A stretch of DNA of 64,000 nucleotides from Comamonadaceae bacterium. GTDB lineage: Bacteria; Pseudomonadota; Gammaproteobacteria; Burkholderiales; Burkholderiaceae_C. Made by a program: the position numbers and the translations under genes. The stretch's first letter is position 1. Each line of letters opens with the position of its first letter. The DNA is taken from the NCBI GenBank assembly GCA_947375135.1, contig CANCER010000005.1, positions 110,544-174,543 of the forward strand, given 5' to 3'. Below, in pieces: positions 1-64,000 of this stretch. Under the pieces are notes generated by a model. It had not been told where the DNA came from. It made no database searches and saw only the letters and a list, made by a program, of their open reading frames with translations.

Positions 1-350
1 AAACGTGTCAGGGACGCAGCCAGGTTTTGCGCATCCTCCTGGAGCTTGCTGTCCAGCGCGGCCACTTCGCCCAGCAGGCGCTGCGCATGGGTGAGCGACT
101 TCAGCGCATCCTCCATGCCATCGTTCTCGCCGGTGGCGGCAGAGTCTGTGACGTACTGCTGGACCTGGATGGCCTCGACGTGCGTCTGGGCCAGCAGGCT
201 GGCCAGCCGGTCTGTCACCTGGTGCTCAAAGTCGCTGCGAGCGCGTATCTCATGCAAGGAGGTAATGGAGCCCGCCAGAATCCAGACGATCAGAAAGACC
301 GACAGGGCGATGTAGCCCGGAATGAACGCTCTGAGTCTGTGTGAATTCAT
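1..350 (-). CDS. Methyl-accepting chemotaxis-like protein, N-terminal part (gene runs off the window start)
   Basis: Reverse-strand reading from ATG at 350: MNSHRLRAFIPGYIALSVFLIVWILAGSITSLHEIRARSDFEHQVTDRLASLLAQTHVEA; N-terminal TM then helical periplasmic region typical of MCP/sensor proteins; truncated. Confidence 0.5.
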   Translation of the reverse strand, partial: MNSHRLRAFIPGYIALSVFLIVWILAGSITSLHEIRARSDFEHQVTDRLASLLAQTHVEAIQVQQYVTDSAATGENDGMEDALKSLTHAQRLLGEVAALDSKLQEDAQNLAASLTR

Positions 351-535
351 CGCCTGGCGCCCGTGAAAGCGGTTTTATGTCGTTGCGATCCAGTTTAAGA
401 GAATCCGGCGCGGTTGCGCGCCGCGTTGTCGCAGGCCAATGCCCCTTGTTTTTCCAGGTTGATGACGCGGGGCTTACGGGCGACCTAGGGTTAACCCTTA
501 AAATTAGATCACTTGAATTTACGAAAGGACGGATC

Positions 536-778
536 ATGTCCCCTCTGATGAGCGCCGCTGTGCGCAGCCCTGACGGCGTAGCCCCCGCATTGGCTGAAAT
601 GGCTCGTTTGGGCAGCGATTATCTGGCTTTGCCCTTCGACGTGGCGCGGGAGCAGTACGCCAAGTCGGTGCGTGCCGGCCTCGTCGAGCGCTCGCTGATT
701 GCCTCGGCCCGCTTCGAGCATGTGCTCAGCGCGATGGAGAGCCTGATGCTGGGCTGTCTGGCCCGGAGCTACCGGTAG
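536..778 (+). CDS. Small hypothetical protein (80 aa)
   Basis: ORF from ATG 536 with purine-rich SD-like AAAGGA upstream; 3' end overlaps the convergent SulP gene. Confidence 0.45.
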   Translation: MSPLMSAAVRSPDGVAPALAEMARLGSDYLALPFDVAREQYAKSVRAGLVERSLIASARFEHVLSAMESLMLGCLARSYR

Positions 779-2591
779 ACAGGGCGTCTTCCCAGTCCAG
801 CCAGTCCACCTGGTGGGTTGCGACATAGCGTTCCACCGAACTGCCGATGGTCGGAAAAAAGTGGTCACTGCCGATTTTTTCGAACAGGCCATAGCGCCGC
901 AGATGGTCCTTGACCGGGCCCTTGGTCTCGGCGAAGCACAGCTGGATACCCTCCTGTTGCAGTTCTTCATACAGCTCGCCCAGCACATCGGCGGCGGTGG
1001 AGTCCACATCGGTGACCGGCTCGGCGGCCGCTACCAGCCAACGCGTTTTGGTGGGTGCCGTAGACACGGCCCGCAAGACCTGCGCACGAAACATTTCCGC
1101 ATTGGCAAAAAAGAGGGGTGCATCCCAGCGAAATAACACCAGGCCGGGAATGCGCCTGGCCTCGGGGTGGCGCGACACGTCGTGGTAACCCTTCATGCCG
1201 TCCACCCGCCCCAGTACTGCATGGTAGGGGCGCCAGGCGCGCCAGACCAGCAGCATGAGCGAAATGGCCACGGCGATAAAAATGCCCTGCACCACCCCCA
1301 ACAGCGCCACGCCCAGCAGGCAGACGTTGGACAGCACGAACTCCTCGCGCCGCAGGTGGTACAGGCGCTTGACGTTCCGGACCTCCAGAATCGTCCAGCA
1401 AGCCGCGATCACCACCGCGCCCAAGGCGGCAGTGGGCAGGTGCGCCATCAACTGGGGCGCAAACAGCAGTAACACCGCAATGCCCGCGGCGCCGACCACG
1501 CCCGTGACCTGGGTGCGCGAGCCGGCCGACTCGGCCACCGGCGTGCGTGACGAACTGCTGCTGACAGAAAAGCCCTGAAACAGGCCTGTGGCCACATTGG
1601 CCAGCCCCAGGGCCATGATTTCCTGGTTGTCGTCCACGTAGTACTTTCCGCGGGTAGCGTAGATGCGCGAGAGCACGCTCATGTCGGCAATGGAAACCAG
1701 GGCGATCGCGACTGCACTGGCTGCCAACTGGTAGGCATCGTCCATGCGGATGGCCGGAATGGTGAAGGACGGCAAGCCTTGCGGCAGTACCCCCACCACG
1801 GCGACCTGCGCGCCCCCGGCCCCATCCAACGCGCGCACCGCCAGCGTGGCGCCCACCACGGCCAACAGCACACCCGGCACGCGTGGAAGCCAGCGTTTGC
1901 AGGCAAATATCAGCACCAGACAGCACCCGCCAATGGCCAGCGCTGACCCGTTGGTCTGGCCGGCGCGCACGCCGCCGTAGAGTGCGACGGCCGATTCGAG
2001 CAAGCTGCCGCCCTGGATGCGAAAGCCCAGCAGCTGGGGCAGTTGGCTTACCAGCAGGGTCAGTGCCATGCCGTTGAGGTAGCCGTAGCGGATGGGCTTG
2101 GACAGCAGGTCCGTGATGAAGCCGAAACGGGCCAGTCCTGCCAGCATGCAAAACAGGCCGCCCATCAGCGCCAGTGCGGCGGCCAAACTGGCAGCGCGTG
2201 CCGGATCACCGCCGGCCATGGGCAACACGGTCGCGGCTACCAGGGCGGCCAGCGCCGAGTCCGGGCCGATGACCAGGATGCGGCTGGGGCCGAAGACGGC
2301 ATAGACCAGCAGGGGAATGATGGTGGCGTAGAGACCGTAGATGGGCGACAGACCGGTAGCTTCTGCATAGCCCATGCCCACCGGTGCCAGCAGCGCAGTC
2401 AGCACCAGACCGGCACCCAGGTCTTTGGAAAATGTAGCCAGGTTGTAGTTGCGAAGAAGGGACAGGCCGGGCAGCCAGCGGCGCAGGCCGGCATGGCGCG
2501 TATGCCGGCTTGAACTGGAGCGGGTTGGGGTTTGATCGTTGGAATCCATGCTTTTTTGAAGGGTGCCTTTAGCTGCCACCATTCTTTCCAT
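726..2591 (-). CDS. SulP family inorganic anion transporter with C-terminal STAS domain
   Basis: 621 aa; GLSPIYGLYATIIPLLVYAVFGPSRILVIGPDSA and C-terminal STAS-like region; start may be internal (MDSNDQTPTRSS). Confidence 0.9.
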   Translation of the reverse strand: MERMVAAKGTLQKSMDSNDQTPTRSSSSRHTRHAGLRRWLPGLSLLRNYNLATFSKDLGAGLVLTALLAPVGMGYAEATGLSPIYGLYATIIPLLVYAVFGPSRILVIGPDSALAALVAATVLPMAGGDPARAASLAAALALMGGLFCMLAGLARFGFITDLLSKPIRYGYLNGMALTLLVSQLPQLLGFRIQGGSLLESAVALYGGVRAGQTNGSALAIGGCCLVLIFACKRWLPRVPGVLLAVVGATLAVRALDGAGGAQVAVVGVLPQGLPSFTIPAIRMDDAYQLAASAVAIALVSIADMSVLSRIYATRGKYYVDDNQEIMALGLANVATGLFQGFSVSSSSSRTPVAESAGSRTQVTGVVGAAGIAVLLLFAPQLMAHLPTAALGAVVIAACWTILEVRNVKRLYHLRREEFVLSNVCLLGVALLGVVQGIFIAVAISLMLLVWRAWRPYHAVLGRVDGMKGYHDVSRHPEARRIPGLVLFRWDAPLFFANAEMFRAQVLRAVSTAPTKTRWLVAAAEPVTDVDSTAADVLGELYEELQQEGIQLCFAETKGPVKDHLRRYGLFEKIGSDHFFPTIGSSVERYVATHQVDWLDWEDALSTGSSGPDSPASGSPSR

Positions 2592-2656
2592 TTTCAGAAT
2601 GTGCGCAACCCGGACGGTGGCGCGGTGCGCTGAAACGCAGGCGTTGCGATGGACGC

Positions 2657-2689
2657 AAAAAAAAGGGGCGCGACGCGCCCCCTTTTTTT
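2657..2689 (-). terminator. Strong intrinsic terminator (possibly bidirectional)
   Basis: A8-GGGGCGCG-AC-GCGCCCC-C-T7 hairpin between the stress-protein stop and the SulP start. Confidence 0.85.
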
Positions 2690-2703
2690 CGACGGATAGC
2701 GCC

Positions 2704-3156
2704 TCAGACCTGCCGCACCACCAGCAGCGAGATCGGGCTGATGCGCGTCAGGCTCTCGGCCACGCTCCCCACCAGCAGGCGCTTGATGCCACCACCACCG
2801 TGCGCGCCCACCACCAGCAGATCGGCACCCCAGGACTGGGCCGCATCGGCAATCGCTTCGGCCACGCGCCGGTTGGCGGATTCAATCAGCAGGCGCTCCG
2901 TCGGGCAACCGGCGGCTGTGGCGCGGGCCACGGCGTCGTCCAGCATCTTGTTGGCGCCTATGCGGATTTCTTCCTTGATCTTGTCCACATTGATGAAGGA
3001 GCCCAGGCCCATGCCGTGTTGCATCAGGTCGGCCTCGTCCGCCACAAAGGTGACGCAAAGTCGGGCCTTGAAGGCCTGGGCCATGGCAATGGCTTCATCC
3101 AAGGCGCGGTTGGCGGTGCTGCTGCCATCGATGGCGACAAATACGTGTTTTTTCAT
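2704..3156 (-). CDS. Universal stress protein (UspA family)
   Basis: 150 aa; MKKHVFVAIDGSSTANRALDEA...DLLVVGAHGGGGIKRLLVGSVAESLTRISPISLLVVR. Confidence 0.93.
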   Translation of the reverse strand: MKKHVFVAIDGSSTANRALDEAIAMAQAFKARLCVTFVADEADLMQHGMGLGSFINVDKIKEEIRIGANKMLDDAVARATAAGCPTERLLIESANRRVAEAIADAAQSWGADLLVVGAHGGGGIKRLLVGSVAESLTRISPISLLVVRQV

Positions 3157-3171
3157 GGTTGTTCTTTCGGG

Positions 3172-4833
3172 TTACTTGGACACCAGCATGGTGAAGGGCC
3201 AGACATAGGCTTGCAGGGTCACAAAGACGCCGACCAGACAGGCCAGTGCCATCGAGTGGAAGAAGACAAAGCGCAGGATGTCGCCTTCGTGGTTGAACCA
3301 TTTGGTGGCGGTGGATGCCACGACGATGGACTGGGCATCAATCATCTTGCCCATCACGCCGCCCGAACTGTTGGCTGCACCCATCAGGTTGGCCGACAGG
3401 CCGAGCTGCTCGGCTGCCACTTTTTGCATGCCGCCAAACAGCACGTTGGAGGCGGTGTCCGAGCCGGTCATGGCCACGCCGATCCAGCCCATCAGGGTGC
3501 CGAAGAAGGGGTAGAACCAGCCGGTGTTGGCAAAGGCCAGGCCCAGGGTGGTGTCGGTGCCGGAGTAGCGTGTCAGCGTGCCCAGGCCCAGCATCAGCAC
3601 GATGGTGGCCAGCGAGTAGCGCACCAGCCAGAAGGTGCGCAGATAGACCATGGCAATCTGCAGCAGCTTGTAGTTCATCACCAGCGCGCCGAGCACGGAC
3701 GCCAGCAGAATGCCGGTGCCGGTGGCGGACAGCAGGTTGAGCGTGTAGACGGCCGCTTCCTTGGTCGGATGGACCACCACGGGTGCCACTTTTTCCACCA
3801 GCAGGTGCAGGCCGCCCATTTCGAACTTGGGTGCATAGATGCCGTTGAGGAAGGTCTTGACCACCGGCAGACCCCAGATAAACACGAACACCGTCAGGAT
3901 CGCCCAGGGCATCCAGGCGCGCACCATGTCGGCCATGGAATGCTGGGTGATGGTGCCGGCTTGGGCGGGCGCATCCTCTTCGCTATGGCGTCCGCGCAGC
4001 GAGACCGAAGTCCAGATTTCCTTGGGTTGCCAGACGCGCAAAAAGCCGATCAGGCTGGCCATGGAAATGATGGCGGAAATAATGCCGACCAGCTCCGGCC
4101 CCATGTAGTTCGACACCAGGTATTCGGGGATGGCAAAGCTCACCGATGTCACCAGGATGGCGGGCCAGACTTGCATCATGCCCTTGCGCCCGGCAAAGGC
4201 CCAGACCAGCCAGAACGGAATCAGCAGCGAGAAGAAGGCCAGCTGCGTACCGATGGTGGCGGTCACCGCGGCCAGGTCATAGCCGTGCACCTTGGCCAGC
4301 GTGATCACCGGCGTGCCCAGGGCGCCGAAGGCCACGGGCGCGGTGTTGGCAATCAGGGTCAGCCCCGATGCGGCCAGCGGCGAAAAGCCCAGGCCGATCA
4401 GGATACCGGCCGTCACTGCCACCGGTGTGCCAAAGCCCGCCGCACCTTCAAAGAAAGCGCCAAAGCAAAACGCGATCAGCAGCAGCTGCAGGCGCCGGTC
4501 CTGGGTGATACCCGAGAGCGAGTCCTGCAGCACCTTGAAGCTGCCGTTCTGTTCGGCCAGTTGCTGCAAAAAGATGATGTTAAGCACAATCCAGCCGATC
4601 GGCAGCAGGCCGGTAAAGCCGCCCAACAGTGCGGCCTTGCCCGCCATTTCAGCGGGCATGCCATAGGCCAGGATGGCGATGGCCAGGGCGCTTAGCAGGC
4701 CCAGGCCCGCGGCGATATGCGCCTTGATATGCAGAAAGCCCAGGCAGATCAGCATCACCGCGACCGGCACGGCGGCCAGTAGGGTGGAGATGACCATATT
4801 CCCGAACGGGTCGTAAACTTGTTGCCAGATCAT
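3172..4833 (-). CDS. lldP: L-lactate permease
   Basis: 553 aa; LctP-family sequence (IWQQVYDPFGN...; GFGTPVAVTAGILIGLGF; AAANSSGGVMGKMIDAQSIVVA); next to lactate dehydrogenase genes. Confidence 0.93.
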   Translation of the reverse strand: MIWQQVYDPFGNMVISTLLAAVPVAVMLICLGFLHIKAHIAAGLGLLSALAIAILAYGMPAEMAGKAALLGGFTGLLPIGWIVLNIIFLQQLAEQNGSFKVLQDSLSGITQDRRLQLLLIAFCFGAFFEGAAGFGTPVAVTAGILIGLGFSPLAASGLTLIANTAPVAFGALGTPVITLAKVHGYDLAAVTATIGTQLAFFSLLIPFWLVWAFAGRKGMMQVWPAILVTSVSFAIPEYLVSNYMGPELVGIISAIISMASLIGFLRVWQPKEIWTSVSLRGRHSEEDAPAQAGTITQHSMADMVRAWMPWAILTVFVFIWGLPVVKTFLNGIYAPKFEMGGLHLLVEKVAPVVVHPTKEAAVYTLNLLSATGTGILLASVLGALVMNYKLLQIAMVYLRTFWLVRYSLATIVLMLGLGTLTRYSGTDTTLGLAFANTGWFYPFFGTLMGWIGVAMTGSDTASNVLFGGMQKVAAEQLGLSANLMGAANSSGGVMGKMIDAQSIVVASTATKWFNHEGDILRFVFFHSMALACLVGVFVTLQAYVWPFTMLVSK

Positions 4834-4921
4834 GGGTTGTTCCTCATTGGTTTTTGAAAATTGAAAATCGTGAAATCAGTGTGTGGGGGCGCGGCGCGCA
4901 GCGGGTCTTCGTGGTGGTTGT

Positions 4922-7726
4922 TTAGCAAGCCGGTGCGTCCTCCTTGCGGCTGCACTCTTCGAGCAGATAGGCAACCGCGTGGTAAGGCCGTCCGGTCTCT
5001 TCGGTCAGGCCGATCTCGCAGGTGCGGTTGGTGGAAACGCCTTCGCAGCAGGTACTGGGCAACTCCGCGTGGATCTTGCGTAGCGCGTGGGTGTTGAGTT
5101 CGGGCACGACAAAGCCGCGGTCGCCGGCAAAGCCGCAGCAGGTCACGCCGGCGGGCTCCACCACTTGCTCGGCACAGGCAGATACCAGTTGGCGCAGCTT
5201 CTCATGCGTGCCGGTGCGCCTGGCGCTGCAGTTGATGTGCAGGGCAATGGGCCCTGGTTTTTTCTGCAGGCGGTGCTGCAGGCGCGGCAGCAGGGCGTCC
5301 ACCGCGAACTCATGGAAGTCCAGAATCTGCACGCGCCCGGCCAGCAGCTTTTGCATGCGCACGGAGCAACTGCTGGCATCCAGAATGATGGGGTAGTGGC
5401 CACCCTTGCCATCGTCGGCAGCAGCCAGCAGCGCCGTGGTCAGCGCATTGGACATGGCGTCCGCTTCTTCGGCCATGCCCTTGCTGGCCAGCATCAGGCC
5501 GCAGCAGAGTTTGTCAAAGCCTTCGGGCAGGCGCGGCGCGTAGCCGGCGCGTATCAGCAACTCGATCACCACATAGGCCAGTCCGGCCTCATCTCTGGTG
5601 TTGCCACCAAAGATGCGCGCGCCGCAGGTGGGGAAATACACCACCGGGTCGCCAGAGGAAGTGCGCAGTTGCTGCATGGGGTCTGCCTGCGGCAGGCGTC
5701 CGGCCTGCGGCATGGACTTTTTCCAGACACCGCCGGAGAGCTTGTTGAGCAGATCACCGCCCACCACCTTGGCGGCGATATGGCCTGCGCTCAGGCCCGC
5801 GCGGGACATGGTCGCCACCTTGCCAAAGTTCTCGCCTACAAGCTTGCCGACCGTGTGACTGGCGCTGCCCAGACCGCGGCCGCGCAGCAGGCGCGTGAGT
5901 TCACCGGTGTCGATACCCACGGGACAAGCGGTGGAGCACATGCCGCAACCGGCGCAGGTGTCCAGGCCGAAGTAGGCAAAGTCGGTGGCTACGCTGCCGG
6001 GGTCTTCCTGGGCCGCTTCGCGGCGCGACAGTTCACGCCAACTGACGATGCGCTGGCGCGGGGACAGGGTGAGGCGGTGCGAGGGGCACAGCGGTTCGCA
6101 AAAGCCGCATTCAATGCAGCTGTCGACAATCGCCTCGGCGGCCGGCATGGGCTTGAGGTGCTTCAGGTGCGATGCCGGGTCATCGGTGAGGATGACGCCG
6201 GGATTCAGCAATCCGCTCGGGTCGAACAAGGCCTTTATGCGGCGCATCAGATCGGTGGCTTGCTGGCCCCATTCCATCTCCACAAACGGGGCCATATTGC
6301 GGCCGGTGCCATGCTCGGCTTTCAGAGAGCCGTCGTACTTCTTCACCACCAGATCACAGACATCGTCCATGAAGCGCGCGTAGCGCTGCACCTCGGCCTC
6401 GTCGCCAAAGTCCTGCGTGAAGACGAAGTGCAGATTGCCTTCCAGCGCGTGGCCGAAGATGATGGCCTCGCTGTAGCCGTGCTTGAGAAACAGGGCCTGC
6501 AAATCCAGCGTGGCGGCGGCCAGGGATTCAATCGGGAAGGCCACGTCTTCAATGATCACCGTGGTGCCGGCCTTGCGCATGGCGCCGACCGAGGGGAAGG
6601 TGCCCTTGCGGACTTTCCAGTACATCTCGCAGGTGGCGGCATCAGAGGAGAACTGGGGTGGCTCTACGGTTTCAATACCTTGCAGCGCTTGCAAAACCGC
6701 GTCCATTTTCAGCTGCAGCGCAACGGCTGTTTCGGCGCGTACTTCAATCAGCAGGGCGGCCGCGTCAGAACCCAGGGTCTGGATCACCGCAGGCAGGCCG
6801 GGCTTGGTTTCCACCGAGCGCAACGCAGGGCGGTCCAGCAGTTCAACTGCTGCCACGGGCTTCGGCTTGAGCTGGATCACCGCATCGCAAGCACTTGCAA
6901 TGGTGGGGAAGAACACCAGCGCGCTGGCCTTGAACGGGTCTTCGGCCACAGTGTCAAACGTGATGCTGGAGATAAAGCCCAGCGTGCCTTCCGAGCCGAT
7001 CATCAGGTGCGACAGGATGTGGATCGGGTCGATGTAATCGATCAGCGCATTCAGGCTGTAGCCGGTGGTGTTCTTGATCTTGTACTTGTGGCGGATGCGC
7101 CCGGCCAGATCGTCGTCGGCGCGGGTCTGCTCACCCATCATCTGCAGTTCATCCAGCAATGCGCGGTGGCTGGTGCGGAAGGCGGCAAGGCTGTGCGCAT
7201 CCTGCGTGTCCAGCACGCTGCCGTCGGCCAGCAGCACGCGCATGCCTTGCAGGGTGCGGTAGCTGTTTTGCGCCGTGCCGCAGCACATGCCGGATGCATT
7301 GTTGGCCGCAATGCCGCCGATCTTGCAGGCGTTGATCGAGGCCGGGTCCGGCCCGATCTTGCGGCCGAGCGGCGCCAGACGGAAGTTGACCTCGCCGCCG
7401 ATGATGCCGGGCCCCAGGCGCACGCTGGCAGCGTCCGGCGCGATCTCGCAGGTGGCAAAGCCTTCGCCGATCAGCATCAGCACGCCATCGGTGACGGCCT
7501 GACCCGACAGGCTGGTGCCGGCCGCGCGAATCGTCACCGGGCGGTGGTGGGCGTGGGCGATTGCCAGAACGGCCTGGACCTCAGCCTCGTTTTCCACGAT
7601 GGCCACCACCTCGGGCGTGAGGCGGTAAAAACTGGCGTCCGTGCCATAGGCCAGGCGGCGCAGGTCGTCGAATACCACTTGTTTGGCAGGCAGAGCCTTG
7701 CCGAGGGCGTTGATGAGTGGGCTCAT
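4922..7726 (-). CDS. FAD-linked oxidase/Fe-S protein, GlcD+GlcF-type fused D-lactate (or 2-hydroxyacid) dehydrogenase
   Basis: Start MSPLINALGKALPAKQVVFDD at 7726; FAD_binding_4 (VTIRAAGTSLSGQAVTDGVL), two ferredoxin motifs (CIECGFCEPLCPS, CAGCGMCSTACP), C-terminal CCG-type motifs. Confidence 0.9.
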   Translation of the reverse strand: MSPLINALGKALPAKQVVFDDLRRLAYGTDASFYRLTPEVVAIVENEAEVQAVLAIAHAHHRPVTIRAAGTSLSGQAVTDGVLMLIGEGFATCEIAPDAASVRLGPGIIGGEVNFRLAPLGRKIGPDPASINACKIGGIAANNASGMCCGTAQNSYRTLQGMRVLLADGSVLDTQDAHSLAAFRTSHRALLDELQMMGEQTRADDDLAGRIRHKYKIKNTTGYSLNALIDYIDPIHILSHLMIGSEGTLGFISSITFDTVAEDPFKASALVFFPTIASACDAVIQLKPKPVAAVELLDRPALRSVETKPGLPAVIQTLGSDAAALLIEVRAETAVALQLKMDAVLQALQGIETVEPPQFSSDAATCEMYWKVRKGTFPSVGAMRKAGTTVIIEDVAFPIESLAAATLDLQALFLKHGYSEAIIFGHALEGNLHFVFTQDFGDEAEVQRYARFMDDVCDLVVKKYDGSLKAEHGTGRNMAPFVEMEWGQQATDLMRRIKALFDPSGLLNPGVILTDDPASHLKHLKPMPAAEAIVDSCIECGFCEPLCPSHRLTLSPRQRIVSWRELSRREAAQEDPGSVATDFAYFGLDTCAGCGMCSTACPVGIDTGELTRLLRGRGLGSASHTVGKLVGENFGKVATMSRAGLSAGHIAAKVVGGDLLNKLSGGVWKKSMPQAGRLPQADPMQQLRTSSGDPVVYFPTCGARIFGGNTRDEAGLAYVVIELLIRAGYAPRLPEGFDKLCCGLMLASKGMAEEADAMSNALTTALLAAADDGKGGHYPIILDASSCSVRMQKLLAGRVQILDFHEFAVDALLPRLQHRLQKKPGPIALHINCSARRTGTHEKLRQLVSACAEQVVEPAGVTCCGFAGDRGFVVPELNTHALRKIHAELPSTCCEGVSTNRTCEIGLTEETGRPYHAVAYLLEECSRKEDAPAC

Positions 7727-9159
7727 TTCTTGTTCTCCTCTTTCAATAAGTCGCGTAGCCGTTTGGCGGCGGGGACCAGGGGCGTGCGGCTGCGCGTCCA
7801 GGCACCCTGCTCCGAGGGAGACATGGACCGTCCGCGGCTCATGAACCACGATGCCAGGCGGTACATGCCCGCGCGGCTGTAGATCTGCGACCACACGCTC
7901 CACACCGCCGCTCCAGCCACGCTACGCCCGGCACCGCTGCCGCGCAATCTGGCATCTGCCGTATTCGGGCGGGCCTGCGCCTCGTTGCGCAGGCGCACCA
8001 GGATGTCGGGAATCGGGATCTTCACCGGGCAGACTTCGCCGCAGGCGCCGCACAGCGTGGAGGCGAATGCCAGCGGGTAGGTGCTCTCCAGGCCCAGCAT
8101 GTGCGGCGAGATGATGGCGCCGATCGGTCCGGGGTAGGTGGTGCCGTAGGCGTGGCCGCCTATGCGCGCATACACCGGGCAATGGTTCATGCAGGCGCCG
8201 CAGCGGATGCACTGCAGCGTGGCGCGCAACTCCTCGTCGGCAAAGGCCTGGGTACGGCCGTTGTCCAGCAAAATCAAGTGCATCTCTTCCGGGCCGTCAA
8301 GCTCACCGGCGCGGCGCGGGCCGCTGATCAGGTTGACATAGGTGGTGATGGGCTGGCCGGTGGCCGAGCGCGTCAGCAGGCTGACCAGTGGTGCCACATG
8401 CTCCAGCTTTTCCACCACTTTTTCAATGCCGGTGATGGCAATGTGGATGCGCGGCACGGTGGTGCACATGCGGCCGTTGCCTTCGTTTTCCACCAGGCAC
8501 AAAGTTCCGGTCTCAGAAACGGCAAAGTTCACACCCGAGAGGCCAATGTCCGCCTCGGCAAACTTGGCGCGCAGCACGCGCCGGCCAATAGCGATGAGCG
8601 CGTCCACGTCTTCGGTGTAGCGCACGCCCGGCACTTCCTTGGCAAACAGGGCGGCGATTTCCTGCTTGGTTTTGTGGATGGCCGGCATGATGATGTGCGA
8701 GGGCGTCTCACCGGCCAGTTGCACGATGTACTCGCCCATGTCCGACTCAAAGGCCTCGATGCCCGCGGCCTCCATGGCGTGGTTAAAACCCACCTCTTCG
8801 CTCACCATGGACTTGCCCTTGATGATGCGTTTGGCCTGCGCCCTATGGGCAATGCGGAGGGCGATGGCATTGGCCTCCTCGCCGTTCTGCGCCCAGTGCA
8901 CCTGCACGCCGCGTGCCTGCAAGTTAGCCTCCAACTGCTCCAAGAGACGCGGCAGATTGGCCAGGCTGTATTTTCTGATCGCCTCGCCCAGGTTGCGCAG
9001 GCCTTGCAGCTCGGAATCGTCGGTAAATTGTGCCTTGCGCTTGCTTTGGAGATAGTCCATGGCACCGCGGAAATTCTTGCGCTGGGCCGGGTCGTTGAGC
9101 ACGGCGCGGCTGCGTGCCTGAAAGTCTTCGCGCGGGTGGATTTGGATGACCTTGTTCAT
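7723..9159 (-). CDS. lutB: LutB/YkgF-like iron-sulfur protein, L-lactate utilisation
   Basis: 478 aa; CIRCGACMNHCPVY and CGACGEVCPVKIPIPDIL; GVNFAVSETGTLCLVENEGN; overlaps neighbours as in lut operons. Confidence 0.9.
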   Translation of the reverse strand: MNKVIQIHPREDFQARSRAVLNDPAQRKNFRGAMDYLQSKRKAQFTDDSELQGLRNLGEAIRKYSLANLPRLLEQLEANLQARGVQVHWAQNGEEANAIALRIAHRAQAKRIIKGKSMVSEEVGFNHAMEAAGIEAFESDMGEYIVQLAGETPSHIIMPAIHKTKQEIAALFAKEVPGVRYTEDVDALIAIGRRVLRAKFAEADIGLSGVNFAVSETGTLCLVENEGNGRMCTTVPRIHIAITGIEKVVEKLEHVAPLVSLLTRSATGQPITTYVNLISGPRRAGELDGPEEMHLILLDNGRTQAFADEELRATLQCIRCGACMNHCPVYARIGGHAYGTTYPGPIGAIISPHMLGLESTYPLAFASTLCGACGEVCPVKIPIPDILVRLRNEAQARPNTADARLRGSGAGRSVAGAAVWSVWSQIYSRAGMYRLASWFMSRGRSMSPSEQGAWTRSRTPLVPAAKRLRDLLKEENKK

Positions 9160-9842
9160 GCCGCATCACTTTCTTGAGCGCCGTCGGCCTGCAGCAGCAA
9201 GAGCACCAGTTCCTTGGGACCGTGCGCCCCATAGGCCAGGGTTTGCTGGATGTCGGCGGTCTTGCTCGGGCCGCTGATCAGCAGGGCATTGGTCGGCATG
9301 GCACCGGTCCAGCCTTCAATTTGCATGGCCTGGTGGAAGTCGGCGTGGATGGCGTTTTCCTCCAGCAGCACAAAGTGCACCGAGGGCACCAGCGACATCA
9401 GGCGCGGCTCTTCCGGGGTCGGCCACAGGATCAGGCTGCCAGTCTCGGCAATGGCGCTGCGGGCCAGGGTCAGGGATGCGTCCACACCGTCAAACAGCTG
9501 GTCTTGCCATGTAGCAATCGGCTGTGCGTAGCGCAGCACCTGCAGGCCGGGCGGCGCGCAGTCTTGCAGTGCGTTGCCGTGCGGCGTGTTGTTGCCTACC
9601 AGCACCTGCAGCACCCCCTTGGTGGCGCACAGTTGCAGCAGGGTGGTTATCCAGCTGTCCTGCGAGACCACATGCACCTCGGTGTGAACGGCTTCCAGGG
9701 CGGCGCGCAGGCGTGCAGAACGCTGGGCCCTGTTTTCGCTGCGGCGCTGCGCGGCGTACCAGGCCGACACATCGGGCAGGGCGGACGTGTTGGCAATCAC
9801 GGTGGCGCGCAGCTTGCCGAAGATGGCGTCGCGCGCGCTCAT
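9156..9842 (-). CDS. lutC: LutC/YkgG family protein (LUD domain)
   Basis: Start MSARDAIFGKLRA at 9842; ASLTLARSAIAETGSLILWPTPEEPRLMSLVPSVHFVLL. Confidence 0.88.
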   Translation of the reverse strand: MSARDAIFGKLRATVIANTSALPDVSAWYAAQRRSENRAQRSARLRAALEAVHTEVHVVSQDSWITTLLQLCATKGVLQVLVGNNTPHGNALQDCAPPGLQVLRYAQPIATWQDQLFDGVDASLTLARSAIAETGSLILWPTPEEPRLMSLVPSVHFVLLEENAIHADFHQAMQIEGWTGAMPTNALLISGPSKTADIQQTLAYGAHGPKELVLLLLQADGAQESDAA

Positions 9843-10657
9843 GCGGCGTCTACCCGGGCGGGGTTGGTGCGTTGCCACAGAAAGCTGGCGATGTGCTCGC
9901 CGTTCAGCGACGGTTCCTTGCGTCCGGCCAGTTCGTCCTGTTTGGCCGCGCGGCCGGTGATGTTGAGCAAGCAACCGCAATCGGCGCTGACCACGCAGCC
10001 CACGCCGGTGTCCTTGATGGCGGCCACCTTCTCGGTGACGATGGCCTCGGAAATATCCGGATAGAGCAGGGCAAAGGTGCCGCCAAAGCCGCAGCACTCT
10101 TCCACCCGCGCATGCACGTCCACTTGCACGTGGGCCAGGCTGTCGAGCAGCGCCATACTGGTTTCGTGCGAGCCCATCTGGCGGCGGGCGTGGCAGGAGG
10201 TGTGCAGGGCCACGCTGCGCGGCGCGCCCAGGTCTTCGTGGTGAAAGTTGATCACATGCACCAGGAACTCGGTCAGCTCATAGACACGCTCGGCCACCGC
10301 CACCGCCTGGGCGTGAAGCACCGGGTCCTTGGCAAACAGATGCGGGTAATGCGTGCGCATCATGCCGCCGCAGGATCCGGAGGGCACCACCACCGGCCAG
10401 TCCTCGGTAAACAGATTGAGCTGGTGCAGGGCCACGCTGCGCGCCTCGTCGGGGTAACCGCTGCTGTGGGCCGGCTGGCCGCAGCAGGTTTGTTGTTCGA
10501 GGTAGTGCACGCGGATGCCCTCGCGTTCCAGCAGGCGCACCGTGTCCAGCCCGGCCTGCGGGCTGAACTGGTCCACCAGACAGGTGGAGAAAAGGTAGAC
10601 GTCAGCCGGTTTGGCCGGGTACTGGCGGGCGCCGGGGGCGTGGCTGTGCATGGGCAT
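9839..10657 (-). CDS. lutA: LutA/YkgE-like (Fe-S)-binding protein with CCG domains
   Basis: 272 aa; DVYLFSTCLVDQFSPQAG, CCGQPAHSSGY, CCGFGGTFALLYPDISEAI. Confidence 0.9.
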   Translation of the reverse strand: MPMHSHAPGARQYPAKPADVYLFSTCLVDQFSPQAGLDTVRLLEREGIRVHYLEQQTCCGQPAHSSGYPDEARSVALHQLNLFTEDWPVVVPSGSCGGMMRTHYPHLFAKDPVLHAQAVAVAERVYELTEFLVHVINFHHEDLGAPRSVALHTSCHARRQMGSHETSMALLDSLAHVQVDVHARVEECCGFGGTFALLYPDISEAIVTEKVAAIKDTGVGCVVSADCGCLLNITGRAAKQDELAGRKEPSLNGEHIASFLWQRTNPARVDAA

Positions 10658-10686
10658 TCTCCTCGTTTTCTTTTCTTTTGGTAAAG

Positions 10687-10697
10687 TGGTAATACCA
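10687..10697. promoter_or_regulatory. Putative FadR/LldR-type operator 1 (TGGT-AAT-ACCA)
   Basis: Perfect TGGT-N3-ACCA palindrome 30 bp upstream of lutA. Confidence 0.65.
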
Positions 10698-10792
10698 ATT
10701 GGGTGAGGGAATGTACGGGGATGTATCCAGTGCTGTCAAACGGATGGATCAAGAAGTCGTGATTTATCCAGTTTGAGGCCTAAATGCTAAAC

Positions 10793-10803
10793 TGGTCATA
10801 CCA
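10793..10803. promoter_or_regulatory. Putative FadR/LldR-type operator 2 (TGGT-CAT-ACCA)
   Basis: Perfect TGGT-N3-ACCA palindrome 16 bp upstream of the GntR start; same motif as operator 1. Confidence 0.65.
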
Positions 10804-10818
10804 AAAATACGGTGCACC

Positions 10819-11571
10819 ATGACCCCCGTTCGACCCGCCCTGAACCGCATTGCTGACGTGGTCGCCCGCGATCTGGAGCAGCGCATTCTGGAAGGATCGC
10901 TCAAGCCGGGCGATCGCCTGCCCTCCGAGCGCACATTGGCGCTGGAGCTGGCTATTTCGCGCCCCAGCCTGCGCGAAGCGATTCAGAAACTGGTGTCCAA
11001 AGGCCTGCTGGAAACCAAGCACGGCGGCGGCACGGTGGTGACCAACCGCTTGCAGGCCAGCTTTTCCGACCCCTGGCAGGACATGCTGCAACAGCACCCG
11101 ATGCTGCAAACTGACATGCTGGAGTTCCGCCACATGCTCGAAGGCGAAGCCGCCAAGCTGGCCGCCGAGCGCGCTACCGATGTGGACCTGGAGCGCATAA
11201 ACGCCGCCTACACCGCGCTGCAGCAGGCCTATGAAAGCGACGACATCACCGCCTGCATCGACACCGACGTGGCCTTTCACCAGGCCATTGCCGACGCCTC
11301 GCACAACAGCCTGATCGGCCACCTCTGGGGCAGCCTGATGCGCGTGATCCACGGCCATGTGTCCGACAACCTGGTGCACCTGCACGCGATTCCCGCGCAG
11401 TGGGAGCAGCTGCGCGCCCAGCACAAGGCGATCTGGGAGTCGGTGCGCGCCCATGCTGCCGAGGACGCCATGCGTGTCTCGCGCGAGCACATCAGCTTCG
11501 TGCGCCAGAGCATGGAAGAGGCGGCCAAAGTGGAAGACCGGCGCAACAGCGCGCGGCGGCGGCTGAGCTGA
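10819..11571 (+). CDS. FadR/GntR family regulator, likely LldR-type lactate regulator
   Basis: 250 aa; N-terminal wHTH (DRLPSERTLALELAISRPSLREAIQKL) and FCD domain; divergent from the lut operon. Confidence 0.88.
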   Translation: MTPVRPALNRIADVVARDLEQRILEGSLKPGDRLPSERTLALELAISRPSLREAIQKLVSKGLLETKHGGGTVVTNRLQASFSDPWQDMLQQHPMLQTDMLEFRHMLEGEAAKLAAERATDVDLERINAAYTALQQAYESDDITACIDTDVAFHQAIADASHNSLIGHLWGSLMRVIHGHVSDNLVHLHAIPAQWEQLRAQHKAIWESVRAHAAEDAMRVSREHISFVRQSMEEAAKVEDRRNSARRRLS

Positions 11572-11624
11572 ACCCGACCCTTGCTGCTGCTTTCCGCGCC
11601 GGTGGGCTGCGCGGGGCGCTGGGT

Positions 11625-11891
11625 TCAGTGGCTGTGCAGTTTTTCCTGCAACCAGACCTTGATCAGCGACTGGTAGGGTACGTCCCGCGCGTTGGCAGCG
11701 CTTTTAATCGAGTCCAGCAAATGCTGGGGCAGACGCAGGGAAATCGTCTGGGTCGTCGGCTTGAGCTTGGGCAGGGTGACCTTGCGCGCCTTTGACCAGT
11801 CCAGATGCTGAGTGGAATCGTGCGACTCCCAGTAGGCCCGCTCCGCGGCCTCATCTGCGAACGTTGGGATGGCTTTAGTTGGCTTGTTCAT
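11625..11891 (-). CDS. brnA: BrnA-like antitoxin
   Basis: 88 aa; TISLRLPQHLLDSIKSAANARDVPYQSLIKVWLQEKL; overlaps the upstream BrnT-like gene. Confidence 0.8.
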   Translation of the reverse strand: MNKPTKAIPTFADEAAERAYWESHDSTQHLDWSKARKVTLPKLKPTTQTISLRLPQHLLDSIKSAANARDVPYQSLIKVWLQEKLHSH

Positions 11892-12174
11892 AAATGGCTC
11901 GCTCCTTTCGGTGCATATCCCTGGCTGAAATCACGCGGATCAACTGGTCCGATTGGCGTAGCGTGCAAGTGATGTGCAGTGCTCTGCCCTCGTCGGTCTT
12001 GCCCAGGGCGTGAATGCGCGGTTCTTGCTGGCTGTGGGCAGAATCTTCCAACAACAGCAGAGGCGCATTGAAAAAAACCTGCTCAGCCTCGGCCGTCGAC
12101 ACGCCATGTTTGTCGTTCTTCCGGGCGTTGCCAGCGTCCCATTCAAACCCGATGATGGCTCCAAAGTCAATCAT
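11875..12174 (-). CDS. brnT: BrnT-like RNase toxin
   Basis: 99 aa; FEWDAGNARKNDKHGVSTAEAEQVFFN...IRVISARDMHRKERAIYE. Confidence 0.85.
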   Translation of the reverse strand: MIDFGAIIGFEWDAGNARKNDKHGVSTAEAEQVFFNAPLLLLEDSAHSQQEPRIHALGKTDEGRALHITCTLRQSDQLIRVISARDMHRKERAIYEQAN

Positions 12175-12201
12175 TTTTGTATATTACCATCATGTACAAA
12201 A
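12175..12201. promoter_or_regulatory. Inverted repeat TTTTGTA-N13-TACAAAA upstream of brnT
   Basis: Perfect 7-bp arms immediately abutting the brnT start codon. Confidence 0.5.
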
Positions 12202-12247
12202 CGTTTGCGGATCAGCGTTCTGGACGCCCCTGCTTGGGGCTCATGCG

Positions 12248-12928
12248 CTATGTCTCCAACCACTCTACAAAGTCCTTCTGCATCCCCGCGCTGATGCCGT
12301 GGTCCATAGCGTAGAGATGCAGCGTGTGCGCCACGCCCAACTGGGTCAGCAGCGCGTCAGATCGCTGAGCCCAGTGCACCGGCAGCACGCCATCCTGCTC
12401 GCCATGGCTGACAAAGGCCTGGAGTGTGGACAGGCGTTCCTTGCTCGCGATGACGGGTTCGAGCTCGGGCAGGATGCGGCCCGACAGCAGTCCGAAGCCG
12501 CGCAGGCTTTCGGGGGAGGTCAGGGCCACGCTGGCGCTCATGATGCCGCCCTGGCTGAAGCCGGCCATCACAGTTTGCTTTGGTGCAATGGCGTGCTGCA
12601 GTTGCAGTTGATGCAGCAGCGCGATCAGCAGCTGGCGGCTGTGCTCGGCCTGTTCCGGATGGATGCGCGGCCCGGTGCTGGTGAAGTTGACGGTGAAAAA
12701 GGCAAACTGCGCCGGGCCCATTTGCAAGGGGCCGCGCACCAGCACCACCAGGGTGTCCGGGTCTACGCCAGTGGCCAGGTCCAGCAGATGGGTTTCGTTG
12801 CCGCCCACGCCGTGCAACAGCACCAGCAGCTGGGTCGGTTTGGCGGGGGCGGGCAGGCGCTGCCGGTACAGCAGGCCCGTGGTGGTCTCGGTCTGCAGAT
12901 CACTCAGGGCATAGGGGGTGGTGTTCAT
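12248..12928 (-). CDS. Alpha/beta hydrolase, phospholipase/carboxylesterase family
   Basis: 226 aa; LLVLLHGVGGNETHLLDLA, VMAGFSQGGIMSASVAL, VSHGEQDGVLPVHWA. Confidence 0.85.
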   Translation of the reverse strand: MNTTPYALSDLQTETTTGLLYRQRLPAPAKPTQLLVLLHGVGGNETHLLDLATGVDPDTLVVLVRGPLQMGPAQFAFFTVNFTSTGPRIHPEQAEHSRQLLIALLHQLQLQHAIAPKQTVMAGFSQGGIMSASVALTSPESLRGFGLLSGRILPELEPVIASKERLSTLQAFVSHGEQDGVLPVHWAQRSDALLTQLGVAHTLHLYAMDHGISAGMQKDFVEWLET

Positions 12929-12949
12929 GGTGTGTGGCTCGTGGGTGAA

Positions 12950-13753
12950 TCAGTGCGCTGCGGGGGCCAGGCCCCAGACAAAGGAGTCCATAGACAGCAT
13001 GCCGTGCTCAATGCCGCCGTCGATTAGTTGCGCTGCATCGCCTTCCACTTGCGCGCCCAGGGCGACCAGCAGGGGCAGGAAATGGTCTTCCGTCGGGTGT
13101 GCTCGCACAGCGTGCGGCGCTTCGCTGCGGTAGCGGATGACGGGTTGTACGGCATTGGCCAGCACGGCAGTCTTGACCCAGTCGGAAAACTCTTGCACAT
13201 AGTGGTCGCCGGCCGCCACGCTGCGGCGGAACTCGCCCAGGTTGTGCGTCATGCTGCCGGAGGCAACGATCAGTACACCCTGCGCACGCAGTGGCGCCAG
13301 GGTGCGGCCCAGCTGCACGGCCTGCGCGGTGGTCAAGTCGTAGGGCATGGACACCTGAAACACCGGAAGCTGCGCCCGGGGCAGCAGGTGCATCAGCGGC
13401 ACCCAGGCGCCGTGGTCCAGTCCGCGGAACTTGTCCAGGCTGGTGGCGTAGCCCGCTTCGGTCAACCGTTGGGCCACTTGCCCGGCGATGTCCGGCGCGC
13501 CGGGCGCCGGGTACTGCAGGTCATACAGGGCTGAGGGGAAACCGCCGAAGTCGTAAATCGTTTCCGGTGCTGCGGTGCTGGACACGGCCACACCCCGGGT
13601 CTGCCAGTGCGGTGATACCACCAGCACAGCGCGCACGCCTTTCAACTGCGCGCCCAGGGCCTTCAGTTGCGGGCCCAGTTTGCCGGGCTCGATGGCAAAG
13701 GTCGGCGCGCCGTGGGAGATAAAGAAAAGCGGGGTGTGGGTGGTGCTTGGCAT
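12950..13753 (-). CDS. DODA-type extradiol dioxygenase (LigB/YgiD superfamily)
   Basis: MPSTTHTPLFFISHGAPTFAIEPGKLGPQLKALG; GLDHGAWVPLMHLLP; ASGSMTHNLGEFR. Confidence 0.85.
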   Translation of the reverse strand: MPSTTHTPLFFISHGAPTFAIEPGKLGPQLKALGAQLKGVRAVLVVSPHWQTRGVAVSSTAAPETIYDFGGFPSALYDLQYPAPGAPDIAGQVAQRLTEAGYATSLDKFRGLDHGAWVPLMHLLPRAQLPVFQVSMPYDLTTAQAVQLGRTLAPLRAQGVLIVASGSMTHNLGEFRRSVAAGDHYVQEFSDWVKTAVLANAVQPVIRYRSEAPHAVRAHPTEDHFLPLLVALGAQVEGDAAQLIDGGIEHGMLSMDSFVWGLAPAAH

Positions 13754-13867
13754 ACGGGCTTTCGTCAGGTTGGCGCAGCAAGTGCAGCGCATGGGTTGCA
13801 CTGTATTGGCTTTGAATCACAAGATAAACGTGCAAAAATAGGATTCATTGTTTCATTGGGAGAGATA

Positions 13868-14767
13868 GTGGACCGATTCCTGGAAATGCAGGCCTTTAAT
13901 GCCGTGGTCGATGCCGGAAGCTTTGTGAAGGCTGCCGACGCGCTGGACATCTCGAAGGCGGCGATCTCGCGCTACGTGGTGGACATGGAGACGCGCCTGG
14001 GTGTGCGGCTGCTCCACCGCACCACGCGGCGCCTGTCGCTCACCGACGAAGGCCAGGTCTTTTACGCCCGCAGCAAGGAGTTGCTGGCCGGGCTGGAAGA
14101 GGCCGAGGCCGAAGTGAGCTCCCGCAGCGAGGCGGCCAGCGGCCTGCTGCGCGTCAATGCGCCCTTTACCTTCGGCATCCTGCAACTCGCGCCGCTGTGG
14201 GGGCAGTTCAAGGCGCAGAACCCAAAGGTGTCGTTGGACATCACCCTGGCCGACCGTCTGGTGGATCTGGTGGAGGAAGGCTATGACGTGGCCATCCGCA
14301 TCGCCACCCTGGCCAGTTCCACGCTGGTGAGCAAGCGCCTGGCTACCACGCGCATGGTGCTGTGTGCCTCGCCCGACTACCTGGCCTGGCACGGCACGCC
14401 CACGCACCCGTCCGAGCTGGCTGGGCATGCGGTGATCTCCTACATCTACTGGGCTACGCGCGACGAGTGGCGCTTTGACGGGCCGGATGGCGCAGTCAGT
14501 GTCAAGACCCAGCCCATCATGAGCACCAACAGCGGCGACACCTGCCGCGCTGCGGCGCTGGCGCACCAGGGCGTGATCCTGCAGCCCAGTTTTCTGGTCG
14601 GGCCGGACCTGGCAGCCGGCACGCTGGTGGAACTGATGCCGCAGTTCCGCTCGCTGGAACTGGGCATTTACGCCGTTTACCCGACGCGCAAACACGTGCC
14701 GGCCAAGGTGCGGGCGCTGGTGGATTTTTTGCAGGCCCATTTCGCCAGCCACCACAAGGACTGGTAG
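13868..14767 (+). CDS. LysR family transcriptional regulator
   Basis: GTG start at 13868; VDRFLEMQAFNAVVDAGSFVKAADALDISKAAISRYVVDMETRLGVRLLHRTTRRLSLT. Confidence 0.92.
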   Translation: MDRFLEMQAFNAVVDAGSFVKAADALDISKAAISRYVVDMETRLGVRLLHRTTRRLSLTDEGQVFYARSKELLAGLEEAEAEVSSRSEAASGLLRVNAPFTFGILQLAPLWGQFKAQNPKVSLDITLADRLVDLVEEGYDVAIRIATLASSTLVSKRLATTRMVLCASPDYLAWHGTPTHPSELAGHAVISYIYWATRDEWRFDGPDGAVSVKTQPIMSTNSGDTCRAAALAHQGVILQPSFLVGPDLAAGTLVELMPQFRSLELGIYAVYPTRKHVPAKVRALVDFLQAHFASHHKDW

Positions 14768-14855
14768 ATCGGCGGCGCGGGGCGCTCGCCGCCTGACATA
14801 CGCCCTGCAGCGCCGAACTGCGATACTCCCGCTTAGCCATCCCACCCCCTCATCC

Positions 14856-15485
14856 ATGACCACCTTCGACGACCGTTTTCACAGCTACGAACCCCGCACC
14901 GGCCACGGCCTGGCGCACGACCCGTTCAACGCCATCGTCGGCCCGCGCCCCATTGGCTGGATCTCCACGCGCAGCGCGGCCGGGGCCGTCAACCTGGCGC
15001 CTTACAGTTTTTTTAACGCCTTCAATTACGTCCCGCCCATCATCGGCTTTGCCAGCATTGGCGCCAAAGACACGCTGCGCAATATCGAGGAAACCGGCGA
15101 GTTCGTCTGGAATCTGGTGACCCGGCCGCTGGCCGAGGCCATGAACCAGACCTGCGCGCCGGTGGGGCCGGACGTCAATGAATTTGACTTGGCCGGGCTC
15201 GCGTCCAGCCCCTCCAGCCATGTGGCGGTGCCGCGCGTGGCGCTGAGCCCGGTAGCCTTTGAGTGTCGCAAAACCCAGGTGTTGCAACTGCAAGGTGTGG
15301 ACGGCAGCAAGGTGTCGACCTGGCTGGTACTGGGCGAAGTGGTGGCCGTGCACATTGCCCAACGCCTGCTCAAGGACGGGGTCTACCAGACGGCCGAATC
15401 AGAGACCGTGTTGCGTGGCGGCGGGCCGGCGGACTATTTCCAGGTCGGCCCGGAGCAACTTTTTCGTATGTGGCGCCCGACCTAG
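14856..15485 (+). CDS. Flavin reductase family protein (FMN-binding split barrel)
   Basis: 209 aa; DPFNAIVGPRPIGWISTRSAAGAVNLAPYSFFNAFNYVPPIIGFASIG. Confidence 0.9.
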   Translation: MTTFDDRFHSYEPRTGHGLAHDPFNAIVGPRPIGWISTRSAAGAVNLAPYSFFNAFNYVPPIIGFASIGAKDTLRNIEETGEFVWNLVTRPLAEAMNQTCAPVGPDVNEFDLAGLASSPSSHVAVPRVALSPVAFECRKTQVLQLQGVDGSKVSTWLVLGEVVAVHIAQRLLKDGVYQTAESETVLRGGGPADYFQVGPEQLFRMWRPT

Positions 15486-15516
15486 CGGCTGGACCCTTGT
15501 TCCCGTCTATCCGCTC

Positions 15517-16065
15517 ATGAACCCATCCGACGCCAGCGCCACACAAGCCCTGCAGCAAAGTTACACAGCAGCGCGCCAACATGCGGACGCAACGGCCTGC
15601 GTCGTCGCCCTGCACATCGGTGCGGAGCAGAGTGGCATAGCGGTCGGAACCGGGGCAGCGCCGGACATGGTGAAGCGGTGGCCCCTGGGTGCCGAGCGCA
15701 CTGCACGCGAACAGTTCAGGACCACACCACCCACGCCGTTGGCCATGGAACACGCCATCCAAATCGTGGAGGACGTGGTGATGCCGATGCGTGCTGTGAT
15801 CCCGCGCGAAGCGCTGTTGTTCAGCACAGACGCCGGCGTGCGCGAGATCGCCCTGTTGGCGGGCGAGGCACCGGCAGCTCCGCAGCTCCTGTCACTGGAC
15901 GCCATGGAACACGTCTTTGACCGCCTGAGCGCGGTGGTGGAAGGCTCGCCGGCTGCGCACCAAGGCTTGCCGGAATCCGGCAACTTTGCAGCAACGCTGC
16001 TGATCCTGCGCGAGTTCATGCACCACCTGCAGTTCCCGTACATCGTGGTGCTGCATGCGCCCTAG
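15517..16065 (+). CDS. Hypothetical protein
   Basis: ATG at 15517; 182 aa; no family recognised. Confidence 0.5.
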   Translation: MNPSDASATQALQQSYTAARQHADATACVVALHIGAEQSGIAVGTGAAPDMVKRWPLGAERTAREQFRTTPPTPLAMEHAIQIVEDVVMPMRAVIPREALLFSTDAGVREIALLAGEAPAAPQLLSLDAMEHVFDRLSAVVEGSPAAHQGLPESGNFAATLLILREFMHHLQFPYIVVLHAP

Positions 16066-16216
16066 CCGTGGCGCGCCGTGGCGCCGGTTGGCCTGGATGC
16101 TGGAGCCCGGGGCCTGGACTGTGCAAACCGGTTGGTACCTGGCCTACCGCGTGGCGGACTATGTAGTGCGGAACCTGGGTGAAGACGCGGCCATGGTGGC
16201 GTTGGTGTTTTGTTAA
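16055..16216 (+). CDS. Possible small protein (53 aa) overlapping the upstream stop codon
   Basis: MRPSRGAPWRRLAWMLEPGAWTVQTGWYLAYRVADYVVRNLGEDAAMVALVFC; start overlaps the upstream gene end. Confidence 0.25.
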   Translation: MRPSRGAPWRRLAWMLEPGAWTVQTGWYLAYRVADYVVRNLGEDAAMVALVFC

Positions 16217-16330
16217 TTGACCTGTTCAAGAGGGTATTGAACGCCCTTGCCGCAGGTCAACGGCTGTAAGCGACAATGCGTTTTGAGTGCATATACTTGT
16301 TCCATTTTTCAACCCTTGAGGATTTTTGCC

Positions 16331-16636
16331 ATGTCGAATCGCCGCGAATTCATCGTTCAGTTCAGCCTCGGAACCTCCGCCTTGTTGGCCAGCCAAGCAT
16401 TTGCTGCCGACGCCATGGTCGCTGATGCAGACCCGCAAGCTGCAGCCCTGGGCTACAAGGCTGACGGCACCAAGACCGACAAGACCAAGTTCCCCAAATA
16501 CGCTGCCGGTCAGCAATGCTCTTCCTGCGCTCTGTTCCAGGGCAAGGCCGGCGACAAGGCGGGTGCCTGCCCGCTGTTTGCCGGCAAGCAAGTTGCAGCC
16601 GCTGGCTGGTGCAGTGCTTACGCCAAGAAGGCCTAA
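16331..16636 (+). CDS. High-potential iron-sulfur protein (HiPIP)
   Basis: Tat-like N-terminus MSNRREFIVQF; YAAGQQCSSCALFQGKAGDKAGACPLFAGKQVAAAGWCSAYAKKA. Confidence 0.93.
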   Translation: MSNRREFIVQFSLGTSALLASQAFAADAMVADADPQAAALGYKADGTKTDKTKFPKYAAGQQCSSCALFQGKAGDKAGACPLFAGKQVAAAGWCSAYAKKA

Positions 16637-16659
16637 GTCCGGTACACACAAGGCTGCGT

Positions 16660-16983
16660 TTGTCTGACGACAACCAGGTAGAAATACCGCAGTCCTTTAT
16701 TGCACTGTTCATAGAACCGGGTCGCAGCAAACCTGCTGCGACCCGGTTTTTTATTGCCGAACGCTATGAACTGTGCGAAGACATGGCCAGTCTGCTGACG
16801 CAAACTGCGCAGGAAATGCTGCATGGCCTGGGCATTGCGGAAAACGACGTGCTGCAGCGTTGTTACCAGGGGCTGGCGGTGGACAACGGGGTCTTCAACG
16901 CCCTGGAAGCCGAGTGGGTGGTGCGCCGTCTCGCGGAACTGTCGCAATGGCCGCAGCCCGCTGTCCTGGTTGCAGCAAGCTAA
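16660..16983 (+). CDS. Small conserved-type protein (LSDDNQVEIPQSFIALFIEPGRSKP...)
   Basis: Probable TTG start; coherent 107-aa reading frame after HiPIP; contains a terminator-like hairpin. Confidence 0.6.
   Translation: MSDDNQVEIPQSFIALFIEPGRSKPAATRFFIAERYELCEDMASLLTQTAQEMLHGLGIAENDVLQRCYQGLAVDNGVFNALEAEWVVRRLAELSQWPQPAVLVAAS
16715..16752 (+). terminator. Perfect 15-bp-stem intrinsic-terminator-like hairpin inside a CDS
   Basis: AACCGGGTCGCAGCA-AACC-TGCTGCGACCCGGTT-TTTT. Confidence 0.8.
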
Positions 16984-16987
16984 AGTC

Positions 16988-17860
16988 TCAGCCAAACGTT
17001 CTGGGCAACACGCCCGCCACGCCGGGGCGCAGCAAAAACACGGCCCCTGAGGCCGGGTATTGCGCCAGTTGCGCTGCAGACAGGCCATGGCGCGCACTGG
17101 TCACCACCAGACTTTTCAGATCCTTCCCGCCAAAGGCTACGCAGGTAATTTGCAGGGCCGGTAAGTCCACCCGCTGCAACAGCTCGCCATCCGGCGTGAA
17201 CTGGCGAATGCAGGCGCCGCCCCAGAAGGCAATCCAGACATTGCCCTCGGCGTCCATGGTCATGCCGTCGGGCGTGCCTTGCTGGCCGCCAAAGCGCTTC
17301 CACTGCTGCTTGTCCATCAGTTCGCCTTGGGGGCTGAGGCGGTAGCTGTAGACGCGGTTCAAGCCGCTGTCGGTATGCAGCATGCGTCTGCCGTCCTCGC
17401 TGATGCAGGGTCCGTTGGCGATGTGAATGCCCTGCTCCAGCACCTTCCATGTGCCATCGGGGTCCAGCCGCGTCAGCTGGCCGTCGGGGCGGCTGGTATC
17501 CCGGTTGTTCATGGAGCCGGCCCAGATCCGGCCATGGCAATCGGCCTTGGCGTCGTTCAGGCGCACATCGTCCTGCCCAGCGTGGGGCGAGCCCAGTTTC
17601 TCGATACGCAGCTCCGGCTCCAGCCAGACCCGGGCAAAGCCGGACTGAAAGCCCGCCATAAAGCCGTCGCCATCCGTGCGCGCAATCAGCCAGCCGATGC
17701 GCTCGGGCATCATCCAGCTTTGGCGCTGGTCTGTGGCAGGGGTCCAGGCATGCAGTGCGCAGCCGTGGATATCCACAAAGAAAAAACGCCCCGATGGCGC
17801 GTGCCACAGGGGGCCCTCGCCCAGGACCAGTTCAGCGGGCCAGATGGTTTGAATATTCAC
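16988..17860 (-). CDS. SMP-30/gluconolactonase/LRE family protein
   Basis: 290 aa; VLGEGPLWHAPSGRFFFVDIHG, RLNDAKADCHGRIWAGSMN, GTPDGMTMDAEGNVWIAFWGGACIRQF. Confidence 0.92.
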   Translation of the reverse strand: MNIQTIWPAELVLGEGPLWHAPSGRFFFVDIHGCALHAWTPATDQRQSWMMPERIGWLIARTDGDGFMAGFQSGFARVWLEPELRIEKLGSPHAGQDDVRLNDAKADCHGRIWAGSMNNRDTSRPDGQLTRLDPDGTWKVLEQGIHIANGPCISEDGRRMLHTDSGLNRVYSYRLSPQGELMDKQQWKRFGGQQGTPDGMTMDAEGNVWIAFWGGACIRQFTPDGELLQRVDLPALQITCVAFGGKDLKSLVVTSARHGLSAAQLAQYPASGAVFLLRPGVAGVLPRTFG

Positions 17861-17956
17861 AGTGTGGGTTCTCCGAGGGGTTTTAATCCATTATTCATCA
17901 TATAAATAAACGCCCATTCGATGGGCGGATCGCACTTCTTGCGGGTCCATTGCAGC

Positions 17957-18763
17957 CTACAAGGCCACCTGCTTCATCAGCATGCGGGTGTCCGAGAGCA
18001 GCCCAGCCATGCGGTGCAGGGCGCTTTGGGCATCACCGCTTTCGATGGCCTCAAACACCTTCTGGTGGTCCGGCAGGCCGCGCTTGAAGTCATCCGCCGA
18101 GCGGGCACTGAATCCCAGCAGCGACTCCAGTGCGCTGCCGATGATGGCGGCCAGCGGCATCAGCAGCGGGTTGTTGGTGGCTCGCAATACGGCCGTGTGA
18201 AAGGCCAGATCGGCCTCTACCCACTGGGCTATGGCGGGTGCCTCGCGCATGGATTGGAGCGCGTCGGCGATGGCTTTTAGCTGGGCCTCGCTGCGGCTGG
18301 TAGCGGCCAGCGAGGCGGCTGCCGGCTCCATGATTTCGCGCAGTTCGGCCAGATGACGCAGAAATTCGGCATCCACCCCGGTGGCGCAGCGCCAGGCCAG
18401 AATGTCCGGGTCCAGCAGGTTCCACAGGTCGCGCGGGCGCACCCGGGTGCCTATGCGCGGGCGCGGCTCGAGCAGGCCCTTGGCAGCCAGCACCTTGACC
18501 GCTTCGCGCAGCGCGGTGCGGCTCACCTGCAATTCCCGGCACAGCTGGTCTTCGTTGGGCAGCAGCGCACCGGCCGCATAGCCGCCGCCCACCACCCGCC
18601 GCCCGAGCTCATGCACCACCTGCCCATGCAAATTGCGTCCGCTGTAGGTGGCTGTGTGGTTGCTGGGCTGTGGGCTCATGGGGTTTTGCAGGGCATGTAA
18701 CCGGGGTGTGTTGGGGGCAGTTGGCGTTTTAATCATCATATGTTTAAATCCAGGCAGGGGCAA
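17957..18763 (-). CDS. FadR/GntR family transcriptional regulator
   Basis: wHTH LLPNEDQLCRELQVSRTALREAVKVLAAKGLLEPRPRIGTRV plus FCD domain; start probably internal (18679 or 18736). Confidence 0.9.
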   Translation of the reverse strand: MPLPGFKHMMIKTPTAPNTPRLHALQNPMSPQPSNHTATYSGRNLHGQVVHELGRRVVGGGYAAGALLPNEDQLCRELQVSRTALREAVKVLAAKGLLEPRPRIGTRVRPRDLWNLLDPDILAWRCATGVDAEFLRHLAELREIMEPAAASLAATSRSEAQLKAIADALQSMREAPAIAQWVEADLAFHTAVLRATNNPLLMPLAAIIGSALESLLGFSARSADDFKRGLPDHQKVFEAIESGDAQSALHRMAGLLSDTRMLMKQVAL

Positions 18764-18788
18764 TAAGCCCCATCAAACGGAAAAACGC

Positions 18789-19736
18789 ATGGCAATCAAC
18801 GCTGCAATTGAGGTGGTGGGAGTGGACTGGGGCACCACCCACCGCCGGGCCTATGGCCTGAACCGGGACGGCCAGTGTGTGGCTGAACATGCCGATGGCG
18901 ACGGCGCGCTGGCCTGCAAGGGCCGCTTTGACCAGGCTCTGCAATCCCTGCTGACCACCTTGAACGCCAGGCCGCGTGCGGTCATTCTCTCCGGCATGGT
19001 GGGCAGTGCCCTGGGCTGGCAGGTGGCACCCTATGTGGACGGCACGGTCGCGTTGCCTGCGTTGGCAGCGCATCTGGACCCGGTGCAGTCCCCTGTGCAC
19101 CCCGATGCGCCTGCGTTCACCCCGTCTGTGGCCATTGTTCCCGGCTACTGCGTGCGCAACGCGGCCGGCCAGCCGGACGTGATGCGCGGCGAAGAAACCC
19201 AGTTGCTGGGCGCGCATTGCCTGGGGTACTCCGACGGTTGGTTCGTGCTGCCCGGCACGCACAGCAAATGGGTGGAACTGCGCGCCGGCCGGGTGCTGCA
19301 GTTGCGCACCTACATGACGGGTGAACTGTTCGATGTGCTGGGCCGCCACGGCACCCTGGCTGCCGCCGCGGGCAGCGCGGACGCGCCCTGGGATGACGAG
19401 GCCTTTAGCCTGGGTGTGCAGGCTGCCCAAAGCGGCGGGGCCTTGACCCATCAACTGTTCGGCTGCCGGGCCCGCGTGGTGTCCGGCGACATGGCGGCGG
19501 CCGGCAGTCGCGCCTTTTTAAGCGGCTTGCTGATTGGTACCGAACTGCACGATGTGCTGAAGGGCGGGCCGGGAGCAAGCGATGGCGAAGCGTTCCAACT
19601 CATTGGCTCGCCCGCTCTGGCCACGCTGTACCAGGCCGCAGCTGCCATCCTGGCCCTGCGGTTCGAGGTGCTGGACGCGCGTGCGGCCTTTATTGCCGCC
19701 ACCCACTTTTTGTATTCACACAGGATTTCTGCATGA
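18789..19736 (+). CDS. dgoK: 2-dehydro-3-deoxygalactonokinase
   Basis: VDWGTTHRRAYGLNRDG, ILSGMVGSALGW, LPGTHSKWVELRAGRVLQLRTYMTGELFDVL. Confidence 0.92.
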   Translation: MAINAAIEVVGVDWGTTHRRAYGLNRDGQCVAEHADGDGALACKGRFDQALQSLLTTLNARPRAVILSGMVGSALGWQVAPYVDGTVALPALAAHLDPVQSPVHPDAPAFTPSVAIVPGYCVRNAAGQPDVMRGEETQLLGAHCLGYSDGWFVLPGTHSKWVELRAGRVLQLRTYMTGELFDVLGRHGTLAAAAGSADAPWDDEAFSLGVQAAQSGGALTHQLFGCRARVVSGDMAAAGSRAFLSGLLIGTELHDVLKGGPGASDGEAFQLIGSPALATLYQAAAAILALRFEVLDARAAFIAATHFLYSHRISA

Positions 19737-20389
19737 CAACTGCTTTCCCACTGCTGCAACGGGCGCGGCGCCTTCCGCTGGTTGCCATTTTGCGGGGGCT
19801 GGATGAGGTCCACGCCCAAGCCGTGGGGCTGGCGCTGTACGCGGCCGGTTTTCGCACGCTGGAAGTGCCGCTGAACCGCCCCGGCGCGCTGCGATGCATT
19901 GCGCTGCTGACGCAGGCTTTGCCGGCGGATGCACTGGTTGGCGGCGGCACCGTGCTGACGGTGGCGGATGTGGACGCCGTGCACGCCGCTGGCGGGCGCC
20001 TGATGGTGTCGCCGAATTGCGACGCCCGTGTCATCCGCCACGCTGCCGCGCTGGGCATGTTGTGCGCGCCCGGTGTCGCCACGCCCACCGAGGCCTTTGC
20101 GGCGCTGGAGGCCGGCGCCCATGCGCTCAAACTGTTCCCGGCCGAGATGGTCGGCCACGGCGGCTTGAAGGCGATGAAATCCGTGTTGCCAACCGGCACC
20201 GACTTCTGGCCGGTGGGCGGCATCACGCCCGACAGCATGGGCGGCTGGCTCAAGGCCGGCGCCACCGGCTTTGGCATTGGCAGCCAGTTGTATGCGCCCG
20301 GCACTGCAGCAGCCGATGTGCTGGAGCGCGGTCGCGCGTTTGTCGCTGCCTGGCAGCTTGGTGCTGCCACGTTGGCGCAAGGCGTGTAG
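19733..20389 (+). CDS. dgoA: 2-dehydro-3-deoxy-6-phosphogalactonate aldolase
   Basis: 218 aa; LVAILRGLDEVHAQAVGLALYAAGFRTLEVPLNRPGA, GGGTVLTVADVDAVHAAGGRLMVSPN, LKLFPAEMVGH. Confidence 0.93.
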   Translation: MTTAFPLLQRARRLPLVAILRGLDEVHAQAVGLALYAAGFRTLEVPLNRPGALRCIALLTQALPADALVGGGTVLTVADVDAVHAAGGRLMVSPNCDARVIRHAAALGMLCAPGVATPTEAFAALEAGAHALKLFPAEMVGHGGLKAMKSVLPTGTDFWPVGGITPDSMGGWLKAGATGFGIGSQLYAPGTAAADVLERGRAFVAAWQLGAATLAQGV

Positions 20390-20578
20390 CGCTCGGCCTC
20401 GGCCCGGTGACTGATCGCTGGGCCGTTTGCGGGTGCTGCTGACAGCCCGCGTTCCGGCAGACCCAGTTCAACACCGTTCAACAGCCGACTTCGGCTGCCT
20501 TGTGAAACGGACATACACAGGCATGCGTTGAAAGCCGGAGGGGTCGCATGGTTTTTCAATCTGGACCGCCCCTCTTTG

Positions 20579-20598
20579 ATACGGTAAAAAAGCCGTAT
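20579..20598. promoter_or_regulatory. Inverted repeat ATACGG-N8-CCGTAT upstream of the TacAT-like pair
   Basis: Perfect 6-bp arms 17 bp upstream of the antitoxin start. Confidence 0.5.
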
Positions 20599-20614
20599 TA
20601 TTTTTGGAGTTGTC

Positions 20615-20884
20615 ATGACCGCAGTCGCCCGTTTTGATCTGAAACTTGACGCAGAGGAGAAGGATCTTCTCTCCCGTGCGGCAAGCCTGATGGGTACAAC
20701 GATGGCCGGTTTTGTCCGCAGTGCGGCCAAAGAGAAAGCACAAACCCTGTTGGAGCAGGAGTCGCGGGCGACGCTCTCCAAAAGAGGTTTTCTGGCCTTC
20801 AACGCAGCGATCCATGGCGCATTCAGTCCTAACCCGGCGTTGCAGCGTGCGCTGGTCGCTGCGGCTAAGGTCAAGCGTGCTTGA
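20615..20884 (+). CDS. DUF1778/TacA-type antitoxin
   Basis: 89 aa; RFDLKLDAEEKDLLSRAASLMGTTMAGFVRSAAKEKAQTLLEQES. Confidence 0.85.
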   Translation: MTAVARFDLKLDAEEKDLLSRAASLMGTTMAGFVRSAAKEKAQTLLEQESRATLSKRGFLAFNAAIHGAFSPNPALQRALVAAAKVKRA

Positions 20885-21365
20885 GGAGCATGTTTTTGAT
20901 GTCAGAGTGCATGATCGCGCAGCCTTTCATTGTGGTGGGCCGGTTCTCGATGATTACGTGCACAAATACGCAGTACAGCAGCATGCAAAGGGCATCAGCA
21001 CCGTCTTAGTGATCGTGGATAACGCGGCGCCAAACAAGATCCTGGGTTTCTATACGCTCAGTGCGGTACAAATAGACGTTCAACAAGTCAGTGACACTGA
21101 CCGCAAAAAACTGCCGCGCTACCCCGTTCCCTGCTTTCGCATGGGGCGTCTGGTACGCGGTATGGAAAGTCACGGGGCCGGATTGGGCGAGTTTCTGATC
21201 GGTTGCGCCGTTGACAGATGTCTGCATGCCCGCAGCCTTGTGGGTGCCTATGCGCTGCTGGTGGATGCACAGGATGAAAAAGCGAAGTCGTTCTACGAGC
21301 GATACGGCTTCATCCCTTGTGGGGATACGCCAATGGCTCTTTACTTGCCCCTCGGGTGCGCTTGA
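20877..21365 (+). CDS. GNAT N-acetyltransferase, TacT-type toxin
   Basis: GTG start overlapping the antitoxin; FHCGGPVLDDYVHKYAVQQHAKGISTVLVIVD; RLVRGMESHGAGLGEFLIGCAVDRCL; KSFYERYGFIP. Confidence 0.85.
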   Translation: MLEEHVFDVRVHDRAAFHCGGPVLDDYVHKYAVQQHAKGISTVLVIVDNAAPNKILGFYTLSAVQIDVQQVSDTDRKKLPRYPVPCFRMGRLVRGMESHGAGLGEFLIGCAVDRCLHARSLVGAYALLVDAQDEKAKSFYERYGFIPCGDTPMALYLPLGCA

Positions 21366-21503
21366 TAAACCGGCAGGCACTGGTTCTTGCAACGACTGCC
21401 GTTGAGAAGGCTGTCCATTTGAACTTTTAAGTTGGCAACCGCTGCGTGCCGGCTTCAGTTCAGCTGGACGTGGCATCCGCCCTTCGCCAGCAACTTGGCT
21501 CGC

Positions 21504-21893
21504 TTAGAAGTGGTATTGGATTTTGCTGAAGTCACTGATGGCAAATGCATAAAGGATCGTCAGGTCCTCCGCATGGACGTTGTTAATCTGGTGCCGGGAG
21601 CCACCCGGAATGAACAACATTCTTCCGGGATCGACGTCATACACCACATCCTCGATGGTCACCGTGCCACGTCCTGACAGCGTGAAATAAGTTTCAGGCT
21701 GGGCGTGGGAATGGGGCTCAAGCGATTCACCCTGTTTGAGCCGAACGACTCCCATCGTCATGTCGTTCTGGCACGCAGAGCCTTTGCCGAGTAGCTCTTT
21801 CCATTGTGCTTTGCCCCGGATGGCAACCTCATCCTGCGGCCAGCCACTCCATTCAAGGTCATCAAGGTGTTGAGAGGCTGTGCCCATTTTCAC
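21504..21893 (-). CDS. Cupin-domain protein
   Basis: 129 aa; LEPHSHAQPETYFTLSGRGTVTIEDVVYDVDPGRMLFIPGGSRHQI. Confidence 0.85.
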   Translation of the reverse strand: MKMGTASQHLDDLEWSGWPQDEVAIRGKAQWKELLGKGSACQNDMTMGVVRLKQGESLEPHSHAQPETYFTLSGRGTVTIEDVVYDVDPGRMLFIPGGSRHQINNVHAEDLTILYAFAISDFSKIQYHF

Positions 21894-22134
21894 GCTGCTT
21901 TCGGGTTTTTAAATCGCCATTTTAGGTCGCAAGGGTCGCAAAAAGGGGAGATCCCTGCTTGCAAAAAGAGACTACCGATGCACCAACTTCCTGACCGCTC
22001 GATACCACATTGCGATGCGGCAATTCAATTTCTGTTGTCGGGCATTTGGGAGACTGGCGCCGGGCTGCATGCGCTGCCCTGTCCACTTCGTATGTGCTGC
22101 CCGAAGTATCCGCCGCCGCCGGTTTGCAGCCCCG

Positions 22135-23055
22135 CTACGTACTTTTTTCGCTCTTCAGCGCCAGCGCCTGCTCGTACAGCGCATTGCGCGGCTGACCGCT
22201 GATTTCGGCAGCCAGTTTCACCGCGGTCTTCAGGGGCAACTCGGCCAGCAGCAGCCCCAGAATGCGCGCGGCATCACCACCTTCTGCCGCCACCGCCGCA
22301 GGGTGCAGCAAGAGTGCAAATTCCCCCCGCAGCCGGTTCGCATCGGCGGCCAGCCAGGCCTTGAAATCCTGCGCCGCAAAAGTGGCAATCTCTTCAAACT
22401 GTTTGGTCAGCTCGCGCCCGATCGTGACCGGTCGCGCGCCCAGCACCGCCAGCGCCTCGGCCAGCGCCTCGATGCGGTGGGGCGCCTCCAGCAGAATCAC
22501 GGCCCGCGCCTCCAGTGCCAGCAACTGCACCGCATGCGCGCGCTCGGTGCTTTTGCTCGACAGAAAACCCTGAAAGACAAAACCGCTGGCCGCGCCCGAT
22601 TCGGCCCCTATTCCGGCCACCGACAGCAGGCTGGTGATGCTGCTGGCGCCGGGCAGGGGAATGCAGCGCAGACCGGCCAGCGTCAGCACGGCGGCCAGGC
22701 GCGCGCCGGGGTCGCTCACGCCGGGCGTGCCGGCGTCGCTCACATAGGCCACGCGCTGGCCCTGGCGCAGATGGGCGATGACGGTTTGCGCCGCTTCGGT
22801 CTCGTTGTGCTGGTGTACTGCCAGCAACTGGCCGCCGGTTTTGTCGATGCCGTAGGCGCGCAGCATTTGCTGGGTGTGGCGCGTGTCCTCGCAGGCAATC
22901 ACGTCCACCAGCTCCAGCACATGCAGGGCGCGCAGGGTGATGTCGGCCAGGTTGCCAATCGGTGTGGCCACCATGTACAGCGCGCCTTGCGGATAATGTT
23001 GTTCAGAGGCCGCCTCACGGGCAGCCACCCGGGCAGAAGAATAAGACGCGCTCAC
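22135..23055 (-). CDS. rsmI: 16S rRNA (cytidine(1402)-2'-O)-methyltransferase
   Basis: ALYMVATPIGNLADITLRALHVLELVDVIACEDTRHT; VAYVSDAGTPGVSDPGARL; start uncertain (GTG 23055). Confidence 0.93.
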   Translation of the reverse strand: MSASYSSARVAAREAASEQHYPQGALYMVATPIGNLADITLRALHVLELVDVIACEDTRHTQQMLRAYGIDKTGGQLLAVHQHNETEAAQTVIAHLRQGQRVAYVSDAGTPGVSDPGARLAAVLTLAGLRCIPLPGASSITSLLSVAGIGAESGAASGFVFQGFLSSKSTERAHAVQLLALEARAVILLEAPHRIEALAEALAVLGARPVTIGRELTKQFEEIATFAAQDFKAWLAADANRLRGEFALLLHPAAVAAEGGDAARILGLLLAELPLKTAVKLAAEISGQPRNALYEQALALKSEKST

Positions 23056-23056
23056 T

Positions 23057-23449
23057 ATGGATATTCCTTCATCAAAACCACCGTTGAAAACGGGTACCAG
23101 CAAACAGGCCGGCGACGCCGCCGAAGACGAAGCCCTGCGCTACTTGAAGCGCCAGGGCTTGCACCTGTTACAGCGCAATTATCGAAGCCCGGGGCGCGGT
23201 GGCGGCGAGATCGACCTCATCATGGCCACCCCGGACGGTACCACTGTCTTTGTCGAGGTCCGCAGCCGGGCCTCCGCCGCCCATGGCGGTGCGGGGGGCA
23301 GCATCAGCGTTTTCAAGCAGCGCCGCATTGTTTTTGCAGCCCGCCACTACCTGAGTCGCCTGTATCGCACGCCTCCTTGCCGCTTCGATGTCGTGCTGGT
23401 GGAGCCCTCCGGTTTGCAGTGGCTGCAGGCGGCTTTTGATGCCGGCTGA
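23057..23449 (+). CDS. YraN family (UPF0102) endonuclease-like protein
   Basis: AGDAAEDEALRYLKRQGLHLLQRNYRSPGRGGGEIDLIMATPDGTTVFVEVRSR. Confidence 0.92.
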   Translation: MDIPSSKPPLKTGTSKQAGDAAEDEALRYLKRQGLHLLQRNYRSPGRGGGEIDLIMATPDGTTVFVEVRSRASAAHGGAGGSISVFKQRRIVFAARHYLSRLYRTPPCRFDVVLVEPSGLQWLQAAFDAG

Positions 23450-23525
23450 CATTTGCTCACAAAACCACTACCTGGTCAGGGGCCGGCTTCACCCCGCTGT
23501 AACAGCGGACAGGTATCATCGCCCC

Positions 23526-24125
23526 ATGCTGGAACAACGAATTCAACAACACTTTATCGAGAGCGCCGACCTGAAATACCAGTCGGCAGAAGCTCTTAGC
23601 AAACCCATTGCCGAGGCGGTCAACGCCGTCATGGCTTGCGTTACCAGTGGCGGCAAGGTGCTGGCCTGCGGTAATGGCGGTTCTGCCGCAGATGCGCAGC
23701 ACTTTTCGGCCGAGTTTGTCGGCCGCTTTGAGCGCGATCGCCCCGAACTGGCCGCCATTGCGCTGACCACCGACACCTCCATCATCACGGCGATTGCCAA
23801 CGATTACGACTTCAGCGTCATCTTCTCGCGCCAGGTGCGTGCGCTGGGCCAGCCCGGTGATGTGTTGCTGGCCATTTCCACCAGCGGCAACTCGGGCAAC
23901 GTGCTGGCTGCCATCGAAGCCGCGCATGAGCGCGAGATGGTGGTCATTGGCCTCACGGGACGCGGCGGCGGCAAGATGAACCAGGCCCTGCGCGATACCG
24001 ATGTGCACATCTGTGTGCCGCACGAGCGCACGGCCCGCGTGCAGGAAGTGCATATATTGGCCCTGCATTGCATTTGTGATGCGGTCGATGCCCAACTGCT
24101 GGGCGACCAGGAAAGTTCTTCATGA
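23526..24125 (+). CDS. SIS-domain protein, DiaA/phosphoheptose isomerase-like
   Basis: GGKVLACGNGGSAADAQHFSAEFVGRFERDRPELAAIALTTDTS; between yraN and a BON-domain gene as in the E. coli yraN-yraO-yraP order. Confidence 0.9.
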   Translation: MLEQRIQQHFIESADLKYQSAEALSKPIAEAVNAVMACVTSGGKVLACGNGGSAADAQHFSAEFVGRFERDRPELAAIALTTDTSIITAIANDYDFSVIFSRQVRALGQPGDVLLAISTSGNSGNVLAAIEAAHEREMVVIGLTGRGGGKMNQALRDTDVHICVPHERTARVQEVHILALHCICDAVDAQLLGDQESSS

Positions 24126-24757
24126 AACCCGTCATTCACAAAACCCTGCTTGTTCTCGCTCTTGGCGCCGGCCTGAGCGCTTGCGTTCCGTTGCCGCTGC
24201 TGCTGGGCGGAGGCGCGGTGGCCGGCGGCGTGATGGTGGCTTCGGACCGGCGCACCTCCGGCACCGTGCTGGAAGACAACGCTATCCAACTCAAAGCCGG
24301 CAACCGCATTAGCGACAACCTGGGCGATCGCGTGCACGTGAACGTGAACAGCTACAACCGGCAGGTCTTGCTGACCGGCGAAGTGCCGTCTGTGCAGGAC
24401 AAGCAACTGGTGGAAAAAGTGGTTTCCGGCGTGGAGAACGCGCGCGGCGTGGTCAATGAACTGGCCGTGCTCGGCAACTCGACCCTGACCCAGCGTTCCA
24501 ATGATGCGCTGGTCACCAGCCGCGTCAAGGCCAATCTGGTGGATGCCAGGGATCTGTTTGCCAATTCCTTCAAGGTGACCACCGAGCGCGGCACGGTCTA
24601 TCTGATGGGTCGCGTCACACAACGCGAAGCCAATCGCGCCACCGAAGTGGTCAGCGGTACCACCGGCGTGCAGCGTCTGGTGCGTATTCTGGAAATCATC
24701 AGCGAAGAGGAACTGGCCCGTATCGCTCCGCAGCCGCCAACGGACGCCAAGAAGTAA
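24122..24757 (+). CDS. BON-domain outer-membrane lipoprotein (DolP/YraP-like)
   Basis: Lipobox LSACVPLPLL; two BON-like repeats. Confidence 0.9.
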   Translation: MKPVIHKTLLVLALGAGLSACVPLPLLLGGGAVAGGVMVASDRRTSGTVLEDNAIQLKAGNRISDNLGDRVHVNVNSYNRQVLLTGEVPSVQDKQLVEKVVSGVENARGVVNELAVLGNSTLTQRSNDALVTSRVKANLVDARDLFANSFKVTTERGTVYLMGRVTQREANRATEVVSGTTGVQRLVRILEIISEEELARIAPQPPTDAKK

Positions 24758-24862
24758 GCGTATGGGGCAGCACGCCCCTTGCGTAGCGGTAGAGGTCGGA
24801 TCGGCGACAGTGCAGCCGTCCGTCGGCGGCGACAATGCCTTCATGCCTCTTTGCCCGCACCC

Positions 24863-25732
24863 ATGAACCCCGGCGTTGTCTACGCCACCCTGGCCTATAT
24901 CGCCTGGGGCCTCTTTCCCTTGTACTTTCACCAGCTGTCCAGCGTGGCGCCGCTGGAGGTGGTGATGCACCGCACGCTCTGGTCGGCGGTGTTTCTGCTG
25001 TGCGTGCTGGCATTTCTGCGCCGCTGGAGCTGGCTGCGCGAAGTGGCCCGCCAGCCGCGCGTGCTGGCAGCCTTTGCGCTGTCGGCCGCCTTGCTGACGC
25101 TGAATTGGCTGACCTATGTCTGGGCAGTGCACAACCAGCACCTGCTGGACGCCAGCCTGGGCTATTTCATCCTGCCGCTGGTCAATGTGGCGATTGGTTT
25201 CTTTGTGCTGCATGAACGCCCGCGCCGCGGTCAATGGGTGGCGGTGGCCGTGGCGACTTCGGGCGTGCTGTGGCTGGCGGTGCAGGCCGGGCATCCGCCC
25301 TGGATCGCGCTGATCCTGGCCTTCAGCTTTGGCGGCTACGGCCTGCTGCGCAAGGTAGGCGCCCTGGGCGCGCTGGAGGGCCTGTCGCTGGAGACCCTGC
25401 TGCTGGCACCGCTGGCCGTGGGCGTATTGGCGTATTTGAGCTGGCAGGGCACCAGTGCCTTTGTGCAGGCGGACGCCACCACCATGGGCTGGCTGCTGTT
25501 TGGCGGCCCCATGACGGCAACGCCCTTGCTGCTGTTTGCGGCGGGTGCCCGGCGCATCACGCTCACCACCATGGGCATCCTGCAATACATCTCGCCCAGC
25601 CTGCAATTTGCCATCGGCGTCTGGTTGTTCCATGAGCCGTTTGCAAGTGTGCGCTTTGTCGGCTTTGTGCTGATCTGGGCCGCGCTGGTGATTTACAGCG
25701 TGGAAGGCTGGTGGGCCGGCAGGCCGCGTTAG
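24863..25732 (+). CDS. rarD: EamA family transporter, RarD
   Basis: GVVYATLAYIAWGLFPLYFHQLSSVAPLEVVMHRTLWS; multi-TM. Confidence 0.9.
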   Translation: MNPGVVYATLAYIAWGLFPLYFHQLSSVAPLEVVMHRTLWSAVFLLCVLAFLRRWSWLREVARQPRVLAAFALSAALLTLNWLTYVWAVHNQHLLDASLGYFILPLVNVAIGFFVLHERPRRGQWVAVAVATSGVLWLAVQAGHPPWIALILAFSFGGYGLLRKVGALGALEGLSLETLLLAPLAVGVLAYLSWQGTSAFVQADATTMGWLLFGGPMTATPLLLFAAGARRITLTTMGILQYISPSLQFAIGVWLFHEPFASVRFVGFVLIWAALVIYSVEGWWAGRPR

Positions 25733-25796
25733 TCCCCATAGCGTTCGCGCGCCATCGGCGCAAGATGGCGCAAACACCCACGAAAGGTCTCACTGT

Positions 25797-26558
25797 ATGC
25801 AGCCACAACGCGTTCTCATCACCGCTGCCGCCAGCGGCATCGGATTGCAAACCGCGCTGGATTTTCTGGCGTCCGGGGCGCGGGTTTTTATGTGCGATGC
25901 GGATGCCAAGGCCTTGCAGCAGACGCTGGAGGCCAACCCCCGCCTCGCGGGCATGCTGTGCGATGTGTCGGACGAGACGCAGGTTGGCGCGCTGTTTGAG
26001 AAAGGCCTGCTCGCGTTGGGCGGGCTGGACGTGCTGGTGAATTGTGCCGGCATTGCCGGGCCCACCGCGAATGTGGCCGAGATGGATTTTGCCGCCTGGC
26101 GCCAGTGTTTGGCCGTCAATCTGGATGGCACTTTTTTATGCTGCCGCGCGGCCGCCAAGGTGATGGGCGCGCAAGGTTCCGGCGCCATCATCAACCTGTC
26201 TTCCACGGCCGGCCTGTATGGCTTTCCGCGCCGTGCGCCCTATGCCAGCGCCAAGTGGGCGATTCGCGGCCTCACCAAGACGCTGGCGCAGGAGCTCGGA
26301 CCCTCAGGCGTGCGGGTGAACTGCGTGTGCCCCGGCTCGGTGGAGGGTGAGCGCATGGACCGCGTGATCGCGGCCGAGGCCGCCAAGACCGGGCAAACCG
26401 AGCAGCAGGTGCGCGCGCTGTTCACGCAAACCGCCTCCCTGCGCACCTTTGTGTCGGCGCAGGACATTTCCAGCACCATCCAATTTCTGGCATCCGAGGG
26501 CGGCGCCCGCATCTCCGGCCAGGAGATCGTGGTGGATGGCAATACCGAGACGCTGTAA
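25797..26558 (+). CDS. SDR family oxidoreductase
   Basis: VLITAAASGIGLQTALDFLASGARVF; YASAKWAIRGLTKTLAQELGPSGVRVN. Confidence 0.92.
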   Translation: MQPQRVLITAAASGIGLQTALDFLASGARVFMCDADAKALQQTLEANPRLAGMLCDVSDETQVGALFEKGLLALGGLDVLVNCAGIAGPTANVAEMDFAAWRQCLAVNLDGTFLCCRAAAKVMGAQGSGAIINLSSTAGLYGFPRRAPYASAKWAIRGLTKTLAQELGPSGVRVNCVCPGSVEGERMDRVIAAEAAKTGQTEQQVRALFTQTASLRTFVSAQDISSTIQFLASEGGARISGQEIVVDGNTETL

Positions 26559-26760
26559 GCGGGTCCATTGCAGGTGCTGCGTCGCCGTGCGTGCGGCGCC
26601 AGCATTGATGGATCGCAAATAGGCCCAATCGGCGTGTGGGAAATTCCCGTTTGCGCATAGTGCGGTCGCGAAAGCCGCCGTGGTTTTCGCAACGAGTCCG
26701 GCCGGCCTTTAGCGTGGTTGTCCGGACGTCTACACAACGCTGAAACAAGAAGGAGTTTTT

Positions 26761-27462
26761 ATGCCAAGCAACAAAGCAAAGTGGTCGGCCGAGTTTTTGG
26801 GTACGTTCTGGCTCACGCTGGGGGGGTGCGGCAGTGCCGTGCTGGCCGCCGCGTTTCCGGGTGTGGGCATTGGCCTGTTGGGTGTGTCACTGGCCTTTGG
26901 TTTGACGGTGCTGACCGGTGCCTATGCGCTGGGCCCGATTTCCGGCGGGCACTTCAATCCGGCCGTCTCCATCGGCCTGGTCGTGGGCAAACGCTTTTCT
27001 GCCTCTGAACTGCCGGGCTACATCATTGCCCAGGTGCTGGGTGCCATTGCGGCGGCCGGTCTGTTGTACCTGATCGTTTCCGGCAAGGCCGGCTTCGAGG
27101 GCGTGGGCGGCTTTGCCAGCAACGGCTTTGGTGCCAACTCGCCCGGCGGCTTCAGCATGCTGTCCGTGCTGCTGACGGAAGTGGCCATGACGGCCCTCTT
27201 CCTGATCGTCATTCTGGGCGCCACGGCCCAGAAGGCCGCGGGCGGCTTCGGTGGCTTGGCCATCGGGCTGTGCCTGACCTTGATTCACCTGGTGTCGATT
27301 CCGGTCTCCAACACCTCGGTCAACCCGGCCCGCAGCACCGGCCCGGCCCTGTTTGCACAGACCGGTGCCATGGGCGATTTGTGGTTGTTCTGGGTGGCGC
27401 CCATTGCAGGCGCCATTCTGGGCGCGCTGATCTACAACGTGCTGCTCGCCGACGAGAGCTGA
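26761..27462 (+). CDS. aqpZ: Aquaporin Z
   Basis: Two NPA motifs ([24 protein letters not shown]); [20 protein letters not shown]. Confidence 0.95.
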
Positions 27463-27554
27463 GTCCCGCACCATTCCCGCACAACGAAGGGCCCACAGGC
27501 ACTTCGTTGCGCAAGGTCAAGCAAGGCCCACAGGGATGTGCCTAGACTGAAAGC

Positions 27555-28778
27555 GTGACTGCTTTCACGCTGCTTCTTTACATCGCTCTCGCGCTGGGCT
27601 CCCAGATATTGCTGGGTGTGGCCTATGCGCTGCTGTGGCGGCCCAGCCCGCTGGTGCCCAAGGCGCAACCGGAACCTCTGCGCGCAGCAGGCGCCTGGAG
27701 CGGACTGCGGGCCTTCCGGGTGGCGAGCCGTAGCTACGAGGATGCAGCGCAGACCCAATGTTCTTTTTACCTGGAGCCGGTGGACGGTCTGGCACTGCCG
27801 GCCTACCAGCCCGGGCAGTTCCTCACCTTCCACCTGGTGCCGGCCGCTGCCCCGGGCGCACCGGCGGGCAGCATCACGCGCTGCTACTCGCTGTCCGAGC
27901 GCCCCGCGCCCGACCATTACCGGGTCACCATCAAGCGGGTGGCCGCACCCGCCGAACCCGCAGGACTTCCGGCAGGAGCCGCGTCCAATTATTTCCACGA
28001 CCATGTGCATGCAGGCGACACCCTGCACCTGCGTGCGCCTGCCGGCCACTTCTATCTGGACACCGGGGCGCACACGCCGGTGGTGCTGATCGCGGGGGGC
28101 ATCGGCATCACGCCCATGATGAGCATGTTGCGCTGGTGCGCGCAACACCAGCCGCAGCGCCTGGTACACCTGTACTACGGCGTTCGCAACAGTGCCGAGC
28201 ACGCCTACAAAGCCGCGCTGGAAGACATGGCCACCCGACTGCCGCATCTGCAATTGCATGTGGTCTACAGCAAGCCGCTGGCGCAGGACACATTCGCAAT
28301 CGACTACCGGCACCGGGGCCATGTCGATCTGGCCTTGCTGAAGCAGACCCTGCCCCACGGCGCGCAGCAGTTCTACATTTGCGGCCCCGCCGCCATGATG
28401 GAGAGCCTGGTGCCCGGCCTGACGGAGTGGGGCGTGGCGGCAGCCGATATCCACTTCGAGGCCTTTGGTCCGGCCACCGTGCGCCTGTCCGCAGCAGAGC
28501 CCCCAAGCCAGGAGGCGGCCGTGCCGATCTCCGTGCAGTTCCAGCGCAGCGGCAGAACGCTGGCCTGGAGCGGCAAGCCCTCCAACCTGCTCGACTTTGC
28601 CGAAGCCCACGGCATTGCGGTGGAGTCCGGTTGCCGAAGCGGCAGCTGCGGCAGTTGCGTGAGCACCATCGTCAGCGGTGCGGTCGACTACGCCAGCCCG
28701 CCTGACTTTGACCTGGCACCCGGGCAATGCCTCTTGTGCGTGGGCCGGCCGCGCAACGCACTGACGCTGGACGCCTGA
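27555..28778 (+). CDS. Membrane-anchored NAD(P)H/FAD oxidoreductase with C-terminal plant-type 2Fe-2S domain
   Basis: N-terminal TM helix; FNR-type FAD/NAD motifs (CYSLSERP, VVLIAGGIGITPMMSML); 2Fe-2S CRSGSCGSC...CLLC. Confidence 0.85.
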   Translation: MTAFTLLLYIALALGSQILLGVAYALLWRPSPLVPKAQPEPLRAAGAWSGLRAFRVASRSYEDAAQTQCSFYLEPVDGLALPAYQPGQFLTFHLVPAAAPGAPAGSITRCYSLSERPAPDHYRVTIKRVAAPAEPAGLPAGAASNYFHDHVHAGDTLHLRAPAGHFYLDTGAHTPVVLIAGGIGITPMMSMLRWCAQHQPQRLVHLYYGVRNSAEHAYKAALEDMATRLPHLQLHVVYSKPLAQDTFAIDYRHRGHVDLALLKQTLPHGAQQFYICGPAAMMESLVPGLTEWGVAAADIHFEAFGPATVRLSAAEPPSQEAAVPISVQFQRSGRTLAWSGKPSNLLDFAEAHGIAVESGCRSGSCGSCVSTIVSGAVDYASPPDFDLAPGQCLLCVGRPRNALTLDA

Positions 28779-28783
28779 CTGCC

Positions 28784-29362
28784 ATGCGCCCCAAGCTCTT
28801 CACGCGCGAGATCCTGCCCTTCACCGTGTCGTTCGCGGCCCTGGCCGTGGTGACGCTGTTGCTCGATGCCACGCTGCACTACTTCAACGGAGTCTGGATA
28901 GGACGCTACCTGGGCATTGCCGGCACACTGATTATTCTGTTTTCCTTTCGCTACTCGCTGCGCAAGCGCAAGCTCATCCAGAGTGGCAATCCCGTCACCC
29001 TGCTGCGCCGGCATGAGTACATGGCCTGGCTGGGCTCCCTGCTGATCCTGGTGCATGCCGGCATCCACTTCAATGCGATTCTGGGTTGGCTGGCCGTGGC
29101 CGCCATGCTGATCAACATCGGCAGTGGACTGGCGGGCAAGTACCTGCTGGACAGGGCCCGCAAGCGCATGCTGGACGCACGCCAGGCCATGCTGCGCCAG
29201 GGCGTGCCCGAGTCCGAGATGGAGGAGCGGGTTTACCTCGACACGCTGACCTTCGACATGGTCAAGCAGTGGCGTGCCGTGCACTTCCCGATCACGCTGG
29301 CCTTTGCCGTGCTGGCTCTGGCCCACATCATTGCCGTGTTTCTTTTCTGGGGCTGGAAATGA
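28784..29362 (+). CDS. Multi-TM membrane protein, possible b-type cytochrome
   Basis: 192 aa, ~4 TM segments with histidines in or near helices (RRHEYMAWLGSLLILVHAGIHF; VHFPITLAFAVLALAHIIAVFLF). Confidence 0.6.
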   Translation: MRPKLFTREILPFTVSFAALAVVTLLLDATLHYFNGVWIGRYLGIAGTLIILFSFRYSLRKRKLIQSGNPVTLLRRHEYMAWLGSLLILVHAGIHFNAILGWLAVAAMLINIGSGLAGKYLLDRARKRMLDARQAMLRQGVPESEMEERVYLDTLTFDMVKQWRAVHFPITLAFAVLALAHIIAVFLFWGWK

Positions 29363-30066
29363 CGCGCCGCTGGGTCTGGATACTGGTCAGCCTGAACCTG
29401 GTGCTGCTGGTGGCGCTGGTCTTTGTCTACCCGCACCTGATGGTGAGCCCGGGGGGCGTCATCGCCGGGCATGGCGCAATAGCCACCGACTGTTTTGCCT
29501 GCCACGCCCCGCTGCGCGGCGCCTCGGCTGCGCGCTGTATTGCCTGCCATGCCCTGCCCGACATTGGCATACGCAGCACTAAGGGCAAGCCCATCGTGCA
29601 CAAGACGCTCAAGGTGTCCTTTCACCAGGACCTGCTGCAGCAAAACTGCATGGCCTGCCACAGCGACCACGCCGGCCCCAAGCTGCTGCAAAAAAGCCGC
29701 AAGCCCTTTTCGCACGCGCTATTGCGCAGCGCTGTGCGCGAGCAGTGTCAGAGCTGCCACCGCGCGCCCGCCGACAAACTGCATAGCAAGATCACCGGCA
29801 ACTGCAGCCAGTGCCACGCACAAAACGCCTGGAAGCCCGCCAGTTTTGACCATGAGAAGTCCTTCGTGCTGGACCGGGACCACAACGTGGAATGCGCCAC
29901 CTGCCATGTCAACAACGACTACAGCCGTTACACCTGCTACGGCTGCCACGAGCACACGGTGGCGAACATTCTGCGGGAGCACCGCGACGAGGGCATACGC
30001 AACCTGGACAACTGTGTGGCGTGCCACCGCAGCGCCGATGGCGAAGGAGGCGGGGGTGACGATTAA
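29359..30066 (+). CDS. Octaheme c-type cytochrome with N-terminal membrane anchor
   Basis: Eight CxxCH motifs: CFACH, CIACH, CMACH, CQSCH, CSQCH, CATCH, CYGCH, CVACH; start overlaps the upstream stop. Confidence 0.88.
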   Translation: MTRRWVWILVSLNLVLLVALVFVYPHLMVSPGGVIAGHGAIATDCFACHAPLRGASAARCIACHALPDIGIRSTKGKPIVHKTLKVSFHQDLLQQNCMACHSDHAGPKLLQKSRKPFSHALLRSAVREQCQSCHRAPADKLHSKITGNCSQCHAQNAWKPASFDHEKSFVLDRDHNVECATCHVNNDYSRYTCYGCHEHTVANILREHRDEGIRNLDNCVACHRSADGEGGGGDD

Positions 30067-30078
30067 AAGGGGCACGAC

Positions 30079-30627
30079 ATGACAAAGCACCCCACGCCGG
30101 TTCACCAGATCGAGTTGCGCATCACGCAGTTGTCGGAGCTGTTCAACTCCATGGACCCGACGCCGTTTCACCACTGCGACCTGGACCGCGACGCCCAGGA
30201 GTACCTGGAGAGCTGGGCCATGGGCTTCTCGCACACAAGCCACTTCCGCATCGTGGTGCATATCGAGCACATGCCAGCGAATGACCCGAGTGCCACGGTG
30301 GTCGAGGCCATTCACAATTTCTTTGACTACAAGGCCGACCTCACCAGGCGCCAGATTCAGCTGCTGCTGCAGGAGGGGCGCACCAGCCTGTTGATCGGGC
30401 TGACGTTCCTGATGGTGTGTCTGCTTGGGGCGGACTTTCTGTCCCACTTCGCAGGCAATGCCTTTTTGCGCGTGCTGCGGGAGAGCCTGATCATCGGCGG
30501 CTGGGTCGCCATGTGGCGCCCGCTGCAGATCTTTTTGTACGAATGGTGGCCCTCGGTGCGGCGCGGGCGCATCTTCCGCAATCTGGCCAAGGCGGGTGTG
30601 CGGGTGACACCGGCCTCAGTCAAATGA
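30079..30627 (+). CDS. Uncharacterised membrane protein
   Basis: 182 aa; two C-terminal hydrophobic stretches; co-directional 12 bp after the cytochrome. Confidence 0.65.
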   Translation: MTKHPTPVHQIELRITQLSELFNSMDPTPFHHCDLDRDAQEYLESWAMGFSHTSHFRIVVHIEHMPANDPSATVVEAIHNFFDYKADLTRRQIQLLLQEGRTSLLIGLTFLMVCLLGADFLSHFAGNAFLRVLRESLIIGGWVAMWRPLQIFLYEWWPSVRRGRIFRNLAKAGVRVTPASVK

Positions 30628-30661
30628 AAGGGCAGAGCCCGCTGCCGCTGACGCCGGGTGG

Positions 30662-30973
30662 TCAATCAAACAGTTCCTGCCAGACCGACTTCTTGCGCGG
30701 GTAGCCATGGCTGTCGTAGCGGTGTTTGTCGTCGTGGCCATGCCGTTGATCGTAGTAGGGCTGCGGCGCTTGCGGGGGCGGCATTTGCTGCACGGGTGGC
30801 ACCGCTGGCGCGGCGCTGACAACGGGTGCCATGTCGCGTGTGCTGCGCTCAATGATCTTGTCGAGCTCGCCGCGGTCCAGCCAGACGCCACGGCATTGCG
30901 GGCAGTAGTCAATTTCGATACCTTGGCGCTCGGTCATCAACAGGTCTGCAGTGGCACATACAGGGCATTTCAT
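30662..30973 (-). CDS. zf-TFIIB domain protein
   Basis: MKCPVCATADLLMTERQGIEIDYCPQCRGVWLDRGELDKIIERS. Confidence 0.9.
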   Translation of the reverse strand: MKCPVCATADLLMTERQGIEIDYCPQCRGVWLDRGELDKIIERSTRDMAPVVSAAPAVPPVQQMPPPQAPQPYYDQRHGHDDKHRYDSHGYPRKKSVWQELFD

Positions 30974-31064
30974 GGAATTCCTTAAGGCTGTGAAAAGGTG
31001 GGTTGAATAGGATGAGGCCTTCTCAAACCCATTGTGGTGATGGATTGTTAACCCGGGCTTAAAC

Positions 31065-31784
31065 ATGCATACGCACGACTTTCTGATCATGGCGATACCC
31101 GCCTTGGTGGCACTCCTGGGCGGGGTGTTGGCCGCTGTCTGGAGCCCCGGCCACCAGGCGCGCAGTCTGATCCAGCACTTTGCTGCCGGCGTGGTGCTGG
31201 CCGCGCTGGCGGTGGAGTTGCTGCCTGAAATTGAACGCGAGCACGCGCCCAGTCTGGTGCTGATTGCATGTTTTGCGCTGGGCAGTCTGTTCATGTACGG
31301 CATCAAGCTGTGGACGCTGCGCATGGAACACCAGGCCAAGTTGTCGGGGCCAGCTGGGGGCATGGGCAGCGGCCTGCTGCTGGCCACCTTTATTGATGTG
31401 GCCACCGATGGCTTCATCATCGGTGCGGGCTTTGCGGCCGGGGGGCAGACCGGCACCATCCTGGCCCTGGGCCTGTCTGTGGAGTTGCTGTTTCTGGGGC
31501 TGGCGCTGGCCTCCAGCGCCACCTCGGGGCGGCGCATTATTGCCCTGTCGGGCGCGCTGGGTTGCACCGTGCTGCTGTTCTCGGTGCTGGGCAGTGTCCT
31601 GCTCACGGGTGCCTCGCATGCGGTGATCGGCGGCACGTTGGCCTTCAGTGCGGCGGCCCTGCTGTATCTGGTCACCGAAGAGCTGCTGATCGAGGCCCAC
31701 GAGGTGGAAGAAAAACCTGTCTCCACCCTGGTTCTGTTTGGCGGTTTTCTGGCCTTCTGGAGCATCCAGTTGATCGGGCGTTGA
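31065..31784 (+). CDS. ZIP-family divalent metal transporter
   Basis: 239 aa multi-TM; FAAGVVLAALAVELLPE; ATFIDVATDGFIIGAGFAAG. Confidence 0.8.
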   Translation: MHTHDFLIMAIPALVALLGGVLAAVWSPGHQARSLIQHFAAGVVLAALAVELLPEIEREHAPSLVLIACFALGSLFMYGIKLWTLRMEHQAKLSGPAGGMGSGLLLATFIDVATDGFIIGAGFAAGGQTGTILALGLSVELLFLGLALASSATSGRRIIALSGALGCTVLLFSVLGSVLLTGASHAVIGGTLAFSAAALLYLVTEELLIEAHEVEEKPVSTLVLFGGFLAFWSIQLIGR

Positions 31785-31917
31785 CTCGGCAGGCACTTAT
31801 GTTTCCGGATAGCCCAGCCCTGCTGCAAAATCAGGCTTTCGACACACCAGCGTTTGCGCTACCTGCGATGGCACAACTTGTTTGTGCTGCGCATTTTTTT
31901 GGAATAGCCCCATAGAC

Positions 31918-34722
31918 ATGCGCGCAAACACCACACCCCCTTCACACTGGCGTTCGCTCAAGACGCGGATCACCCTGTCGACCCTGGCTATTTTCCTGCT
32001 GTGCTTGTGGTCGCTGTCGTTCTATGTGGCAGACGTGATCCGCAGCAGCCTGGAGCGCCAAGCCGTCGACCAGCTGTCTTCCGTGGTCAAGCTGGTGGGT
32101 CTGGAGATCAACGACCAGATCAGCGACCGCCTGCAGGCACTGCAGCACTTGTCGCGCGAGTTGGAAAGCCAAGACCTGAGCGACAAGCGGACGCTGCAGG
32201 TTCAACTGGAGCAGCGGTTGGCTTTCCAGGGCATGTTCAACGGCGGCCTTTTCATCGCCGACGCCCAGGGCCAGGCGATTGCCTCCGTGCCGCTGTCGGC
32301 CAAGCGGCTGGGTGTCTCTTATGCAGACCGCGACTATTGGCAAAAAGCCCTGCACGAAGACCGCTCGGTGGTGGGCAAGCCGGTGATGGGTAAGACCACG
32401 AAGGTGCCGGTGGTCGGCCTGGCCACGCCGATTCATGGTGCCAACGGCGCCGTGACTGCGGTGCTGGTCGGCATCATCAATCTGGAAGAGAGCAGCTTTC
32501 TGGACCGGATTGTGCGCAACCATTACGGCGAGACCGGCGGCTATGTGGTGGTGTCGCGCCAGGACCGGCTGGTGGTGACGGCCACCGACAAGCGGCGCGT
32601 CATGACGCCGGCGGCCAGGCCGGGGCTGAGCCCGCTGCTGGACCAGTTCCTGGCCGGCCAGGATGGCGCCGGCCGCACGGTGAATTCACTGGGTGTGGAG
32701 TTGCTCATTGCCGCCAGGAGCATTGCGGTAGCGGACTGGTTTGTGGCCGCGGCCATCCCGACCGAGGAAGCTTTTTCGCTCCTGCATGCGGTGCAGCGCC
32801 GCATGCTGATTGCCACCCTGTTGTTGAGCGCTTTTGCCTCCGGGCTCACCTGGTTGATGCTGCGCCGCCAACTGGCACCGCTGTTGGCAGCTTCTGACAG
32901 CCTGAACCGCCAATCCCGGCCGAGCGTGGCACTGCAACCGCTGCCTGTGGCCACGGATGACGAGATCGGTGCGCTGATCAGCGGCTTCAACCGCTTGCTG
33001 ATGACCTTGAACGAACGTGAGACCGAACTGCGCATTGCCGCCACGGCGTTTGAATCACAAGAGGCCGTTTTTGTGACCGATGCCCGGTGGGTGATTCTGA
33101 AGGTCAACCGGGCCTTTTCCGCAATGACCGGATATTCCTCTGCGGAGGCCATCGGCCAGTTGCCCCAAACCTTGTTGGGCTCCAACACCCAGGACCCGGT
33201 GGTGTATGCGCTGATGATGCAGCGACTGGCCTCCGAAGGGCATTGGCAGGGCGAGGTATGGGACCGGCGCAAGAACGGCGAAATCCATCCGATCTGGCTC
33301 ATGCTGACCGCGCTGCGTGACGAGGCCCAGTCGGTTACCCACTATGTGGTGAGCATGCTGGACATTACCGAGCGCAAGGCGGCTGAGTCGGAAATCAGGA
33401 ATCTGGCCTTTTACGACGTGCTCACCGGCTTGCCGAACCGCCGCCTGCTGATGGACCGCCTCGGCCAGGCCCTGCTACTCAGCGTGCACCACCAACGCAA
33501 CGGTGCCTTGCTGTATCTGGACCTCGATAACTTCAAGGATTTGAACGACACCCTGGGACATGGAAAGGGCGACCAGTTGCTCAAGCAGGTCGCGCAGCGC
33601 CTGCTCCTGTGCGTGCGCGAGGGCGATACCGTGGCCCGTCTGGGCGGTGATGAGTTTGTGGTGATGCTGCAGGACCTGAGCGACGAGGCCCCCACGGCTG
33701 CAGCCCAGGCAGGCCAGGTGGGCGAAAAAATTCTCGATCGCTTGAACCAGCCCTACCTGCTGACCGACACCACCCACCGCAGCACCCCCAGCATGGGCGT
33801 GACCTTGTTTGGCGACAAGCCGGAACTGCCGGACGACCTGCTCAGGCGTGCCGACCTGGCGATGTACCAGGCCAAGGCTGCCGGACGCAATACGCTGCGC
33901 TTCTTCGACGCGCACATGCAGACGGCAGTGACCCTGCGCGCCAACCTGGAGGCTGCCCTGCGCGAAGCCCTCGCGCAACAGCAGTTCCTGTTGTACTACC
34001 AACCCCAGGTGGACGCGGTCGGCCGCATCACAGGGGCCGAGGTGCTGGTGCGCTGGCAGCGCCCGGGCGCGGGCCTGGTGCTGCCGGGCGAGTTCATCGC
34101 GCTGGCCGAGCACACCGGTTTGATCCTGCCCCTGGGCGCGTGGATACTGCAGTCGGCCTGCCGGCAGATTGCGCGCTGGGCCGATCTGCCCGGCATGCAG
34201 CAAGTCTCGGTATCGGTCAACGTCAGCGGCTTGCAGATGATGCAAGCCGATTTTGTGCAGCAGGTGGAGCGGGCGCTGGCCCAAGCGGGTGCGAGCCCGC
34301 ATCGCCTGAAGCTCGAACTGACGGAAAGCGTGCTGGTATCGGACGTGGCCAAGACCATTGACAAGATGCGGGCGCTCAAGGCCCATGGGGTGGGCTTTGC
34401 GCTGGACGATTTCGGTACCGGCTACTCGTCGCTGGCCTACCTCAAGCGCTTGCCACTGGACCAGTTGAAGATTGACCAGAGCTTTGTGCGCGACATCCTG
34501 GTGGACAGCAACGATGCCGCCATCGCCAAAATGATCATCGCGCTGGGTGAGAGCCTGAACCTGCTGGTGCTCGCCGAAGGCGTGGAAACCCGGGCGCAGC
34601 ATGCCTTCCTCGCGCAACAAGGCTGCACGGCCTACCAGGGCAACCTGTTCGGGCAGGCCATGGCGGCAGAAGCCTTCGAGGCCCTGGTTTGCGCACAGGC
34701 CCGGGCGCGGCCATCCGTTTGA
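31918..34722 (+). CDS. Sensor with PAS, GGDEF and EAL domains (cyclic-di-GMP turnover)
   Basis: N-terminal TM plus extracellular sensor region; LGGDEFVVML; EAL domain (AEVLVRW, LDDFGTGYSSLAYLKRLPLDQLKIDQSFV). Confidence 0.93.
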   Translation: MRANTTPPSHWRSLKTRITLSTLAIFLLCLWSLSFYVADVIRSSLERQAVDQLSSVVKLVGLEINDQISDRLQALQHLSRELESQDLSDKRTLQVQLEQRLAFQGMFNGGLFIADAQGQAIASVPLSAKRLGVSYADRDYWQKALHEDRSVVGKPVMGKTTKVPVVGLATPIHGANGAVTAVLVGIINLEESSFLDRIVRNHYGETGGYVVVSRQDRLVVTATDKRRVMTPAARPGLSPLLDQFLAGQDGAGRTVNSLGVELLIAARSIAVADWFVAAAIPTEEAFSLLHAVQRRMLIATLLLSAFASGLTWLMLRRQLAPLLAASDSLNRQSRPSVALQPLPVATDDEIGALISGFNRLLMTLNERETELRIAATAFESQEAVFVTDARWVILKVNRAFSAMTGYSSAEAIGQLPQTLLGSNTQDPVVYALMMQRLASEGHWQGEVWDRRKNGEIHPIWLMLTALRDEAQSVTHYVVSMLDITERKAAESEIRNLAFYDVLTGLPNRRLLMDRLGQALLLSVHHQRNGALLYLDLDNFKDLNDTLGHGKGDQLLKQVAQRLLLCVREGDTVARLGGDEFVVMLQDLSDEAPTAAAQAGQVGEKILDRLNQPYLLTDTTHRSTPSMGVTLFGDKPELPDDLLRRADLAMYQAKAAGRNTLRFFDAHMQTAVTLRANLEAALREALAQQQFLLYYQPQVDAVGRITGAEVLVRWQRPGAGLVLPGEFIALAEHTGLILPLGAWILQSACRQIARWADLPGMQQVSVSVNVSGLQMMQADFVQQVERALAQAGASPHRLKLELTESVLVSDVAKTIDKMRALKAHGVGFALDDFGTGYSSLAYLKRLPLDQLKIDQSFVRDILVDSNDAAIAKMIIALGESLNLLVLAEGVETRAQHAFLAQQGCTAYQGNLFGQAMAAEAFEALVCAQARARPSV

Positions 34723-34776
34723 GGGCGTTGCGCACGCGACAAACCGTGCGGGCCGCTGGCCATACACTCGCTCGCT

Positions 34777-35700
34777 ATGGAAAATCAAACCACCTCCCGG
34801 GCGCGCGTTGGAATCATCGGCTTTGGTGCCATGGGCTCTGCGATGGGGCGCAATCTGCAGCTGCGCGGCTATGCCGTCAGCGCCCGTGACATCCGGCCCG
34901 AGGCGCACGCGCAGGCGCTGGCCTGGGGCATGGGCGTGGCGGCTTCGCCGGCCGCCTTGGCGGCAGCGGTCGATGTGCTGGCGGTGGTGGTGGTCGATGC
35001 GGCGCAGATCGACGCTGTGCTGTCCGGCACATCCGACTGCCCCGGTGTGCTGGCAGGCTGCCGGCCCGGCCAGACCGTGCTGCTGTGCTCCACCATTGCG
35101 CCGCACGACACGCTGCGCCTGGCGCAATGCCTGCTGAGCGCCGGCGTGGCCGTGGTTGATGCGCCGGTCTCGGGCGGACCGGCCAGGGCCTTGAGCGGCG
35201 AGATGAGCATGATGCTGGCCGGCCCGCCGGCCGCACTGGACGCCATCGCCAGCCTGCTGGCCGATTTGGCCCGCAACCGTTTTCTGCTGGGCCCCCGCAT
35301 CGGGGACGCCGCCCGGGCCAAGCTGGTGAACAACCTGCTGGCCGGCATCAACCTGGCGGCCGGTGCCGAGGCTCTGGCGCTGGGCATACGCCTGGGCCTG
35401 GAGCCACAAGCCATTTTTGACATTGTCTCGGCCAGCAGCGGCAACTCCTGGATTTTTCAGGACCGCATGGCCCGCGCCATTCAGGACGACTTTGCCCCCC
35501 GCGCCGCAGCGCCCGTGCTGACCAAGGACCTGGGGCTGGCCGTCGCCCTGGCACAGACCGTGCAGGCGCACACCCCCTTGGGCCAGGCGGCACACGCCCG
35601 CTTCCAGGAAACGGTGGCGCGCGGCTGGGCCGCACTCGATGACGCGGCCATTTTGAAAACCTATCTTGCAAACCCTGCAGACGACGCCGGCCAGGCCTGA
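34777..35700 (+). CDS. NAD(P)-dependent oxidoreductase, 3-hydroxyisobutyrate dehydrogenase family
   Basis: VGIIGFGAMGSAMGRNLQLRGYAV; VVDAPVSGGPARALSGEMSMMLAG. Confidence 0.92.
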   Translation: MENQTTSRARVGIIGFGAMGSAMGRNLQLRGYAVSARDIRPEAHAQALAWGMGVAASPAALAAAVDVLAVVVVDAAQIDAVLSGTSDCPGVLAGCRPGQTVLLCSTIAPHDTLRLAQCLLSAGVAVVDAPVSGGPARALSGEMSMMLAGPPAALDAIASLLADLARNRFLLGPRIGDAARAKLVNNLLAGINLAAGAEALALGIRLGLEPQAIFDIVSASSGNSWIFQDRMARAIQDDFAPRAAAPVLTKDLGLAVALAQTVQAHTPLGQAAHARFQETVARGWAALDDAAILKTYLANPADDAGQA

Positions 35701-35742
35701 GCCGCATACCCCGCACAAACCCACACAACATAAAGGAACGAC

Positions 35743-36495
35743 ATGAACACCCCTCCCAAAATCGCGCTGGTCACCGGTGCCGGCACCGGCATCGGCAAGG
35801 CGGTGGCCCTGGCCCTGCTGGCCGATGGCTACACCGTGGTACTGACCGGGCGCCGCCTGGAGCCGCTGCAGGCCGCAGTGCAGGAAGCCGGCACCGACCG
35901 CGCCCACGCCTTCAGCGCCGACTGCAGCCAGAGCGAATCGGTGGACGCGCTGTTTGCCCTGATCGAACAGAAGTTTGGCCGGCTCGATGTGCTGTTCAAC
36001 AACGCCGGCATGAGCGGGCCCAAGGTGGGCTTTGAAGACATCACCTGCGCGCAGTGGCAGGACGTGGTGGGCATCAACCTCACCGGCTCCTTCCTGTGCG
36101 CGCAGGGTGCCTTTCGCCTGATGAAGAAGCAGACGCCGCAGGGCGGGCGCATCATCAACAATGGCTCCATCTCGGCCCATGCGCCGCGCCCCCATTCGGC
36201 GCCCTATACCTCCACCAAGCACGCCATCACCGGCCTGACCAAATCGATTTCGCTGGACGGGCGCAAGTACAACATTGCCTGCGGCCAGATCGACATCGGC
36301 AACGCCCTGACCGAGCTGGCCGCGCCCATGGCCAAGGGTGTGCTGCAAGCGCATGGCGCCATCGCGATTGAGCCGATGATGGACGTGAAGCAGGTGGGCG
36401 AGGCGGTGTTGCACATGGCGAATCTGCCCCTGAGCACCAATGTGCAGTTCATGACCATCATGGCCACGCAAATGCCTTTTGTCGGACGCGGCTAA
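35743..36495 (+). CDS. SDR family oxidoreductase
   Basis: [51 protein letters not shown]. Confidence 0.92.
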
Positions 36496-36534
36496 GGCCT
36501 TACCGGTGCCCGTCAGCGCCTGGCGGTCTGGCCT

Positions 36535-37011
36535 TCAGGCCGGGCGCAGAAAGCCGCCTTCTGCCCAGGCCAGGGCGCTGCGCACGGTCAGCTTGAAGGC
36601 CGGTGACACGGCAGCCCGCCCCAGTTCCTCGCCGTAATCGTCCTGCGCCAGCAGAGAGGCCGTGGCGCCTTCCTCGTCGGGCACGATGGCCAGGGCCACC
36701 CGGATGCGGCGCTCGCCCACCGTGATGCTCACATTGCGGTTGAGCTGGGCATAGAGCTGCTGCTCGTGCCGGCGCAGCACTTCGTTGGCGGTTTTGACCA
36801 GCGTGTGAAAGGCTGAAACGTCCAGCGGCTTGGGGTTCTTTTTGTCGCGCCCCATGGTCCAGGGCCCGACCAGGGCGGGCTCGGACTCGGTGTGCAGCGT
36901 CATGGCAACTGCCCAGCCGTCGTCGTCTTCGTTTTTGATGACGCGCGCAGTCCAGCGCTCGTCGCTCCAGAGGCGGGGTGTTTGGAGGGTCTCGGGGGGT
37001 TGGTCGGTCAT
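36535..37011 (-). CDS. Hypothetical protein
   Basis: MTDQPPETLQTPRLWSDERWTARVIKNEDDDGWAVAM...; 158 aa coherent ORF. Confidence 0.6.
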   Translation of the reverse strand: MTDQPPETLQTPRLWSDERWTARVIKNEDDDGWAVAMTLHTESEPALVGPWTMGRDKKNPKPLDVSAFHTLVKTANEVLRRHEQQLYAQLNRNVSITVGERRIRVALAIVPDEEGATASLLAQDDYGEELGRAAVSPAFKLTVRSALAWAEGGFLRPA

Positions 37012-37089
37012 GGTCGGGGGGCTTGGCGCATAGTGCCCCATTGTCCCCCCGCGGGCCACCCTGTGGGTTCAGGGCGCCGCCGGCGGCGC

Positions 37090-37938
37090 TCAGTAGCTGT
37101 AAACGCCCTGGCCGGTCTTGCGTCCCAGGCGGCCGGCGGCCACCATTTCCCGCAGCAGGGGGCAAGCGCGGTACTTGCTGTCGCCGAACTCGTTCAGGTA
37201 CACATCCATCACCGCCAGGCAGACGTCCAGACCCACCATGTCGGCCAGGGCCAGCGGGCCGATCGGCTGGTTGCAGCCCAGCTTCATGCCGGCGTCAATG
37301 TCTTCGGCGGTGGCCAGACCTTCCGACAGCACAAAAAATGCCTCGTTGATCATGGGCACCAGAATGCGGTTCACCACAAAGCCGGGCGCGTTTTTCACGG
37401 TGATGGGGGTCTTGCCCAGGGCTTGCGCCATGGCGTGCACGGCGGCGTGGGTGGCATCGCTGGTTTGCAGGCCGCGGATGATTTCCACCAGCGCCATCAG
37501 GGGCACCGGGTTGAAAAAGTGCATGCCGATAAAGCGGTCGGCACGGCTGGTGACGGCAGCCAGCTTGGTGATGGAGATGGACGAGGTGTTGGACGCGATG
37601 ATGACTTCGGGCCCGACGAGGGCGTCAATCTGTTTGACGATCTTGACCTTGAGGTCGTAGTTTTCGGTGGCGGCTTCAATCACCAGCTGCGCTGGCTTCA
37701 GGTCTTCGTACTGCGTGCTGCCCTGGATGCGTGCCATGGTGGCGTCGCGCTCTGCGGCGGTGAGCTTGTCTTTCTTGATGAGCCGCTCCAGGCTGGATGC
37801 GATGGCGGCTACGCCTTTGCTGACCGCAGCCTCGGAAATGTCGACCATCACGACCCGGATGCCGCTGGCAGCGCATGCCTGCGCGATGCCATTGCCCATG
37901 GTGCCTGCACCGATGATGCCCACTGTTTCGATTTTCAT
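37090..37938 (-). CDS. 3-hydroxybutyryl-CoA dehydrogenase
   Basis: 282 aa; VGIIGAGTMGNGIAQACAASGIRVVMVDI; RFIGMHFFNPVPLMALVEIIRG. Confidence 0.94.
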   Translation of the reverse strand: MKIETVGIIGAGTMGNGIAQACAASGIRVVMVDISEAAVSKGVAAIASSLERLIKKDKLTAAERDATMARIQGSTQYEDLKPAQLVIEAATENYDLKVKIVKQIDALVGPEVIIASNTSSISITKLAAVTSRADRFIGMHFFNPVPLMALVEIIRGLQTSDATHAAVHAMAQALGKTPITVKNAPGFVVNRILVPMINEAFFVLSEGLATAEDIDAGMKLGCNQPIGPLALADMVGLDVCLAVMDVYLNEFGDSKYRACPLLREMVAAGRLGRKTGQGVYSY

Positions 37939-37998
37939 ATTCAGTTTTTTCCTGGAGGTTGTGATGCCACTGCGGCCCCGTATTTTGACCGTTCGGGC

Positions 37999-39879
37999 TT
38001 ACAGAAACCCGATGGAGATCCACGGTACAACCGCCACGATCACCGTGCCGATCAGCAGCGCCAGCATATAGCCCAGGATGGGGCGTATGCCCTCGTCCGG
38101 GTTGACACGCCCAATGGCGCAGGCGGCGTAGTAGCCCACGCCCAGCGGCGGCGCAAACAGGCCCAGCCCCATGGACAGCACCACCACCATGGCGTAGTGC
38201 ACGTCATGCACGCCCAACTGGCGCGCCACCGGGAACAGCAGCGGCCCGAACAGCACGATGGCCGGTATGCCTTCCAGCACCGAGCCCAGCACGGTAAAGG
38301 CCGCAATCGACACCAGCAGGAACATGGCAGCACCTCCCGGCAGGCCGGTCATCACATCGGCCAGCAGGCGCGAGAAGCCGGACTGCGTCAGGCCCCAGGC
38401 CATGCCGGTGGCCGTGCCGATGATGAGCAGGATGGCGCCCGACAGGCAGGCCGTGTCCACCAGCATGGGGAACAGGCGGCGCCAGTCAAACTGGCGGTAG
38501 ACCAAGAGCCCGGCCAACACGCTGTAGACGATGCCGATGGTGGACACCTCGGTGGCAGTGGCAATGCCCTGCACCACCGCTGCGCGGATCACAAAGGGCA
38601 ATGCCAGCGCCGGAAAGGCCACCACAAACAGCCATGCCACCTGCCGCAGGGGCACGCGCACCACATGGCTCAGGTCTTCGCCCCGGTTGCGCCACCAGAC
38701 CACACCGCACAACATGGCGCCCAGCACCAGCGCGGGCAGCAGGCCGCCGGTAAACAGCGCGGCAATCGACACGCCGGTGACCGAGCCGATGGTGATCAGC
38801 ACCAGGCTGGGCGGCACGGTTTCGGTCTGTGCGCCGGTGGCGGCCAGCAGGGCCACCAGTTCGCCCGGCTTGGCGCCGCGCTTCTTCATCTCGGGGAACA
38901 GGGCCGGCGCAATCGCCGCCATGTCGGCCGCCTTGGAGCCGGAAATGCCCGACACCAGGTACATGGCCGCCACCAGCACATAGGACAGGCCGCCGCGCAC
39001 ATGGCCCAGCAGCCCGGCCAGAAACTGGATCATGGCGCGGGCCATGCCGGTCATCTCGATCAGCAGGCCCAGGAAGATGAACAGCGGCACGGCCAGCAGA
39101 ATCATGTGCGACATGCCCTCGTCCATGCGGCCTATCACCACGCTCAGCGGCATGCTGGTGCTTAAGCCCAGATAGCCCACGGTGGCCAGGCCAAAGGCAA
39201 AGGCGATGGGGATGCCGGTGAACACACAGGCCCCGGCCACACCGACAAAAAAGACCAGCAGATTGAGCTTGCCCAGGTGCATCAGCCAGGGGCTGGCGAA
39301 CCAGAAGGCGCCAACCATGGCGCTAATCAGCAGCACCGCTTGGGCGGCCTGTTTGAAGCTGGAGTCCCGCAGCAGGCGGAACAGCCCGAACAAGGCCATC
39401 AGCCCCATGCCGATGGGCAGGGCGGCGGCGCGCCAGGCGTTGGATATTTCCAGTGCCGGTGTCGTGACGGCCACCTCGTCCTGCGCAAAGTGGAGCGCCG
39501 GCAGTGCCACCATGGCCAGGTAGGCCAGGCAGGCGGTGATGCCCAGCGCCTCGTAAAACGCGCGGCGCTCGGGCGTGGCGCGGTTCACCCAGGCCGTCAT
39601 GCGCATGTGCTCGCCGCGGCGCAGCGCCAGCACAGCACCCAGCATGGCCAGCCAGAGGAACAGGATGGAGGCCAGCTCGTCCGACCAGGCCAGCGAGTCG
39701 TGCAGCACATAGCGCGAGAACACGCCGGAGAACAGCACCACCATGCAGGCCAGCACCAGGCTGCCGGCGCACAGCTGCACCAGCCCACCCAGCAGGGCTT
39801 CGAGCTGATGCAGCCAGCGCAGGGGGCCGGTGGCAGCGGCCGCTGTGTCTACGGGCGCCGCTGACACCGCCGGCTTCAA
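37999..39879 (-). CDS. TRAP transporter fused small/large permease (DctQM)
   Basis: 626 aa; N-terminal DctQ-like 4-TM region (DSLAWSDELASILFLWLAMLGA) then DctM (GIPIAFAFGLATVGYLGL; GVSIAALFTGGLLPALVLG). Confidence 0.9.
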   Translation of the reverse strand: MKPAVSAAPVDTAAAATGPLRWLHQLEALLGGLVQLCAGSLVLACMVVLFSGVFSRYVLHDSLAWSDELASILFLWLAMLGAVLALRRGEHMRMTAWVNRATPERRAFYEALGITACLAYLAMVALPALHFAQDEVAVTTPALEISNAWRAAALPIGMGLMALFGLFRLLRDSSFKQAAQAVLLISAMVGAFWFASPWLMHLGKLNLLVFFVGVAGACVFTGIPIAFAFGLATVGYLGLSTSMPLSVVIGRMDEGMSHMILLAVPLFIFLGLLIEMTGMARAMIQFLAGLLGHVRGGLSYVLVAAMYLVSGISGSKAADMAAIAPALFPEMKKRGAKPGELVALLAATGAQTETVPPSLVLITIGSVTGVSIAALFTGGLLPALVLGAMLCGVVWWRNRGEDLSHVVRVPLRQVAWLFVVAFPALALPFVIRAAVVQGIATATEVSTIGIVYSVLAGLLVYRQFDWRRLFPMLVDTACLSGAILLIIGTATGMAWGLTQSGFSRLLADVMTGLPGGAAMFLLVSIAAFTVLGSVLEGIPAIVLFGPLLFPVARQLGVHDVHYAMVVVLSMGLGLFAPPLGVGYYAACAIGRVNPDEGIRPILGYMLALLIGTVIVAVVPWISIGFL

Positions 39880-40889
39880 GACAACTTACCGGTGTATTTT
39901 TCCAAGAGGCCCCAGGCCTCGTCGCCAAACTTCTTGTGCCAGTCGGCATAGAAGCCGCCGCTGCGCAGCTTGTCGCGGAAGGCGTCGGCCGGTGCGTCGT
40001 TAAAGGCCATGCCCTTGGCTTTCAGGTCCGTTTGCAGCGTGTCGTTGGCCTTGCGGATATCGGCGCGCTGCAGGGCAGCGGAAGCCGCCACGTGCTTGGC
40101 CATCAGAGCCTGCAAATCGGCGGGCAGGCGCTCAAACAGTTTCTTGTTGCCCATGAACCAGTAGCCGTCCCACATGTGGCCGGTGAGCGAGCAGTACTTC
40201 TGCACCTCACTGAGCTTGGCCGCCGAAATAATCGCCAGCGGGTTTTCCTGGCCGTCCACCACCTTGGTCTGCAGGGCGGAATAGACCTCGGCAAAGTTCA
40301 GCGGGGTGGGCGAGGCTTCCAGCGCCTTGAACATGGACACCCACATCGGGCCGGGGGGTGTGCGTAATTTGAGGCCCTTGAGGTCGTCCGGCTTGGCAAT
40401 CGGACGCACGCTGTTGGTGACGTGGCGGTAGCCGTTGTCCCAGATTTTGTCGAAGGCAAAGATGGTGCCGGTGGCGGCAATCTGTTTGCGCACATGGGCG
40501 CCGAGCTCGCCGTCCATGGCGGCCCAGACCTGGTTGTAGTCCTTGAAGGCAAAGCCCACGCCATTGATCTGCGCGGCCGGCACCAGGGTGCCCAGAATCA
40601 GCGGTGACAGGGTCATGAAGTCCAGCGCGCCGGAGCGCATCTGCGACAGCATGTCGGTGTCATTGCCGAGCTGGTTGTTGGGGTAGACCTGCAGGTCGAT
40701 GCGGCCCTTGGATTCGGCCTTGAGGTTGGCCGCCATCTCGGTGGCGCGCACATTCAGGGGGTGGATGGCCGGCAGGTTGCTGCCGAACTTGAGCGTGAAT
40801 TCGGCGGTTTGCGCAAAGCCCTTGCCGGCTGCAAGGGGCAGCGCGAGCGCGCCACTGGTTGCCAGTAGCTGGCGGCGGGTCATGGTCAT
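39876..40889 (-). CDS. TRAP transporter substrate-binding protein (DctP family)
   Basis: 337 aa; signal peptide; RIDLQVYPNNQLGNDTDMLSQMRSGALDF. Confidence 0.92.
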   Translation of the reverse strand: MTMTRRQLLATSGALALPLAAGKGFAQTAEFTLKFGSNLPAIHPLNVRATEMAANLKAESKGRIDLQVYPNNQLGNDTDMLSQMRSGALDFMTLSPLILGTLVPAAQINGVGFAFKDYNQVWAAMDGELGAHVRKQIAATGTIFAFDKIWDNGYRHVTNSVRPIAKPDDLKGLKLRTPPGPMWVSMFKALEASPTPLNFAEVYSALQTKVVDGQENPLAIISAAKLSEVQKYCSLTGHMWDGYWFMGNKKLFERLPADLQALMAKHVAASAALQRADIRKANDTLQTDLKAKGMAFNDAPADAFRDKLRSGGFYADWHKKFGDEAWGLLEKYTGKLS

Positions 40890-40972
40890 TATCTTGTCTC
40901 CGTTATGTGTGTTGGTGCCTTGGCTGGCGGGCCAAGCATAACGCGACTGCCGCCGGTGGGTTTCAATACGGG

Positions 40973-41926
40973 TTAGTGTTGCGCGGTCAGGGGCTCGTGG
41001 TCCCCGTCCGGGCGGTGCGCCGGGTCCACATGGGTCATCAGGTTGAGCACGCGGTGGCGTTGCATCACGGCCTGGCGTGCGGCCACGGCGATGTTGTGGC
41101 CGGCTTCCACGGTGATGTCGGCGTTCACCTCAATGTGGGCGTCCACCACCACCATGTCACCCATCTTGCGGGTGCGCACATCGTGCACGCCCAGCACGCC
41201 GGGTGAAGAGGACAGGGTGTCGCGGATGGCCTGCACCTCGGCCTCGTCCAGGCCGCGGTCCATCAGGTCGTGCAGCGCGTCCCAACTGAAGCTCCAGCCC
41301 ATCTTGCCCACCATAAAGCCCACAATCAGCGCGGCAATCGGGTCCAGCAGCGGGTAGCCCAGCAGGTTGCCGATCAGACCGATGCTGACCACGAGCGAAG
41401 AGGCCGCGTCCGAGCGCGCATGCCAGGCGTTGGCCACCAGCATGCTGGACTTGACCGCCTTGGCCACGCGCAGCATGTAGCGAAACAGCAGCTCCTTGGA
41501 GGCAATGGCGATCAGCGCCACCCACAGGGCCGTCACGTGGACGGTGGGAATGGAGCCGGGGGATTCGAGCTTTTGCAGCGCCGACCAGATCATGCCCACG
41601 CCCACGGCCAGCAACAGCGCACCCAGCGCCAGCGAGGCGGCCGTCTCAAAGCGTTGGTGTCCGTAGGGGTGGTCTTCGTCGGCGTCCTTCTTGGCGTGGT
41701 GACCCGCAAACAGCACCACAAAATCCGCTACCAGGTCGGACAGCGAATGAATGCCGTCGGCGATCAAACCCTGGGACTTGGCCAGCACCCCCACCACGAT
41801 TTGCGTGGTGGACAAGACCAGGTTCACAGCCACGCTGACCCAGGTGCTGCGGCTGGCAGCGGCAGCGCGCTCGCTCGGGCTGTGGCTGGCGTGTTCGGAG
41901 GTGTCGTCGATGTCGGCGAAATTCAT
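40973..41926 (-). CDS. Cation diffusion facilitator family transporter
   Basis: 317 aa; GLIADGIHSLSDLVADFVVLFAGHHAKKDADEDHPYGHQRFETAASL; HARSDAASSLVV. Confidence 0.92.
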   Translation of the reverse strand: MNFADIDDTSEHASHSPSERAAAASRSTWVSVAVNLVLSTTQIVVGVLAKSQGLIADGIHSLSDLVADFVVLFAGHHAKKDADEDHPYGHQRFETAASLALGALLLAVGVGMIWSALQKLESPGSIPTVHVTALWVALIAIASKELLFRYMLRVAKAVKSSMLVANAWHARSDAASSLVVSIGLIGNLLGYPLLDPIAALIVGFMVGKMGWSFSWDALHDLMDRGLDEAEVQAIRDTLSSSPGVLGVHDVRTRKMGDMVVVDAHIEVNADITVEAGHNIAVAARQAVMQRHRVLNLMTHVDPAHRPDGDHEPLTAQH

Positions 41927-42022
41927 GGCGTGTTCTTTTTGCTTTCGGGTAAACCCGCAGCATAGCGCGGCTGGATGAAGGTTTGCTGAACGTGCAGGTG
42001 CAGCCCGCTAGCATGTGCCCCT

Positions 42023-42676
42023 ATGGATCTCTTTGACGACCTGCCCGTGGAAGCAGCAGCCCAGGTGCTGGCGCCTGGCGCCATGTTGCTGCGCGCCTTT
42101 GCCTGGAATGAGGCCGCACAGCTGCTGCAGGCGACCGAGGCGGTGCTGGCCCAAGCCCCGCTGCGCCACATGCAAACGCCCGGCGGCTACACCATGTCGG
42201 TCTCCACCAGCAGTTGCGGTGCCCTGGGCTGGGTGTCGGATGCACGGGGTTACCGCTATGCCGCGTGCGACCCGGTATCGGGGCAGACCTGGCCCGCCAT
42301 GCCGGAATGTTTTTTGGCGCTGGCCCGGCGCGCTGCTGCACAGGCGGGCTATGCGGACTTCCGGCCCGAGGCCTGCCTGATCAACCAGTATGTGCCGGGC
42401 GCCAAGCTCTCGCTGCACCAGGACCGCGATGAAAGGGACCTGGACGCGCCCATCGTGTCGGTGTCACTCGGACTGCCGGCCATCTTCCTGTTCGGCGGCA
42501 CAGAGAGAAGCCAGCGGCCGCAGCGCTACCGGCTGGCCCATGGCGATGTGGTGGTCTGGGGCGGCCCTGCGCGCCTGGCCTTTCATGGCGTGGCGCCGCT
42601 GGAGGAGGGTGCGCATGCGCTGCTGGGGCGCAGGCGCATCAACCTGACGTTCAGGCGGGTGCGGCGGGAGGGGTAA
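42023..42676 (+). CDS. alkB: AlkB-type 2OG-Fe(II) DNA dioxygenase
   Basis: 217 aa; CLINQYVPGAKLSLHQDRDERDLDAPIVSVSLGLPAIFLFGG; GDVVVWGGPARLAFHGVAPL. Confidence 0.93.
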   Translation: MDLFDDLPVEAAAQVLAPGAMLLRAFAWNEAAQLLQATEAVLAQAPLRHMQTPGGYTMSVSTSSCGALGWVSDARGYRYAACDPVSGQTWPAMPECFLALARRAAAQAGYADFRPEACLINQYVPGAKLSLHQDRDERDLDAPIVSVSLGLPAIFLFGGTERSQRPQRYRLAHGDVVVWGGPARLAFHGVAPLEEGAHALLGRRRINLTFRRVRREG

Positions 42677-43412
42677 GGCCCAACCCACGCAGCCGCAGAT
42701 GTACCGCATCTTCCAGGTCAATGCGCACGCTGTTCTTGGCGTTCAGGTAGTGGTTGGTGAACACATCCAGATAGGCGCTCAGCGTGTCGGCCGCGTGCGG
42801 CTCGCCGGCCAGCTCCAGGCACAGTGCCGCCACCTCCGAGGTGCACAAATGGTCGTCGCGCTTGGAGCGGCGCAGCCGGTAGTTGGAGAGCTGCTCGGGC
42901 TGCAGGCTGAGCACCGGCAGGTGGTCCAGATACGGGCTCTTGCGGAACATCTTGCGCGCCTCGGACCAGGTGGCGTCCAGCAGCACAAACAGGGGGCGTT
43001 TTCCCTCCACGGGCGTGACGACCGTCACCACGCGCCCGGCGTCCTCCACGTATTCGCCGGGGAACACCACATAGGGCTGCCACTGCGGGTCGGCCAGCAT
43101 CTCCAGCAGCTCCGGGTCCACGGCCGTGCGGGCCCAGCCGAAGGCCGCCGTGTCGGTCACCATGTCGGCAATCAGCCAACCGGTGTTGCTGGGCTTGAGC
43201 GGCTCGATGTCGCACATGATCAGGCACACCCCCGCTTGCGTGGCCACGCTGGGGCGCAGTGCGCACAGGCAGTGGCTGTGCATCACGCGGCAACCCTCGC
43301 AGCGCTCCTTGCGCGAGCCGCGGGCGATAAAGGGCTTGAGACTGCGCGCCAGGCGGGTGGCGCGCAGGCGGGCCACGGCATGCAGGGCCAGGCGGGAGAC
43401 GGCGTGGGTCAT
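42651..43412 (-). CDS. DTW-domain protein (tRNA-uridine aminocarboxypropyltransferase family)
   Basis: RGSRKERCEGCRVMHSHCLCALRP; LFVLLDATWSEARKMFRKSPYL. Confidence 0.9.
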   Translation of the reverse strand: MTHAVSRLALHAVARLRATRLARSLKPFIARGSRKERCEGCRVMHSHCLCALRPSVATQAGVCLIMCDIEPLKPSNTGWLIADMVTDTAAFGWARTAVDPELLEMLADPQWQPYVVFPGEYVEDAGRVVTVVTPVEGKRPLFVLLDATWSEARKMFRKSPYLDHLPVLSLQPEQLSNYRLRRSKRDDHLCTSEVAALCLELAGEPHAADTLSAYLDVFTNHYLNAKNSVRIDLEDAVHLRLRGLGLTPPAAPA

Positions 43413-44635
43413 TCTGTGTTTCCTGAGGGGTCGGGCTGGCTCCAGCCCGGCACGTTGATGGCGTAGCGTGTGGCCTTGCCCACGCCCTGCACCTGCAGCA
43501 GCTTTTTGGCCAGCAAATCGCCCAAGTCGCGGGTGGCGGTGGCCTTGGAGGTGCTGGTGATCTTGGCGTATTTGTCCGCCGTCATCCCGCCCAGAAAGCC
43601 GCCGCCCAGTTCGGTGTTGCCCGCCTCCAGCAAACGGTCCAGCACCTTGTGCTGGCGCGCGTTCAAATGGGCGTTTGCTGCCAGCAGCCGGAAGGCCGCC
43701 TTGTCCACGGCCTGGCGCACCACCGCTTGCGAGGCTATGCAAGCCTGCGTGAAAGCCTGCACAAACCACTGCACCCAGGGCGTCACATCGATAGCGTTAG
43801 TGTCTGTGCCAGGAGTGCGCTGGGCTTGGTTCAATCCGTCGTAATACGCAGCCCGGGTCTTGAGCATCTGGCGCGCCATGCCCAGCACCCGCACCGGGGT
43901 GCCTAGCGCGTTCTGCACCAGCGCTGCCATGTCCTGCGCCAATGCCCTATCGACCAGGGCGCGCCCCAGCCGGCCATTGCCATCTTCAAACGGGTGTATG
44001 GATTCAAACCACAGGTGCGCAAGGGCCGCACGTGCAATGCCGTGCAGACCGGGCGCTGCGCCCGCCACGGGGCGCGTGGCCTCAAACCAGGTCAGAAACC
44101 GGGTCATCTCGCCTTCCACCTGACTGGATGGTGGCGCGGTGTAGTGCACCACTTCGCGCCCCAAGGGGCCGCTGACGATCTGCATGGCGTCCGCGTGGTC
44201 ACGCAATCGGCCCACGGCAATGCGGCTCAGGCCTGAGGTGCCTCCGGGAAACAGGGCCGATTGCCAGCGGCACAGGCGGTCCAGATCGAGCGCGGCCTGG
44301 CAGTTTTCCACGGCGTCTTGCATCACCAGCACCAGGCCATCTGCCGTGTGGTCAGGGCCGGGCGCGTCCAGCAGACCCAGCCGGTGCGCCACCGAGGAGC
44401 GGACCGAATCCAGATTGAGCTTGTCCCCTTCAATTGCGGCTGTAGCCATAGCCTCCTGCACCCACAGATCGCGCCGGACTTCCTGTGCCTGGTCCAGGCC
44501 AATGGCGTCCAGCAAGCCCAGCAAAGTGCCCTGCGCCAGCCGCGCCCGGTCCAAGGCGGGCGCCAGGGCTGCGGCGTCAAACGCCAGCGACGGCCAGGCT
44601 GGCTGCTGCCAGATATAGCGGGCTTGGGTGGGCAT
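43409..44635 (-). CDS. Fic family protein with C-terminal winged-helix-like region
   Basis: 408 aa; ARAALAHLWFESIHPFEDGNGRLGRALVDRAL contains the HPFxDGNGR Fic motif. Confidence 0.93.
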   Translation of the reverse strand: MPTQARYIWQQPAWPSLAFDAAALAPALDRARLAQGTLLGLLDAIGLDQAQEVRRDLWVQEAMATAAIEGDKLNLDSVRSSVAHRLGLLDAPGPDHTADGLVLVMQDAVENCQAALDLDRLCRWQSALFPGGTSGLSRIAVGRLRDHADAMQIVSGPLGREVVHYTAPPSSQVEGEMTRFLTWFEATRPVAGAAPGLHGIARAALAHLWFESIHPFEDGNGRLGRALVDRALAQDMAALVQNALGTPVRVLGMARQMLKTRAAYYDGLNQAQRTPGTDTNAIDVTPWVQWFVQAFTQACIASQAVVRQAVDKAAFRLLAANAHLNARQHKVLDRLLEAGNTELGGGFLGGMTADKYAKITSTSKATATRDLGDLLAKKLLQVQGVGKATRYAINVPGWSQPDPSGNTE

Positions 44636-44694
44636 GAGCCGTATTTTAAGCGATACGGCTCAAAATGTGAGCCGTATTTCATCATTTGCGGCTC
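44636..44694. promoter_or_regulatory. Array of ATACGGCTC half-sites directly upstream of fic
   Basis: GAGCCGTAT (44636-44644), ATACGGCTC (44653-44661), GAGCCGTAT (44669-44677), partial GCGGCTC (44688-44694). Confidence 0.7.
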
Positions 44695-44774
44695 AGTAGC
44701 TGTCTAAAACGGACCGGCGCCGCCCTGTGCGCAGGGGTGAGTCTGGGGTATTCAAGACCCCTTGGTGGGTTCTG

Positions 44775-44810
44775 TATTTTGAATTTGGACAATTCATATT
44801 TTAAATTTGG
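44775..44810. promoter_or_regulatory. Direct repeat TATTTT(G/A)AATTTGG x2, 22-bp period, upstream of DUF4143 ATPase 1
   Basis: Copies at 44775-44788 and 44797-44810; also inverted TGAATT-N5-AATTCA (44780-44796). Confidence 0.5.
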
Positions 44811-44862
44811 CAGACTTTGACTTTCAATCAGCCTAGAATCTTCGTCAGCAGGATGCGATGCC

Positions 44863-46158
44863 ATGACTACCGACCCACCGTCACCCACCAACACCATTCC
44901 CCGCCATGTAGAGCGCAAAATTGCCACCGCGCTGCAAGACACGCGCGTGGTGCTGCTCGTGGGCCCCAGGCAGGCCGGCAAGACCACCTTGGCCCGGCGC
45001 TATGCCCGTGCTGAGCGGCCCTACATCACGCTGGACGACCCCGCAACCCTGGCCGCTGCGCGCGCCGACCCGTCCGGCTTTGTGCGTGGTCTGAAGCAAG
45101 CCGTCATCGACGAAGTGCAGCGGGCGCCAGACTTGCTGCTGGCCATCAAGGAAAGCGTGGACAAAGACCAGGCGCCGGGCCGCTTCCTGCTCACCGGCTC
45201 CACCAATCTCATGGCACTGCCCCTGGTCGCTGACTCGCTGGCGGGGCGGCTGGAAGTCATCACCCTGCTGCCCTTTGCCCAGGCGGAGTTGGCCGCAAGC
45301 CCCGGCGATTTGCTGGATCGGCTGTTTGATGGCGCGGGTCTGCCAGCCGTCGCCAACCCGGTGGTGGGCGATGTCTTGATGGACATCGTCCTCAAGGGCG
45401 GCTACCCCGAAGCCCTGCGCCGCGCCAGCGCTGGCCGCCGCCAGGCCTGGTTGCAAGACTATGTGGCGCTCATTCTGGACCGGGATGTGCGCGACATTGC
45501 CAACATTGATCAGCTGGATCGCATGCCGCGCCTGCTGGACATGTTGGCTGCCCACGCCGGGCAGCTGGTGAACCACAGCAGCTATGGCGCGGCTCTGGGC
45601 CTGACGGCGCCAACGGCACAAAAATATGTCGGCATTCTGGAGCGGCTGTTTCTGCTGCGCCAGGTGCCCCCGTGGTCGCACAACGCCATCGCCCGTCTGA
45701 CCAAAAGTCCCAAGCTGCATTTTCTGGACACCGGCTTGCTGGCGGCGCTGCAGGGCACCACGGCGGCCCAACTGCAGAAAGACCGTGGTGCCGACCGCAC
45801 TGCGTGGGGCCCGCTGCTGGAGAGCTTTGTGGTGTCGGAGGTGCTTAAGCTCGCCACCTGGTCTGACAAGCGTCTGCGCATTTCGCACTTTCGCACCAAG
45901 GTTCAGGACGAGGTGGACCTGGTCATCGAAGACCGGCATGGACGCGTCATCGGCATTGAGGTCAAGGCCTCCAGCACCGTGCGTGGGCCCGACTTGCGCG
46001 GGCTGCGGCAGTTGCAAGCCGCCGTGGGCGACAAGTTTGTGCAGGGCCTGGTGTTGCATGACCACGACCGCATCACGCCGTTTGACGAAAAGCTGCATGC
46101 GGGCCCGGTGTCGCTGTTGTGGCAGGGCGTACCGAAGTCCGCTTCAAACCCAAGTTAA
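44863..46158 (+). CDS. ATP-binding protein, AAA_14/DUF4143 family (copy 1)
   Basis: 431 aa; VVLLVGPRQAGKTTLARRYA, VIDEVQRAPDLLLAIKESVD, RFLLTGSTNLM; C-terminal VDLVIEDRHGRVIGIEVKAS. Confidence 0.92.
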   Translation: MTTDPPSPTNTIPRHVERKIATALQDTRVVLLVGPRQAGKTTLARRYARAERPYITLDDPATLAAARADPSGFVRGLKQAVIDEVQRAPDLLLAIKESVDKDQAPGRFLLTGSTNLMALPLVADSLAGRLEVITLLPFAQAELAASPGDLLDRLFDGAGLPAVANPVVGDVLMDIVLKGGYPEALRRASAGRRQAWLQDYVALILDRDVRDIANIDQLDRMPRLLDMLAAHAGQLVNHSSYGAALGLTAPTAQKYVGILERLFLLRQVPPWSHNAIARLTKSPKLHFLDTGLLAALQGTTAAQLQKDRGADRTAWGPLLESFVVSEVLKLATWSDKRLRISHFRTKVQDEVDLVIEDRHGRVIGIEVKASSTVRGPDLRGLRQLQAAVGDKFVQGLVLHDHDRITPFDEKLHAGPVSLLWQGVPKSASNPS

Positions 46159-46168
46159 GAAAACCCCC

Positions 46169-47398
46169 ATGCGCATCCTCCACACTTCCGACTGGCACTT
46201 GGGTCAGCACTTCATGGGCAAGAGCCGCCAGGCCGAGCACCAGGCCCTGATCGACTGGCTGCTGTTACAGGTCGACGCCCATGCGGTGGACGCCGTGCTG
46301 ATGGCCGGCGATGTGTTCGACACCGGCGCGCCGCCCAGCTATGCGCGTGCGCTCTACAGCCAGTTGGTGGTGCGCCTGCACAGTGCCGGGGTGGCCCTGC
46401 TGCTGCTGGCTGGCAACCACGATTCGGTCGCCACCCTGGGCGAGAGCAGCGCCCTGCTGGCGCGTCTGAGCGCCACCGTGGTGGCTGATGTGGTTGAGCC
46501 CGCCAGCCACATCGTCGTGCTGCCCCGGCGCGGTGGCGAGGCGGGTTGCATCGTCTGCGCCGTGCCCTTTATCCGCCCGCGTGATGTGCTGCAAAGCCAG
46601 GCCGGGCAGAGCGCCGAAGAAAAGCAGCAGTCCATGCAGGCCGCGATTCAGGCTTATTACCAGTCGGTGTACGAGGCGGGCCGCGCGCGCCAGACCGAGC
46701 TGGCCCAGCAGCTGGGGCGGCAGTTGCCGCTGCTGGCGACCGGCCACCTCACTACGGTGGGCGCCAGCAGTAACGAGTCGGTGCGCGAGATCTATGTCGG
46801 CTCGCTGGAGGCCTATCCCACCGCCGCCTTTCCTCCCGTGGACTACATCGCGCTGGGCCATATCCACAAGCCGCAAAAGGTCGGCGGGCTGGAGCACATA
46901 CGCTACTGCGGCTCGCCCATTCCGTTGGGCTTTGACGAGGCGCGCCAGCAAAAGGAAGTGCTGCTGGTGGACCTGGCTGCGGAGGGCCTGGGCGCCGTCA
47001 CCGCAATCGCCGTGCCGCGCTTTCAGCAGATGGTGTCTGTCAGCGGCAATCTGCAGGAATTGGCCACGGCCATCAGTGCGGCGGCCGCCGAAGCGCTGCC
47101 CGCGCAAACCGTGTGGATGGAAGTCACCGTGGCCGAGGACGACTATTTGGCCGACCTGCCCGCGCGCATCGAAGCCCTGACCCAAGGTCTGCCGGTAGAG
47201 GTCTTGCGTGTGCGCCGTGTGCGCGGCACGGCCGCCGCCAGCCTGGCGGCCGAGCAGAGCGAGACGCTGGATGAACTCAGCCCCGACGATGTCTTCGCGC
47301 GCCGCCTGGCCCAGGAAGAACTGGCGCCGGAATTGCAGCGGGAGTTGCGCCAGCGTTACCGCGCCGTAGTCACCGGCCTGACCGAGGGCGCCCCATGA
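46169..47398 (+). CDS. sbcD: Exonuclease SbcCD subunit D
   Basis: [62 protein letters not shown]. Confidence 0.95.
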
Positions 47399-50300
47399 AA
47401 ATCCTCAGCCTGCGCCTGAAGAACCTCAACTCGCTCAAGGGCGAGTGGGTCGTCGACTTCCGCAAAGCCCCGTTTGCCGACAACGGTCTGTTTGCCATCA
47501 CCGGCCCCACCGGCGCGGGCAAATCCACGCTGCTGGACGCCATCTGCCTGGCGCTGTACCACGAGACGCCGCGCCTGAAAAGCATCTCCACCACCGCTAA
47601 CGACATCATGACGCGCCACACCGTGGACTGCCTGGCCGAGGTGGAGTTTGAAGTCAAAGGCGTCATGTACCGCGCCTTCTGGAGCCAGCGCCGCGCACGC
47701 GACAAGGTGGACGGCGCGCTACAGGCGCCCAAGGTGGAACTGGCCCGCGTGGACCCGGCCACCGGCTTGGGCAGCATCGTCAGCAGCCAAAGCAGCGACA
47801 AGCTCAAACGCATTGCCGAGATCACCGGCCTGGACTTTCCCCGCTTCACCAAATCCATGCTGCTGGCCCAGGGCGGCTTTGCGGCGTTTCTGAACGCCAG
47901 CGCCAACGACCGGGCCGAGCTGCTGGAAGAGCTGACCGGCACCGAGATCTACGGCGACATCTCGCGCCGCGTGTTTGAGCAGGCGCGCGAGGCCAAACAG
48001 CAATTGGACCAACTCAAGGCACGCGCCGAGGGCGTGGAGCTATTGACGCTTGATGCGCGCGATGCCATGCAGGCCGATGTGGCGCGCTGGGGAGAGGAGT
48101 TGGCGGCTGTGCAAACGGCTTATCAATCCACGCAGACGCAGCGCCAGTGGCAACGGGATGTGGCGCAGAGCGAACAAGAGGTGGTGGACACGCAGGCTGC
48201 ATGCACCGAGGCTGATGCCGCGTTGAATACTGCCGCGCCCGACCTGCGCCGCCTGGCCGACAGCGAGCCTGCGCAAGCCCTCAAGCCCCTGCACCAGAGC
48301 TGGCAGCAGGCGCAGGCCGCGTGCCAAGACAGCGAAGCCGCGTTGGCAAAACTGCAGCAGGACCGGCAGCGCGAGACCCGCTCGCACTACCAGCAACACC
48401 ACCAGGCCCATGCCCTGGCCAGCCGGATCGCAGAAGCCGCGCAGAGCCAAGTGGCACACACACAAAGCGAACACCAACTGCACGCCGACTTCTGCGCCGC
48501 GCACCCGCAGCACGCCGCGCTAGGTGAGCGCCTGGGCACCTGGCGCCAGCAGTTTGCGCAACGGCAGAAGCTGCAACAAAGCCTTGCCGATCAGCAACGG
48601 GCTTTGCAGGGCTTGCAGGAAGAGCAAGCAGCCCGCAGCCTTCAGCGTGCAGAAAAAAGCGTGCTGGTCGATACGGCAACGGTGGCAAAGACCACAGCCG
48701 AGGCGGCGCTGCAGCTTGCACGATCCGAACAAGACCAACGCCTGGCCGGCCAGACGCCCGCTGCCTTGCGCCTGCAATGGCAGGCCGAGCAGGACCACGT
48801 CCACCGTTGGCAACAACTCGAATCTCTGGCCCAACTGCGCCGCGAACTCGCCAGCCAGCACACCACGCTGGCGGTGGAGCTTCAGCAAGGCGAGACCACC
48901 ATCGCGGAACAGGATGCCGCCGTATTGGCGCTGCGCGCCCAGCACAAGGCCCTGAAGGAGCAGGTGGCAGACAAGCAAAAACTGCTCGACCAGGAGCGCC
49001 GCATCCAAAGCCTGGACGCGCACCGCCTGGCCCTGCAGCCGGGTGAGGCCTGCCCCCTGTGTGGCGCGCTGGAGCATCCTGCTGTAGAGGCCTATCAGGC
49101 ACTGGACGTTTCCGCCACTGCCGCCGCCTTGCAGCACAAGCAGGGCGAGTTGGACCATTTGGTGATCCAAGGCCAAACCGCCGCTGCGGCCTTGGCAGCC
49201 AGCAAAGCCAAGCAGGCGGAGCGGCTCAAGGCGCAAGGCAAAGTTGCCCGGCAGATCGACCAGTGGCAAGCAGGCTGGGACGCGGCCATCGCCGAGATCA
49301 GCCTGCTGAGCCAGATCAGCCAGATCAGCCAGATCACCCGGAGCCCGTTGAGTCCGATCCCCCAGGTGAGCGCCGCGCCGCTGCTCACCCGTGACGATTG
49401 GCAAAACGCCGAAGCCTTGGCCGCCGGTCAACAGGCGGCAGATCAGGCACTCGCGCAACGCGCCAGCGCTCTGCAAGCGGCAGAGGCTGGAGAACAAGCG
49501 CTGCAGCGCGCCCAGGCCACAGCCAACCAAAGTGTCCAGGCACTGCAGGCGGCACTTGGCCATCTGGCGCTGCTGGACCAGGCTGCGCAAGACGCGCTGG
49601 CGCGGCAGGCGACACTGGTGCAAACCGGCCAAACCCATCAGCAAGACCTCAACGCCTTGGAAGCGAGCCTGCAAGTCACGCTGCAGGAGGCGGGCTACAC
49701 CGTGCCGGACCAGCCCACGCCCTGGTTGCAAGAGCGGGACACCGAATGGCAACACTGGCAGCAAACGCAGCGCCAACTCCAAGCCCTGGCCCAAGCCCTC
49801 ACGCGCCAGCAAGCCGAAAGCGATGCAGCGCAAACACAAGCCCAGTTGTGGGCGCAACGCTGGGACGCACTGCAAGTCCACGCGGACGAAGAAACCCTGT
49901 CGCAGTCCGCGCAACAGGAGCTTGCGGATTCTCTGCTCGATGGGTCGCCCCAGAAACGACTGCATCCCCTTGATGTGATCGGCGAAGCCACGGCTGATGG
50001 TCATAGCCTCAACGGTTCGCCACAAGAACGGCTGAATGCCCTCAGCGAGTCTGCGGAAGCCAAAGTGCGGCTCACAGATTCAGCGCTACCCGCAGCACTC
50101 ACCGCCTGCAGCGACGCCATCGAGCGCCTGAGCCAAACCATCGCCGATTTAAACGGCCGAAAGACGCAAGTAAACGCCGCCCTCACGCAGCAGCACAACA
50201 CCTTGCGGGACGCCGAAGCCGCATGGCAAACCGCCCTGCAAGCCAGCCCCTTCGCCGACGCCTCCGCATTCGAAGAAGCCCTGTTGCCCGACACAGAACG

Positions 50301-51081
50301 CCAGCGCCTCACGCAGTTGAAAGAAGCACTGCACACCGCGCAACAACGCGCCAGCGCCCTGCTACAAGCCGCGCGCGACAAACACGTGCAGCTGCAAGTC
50401 CAGGCCCTCACGCCCCTGGCGCCCGAAGCCATCGACGCGCAACTGGCCGACCTGGAAGCACACCGCAGCAAACTCAACGAGCAAGTCGGCGCCCAACGCG
50501 CCCTGCTCGCCAGCGACGCGCAAAACCGCAACAACCAGCAAGCGCTGTTTGCGCAGATCAGCAGCCAAACCGCAGAGGCCGACATGTGGCAGCGGCTGGA
50601 CGGCCTGATTGGCTCGGCCAAGGGCGACAAGTTCCGCAAGTTTGCCCAGGGCCTCACGCTGGACCATTTGCTGCATCTGGCGAACCGCCATCTGGCGCGC
50701 CTGCATGGCCGCTACCTGTTGCGCCGCAAGGTCAGCGGCGAGCTGGAGCTCGACATCGTGGACGCCTGGCAGGGCGACGCCACGCGCGACACCCGCACCC
50801 TGTCGGGCGGCGAAGGCTTTCTGGTCAGCCTGGCCCTGGCCTTGGCGCTGTCGGACCTGGTGAGCAACAAAACGTCGATCGACTCGCTGTTCCTCGACGA
50901 AGGCTTTGGCTCACTGGACGGCGACACCCTGGAGATCGCGCTCACGGCGCTCGACTCGCTCAACGCCAGCGGCAAGATGATCGGCATCATCAGCCACGTC
51001 GAAGCGCTCAAGGAACGCATCCCCGCGCAGATCCGGGTCGAGAAGGGCGGCGGCATCGGGCATTCGCGCTTGGTGGTGTAG
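47395..51081 (+). CDS. sbcC: Exonuclease SbcCD subunit C (SMC-like ATPase)
   Basis: 1228 aa; [26 protein letters not shown]; Zn hook [39 protein letters not shown]. Confidence 0.95.
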
Positions 51082-51105
51082 TCAAGACACCTGCAATGCG
51101 ACAGG

Positions 51106-51160
51106 AATTCAATTTGCATTGAATTTTTAACTCCAAAAGTTATCATTTCAATGATGATAA
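51106..51160. promoter_or_regulatory. Inverted repeats upstream of and over the start codon of DUF4143 ATPase 2
   Basis: AATTCAA-N6-TTGAATT (51106-51125) and TTATCA-N9-TGATAA (51140-51160). Confidence 0.45.
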
Positions 51161-52365
51161 GCCGCCAATTCGAATCGACCGTGCGCCAGAAACTGCAGCA
51201 AGTCCCTGCCGTGGTGTTGCTGGGGCCGCGCCAAGTGGGAAAAACCACACTCGCCCGCACCCTTGCCAAAGACTGGCCCGGTGGCGCGGTGTACCTGGAC
51301 CTGGAGCGCCCCGCCGACCGCCTGCGCCTGGAAGATGCGGACACCTATCTGCGCGCCCAGCGGGGCAAGCTGGTCATTCTGGACGAAATTCACCGCGCGC
51401 CCGGCGTGTTTGAAATCTTGCGCGGCATCATCGACGACAACCGGCAGGCGGGTATTCGCACTGGGCAGTTTTTGCTGCTGGGATCTGCGGCGTTGGACTT
51501 GATGCGCCAATCCAGCGAAACCCTGGCAGGGCGTGTGGCCTACCTGGACATTTCCCCGCTCAACGTGATGGAGGCCGCAGCCGCTGGCATAGCCGACAAC
51601 ACCCTCTGGCTGCGTGGTGGTTTCCCCGACAGTCTGCTGGCACCCGACGACACCCAAAGCATGGACTGGCGGCGCGACTTTATCCGCAGCTACCTGGAGC
51701 GCGACGTACCCATGTTTGCGCCCCGCCTGCCGGCCGAGACCATTGGCCGCCTGTGGACCATGCTGGCGCACAACCAGGGCAGCGTGCTCAACCAGGCGCG
51801 CATTGCCAGCGCCTTGGGCGTGGCCAGCCCCACCATAGACCGCTACATCGGCCTGCTGGTAGATCTGCAACTGGTGCGCCGCCTGCGCCCATGGGGAGGC
51901 AATCTGGGCAAACGGCTGGTCAAGTCACCCAAGGTGTATGTGCGCGACAGCGGCCTGCTGCACGGACTGCTGGCGTTGGAGACCCTGAATGATTTGCTGG
52001 GCCACCCCGTGTGCGGCCTGAGCTTTGAAGCCCATTGCATCGAAAACCTGATTCAGGCCGCAGGCAGCCGCCGCGTGCCCTACTTCTACCGCACCCAAGT
52101 GGGCGCAGAAATTGACTTGGTGCTGGAACTGGGCGGCAAGCCCGAGATAGCCATCGAAGTCAAACGCTCCATGGCGCCCAGTCCGGAAAAGGGCTTCTGC
52201 CTGGCCTGCGACGACCTGGAGATAACCCAGCGCTACGTGGTGTACCCAGGCGCCGAGCGCATCCCCCTGCGCCATGGGGCGCAGGCCATTGGCTTGCAGG
52301 AGTTGACTCAGGCCTTGAGCGCAGTCTTACCCCAGCCTGCCGCGTTCACTGGGATGATCTGCTGA
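51151..52365 (+). CDS. ATP-binding protein, AAA_14/DUF4143 family (copy 2)
   Basis: 404 aa; VVLLGPRQVGKTTLARTLA, LVILDEIHRAPGVFEILRGIID, QFLLLGSAALDLMRQSSETLAGRV. Confidence 0.92.
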   Translation: MMISRQFESTVRQKLQQVPAVVLLGPRQVGKTTLARTLAKDWPGGAVYLDLERPADRLRLEDADTYLRAQRGKLVILDEIHRAPGVFEILRGIIDDNRQAGIRTGQFLLLGSAALDLMRQSSETLAGRVAYLDISPLNVMEAAAAGIADNTLWLRGGFPDSLLAPDDTQSMDWRRDFIRSYLERDVPMFAPRLPAETIGRLWTMLAHNQGSVLNQARIASALGVASPTIDRYIGLLVDLQLVRRLRPWGGNLGKRLVKSPKVYVRDSGLLHGLLALETLNDLLGHPVCGLSFEAHCIENLIQAAGSRRVPYFYRTQVGAEIDLVLELGGKPEIAIEVKRSMAPSPEKGFCLACDDLEITQRYVVYPGAERIPLRHGAQAIGLQELTQALSAVLPQPAAFTGMIC

Positions 52366-52433
52366 CCCTGCTTGCCGACCGTTGACAGCAGAGTTTGGCA
52401 AAGGTTTTGGGCGAAGCAATATCGCCTATTGCC

Positions 52434-52510
52434 GCAGCTTCTAAGAGATCGAAGCCACCAGCCAGAACTTGACACTGCGTGAACTGCGTTGCCAGTTTCA
52501 AAGCGGCCTG
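52434..52510 (+). pseudogene. Remnant of a DUF1016-family nuclease gene
   Basis: CAGCTTCTAAGAGATCGAAGCCACCAGCCAGAACTTGACACTGCGTGAACTGCG... aligns without gaps to 56900-56976 inside the intact DUF1016 gene. Confidence 0.8.
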
Positions 52511-52520
52511 CATCAGCCTT

Positions 52521-53022
52521 GCCCAAAGACCTCTTCAGCTGAATAGGTCCGGCTGTGCCCCGCGCCCACGCTGGCAGCGCTGCGTGAGCGGTCACCGGTA
52601 TCCAAAGCGTAGCAACTACACCTTGGGCGGGCGGTGCAAGGCGCATAGCTTGTTGCCGTCCGGGTCGCGCAGGTAGGCCAGGTAGAGCTTGCCCGTCGAG
52701 CCATCGCGCCAGCCGGGCGGGTCTTCGCAGGTGGTCCCGCCGTTGGCCACGCCAGCGGCATGAAACGCATCGGCCTGCTCGGGCGAATCCATGGTGAAGC
52801 CGATGGTGCTGCCGTTGCCGTGCGTGGCCGGCTCGCCGTTGAGGGGCTGGGTGATGCCGAAAGAACCGGTAGGCGTGCGGTAGAAGTAGCGGCCTACAAG
52901 CCCAGTGTGCACATTCACACCGGGCTTGATGCCCAGGGTGCCCAGCAGGGCGTCGTAAAACTTGCGGGATGCTTCGAGGTCGTTAACACCGACGATGACG
53001 TGGCTGAACATAAGGTCTCCTT
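52521..53022. repeat. Direct repeat copy 1 (~500 bp, contains a VOC gene)
   Basis: Near-identical to 57573-58074 at constant offset 5052 bp, same orientation. Confidence 0.9.
52616..53011 (-). CDS. VOC (glyoxalase/bleomycin resistance) family protein, duplicated copy 1
   Basis: 131 aa; MFSHVIVGVNDLEASRKFYDALLGTLGIKPGVNV... Confidence 0.9.
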   Translation of the reverse strand: MFSHVIVGVNDLEASRKFYDALLGTLGIKPGVNVHTGLVGRYFYRTPTGSFGITQPLNGEPATHGNGSTIGFTMDSPEQADAFHAAGVANGGTTCEDPPGWRDGSTGKLYLAYLRDPDGNKLCALHRPPKV

Positions 53023-53027
53023 CTGAT

Positions 53028-53408
53028 TTATGTGATGGGCGTGCAGAGTTCTACCAGAAAGCCATTGATGTCGGCCACATAGGCAATCGTCTGGCCCCAG
53101 GGCATGACCTCCACCGGGCGCATGGGCGTGGCCCCGGCAGCCACGGCGCGCTCCAGCGCGGCGGCCACATCCGGGGTGCACAGCGCAATCTCAAAGCAGG
53201 GTGCTGTGGGGCTGGCAGCCTGCGGGTTCTTGCCCAGCTGCTGCATCAGCCGGTGGCTTGAGAACGCCAACGCCGTACTGCCTGTCTCCAGCTCGCCGTA
53301 GTCCCCGCTTTCATGCAGAAAGCGCGTGGTGAGCCCGAAGGCCGCCTCGTAGAACTTGAGCGTGGTGGGTACGTCGGGCACGTAGAGGATGGTGTAGCCG
53401 AGTTGCAT
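53028..53408 (-). CDS. VOC family protein (unrelated to the duplicated pair)
   Basis: MQLGYTILYVPDVPTTLKFYEAAFGLTTRFLHESGDYGELETG. Confidence 0.9.
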   Translation of the reverse strand: MQLGYTILYVPDVPTTLKFYEAAFGLTTRFLHESGDYGELETGSTALAFSSHRLMQQLGKNPQAASPTAPCFEIALCTPDVAAALERAVAAGATPMRPVEVMPWGQTIAYVADINGFLVELCTPIT

Positions 53409-53515
53409 GGCAAGTTTCCTTTTTGGTTTGCAATACCCGCACGATACGCTGCCAGCCCGTATGCGCATGGGAACACAATGCAACACCAGCCCCATTTTTT
53501 CCAAAAGAGTTTGCA

Positions 53516-53971
53516 ATGAAAAATCGATTTGTCGCGCTGCTGCTGAGCAGCCTTGCGCTGGGTGCCAGCGCTGAAACCATTGGCACTGTCAGCACCACCT
53601 TCAAACTGCTCAGCCCCAACGACAAAGTAGTGGTCGATGTGTTTGACGACCCGGCGGTGGACGGTGTGGCCTGCTATTTGTCCCACGCCAAAACCGGCGC
53701 GCTGGGCCTTGCAGAAGACACGTCAGACGCCGCGGTGGCCTGCCGCCAGGTGGGTCCTATCCGCTTCAAAGAGAAGATTGACAAGCAAGACGAGGTGTTC
53801 AACGCCCGCTCTTCCTTCCTTTTCAAACACGTGCGGGTGGTGCGCATGGTGGACGTGAAGCGCAACACCCTGGTCTATCTGGTGTACTCCGACAAAATCA
53901 TCGACGGCAGCCCAAAGAACAGCGTGACGGCGGTGGCGGTGCCGGCTGAGCAGCCGATTCCTGTCAAGTAG
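53516..53971 (+). CDS. creA: CreA family protein
   Basis: Signal peptide; ETIGTVSTTFKLLSPNDKVVVDVFDDPAVDGVACYLSHAKTGA. Confidence 0.92.
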   Translation: MKNRFVALLLSSLALGASAETIGTVSTTFKLLSPNDKVVVDVFDDPAVDGVACYLSHAKTGALGLAEDTSDAAVACRQVGPIRFKEKIDKQDEVFNARSSFLFKHVRVVRMVDVKRNTLVYLVYSDKIIDGSPKNSVTAVAVPAEQPIPVK

Positions 53972-54151
53972 GGCTGTTTAAGACTAACCCGGGCAGACCC
54001 ACTGGTCGGGGTGCTGGATGGCCAATCAGCCCTACAGCGAAGCCGTCAAACGCCGTTGGGATGTGCTGCAGGCGGAGGCGGTGCAGGCGCCACAGGGTAT
54101 CGACAAGCAGCACACAAGCGTTACGATTTCACATCCTTTGGAGCACGCAGC

Positions 54152-54457
54152 ATGGCCACCACTAGCATCCGCATGAACGACGAACTCAAGGCCCGTGTGG
54201 CGGCCGCGGCCGCGCGTGCCGGCAAGACGGCTCATGCCTTCGTTCTGGACGCCATCACCCAGACGGTGGAACAAGTCGAGCACGACGAAGCCTTCCATGC
54301 GCTGGGCAAAGCGCGCTGGGAAGATATCCAAGCCACCGGCCAAACCGTGCCATGGGACAAAGCAAAGACCTATCTGGGCGCCCGCGCGCAGGGAACATCG
54401 GAACAGGCCCTGCAGGACCTTGCACAACTGTCTGAAAAACTGGGGCTGGAGTTTTGA
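54152..54457 (+). CDS. CopG/RHH-type antitoxin or regulator, no adjacent toxin seen
   Basis: MATTSIRMNDELKARVAAAAARAGKTAHAFVLDAITQTVEQVEHDEAFHALGKARWEDI. Confidence 0.8.
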   Translation: MATTSIRMNDELKARVAAAAARAGKTAHAFVLDAITQTVEQVEHDEAFHALGKARWEDIQATGQTVPWDKAKTYLGARAQGTSEQALQDLAQLSEKLGLEF

Positions 54458-54473
54458 CGCAAGCGCCCATCCC

Positions 54474-56374
54474 ATGACCGCCCTTGAACTGCTCGAAAGC
54501 CTCAACCTGCTCGATGAAAACGAGCACATTGAGGCTAAGCGTGCCTCGGAAATCGGCAAGTCCATTCTGGAAACCATATGCGCGTTTGCCAACGAGCCGG
54601 GTTTGGGCGGCGGCTGGTTGCTGTTGGGCGTGGTGCGTGAAGAGCAGGCGCTGTTCCCGGCTTACGAGGTGGAAGGCATAGACCAACCGGAAGAGCTCAG
54701 CACCGAGATCGCCACCCAATGCCGCAACACCTTTAACCAACCGGTGCGCGTCGAGATCACTACCGAAACCGTTCACGGCAAAGCCGTATTGGTGGTGCAT
54801 GTGCCCGAGGCGCAGCCACATGACAAACCGATTTTCTTCAAGGCCCAGGGCCTGCCCAAAGGCGCACTGCGACGCATCAGCAGCACCGACCAGCACTGCA
54901 CTGACGAAGACCTGGCCGTGTTTTACCAAGGCCGCCAAACCGAAAGCTTTGACGCCACCCTGGTCGCGGACGCCACCCTGGACGACCTGCAGCCCGAAGC
55001 CATTGCCGACTACCGCCAGTCTCGCGCCGAGGCCAACCCCGATGCAGAAGAACTGCGCTGGAGCGACGAAGACCTGCTGCAATCCTTTGGCTGCATCCGG
55101 CGCAACCCGCAAGCGGCGTGGCAGCCCACCGTGGCCGGCCTCATGCTGTTTGGCAAACCGGTGGCGCTGCGTCGCTGCTTCCCCATGATGCGGGTGGACT
55201 ACATCCGCGTGCCCGGCCGGGAATGGGTGCCACACCCAGACCGGCGCTTTGACACCATCGACCTGCGCGACCCGCTGCTACGCCTGATCCGCCGCGCCCA
55301 AGCGGCAATTCTGGACGACCTGCCCAAGGGCTTTGCGCTGGACGAAGGCGACTTGCAACGGCGCGACACACCCGCCATTCCCCTGCGCGTGATCCGCGAG
55401 GCGCTGGTGAACGCCCTGATGCACCGCAGCTATCCGCATACAGCCCGGTGCAAATCATCCGCTACGCCAACCGGCTGGAAATTCGCAACCCCGGCTTTTC
55501 GCTCAAGCCGCAAGACCATCTGGGCGAACCCGGCTCCCAGTTGCGCAACCCCAAGATTGCCGCCGCTCTGTACGACACCCGGCTGGCCGAAACCAAAGGC
55601 AGCGGCATCCGCGTCATGCGCGAGAGCATGGAGCAGGCCGGCCTGACGCCGCCCTTGTTCGAGTCCGACCGGGGCAATGACCAGTTTGTGGCGCGCTACT
55701 TCCTCCACCACTTTCTGGGGGCTGAAGACATTGCCTAGCTGGCCCAGTTCAAAGACCTGCACCTGAGCGAGGACGAGGCCAAAGCCCTGATCGTGGTACG
55801 CGAGGCGGGCGCCCTCAACAATGGCACCTACCGCGAGCTGACCAAGGTGGACACCTTGACCGCCAGCCAATCCCTGCGCCGCCTGCGCGATGCCGGGCTG
55901 CTGGCGCAAAAAGGGCAGGGGTCAGCAACTTACTATGTGCCGACCGAGCGCTTGGTAGATAAGGGCTTATCTAGTAACCCCCCGCCCTTATCTAGTGAGT
56001 CCGACGGCTTATTGAGTAAGCCTCCGGGCTTATTAAGTAACCCCGCAAGCTTATTGAGTAACCCCCCGGAGCCGGTGTTTGACGAAGCTCGCCGCCGCGA
56101 GCTTTTGAACGGCTTGCCAGGGGAACTGGCTGCCAAGGTGGGTGCTATCGGGCAGCGACACCCGCCCGAAGATGTCCGTGCCCTGGTGCTCTCCCTGTGC
56201 CAGTTCCGGCCGTGGCGAACCGAAGAGCTATCAGACCTACTGCGCCGTCGCCCGGAAACCATCCGACAGCACTACCTGCGCCCATTGATGCGTGAAGGCC
56301 GCCTGACGATGACCAACCCGCAAGAGCCGAACGACCCGCAGCAAGCGTATCGGGCTGTGGGGGCTCGCCCGTAA
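54474..56374 (+). pseudogene. AlbA_2/RecG-like ATP-binding protein, disrupted by a frameshift (~55440) and an in-frame amber codon (55736)
   Basis: N-part MTALELLESLNLLDENEHIEAKRASEIGKSILETICAFANEP...; VQIIRYANRLEIRNPGFSLKPQDHLGEPGSQ continues in another frame, then TAG, then LAQFKDLHLSEDEAKALIVVREAGALNN in that same frame to 56374. Confidence 0.8.
55958..56066 (+). repeat. Degenerate tandem repeat encoding (G)LLSNPP-like peptide units
   Basis: Five GGCTTATTGAGTAACCCC-like units encoding GLSSNPPPLSSESDGLLSKPPGLLSNPASLLSNPPEP; several units are short inverted repeats. Confidence 0.8.
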
Positions 56375-56439
56375 GCGCGTGCCAGGCAAGTGCACAGCAT
56401 GGCAATAAGATGCCAACAGTCCTTGTGTCAGGAGCCATC

Positions 56440-57546
56440 ATGAAAAAAACGGTGCGTATTGCCACTGGAGGCGACGCCGAGTCGGCGCTTTTTACCAACA
56501 TTCGTACGCTGATCGAGTCCGCCCGCAGCACGGTTGCGCGTGGCGTTGATCTGGTGCAGGTGCACACCAACTTCGAGATTGGGCGGCACATTGTTGAGTT
56601 TGAGCAGCAAGGCGCGGAACGTGCGGGGTACGGCAAGCAAGTGCTGGGGCTTCTGGCTGAACGTTTGACCACAGAGTTCGGTGGCGGTTTTTCTGTTACC
56701 AACCTCAAACTCATGCGGCAGTTTTATACGCTGCATGCGCAACGAATGGGTCAGACAGCGTCTGGCTTATCTGAGCCCAAGGCACGGCCACCAATAAGTC
56801 AGACACTGTCTGACTTATTGGCAACTACCGCAGGCCGCCCCTTCTCCCTGAGCTGGTCCCACTACGTCTTCTTGCTGGGCATCAAAAAAGCGGATGAACG
56901 CAGCTTCTACGAGATCGAAGCCACCAGCCAGAACTGGACGCTGCGTGAACTGCGTCGCCAGTTTCAAAGCGGCCTGTACGAGCGCCTGGCCCTGAGCCGC
57001 GACCAGGATGGCATTCGCCAACTGGCCCAACAAGGGCAAATCGTCAGCCAGCCCAAAGACCTGCTCAAAGAGCCGCTGGTTTTGGAGTTTTTGGGTCTGT
57101 CAGAGCAGGCCCGGTTTTCAGAATCCGATCTGGAGGCCGCCATCATCAACCAGATCGAGCACTTCTTGCTGGAACTGGGCAAGGGCTTTCTGTTTGAGGC
57201 GCGCCAGAAGCGGTTCACCTTTGATGACGACCACTTTTTTGTGGACCTGGTGTTTTACAACCGGCTGCTGCGTTGTTATGTGCTGATTGACCTCAATATC
57301 GGCAAGCTCACGCACCAGGACTTGGGCCAGATGCAGATGTACGTCAACTACTTTGACCGCCACGTCAAAACCGACGCCGAAGCCGCCACCGTCGGCATCG
57401 TGCTGTGCAAAAAGAAGCACGAGACACTGGTGGAAATCACCCTGCCCAAAGACGCCAACATCCACGCCCGGGAATACCAGCTCTATTTGCCGAGCAAAGA
57501 GGAACTGCAGCAAAAGCTGGCGGAGTGGCCAGGGGGCGGTGATTGA
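56440..57546 (+). CDS. DUF1016/YhcG family PD-(D/E)xK nuclease
   Basis: YGKQVLGLLAERLTTEFGGGFSVTNLKLMRQFY; KRFTFDDDHFFVDLVFYNRLLRCYVLIDLNIGKLTHQDLGQMQMYVNYFDR; ATVGIVLCKKKHETLVE. Confidence 0.93.
   Translation: MKKTVRIATGGDAESALFTNIRTLIESARSTVARGVDLVQVHTNFEIGRHIVEFEQQGAERAGYGKQVLGLLAERLTTEFGGGFSVTNLKLMRQFYTLHAQRMGQTASGLSEPKARPPISQTLSDLLATTAGRPFSLSWSHYVFLLGIKKADERSFYEIEATSQNWTLRELRRQFQSGLYERLALSRDQDGIRQLAQQGQIVSQPKDLLKEPLVLEFLGLSEQARFSESDLEAAIINQIEHFLLELGKGFLFEARQKRFTFDDDHFFVDLVFYNRLLRCYVLIDLNIGKLTHQDLGQMQMYVNYFDRHVKTDAEAATVGIVLCKKKHETLVEITLPKDANIHAREYQLYLPSKEELQQKLAEWPGGGD
56791..56821. repeat. Perfect 15-bp-arm palindrome inside the DUF1016 CDS
   Basis: CCAATAAGTCAGACA-C-TGTCTGACTTATTGG. 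Confidence 0.95.
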
Positions 57547-57572
57547 TTGGAATTGCGAAGGAAATCAGTACC

Positions 57573-58074
57573 GCCCAATGACCTCGTCTGCGGAACAGGT
57601 CTGACTGTGTCCTGCGCCCACACTGGCAGCGCTGCGTGAGCGGTCACGGGTATCAAGAGCGTAGCAACTACACCTTGGGTGGGCGGTGCAAGGCGCATAG
57701 CTTGTTGCCGTCCGGGTCGCGCAGGTAGGCCAGGTAGAGCTTGCCCGTCGAGCCATCGCGCCAGCCGGGCGGGTCTTCGCAGGTGGTCCCGCCGTTGGCC
57801 ACGCCAGCGGCATGAAACGCATCTGCCTGCTCAGGCGAATCCATGGTGAAGCCGATGGTGCTGCCGTTGCCGTGCGTGGCCGGCTCGCCGTCGAGCGGCT
57901 GGGTAATGCCGAAAGAACCGGTGGGCGTGCGGTAGAAGTAGCGGCCCACAATGCCGTTATGCACATTCACACCGGGCTTGATGCCCAGGGTGCCCAGCAG
58001 GGCGTCGTAAAACTTGCGGGATGCTTCGAGGTGGTTAACACCGATGATGACGTGGCTGAACATAAGGTCTCCTT
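57573..58074. repeat. Direct repeat copy 2 (~500 bp, contains a VOC gene)
   Basis: Near-identical to 52521-53022. Confidence 0.9.
57668..58063 (-). CDS. VOC family protein, duplicated copy 2
   Basis: Differs from copy 1 at about five residues of 131 by eye (V/I, D/H, T/N, L/I, N/D). Confidence 0.9.
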   Translation of the reverse strand: MFSHVIIGVNHLEASRKFYDALLGTLGIKPGVNVHNGIVGRYFYRTPTGSFGITQPLDGEPATHGNGSTIGFTMDSPEQADAFHAAGVANGGTTCEDPPGWRDGSTGKLYLAYLRDPDGNKLCALHRPPKV

Positions 58075-58232
58075 TTAATTGACGCCACAAATACACCGCC
58101 CTCACACGGTCGGGCTGTTCCAATTTCGTTGATGCCTGTGGTGGGCATAATGTACCGGGGTTGGAAACACAAAAAAGGGAACCAAAAGACGTTCCGAAAA
58201 AAGCAAATCTAAGTGATTCCAAAGGAGCAGCA

Positions 58233-59066
58233 ATGGCATCGTTCACTGAGCGGGTACTCATCCTCTGCAAGACCTACCCGTCCCCAAGCGCCAAATACGC
58301 GGAAACCTCTTGCGTGGCGGGCATGACTGAAGACGGCAAGTTGATTCGGCTCTATCCGGTTCCGTTCCGGCTGGTGTCTGACGACCAGCAATTTAAAAAA
58401 TGGCAGTGGATTACGGCGCGTTTTGAAAAGGCGCGTGACGACCACCGGCCGGAAAGCCACCGTGTTTTTGTTGACACCATCGTGTGTGACCCAGACGCCT
58501 TGCCCGCAGGCAAGCATGGCTGGCCGCACCGTGCAGAGTTGCTGGCAAAGCTCCCCGTGTACTCAGACTTTGCAGAAATCGAAAGGCTCCGGGCAGATGG
58601 CGGTGCCACACTGGCCTTGCTGCGACCCGCCAGAATCATTGGGCTCGACATCACAAAGACCGATAGTCTCAACTGGACCGATAAAGAGAAAGAAAAATTG
58701 CTGAGCCTGCAGCAACAGACCGGGTTGTTTGACGAGGTGGAAGAAGGCAAGCAAATCAGGTTGCTGGAAAAGCTGCCGTTTGACTTTCACTACCGCTACG
58801 AGTGCGATGTTGCTGGGCAGACTTTTGCCTATCGGCACAAGCTGGTGGACTGGGAAATTGGCGCGCTATATAGAAACGTCCGGCGCATCCATGGCGACAA
58901 CTGGGAGGCCGCATTTCGCGCCAAACTTGAGCAGGATTTGCCTTCAAAAGACCTGATGTTTTTGCTGGGGACGATTCACCGCTTTCCCCACCAGTGGCTG
59001 CTGATCAGTCTGATCTACCCGCCTAAGCCACCTGTTGATAACCCAAATCAGGCAGGACTGTTTTAG
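58233..59066 (+). CDS. Uncharacterised protein convergent with a DUF488 gene
   Basis: MASFTERVLILCKTYPSPSAKYAETSCVAGMTEDGKLIRLYPVPFRLVSDDQQFKKWQWI...; 277 aa. Confidence 0.7.
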   Translation: MASFTERVLILCKTYPSPSAKYAETSCVAGMTEDGKLIRLYPVPFRLVSDDQQFKKWQWITARFEKARDDHRPESHRVFVDTIVCDPDALPAGKHGWPHRAELLAKLPVYSDFAEIERLRADGGATLALLRPARIIGLDITKTDSLNWTDKEKEKLLSLQQQTGLFDEVEEGKQIRLLEKLPFDFHYRYECDVAGQTFAYRHKLVDWEIGALYRNVRRIHGDNWEAAFRAKLEQDLPSKDLMFLLGTIHRFPHQWLLISLIYPPKPPVDNPNQAGLF

Positions 59067-59502
59067 CCGTCAGATGCATCACCGTTGGCCCGCCTAACTG
59101 ACGGGCTGCGCGGGCCACATACGTGCGGTGGCAGGTGGAAAAGTCCGCCTCAAAACACACCAGACAGGCTGGCGTAGCGTGGGCGATCTTGACCAGCTCG
59201 CGCAAAGATGCATCTTGCGTCTGGATGTACTTCAAGAAATCCCGCGTGTAGGTTTGCCAGTTGCCATCCGCCTTGTATTGGTTGCGGATGGGCTTGGGGC
59301 AACCCAGGGCCGGCGCGTGCAGATAGGCAATGCTATGCGTTGCCAAAGCCGCGCAGAAAGCCGTTTTTGAAAACCCTTTTTTGCGCGATAGGGGCAATTC
59401 ACGGACGTCCACGACGGTCTTCACCTGCGCGGCTTGTAGGCGGCTGATGAAGGCTTCAATGGTCAGGCCTTCGTAGCCGAGAGTGAAAATCGGGGATTGC
59501 AT
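59023..59502 (-). CDS. DUF488 family protein
   Basis: FTLGYEGLTIEAFISRLQAAQVKTVVDVRELPLSRKKGFSK; CFEADFSTCHRTYVA. Confidence 0.92.
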   Translation of the reverse strand: MQSPIFTLGYEGLTIEAFISRLQAAQVKTVVDVRELPLSRKKGFSKTAFCAALATHSIAYLHAPALGCPKPIRNQYKADGNWQTYTRDFLKYIQTQDASLRELVKIAHATPACLVCFEADFSTCHRTYVARAARQLGGPTVMHLTAKTVLPDLGYQQVA

Positions 59503-59576
59503 GCGCCGATGTTACCAAGCCCGGGCAGTACACGGATTCCATGCGCAGTTCGATTGGGAGGTGCGCATTGCGGCTC

Positions 59577-60563
59577 CTACTTCTGAACCACCGACGCGCG
59601 GCCTTCGTACGCTGCGTTAATGAAAGGCTTCGCCGCTTCCAGGTCCGCCATGGTGTTGAGCGTTACCTCCAAATTGCCTGTACCCCAATGCCCGATGTGG
59701 GTCACATCTCGGGTCTTGGGTAGTACCGTCAGCGCAGAGGCGGGGTCAACATGCAGGTACAGCAGCAGGCAATTCTTTTTATTTAGTACGACGGTGGCAA
59801 AGTTCTTCAGACGCTTGAAAGCCGCGTACACGCGCAACTCTTTGCGCTGGACATCATCACCCAACGAAAGCATGTAATCCTCCAGCGAAGTCAGCAACTG
59901 CTGCATGGGTTCGGACAAACCCGGCAGCAGTTCCGCATAGGATTTGTCGGGGCCAGGTGTTTTGCCGATAGTGACGTCTGAAATAGAAGTCGCCAAGGAG
60001 TCAGACTTCCCAGTTGCCGCCTTGGCCTGCTTGGTGGCGACCACCTTGGTACCGCTATCGCCCCCCGCGTTGGCAGACTCCAGCAGCAACAAGTCGTCAC
60101 CAAACCGGCGGTAGCGAATCAGCTCAATATTGCGGCCAATCTGCTGCACCGCGTGGCCGTCGTACTTGGTGAAATCCGCCGCTATGCACACCACGCGCGG
60201 CGCGCTCCAGTCAATGGCGTCAGCCGCCGCTGCACCCAGCTTATCCAGAACCAGCAGCTTGAATTCGGCCTTGTGGTCCATCAGCCAGTCCAGGTAAAAC
60301 AAGCCCTGGTTGATGACGTTCTCACCCACCGAACGCTTGTATTCCAGCACCACCGGGCAGTTGTTCTCGTCCAGCCCCAGCGAATCAATGCGCCCGCCGT
60401 GCGTCTTGCCGGTGGAATGCTCACTGGCCAGAAACTGGATGCTGAGCAGCGGCATCAGGTTGGCCTCGATCAGTGTTTGCAGTGGCTTCTCCAAGTCAGA
60501 AGCGCTGCCTTGTAGTTCGGTGGCCTGGCCGTTGCTCAAGCGGAAGAGTTTGATGTCGCTCAT
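59577..60563 (-). CDS. DUF5655/NucS(DUF91)-like protein
   Basis: 328 aa; GGRIDSLGLDENNCPVVLEYKRSVGENVINQGLFYLDWLMDH (D...ExK); C-terminal VQRKELRVYAAFKRLKNFATVVLNKKNCLLLYLHVDP. Confidence 0.82.
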   Translation of the reverse strand: MSDIKLFRLSNGQATELQGSASDLEKPLQTLIEANLMPLLSIQFLASEHSTGKTHGGRIDSLGLDENNCPVVLEYKRSVGENVINQGLFYLDWLMDHKAEFKLLVLDKLGAAAADAIDWSAPRVVCIAADFTKYDGHAVQQIGRNIELIRYRRFGDDLLLLESANAGGDSGTKVVATKQAKAATGKSDSLATSISDVTIGKTPGPDKSYAELLPGLSEPMQQLLTSLEDYMLSLGDDVQRKELRVYAAFKRLKNFATVVLNKKNCLLLYLHVDPASALTVLPKTRDVTHIGHWGTGNLEVTLNTMADLEAAKPFINAAYEGRASVVQK

Positions 60564-60648
60564 GGATTAACAGTCTTTTGCGCAACTTGCCTGATGGTTA
60601 TGCATGCTTTGTGCAACAAGAACGGGCCATTGCAGCCCATCCTCGCTC

Positions 60649-63624
60649 TTACGCAGTGAGGTGCTTGCCAGCAATCCCCGCCAGCTCAAACATCGTCACC
60701 TGCTGCTTGCCGAACACGGCAAGCAGTTTGGCGTCGGCGTTGATGCTGCGCTTGTCCTTGGCGTCCTGCAGGCCGTGTTCTTTGATGTAGTCCCACAGCT
60801 TCTTGATGACCTGGGTGCGGGCTACCGGTTCGCTGCCGATTACCGCTGCGAGTTCGGCGCTGGGGGTCATGCCGGAGGCGGCCGTGGTTTTGCGTGGGGC
60901 CTTGGGCTTCGCGACCTTGGCAGCAGCGGATTTGACCGCCGCAGTCTTCTTGGCCGGGGCCTTCTTCGCTGCCACACCCGTGGTCTTTCCAGCAGCTGCA
61001 GGGCGCGGTGCCGCCGTCTTGCGCGGCGGGAATTTGCTGGGGGCAAATTCAAAGTTCACCTTGCCAGCCTCGCCGTCCCAGGCCAGCATGGCCTTGAAGG
61101 CGCGGCGGGTGCGCATGGAGACAAACTTGTCGAGCAGATCGGTTTTTCCCGTGGCCAGCAGCTTTTGCATTTGGGCGCGTTCAATCGGCTGCTGCAGGAT
61201 GACCTGGCCGGTCTTGAAGTCGCAGGTCGGCGTGGGGTGCGCGTGGGTGGGCACCGAGCGGTCGCAGACGTAGTTCTTGCCATGCTCGAATACCGAGCCA
61301 CCGTGGGCGTCACCGGCTCCGGCGCCGCACTTGGGGCATGGGCCCAGCGTCTCTTGCGCGGAGAAGTCGATCAGCTCGCCGCTTTCTTCGCCGGCCTTGT
61401 CGTCGCCAAAGTCAAACTCCAGCTTGTAGTTCTTGGTCTCGTCGTCGAACTTGATGACCATCTCGGCGGTGAAGGGCCAGCCTGCCTTGGAGCGGAAGCC
61501 GTCCAGCGGGCCTATGTGCTTGTCGCGCAGGAACTGCTCGACTTCGGCCGGCTCAAAGGTGCGGCCGGCGGGGGACTTGCCGAAGGAGAAGCCGCAGCCG
61601 TCTTCATTGCCGGTCTTGCCCATGCAGGTGTAGCGGCGGTAGTTTTCGCGGACGATGCCGCCGCAGTTGGGGCAGGGTGCGGCCAGGGTGGCGTAGTCGC
61701 CGGGGATGGTGTCGCGGTCGTATTCCTTGGCCTTCTTGACCATGCGCTCGGTCATGGCGGCAATCTCGGCCATGAAGGTTTCGCGGCGCAGTTTGCCCTG
61801 CTCCATTTGCGCGAGCTTGTATTCCCACTCGCCGGTGAGTTCGGCCTTGGAGAGTTCTTCCACGCCCAGGCCGCGCAGCAGCGTCATCAGCTGGAAGGCC
61901 TTGGCTGTGGGGATGAGCTCGCGGCCTTCGCGCAGTATGTATTTCTCTGCCACCAGGCCTTCAATGATGGAGGAGCGGGTGGCTGGTGTGCCCAGGCCTT
62001 TTTCCTGCATGGCTTCGCGCAGCTCGTCGTCTTCCACCGTCTTGCCCGCGCCTTCCATGGCGCCCAGCAGCGTGGCTTCCGAATAGCGGGCGGGTGGCTT
62101 GGTTTTCAGGCCCTTGGGGTCCACCGGGTTGCCGTGCACCTTCTCGTTCGGCTGCACGGGCACCAGGTTCTGGCCCTTGTCGCCGTCCTTGGCGTCGGCC
62201 ACTTCCTCGGCGGCTTCCTTGCCGTAAATGGCCAGCCAGCCCGGCTTGACCAGCACCTTGCCTTCGGTCTTGAAGTTGTGGCTCACGGCAGGAGTCGCGA
62301 CCGTGGTGACGCGTGTCGTCACCTGGTACTCGGCGCTGGGGAAGAACACGGCCAGGAAGCGTTTCACCACCAGGTCGTATATCTTCTGCTCGGCTTCACT
62401 CAGGCCGCTGGGTGCCTGCAGCGTGGGGATGATGGCAAAGTGGTCGCTGACCTTGGCGTTGTCGAACACACGCTTGGTGGGCTTGATGTAGTTGTTGTTC
62501 AGCGCGGTGAGCGCGTGCGGTGCCAGGTGGCGCATGCCGCTGTCGGCCAGCATTTCGAAGGTGCTTTTGACCACCGGCACATAGTCTTCGGGCAGGTTGC
62601 GCGAATCGGTACGCGGGTAGGTCAGGGCCTTGTGGCGCTCATACAAAGACTGCGCAATCGACAGCGTGGTCTTGGCCGTGTAGCCGAACTTGCCGTTGGC
62701 CTCACGCTGCAGGCTGGTCAGGTCAAACAGCAAAGGCGAGGCCTGGCTGGTGGGCTTGCTTTCTTCTGTGACGGTGGCGGGCTTGCCGCGCACCAGGTCG
62801 GCAATATCCTGGGCTTCGCGTGCGCTCCAGACGCGGTCGGCCTTGAGCTCGGCGTCGTCCGGGTTCTTCTTCCACTTGGGATCAAACCACTTGGCGGGGT
62901 ACTCGCCGGCCTGGGCCGCAAAGGTGGCGTGGATTTCCCAGTAGTTGCGGCTGATGAACTTGCGGATCTGCTCTTCGCGCTCCACCACCACGCTCAGCGT
63001 GGGTGTCTGCACCCGGCCCACGGTGGTGAGGAAGAAGCCGCCGTCGCGCGAGTTGAAGGCCGTCATCGCCCGCGTGCCGTTGATGCCCACCAGCCAGTCG
63101 GCCTCGGAGCGGCAGCGCGCGGCATCGGCCAGCGGCAGCATCTGCGCATCGCTGCGCAGCTTGTCGAAGCCGTCGCGGATGGCGGCCGGCGTCATCGACT
63201 GCAGCCACAAGCGGCTCACCGGCTTGGTGATTGCGGCCTTGGCCGTGCCGGCGTATTGCAGGATCAGCCGGAAGATCAGCTCGCCTTCGCGGCCCGCGTC
63301 ACAGGCGTTGATCAGGGTCGTCACGTCCTTGCGGCGGATCAGCTTGACCAGGGCGTTCAAGCGGCCCTTGCTCTTGTCGATCGGGTTCAGGTCGAAGTGA
63401 GGCGGGATCACGGGCAGGTTGTTGAAGCTCCACTTGCCGCGCTTGACGTCGAACTCCTCCGGCGCCGCGATCTCCACCAGATGGCCCACCGCGGAGCTGA
63501 CCACATAGGTCTCGCTCTCGAAATACTCGTCGTGCTTGTCGAACTTGCCGGCCACCGGCGTGAGCGCACGCACGATGTCCTGTGCCACGCTGGGCTTCTC
63601 GGCAATGATCAGGGTCTTGCTCAT
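60649..63624 (-). CDS. topB: DNA topoisomerase III
   Basis: 991 aa; MSKTLIIAEKPSVAQDIVRAL; NACDAGREGELIFRLI; LTYPRTDSRNLPEDY; C-terminal Lys/Ala-rich tail and zinc-finger-like cysteines. Confidence 0.95.
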   Translation of the reverse strand: MSKTLIIAEKPSVAQDIVRALTPVAGKFDKHDEYFESETYVVSSAVGHLVEIAAPEEFDVKRGKWSFNNLPVIPPHFDLNPIDKSKGRLNALVKLIRRKDVTTLINACDAGREGELIFRLILQYAGTAKAAITKPVSRLWLQSMTPAAIRDGFDKLRSDAQMLPLADAARCRSEADWLVGINGTRAMTAFNSRDGGFFLTTVGRVQTPTLSVVVEREEQIRKFISRNYWEIHATFAAQAGEYPAKWFDPKWKKNPDDAELKADRVWSAREAQDIADLVRGKPATVTEESKPTSQASPLLFDLTSLQREANGKFGYTAKTTLSIAQSLYERHKALTYPRTDSRNLPEDYVPVVKSTFEMLADSGMRHLAPHALTALNNNYIKPTKRVFDNAKVSDHFAIIPTLQAPSGLSEAEQKIYDLVVKRFLAVFFPSAEYQVTTRVTTVATPAVSHNFKTEGKVLVKPGWLAIYGKEAAEEVADAKDGDKGQNLVPVQPNEKVHGNPVDPKGLKTKPPARYSEATLLGAMEGAGKTVEDDELREAMQEKGLGTPATRSSIIEGLVAEKYILREGRELIPTAKAFQLMTLLRGLGVEELSKAELTGEWEYKLAQMEQGKLRRETFMAEIAAMTERMVKKAKEYDRDTIPGDYATLAAPCPNCGGIVRENYRRYTCMGKTGNEDGCGFSFGKSPAGRTFEPAEVEQFLRDKHIGPLDGFRSKAGWPFTAEMVIKFDDETKNYKLEFDFGDDKAGEESGELIDFSAQETLGPCPKCGAGAGDAHGGSVFEHGKNYVCDRSVPTHAHPTPTCDFKTGQVILQQPIERAQMQKLLATGKTDLLDKFVSMRTRRAFKAMLAWDGEAGKVNFEFAPSKFPPRKTAAPRPAAAGKTTGVAAKKAPAKKTAAVKSAAAKVAKPKAPRKTTAASGMTPSAELAAVIGSEPVARTQVIKKLWDYIKEHGLQDAKDKRSINADAKLLAVFGKQQVTMFELAGIAGKHLTA

Positions 63625-63691
63625 CGGTCTAGGTCTTCCCTACTCTTTTCTATGGCGGGGGACTCGAAATCCCCTGCCTACAATCCGGCCT

Positions 63692-63728
63692 CGCGTGTGT
63701 GCATGTACGTGCACGTGCACGCGCACAC
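63692..63728. other. 37-bp uninterrupted alternating purine-pyrimidine tract (Z-DNA-prone)
   Basis: CGCGTGTGTGCATGTACGTGCACGTGCACGCGCACAC; contains palindrome CGTGCACGTGCACG. Confidence 0.85.
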
Positions 63729-63757
63729 CCATGATTTCAATGTAACCACAACTCCAG

Positions 63758-64000
63758 ATGCCACCAGCCGCCCGCCCAAAGACCGCTGCCGCCCCACCCC
63801 CGCCAGCCAAGGGCAAACGCATCCAGGTGCGCCGCTCCGGCATCCACGGCAAGGGCGTCTACGCGGTCGCGCCCATCGCGGCGGACGAGGTGATCATCGA
63901 GTACACCGGCGAGCGCATCAGCTGGGACGAGGCGATGGACCGCCACCCGCACGACCCCGCCCAGCCCAACCACACCTTCTATTTCCATGTTGAAGACGGC
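63758..64000 (+). CDS. SET-domain protein, N-terminal part (runs off the window end)
   Basis: MPPAARPKTAAAPPPPAKGKRIQVRRSGIHGKGVYAVAPIAADEVIIEYTGERISWDEAMDRH. Confidence 0.85.
   Translation, partial: MPPAARPKTAAAPPPPAKGKRIQVRRSGIHGKGVYAVAPIAADEVIIEYTGERISWDEAMDRHPHDPAQPNHTFYFHVEDG

Follow-up and report, generated by a model that had tools for sequence, protein, structure and literature searches.

Three adjoining genes form a conserved module in the window, which is the whole 64,000-nucleotide stretch of betaproteobacterial DNA analysed here. They encode a membrane-anchored FAD/NAD(P)H oxidoreductase (gene 1, or FNR), a small membrane protein (gene 2, or cytB) and an octahaem c-type cytochrome (gene 3, or OCTA). 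We judge it probable that the three products constitute a transmembrane electron-export system, in which a split NAD(P)H dehydrogenase resembling NOX and ferric reductases delivers electrons to a periplasmic multihaem cytochrome. An earlier note on this DNA had described a module of four co-directional, tightly packed genes. All four reading frames were recovered in place, and genes 1-3 stand as a unit, but gene 4 is a passenger.

Components of the module

Gene 1 (positions 27555..28778, forward strand, as for all features below; GTG start) encodes a protein of 407 residues with a single N-terminal hydrophobic segment (residues 4-22) and a C-terminal plant-type 2Fe-2S domain. FAD_binding_6 (PF00970), NAD_binding_1 (PF00175) and Fer2 (PF00111) all score above their Pfam cut-offs. 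The cysteine motif CRSGSCGSC (28632..28658), read directly from the sequence, supplies Cys360, Cys365 and Cys368, and the fourth cluster cysteine is Cys395 (28737-28739); all four are invariant across 17 homologues. The anchored reductase with this motif, as the earlier note had it, is thereby borne out. The nearest solved relative is the NAD(P)H-using reductase domain of a flavohaemoprotein (1cqx; profile E value 2.7e-73). Gene 1 resembles flavohaemoproteins (Hmp/FHP) in this reductase half, but it differs in its membrane anchor, its C-terminal 2Fe-2S domain and the lack of any match to a globin domain. Given that no N-terminal globin was matched, and that the score against NF009805 (244.7 bits, from the reductase part only) lies below the cut-off of 432, assignment as a flavohaemoprotein was rejected.

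Gene 2 (28784..29362) begins 5 nt past gene 1 and encodes 192 residues, for which the paired HX13H motifs, hydropathy and an AF2 model together predict a five-helix di-haem b membrane protein. The first HX13H motif (His77-His91; 29012..29056) is located in predicted TM3 and the second (His167-His181; 29282..29326) in predicted TM5, where alone a tryptophan, W163, stands ahead of it (WX3HX13H). Both motifs are present in 79 of 80 homologues, compared with 0.65% of shuffled sequences, and the pairs are also kept in homologues carried on plasmids. The four histidines are conserved at 99-100%, and the two motifs, which constitute a di-haem b signature, are candidate sources of the haem ligands that the earlier note had called for. 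An SGXXG motif (Ser114-Gly118; 29123..29137) falls in predicted TM4, and its S114, G115 and G118 are invariant in 35 homologues. Hydropathy analysis resolves four or five segments (9-27, 37-55, 83-101, 98-116 and 170-188), and the AF2 model is helical, of moderate quality (mean pLDDT 71.6), with helices that agree with the five-TM layout. Foldseek returned no significant fold match for this model (the top hit was the NOX5 TM domain, E 0.47), and a cytB profile search against PDB sequences found nothing. The sub-threshold Pfam matches are to families of b-type membrane cytochromes (DUF4405, Ni_hydr_CYTB and Ferric_reduct). PF01794 gave no match to the gene 2 protein at E<=1, and 16.1 bits, against a cut-off of 28, to a Sphingobium homologue.

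Gene 3 (29359..30066) encodes a class III/c7-like cytochrome of 235 residues with one N-terminal hydrophobic segment. Genes 2 and 3 overlap by 4 nt (ATGA), a run that holds both the TGA of the former and the ATG of the latter, and the eight CxxCH motifs of gene 3 (29491..30027) start at 29491, 29536, 29647, 29746, 29803, 29893, 29935 and 30013. The earlier description of an anchored octahaem protein whose start overlaps the preceding stop is thus confirmed. Cytochrom_c3_2, Cytochrom_CIII and Cytochrome_C7 score above their Pfam cut-offs. The eight haem-motif histidines and nine further histidines outside these motifs are invariant in 80/80 homologues, seven of which carry 10 haems. Because the nine invariant non-motif histidines would permit bis-His coordination at all eight c haems, the protein looks like a wire or an electron store rather than an octahaem enzyme. 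The earlier note held that a match to a characterised enzyme family with a different partner set would count against its reading; the NCBIfam models for octahaem enzymes (OTR, HAO, ONR and MccA), whose catalytic haem has no distal His, gave no match. A role as a tetrathionate, nitrite, hydroxylamine or sulfite enzyme was therefore set aside. An MtrA/DmsE decahaem identity (TIGR03508) was likewise rejected, with 23.3 bits against a cut-off of 192.2 and eight haems in place of ten. The AF2 model of this protein was too poor to use (pLDDT 50).

Gene 4 (30079-30627; 182 aa) lies 12 bp past gene 3, as previously noted, and has one hydrophobic segment and no family match. Only the three closest relatives carry it in the neighbourhood of the trio, and in two of these it is not adjacent. 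Three of the genomes searched have it despite lacking a full match to the octahaem protein, and it was accordingly excluded as a module component. The neighbours at 25.8-34.7 kb comprise an SDR, aquaporin Z, gene 4, a membrane protein and a GGDEF-EAL protein; the aquaporin is a plasma-membrane channel and not an outer-membrane porin.

Conservation of the gene trio

FNR, cytB and OCTA are contiguous in 72 of the 79 loci that carry the cytochrome, with joins that are tight or overlapping, and because the unit is kept so widely, the grouping of genes 1-3 exceeds chance. Among 349 Burkholderiales genomes, cytB was found in 11, with OCTA adjacent every time (hypergeometric P for co-occurrence 6e-20, calculated without phylogenetic correction). 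The divergence of the trio members is correlated (Mantel r 0.79-0.86), although shared ancestry alone could yield such values. Co-occurrence in other genomes thus holds for genes 1-3 and fails for gene 4. Four loci (L076, L081, L086 and L087) have cytB and OCTA without an adjoining FNR, and L079 has the octahaem gene with an SHP operon, without cytB or FNR. Diverged trios are also located on plasmids of alpha- and gammaproteobacteria, where 9 of the 11 plasmid records inspected keep the same gene order. Domain content, gene order and candidate ligands support the proposal, made in the earlier note, of a single transcription unit laid out from NAD(P)H through FAD/2Fe-2S and membrane haem to a periplasmic octahaem cytochrome. 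A Nif link, seen in one genome only (G653) and at none of the 80 loci, was dropped.

Relationship to described systems

The gene set had not been recognized as a named system, and it is indeed unnamed, but its general kind already appears in the literature. He et al. 2017 (PMC5566968) describe, under ‘Other multiheme cytochrome c’, porin-less clusters that were neither named nor tested. Like the trio, these contain a periplasmic multihaem cytochrome without an assigned function, a short, conserved membrane protein that carries two HX13H motifs and, usually, ‘another redox protein’. Judged from that text description, the trio is likely the same set, with the differences that the membrane gene is placed downstream of the cytochrome gene there and upstream here, and that the redox protein, left unspecified in the main text, is in our case the FNR (PMC5566968). 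Beyond that paper, a literature search covering mainly papers outside subscription journals returned no named system with these genes.

Gene 2 is homologous to PCC3-like inner-membrane proteins (profile-profile comparison, hhalign 97.7%), and with two HX13H motifs and five predicted TM helices it has the features of the HX13H inner-membrane protein superfamily (PCC3/PCC4 and short IMPs). The SGXXG motif has been reported for PCC3/PCC4 membrane proteins, whose HX13H layout He et al. read as a di-haem b site common to FRD and NOX (PMC5566968). The PCC3 clusters of Sideroxydans, Leptothrix and Gallionellaceae share with the trio a homologous membrane protein, in which TM3 and TM5 bear HX13H and TM4 bears SGXXG, and a cytochrome built from related c3/c7-type repeats. 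However, PCC3 includes an outer-membrane porin and an extracellular cytochrome, both absent from the trio; its periplasmic cytochrome carries ~21-27 haems, whereas the trio has a single cytochrome with 8 (10 in the seven homologues mentioned above); and its membrane protein is ~300 aa long. Membership in PCC3 was rejected on these grounds, and no PCC3 membrane protein was found in the window's own genome. NOX and ferric reductases (FRD, PF01794), as well as MsrQ-Fre, resemble the layout proposed for the trio in passing electrons from NAD(P)H through FAD and two haems b (TM3/TM5) to an outside acceptor (PMC5676040). The trio differs in having separate reductase and membrane genes, an extra 2Fe-2S cluster, a membrane protein unmatched by PF01794 and a multihaem cytochrome as its putative acceptor.

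Proposed electron route and its alternatives

In the export scheme that we favour, the N-terminally anchored FNR, its catalytic domains in the cytoplasm, would oxidize NAD(P)H and hand on electrons one at a time, from FAD via the 2Fe-2S cluster to the gene 2 protein. There, two stacked b haems, presumably held by His77/His167 and His91/His181 as in the TM domain of ferric reductases and NOX, would span the inner membrane and reduce the anchored octahaem cytochrome, which may serve on the periplasmic side as a bis-His wire and electron store. Electrons that leave the negative interior for the positive exterior go with the membrane potential, and outward flow fits the physics because that potential would oppose NAD+ reduction via the trio.

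The same consideration makes it very doubtful that the octahaem protein is fed by a donor in the periplasm or outside the cell, such as H2 or Fe(II), and that the chain reduces NAD(P)+, since the step from Fe(II) to NAD+ is also steeply uphill. Such uptake would suit a trio in Alteromonas that lies directly upstream of a NiFe hydrogenase operon, the Fe/Mn-oxidizer lineages among the hosts (Leptothrix, Sphaerotilus and Ferrigenium), and the three MtrB/PioB porins above cut-off in the window's own genome, two of which adjoin paired-CXXCH multihaem cytochromes. Nevertheless, neither a porin nor a hydrogenase is a recurrent neighbour among the 79 Burkholderiales loci. These porins also invite the thought that the octahaem protein feeds MtrAB/PioAB-type outer-membrane conduits encoded elsewhere in the genome, but a porin is not part of the module either, and He et al. 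thought porin-less clusters, as they describe them, unlikely to serve extracellular electron transfer (PMC5566968). We regard that outcome as highly improbable.

A quinol-oxidizing cytochrome b that reduces the octahaem protein, with the FNR as a side entry or in the service of another partner, would accord with the quinone-linked role, specifically quinol oxidation, that He et al. favour for the related PCC3/PCC4 membrane proteins (PMC5566968), and with the four loci where cytB and OCTA lack an FNR alongside. We consider this unlikely, given that the FNR belongs to the unit in 72/79 loci with spacing often overlapping or near zero, that it also accompanies plasmid trios of other classes, and that no quinone-site motif was identified.

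Candidate acceptors

Under the export model, the octahaem cytochrome would supply periplasmic redox proteins, with the SHP/DHC system as the most probable named recipient; more generally, it might help cells under metal or O2 stress to detoxify or to keep their redox balance. SHP, an O2-binding cytochrome, is our best acceptor candidate. An SHP operon lies <=8 kb from the trio in 9 of the 79 loci, in several arrangements, and most loci have none nearby. SHP is present in 6/11 module genomes compared with 97/349 overall, a weak association, and in the window's own genome the operon shares a contig with the trio and lies about 88 kb upstream of it. The SHP-DHC-cytochrome b561 operon, proposed to be quinol-driven, likewise forms a short chain from inner-membrane b to periplasmic c haems, but it is built from other protein families (PMC2909971).

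Metals offer another prospective target, with the module reducing or buffering periplasmic metals, copper above all, or metal-oxidizing enzymes. Copper or heavy-metal genes accompany 8 of the 9 intact plasmid trios within the stretch inspected around each; these trios mostly adjoin copper-resistance genes, and one adjoins hydrogenase. The plasmid FNR is extended at its N-terminus by an additional region in which several His and Met residues occur. Of 80 Burkholderiales loci, 11 have cation efflux genes nearby and 14 have genes for a cation P-type ATPase, both as raw counts uncorrected for background. Metal-resistance islands are common on plasmids in any case, however, and the FNR of the window lacks the additional region. 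We therefore doubt that metal chemistry is the target, and the metal-reductase role suggested in the earlier note gained no direct support.

Implications

Known electron routes to periplasmic multihaem cytochromes mostly begin at quinol. If our reading is correct, the trio is a conserved, compact and mobile set that draws directly on NAD(P)H and lets the cell vent or spend reducing power from its cytoplasm beyond the inner membrane. It might even represent, as we propose only tentatively, a distinct and hitherto undefined class of transmembrane oxidoreductase. Such an enzyme, a split, NOX-like NAD(P)H:periplasmic multihaem cytochrome oxidoreductase, would act without the quinone pool, would be spread across alpha-, beta- and gammaproteobacteria and would be adapted to varied periplasmic acceptors (SHP, copper systems and hydrogenase). 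The trio links three poorly understood things, namely SHP, plasmid copper islands and porin-less multihaem cytochromes, and it offers a small system for asking what drives the HX13H membrane proteins of many iron-oxidizer clusters. Should the distinct class be real, then in PCC3 and its relatives, too, the HX13H membrane proteins may be coupled to NAD(P)H and not to quinone.

Organization and conservation of the gene cluster

Four ORFs are present on one strand at 27555-30627, as the earlier note stated; the draft genome comprises 4.2 Mb. The nearest octahaem loci belong to Rhodoferax lacus and uncultured Comamonadaceae and, with the order-level relatives sampled, point to a host of the Rhodoferax kind within the Burkholderiales. 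In gene 1 (FNR; 407 aa, GTG start), a single N-terminal hydrophobic segment precedes FAD-binding, NAD-binding and plant-type 2Fe-2S domains. Gene 2 (cytB; 192 aa) begins 5 nt past gene 1, and gene 3 (235 aa), which shares an ATGA overlap with gene 2, encodes eight CxxCH motifs behind a signal-anchor-like N-terminus. Gene 4 (30079-30627; 182 aa, one TM segment, no family) follows 12 bp beyond gene 3. Between aquaporin Z and gene 1, a short inverted repeat (AACGAAG...CTTCGTT, 27484-27509) was seen by eye and may serve as terminator for the aquaporin gene.

We searched 84,980 species genomes for the octahaem cytochrome, obtained at least 551 relatives and retained the best 80. Gene 2 is located immediately 5' of the cytochrome gene in 78 of the 79 scorable loci, and gene 1 is 5' of gene 2 in 72, where the missing cases include contigs that end early. 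The overlap of genes 2 and 3 is 4 nt in 44 loci, and the spacing of genes 1 and 2 is -8 to +6 nt in most. Among 349 evenly drawn Burkholderiales genomes, 11 matched the gene 2 profile and 12 the cytochrome profile; 11 genomes are common to both, with the genes adjacent in every case (hypergeometric P 6e-20, shared ancestry ignored), and the twelfth, G610, holds a decayed copy. The three proteins have correlated distance matrices (0.79-0.86), a level that could also arise from vertical descent alone. Decayed copies (G454:C1:860467-861343 and G610:C1:2296874-2297351) have split or stop-interrupted frames in genomes that are otherwise complete.

Gene 4 had been grouped with genes 1-3 in the earlier note, but it is not conserved with them. 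It lies near the trio in only the three closest relatives, in two of which it is not immediately adjacent, and copies occur in G014 (96% identical), G026 and G015, genomes that lack a full-length octahaem match. Gene 4 travels independently of the trio and was ruled out as a module member on these grounds. Because the other genes remain joined across loci, we define the unit as genes 1-3.

Characteristics of the three proteins

A profile built from 17 gene 1 homologues best matches the reductase half of flavohaemoprotein (1cqx, E 2.7e-73), followed by NqrF, dioxygenase reductases and b5 reductases. The RxYS FAD motif, GGIGITP, CGP and four 2Fe-2S cysteines are invariant in these homologues. 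Given this family, we infer that NAD(P)H is the electron donor, and the charges behind the anchor, read by eye, suggest that the catalytic part is cytoplasmic.

No Pfam family matches gene 2 over the cut-off. Sub-threshold names among 35 homologues are mostly membrane b-type cytochrome families, with DUF4405 in 19 members and Ni_hydr_CYTB in 9; the second commonest name, LptF_LptG (11 members), falls outside this group. Of 80 homologues, 79 carry two HX13H motifs (His77/91 and His167/181), and His95 is likewise conserved; when the gene 2 sequence was shuffled, 0.65% of trials yielded a pair of such motifs. He et al. 2017 (PMC5566968) place HX13H on helices three and five, and SGXXG on helix four, of the five-helix inner-membrane proteins of the porin-cytochrome complexes PCC3 and PCC4, and link this layout to the sites at which ferric reductase, NOX and cytochrome b hold two haems. 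Gene 2 shows exactly the pattern described there. By profile comparison, it is homologous (97.7%) to proteins of 299 aa found together with 24-haem cytochromes in sister genomes; these clusters, which include a 50-haem protein in G014, look like PCC3. Its AF2 model is moderate (pLDDT 71.6), and a fold search gave no significant match, the top one being the NOX5 membrane domain (E 0.47). Gene 2 is predicted to bind haem. A PCC3-like pair of membrane protein and 24-haem cytochrome, with another multihaem gene, stands divergent from a DHC-b561-two-component operon in G022 (L164 1-9731, contig C20).

Gene 3 is related by Pfam to cytochromes c3 and c7, and its remote PDB profile matches include a sixteen-haem cytochrome; AF2 gave no usable model. 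Eight haem motifs are found in 73 of the 80 homologues and ten in 7. Beyond the motifs, which supply eight histidines, nine more (38, 89, 104, 119, 142, 165, 175, 199 and 208) are invariant in 80/80. These would suffice for bis-His ligation of all eight haems, which speaks for a carrier or store of electrons and against a catalyst. The protein has about 26-29 residues per haem, within the range that He et al. link to wires (PMC5566968). One ten-haem module (L152 5243-9521, genome G653) ends ~160 bp 5' of a nifE-like gene, with nifN/nifX-like genes beyond it.

Plasmid versions outside the Burkholderiales

Distant relatives, about 22-28% identical in those listed, were found in 48 plasmid records. 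Nine of 11 inspected records carry FNR, gene 2 and cytochrome in unchanged order with overlapping joins, in Sphingobium, Alteromonas, two Legionella, Qipengyuania, Rhizorhabdus, Sphingomonas, Caulobacter and Salinimonas; a Gluconobacter record has the cytochrome behind a truncated gene 2, and an Emticicia record is arranged differently. The membrane protein (97.6%) and the cytochrome are both homologous to the window versions by profile comparison, and a plasmid gene 2 homologue weakly matches Ni_hydr_CYTB and Ferric_reduct. FNR lengths are 630-660 aa. Three trios viewed at the sequence level have a seven-CxxCH cytochrome, both HX13H motifs, and an FNR with an extra N-terminal region whose start is signal-like and which contains several His and Met residues. 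Copper or heavy-metal regulators, oxidases or transporters are present in the stretch shown for 8 of the 9 trios, a lead only, given that plasmids are biased towards such cargo. The seven-haem trio of an Alteromonas macleodii plasmid (L155 6207-18642) is immediately 5' of NiFe hydrogenase and maturation genes.

Candidate acceptors

The O2-binding cytochrome SHP is reported to act as an NO dioxygenase, and heavy-metal transporters had earlier been noted near its operon (PMC2909971). SHP-DHC(-b561) genes lie within the 8-kb flanks of 9 of 79 loci, on both the upstream and the downstream side and in both orientations. SHP occurs anywhere in about 28% of the order's genomes, and we estimate that a random 17-kb window would hold it far more rarely. 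A tenth relative (L002, G022), by inspection, has SHP-like and DHC-like genes just downstream, and G454 has both within about 10 kb. At L079 4770-8750, an octahaem gene is directly 3' of SHP-DHC-b561 and a DUF3616 protein, without cytB or FNR. In the window's own genome, SHP is elsewhere on the same contig, and there are three MtrB/PioB-type porins (G000:C21:40224-42398, C13:19433-21640 and C44:11533-13947), at least two adjoining multihaem cytochromes. Cation efflux genes are found in 11 of 80 loci and a cation P-type ATPase in 14 of 80, counts that stand without a background rate.

Proposed function and relation to known systems

The simplest reading of the domain content, gene order and ligands observed for genes 1-3 is a chain from NAD(P)H to the periplasm, with cofactor binding, topology, direction and acceptor all putative. 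Electrons would pass from NAD(P)H through FAD, 2Fe-2S, two b haems and the octahaem protein to periplasmic acceptors. Outward electron flow follows the membrane potential at an energetic cost, and therefore venting, defence or periplasmic reductant supply would fit better than respiration. The main rival is a quinol-linked membrane protein, as He et al. model related proteins (PMC5566968), but the NAD(P)H reductase is near-constant in this branch. Two other loci hint that NAD(P)H coupling could be more widespread in the HX13H membrane-protein superfamily. In G013 (L165 6377-11465, contig C266), a Pyr_redox_3 flavoprotein shares a strand with a PCC3-like membrane protein and a multihaem cytochrome, and is a possible NAD(P)H partner of that system. 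On the Emticicia oligotrophica (Bacteroidota) plasmid (L157 3522-9732), a pyridine-nucleotide flavoprotein with a 4Fe-4S domain precedes 23-haem and 40-haem cytochromes.

He et al. describe porin-less clusters of periplasmic multihaem cytochromes with short five-helix HX13H proteins and mostly another redox protein, consider a part in extracellular transfer improbable, and take the matter no further (PMC5566968). Matched by that description, the trio likely belongs with these clusters, although their membrane gene is 3' of the cytochrome gene, whereas that of the trio is 5' of it. The trio is of a kind already known but uncharacterised, and the window set is a variant of it. To this kind we add a strict three-gene definition, the identification of the third member, gene 1, as an FNR, plasmid versions across classes, and the links to SHP and copper.
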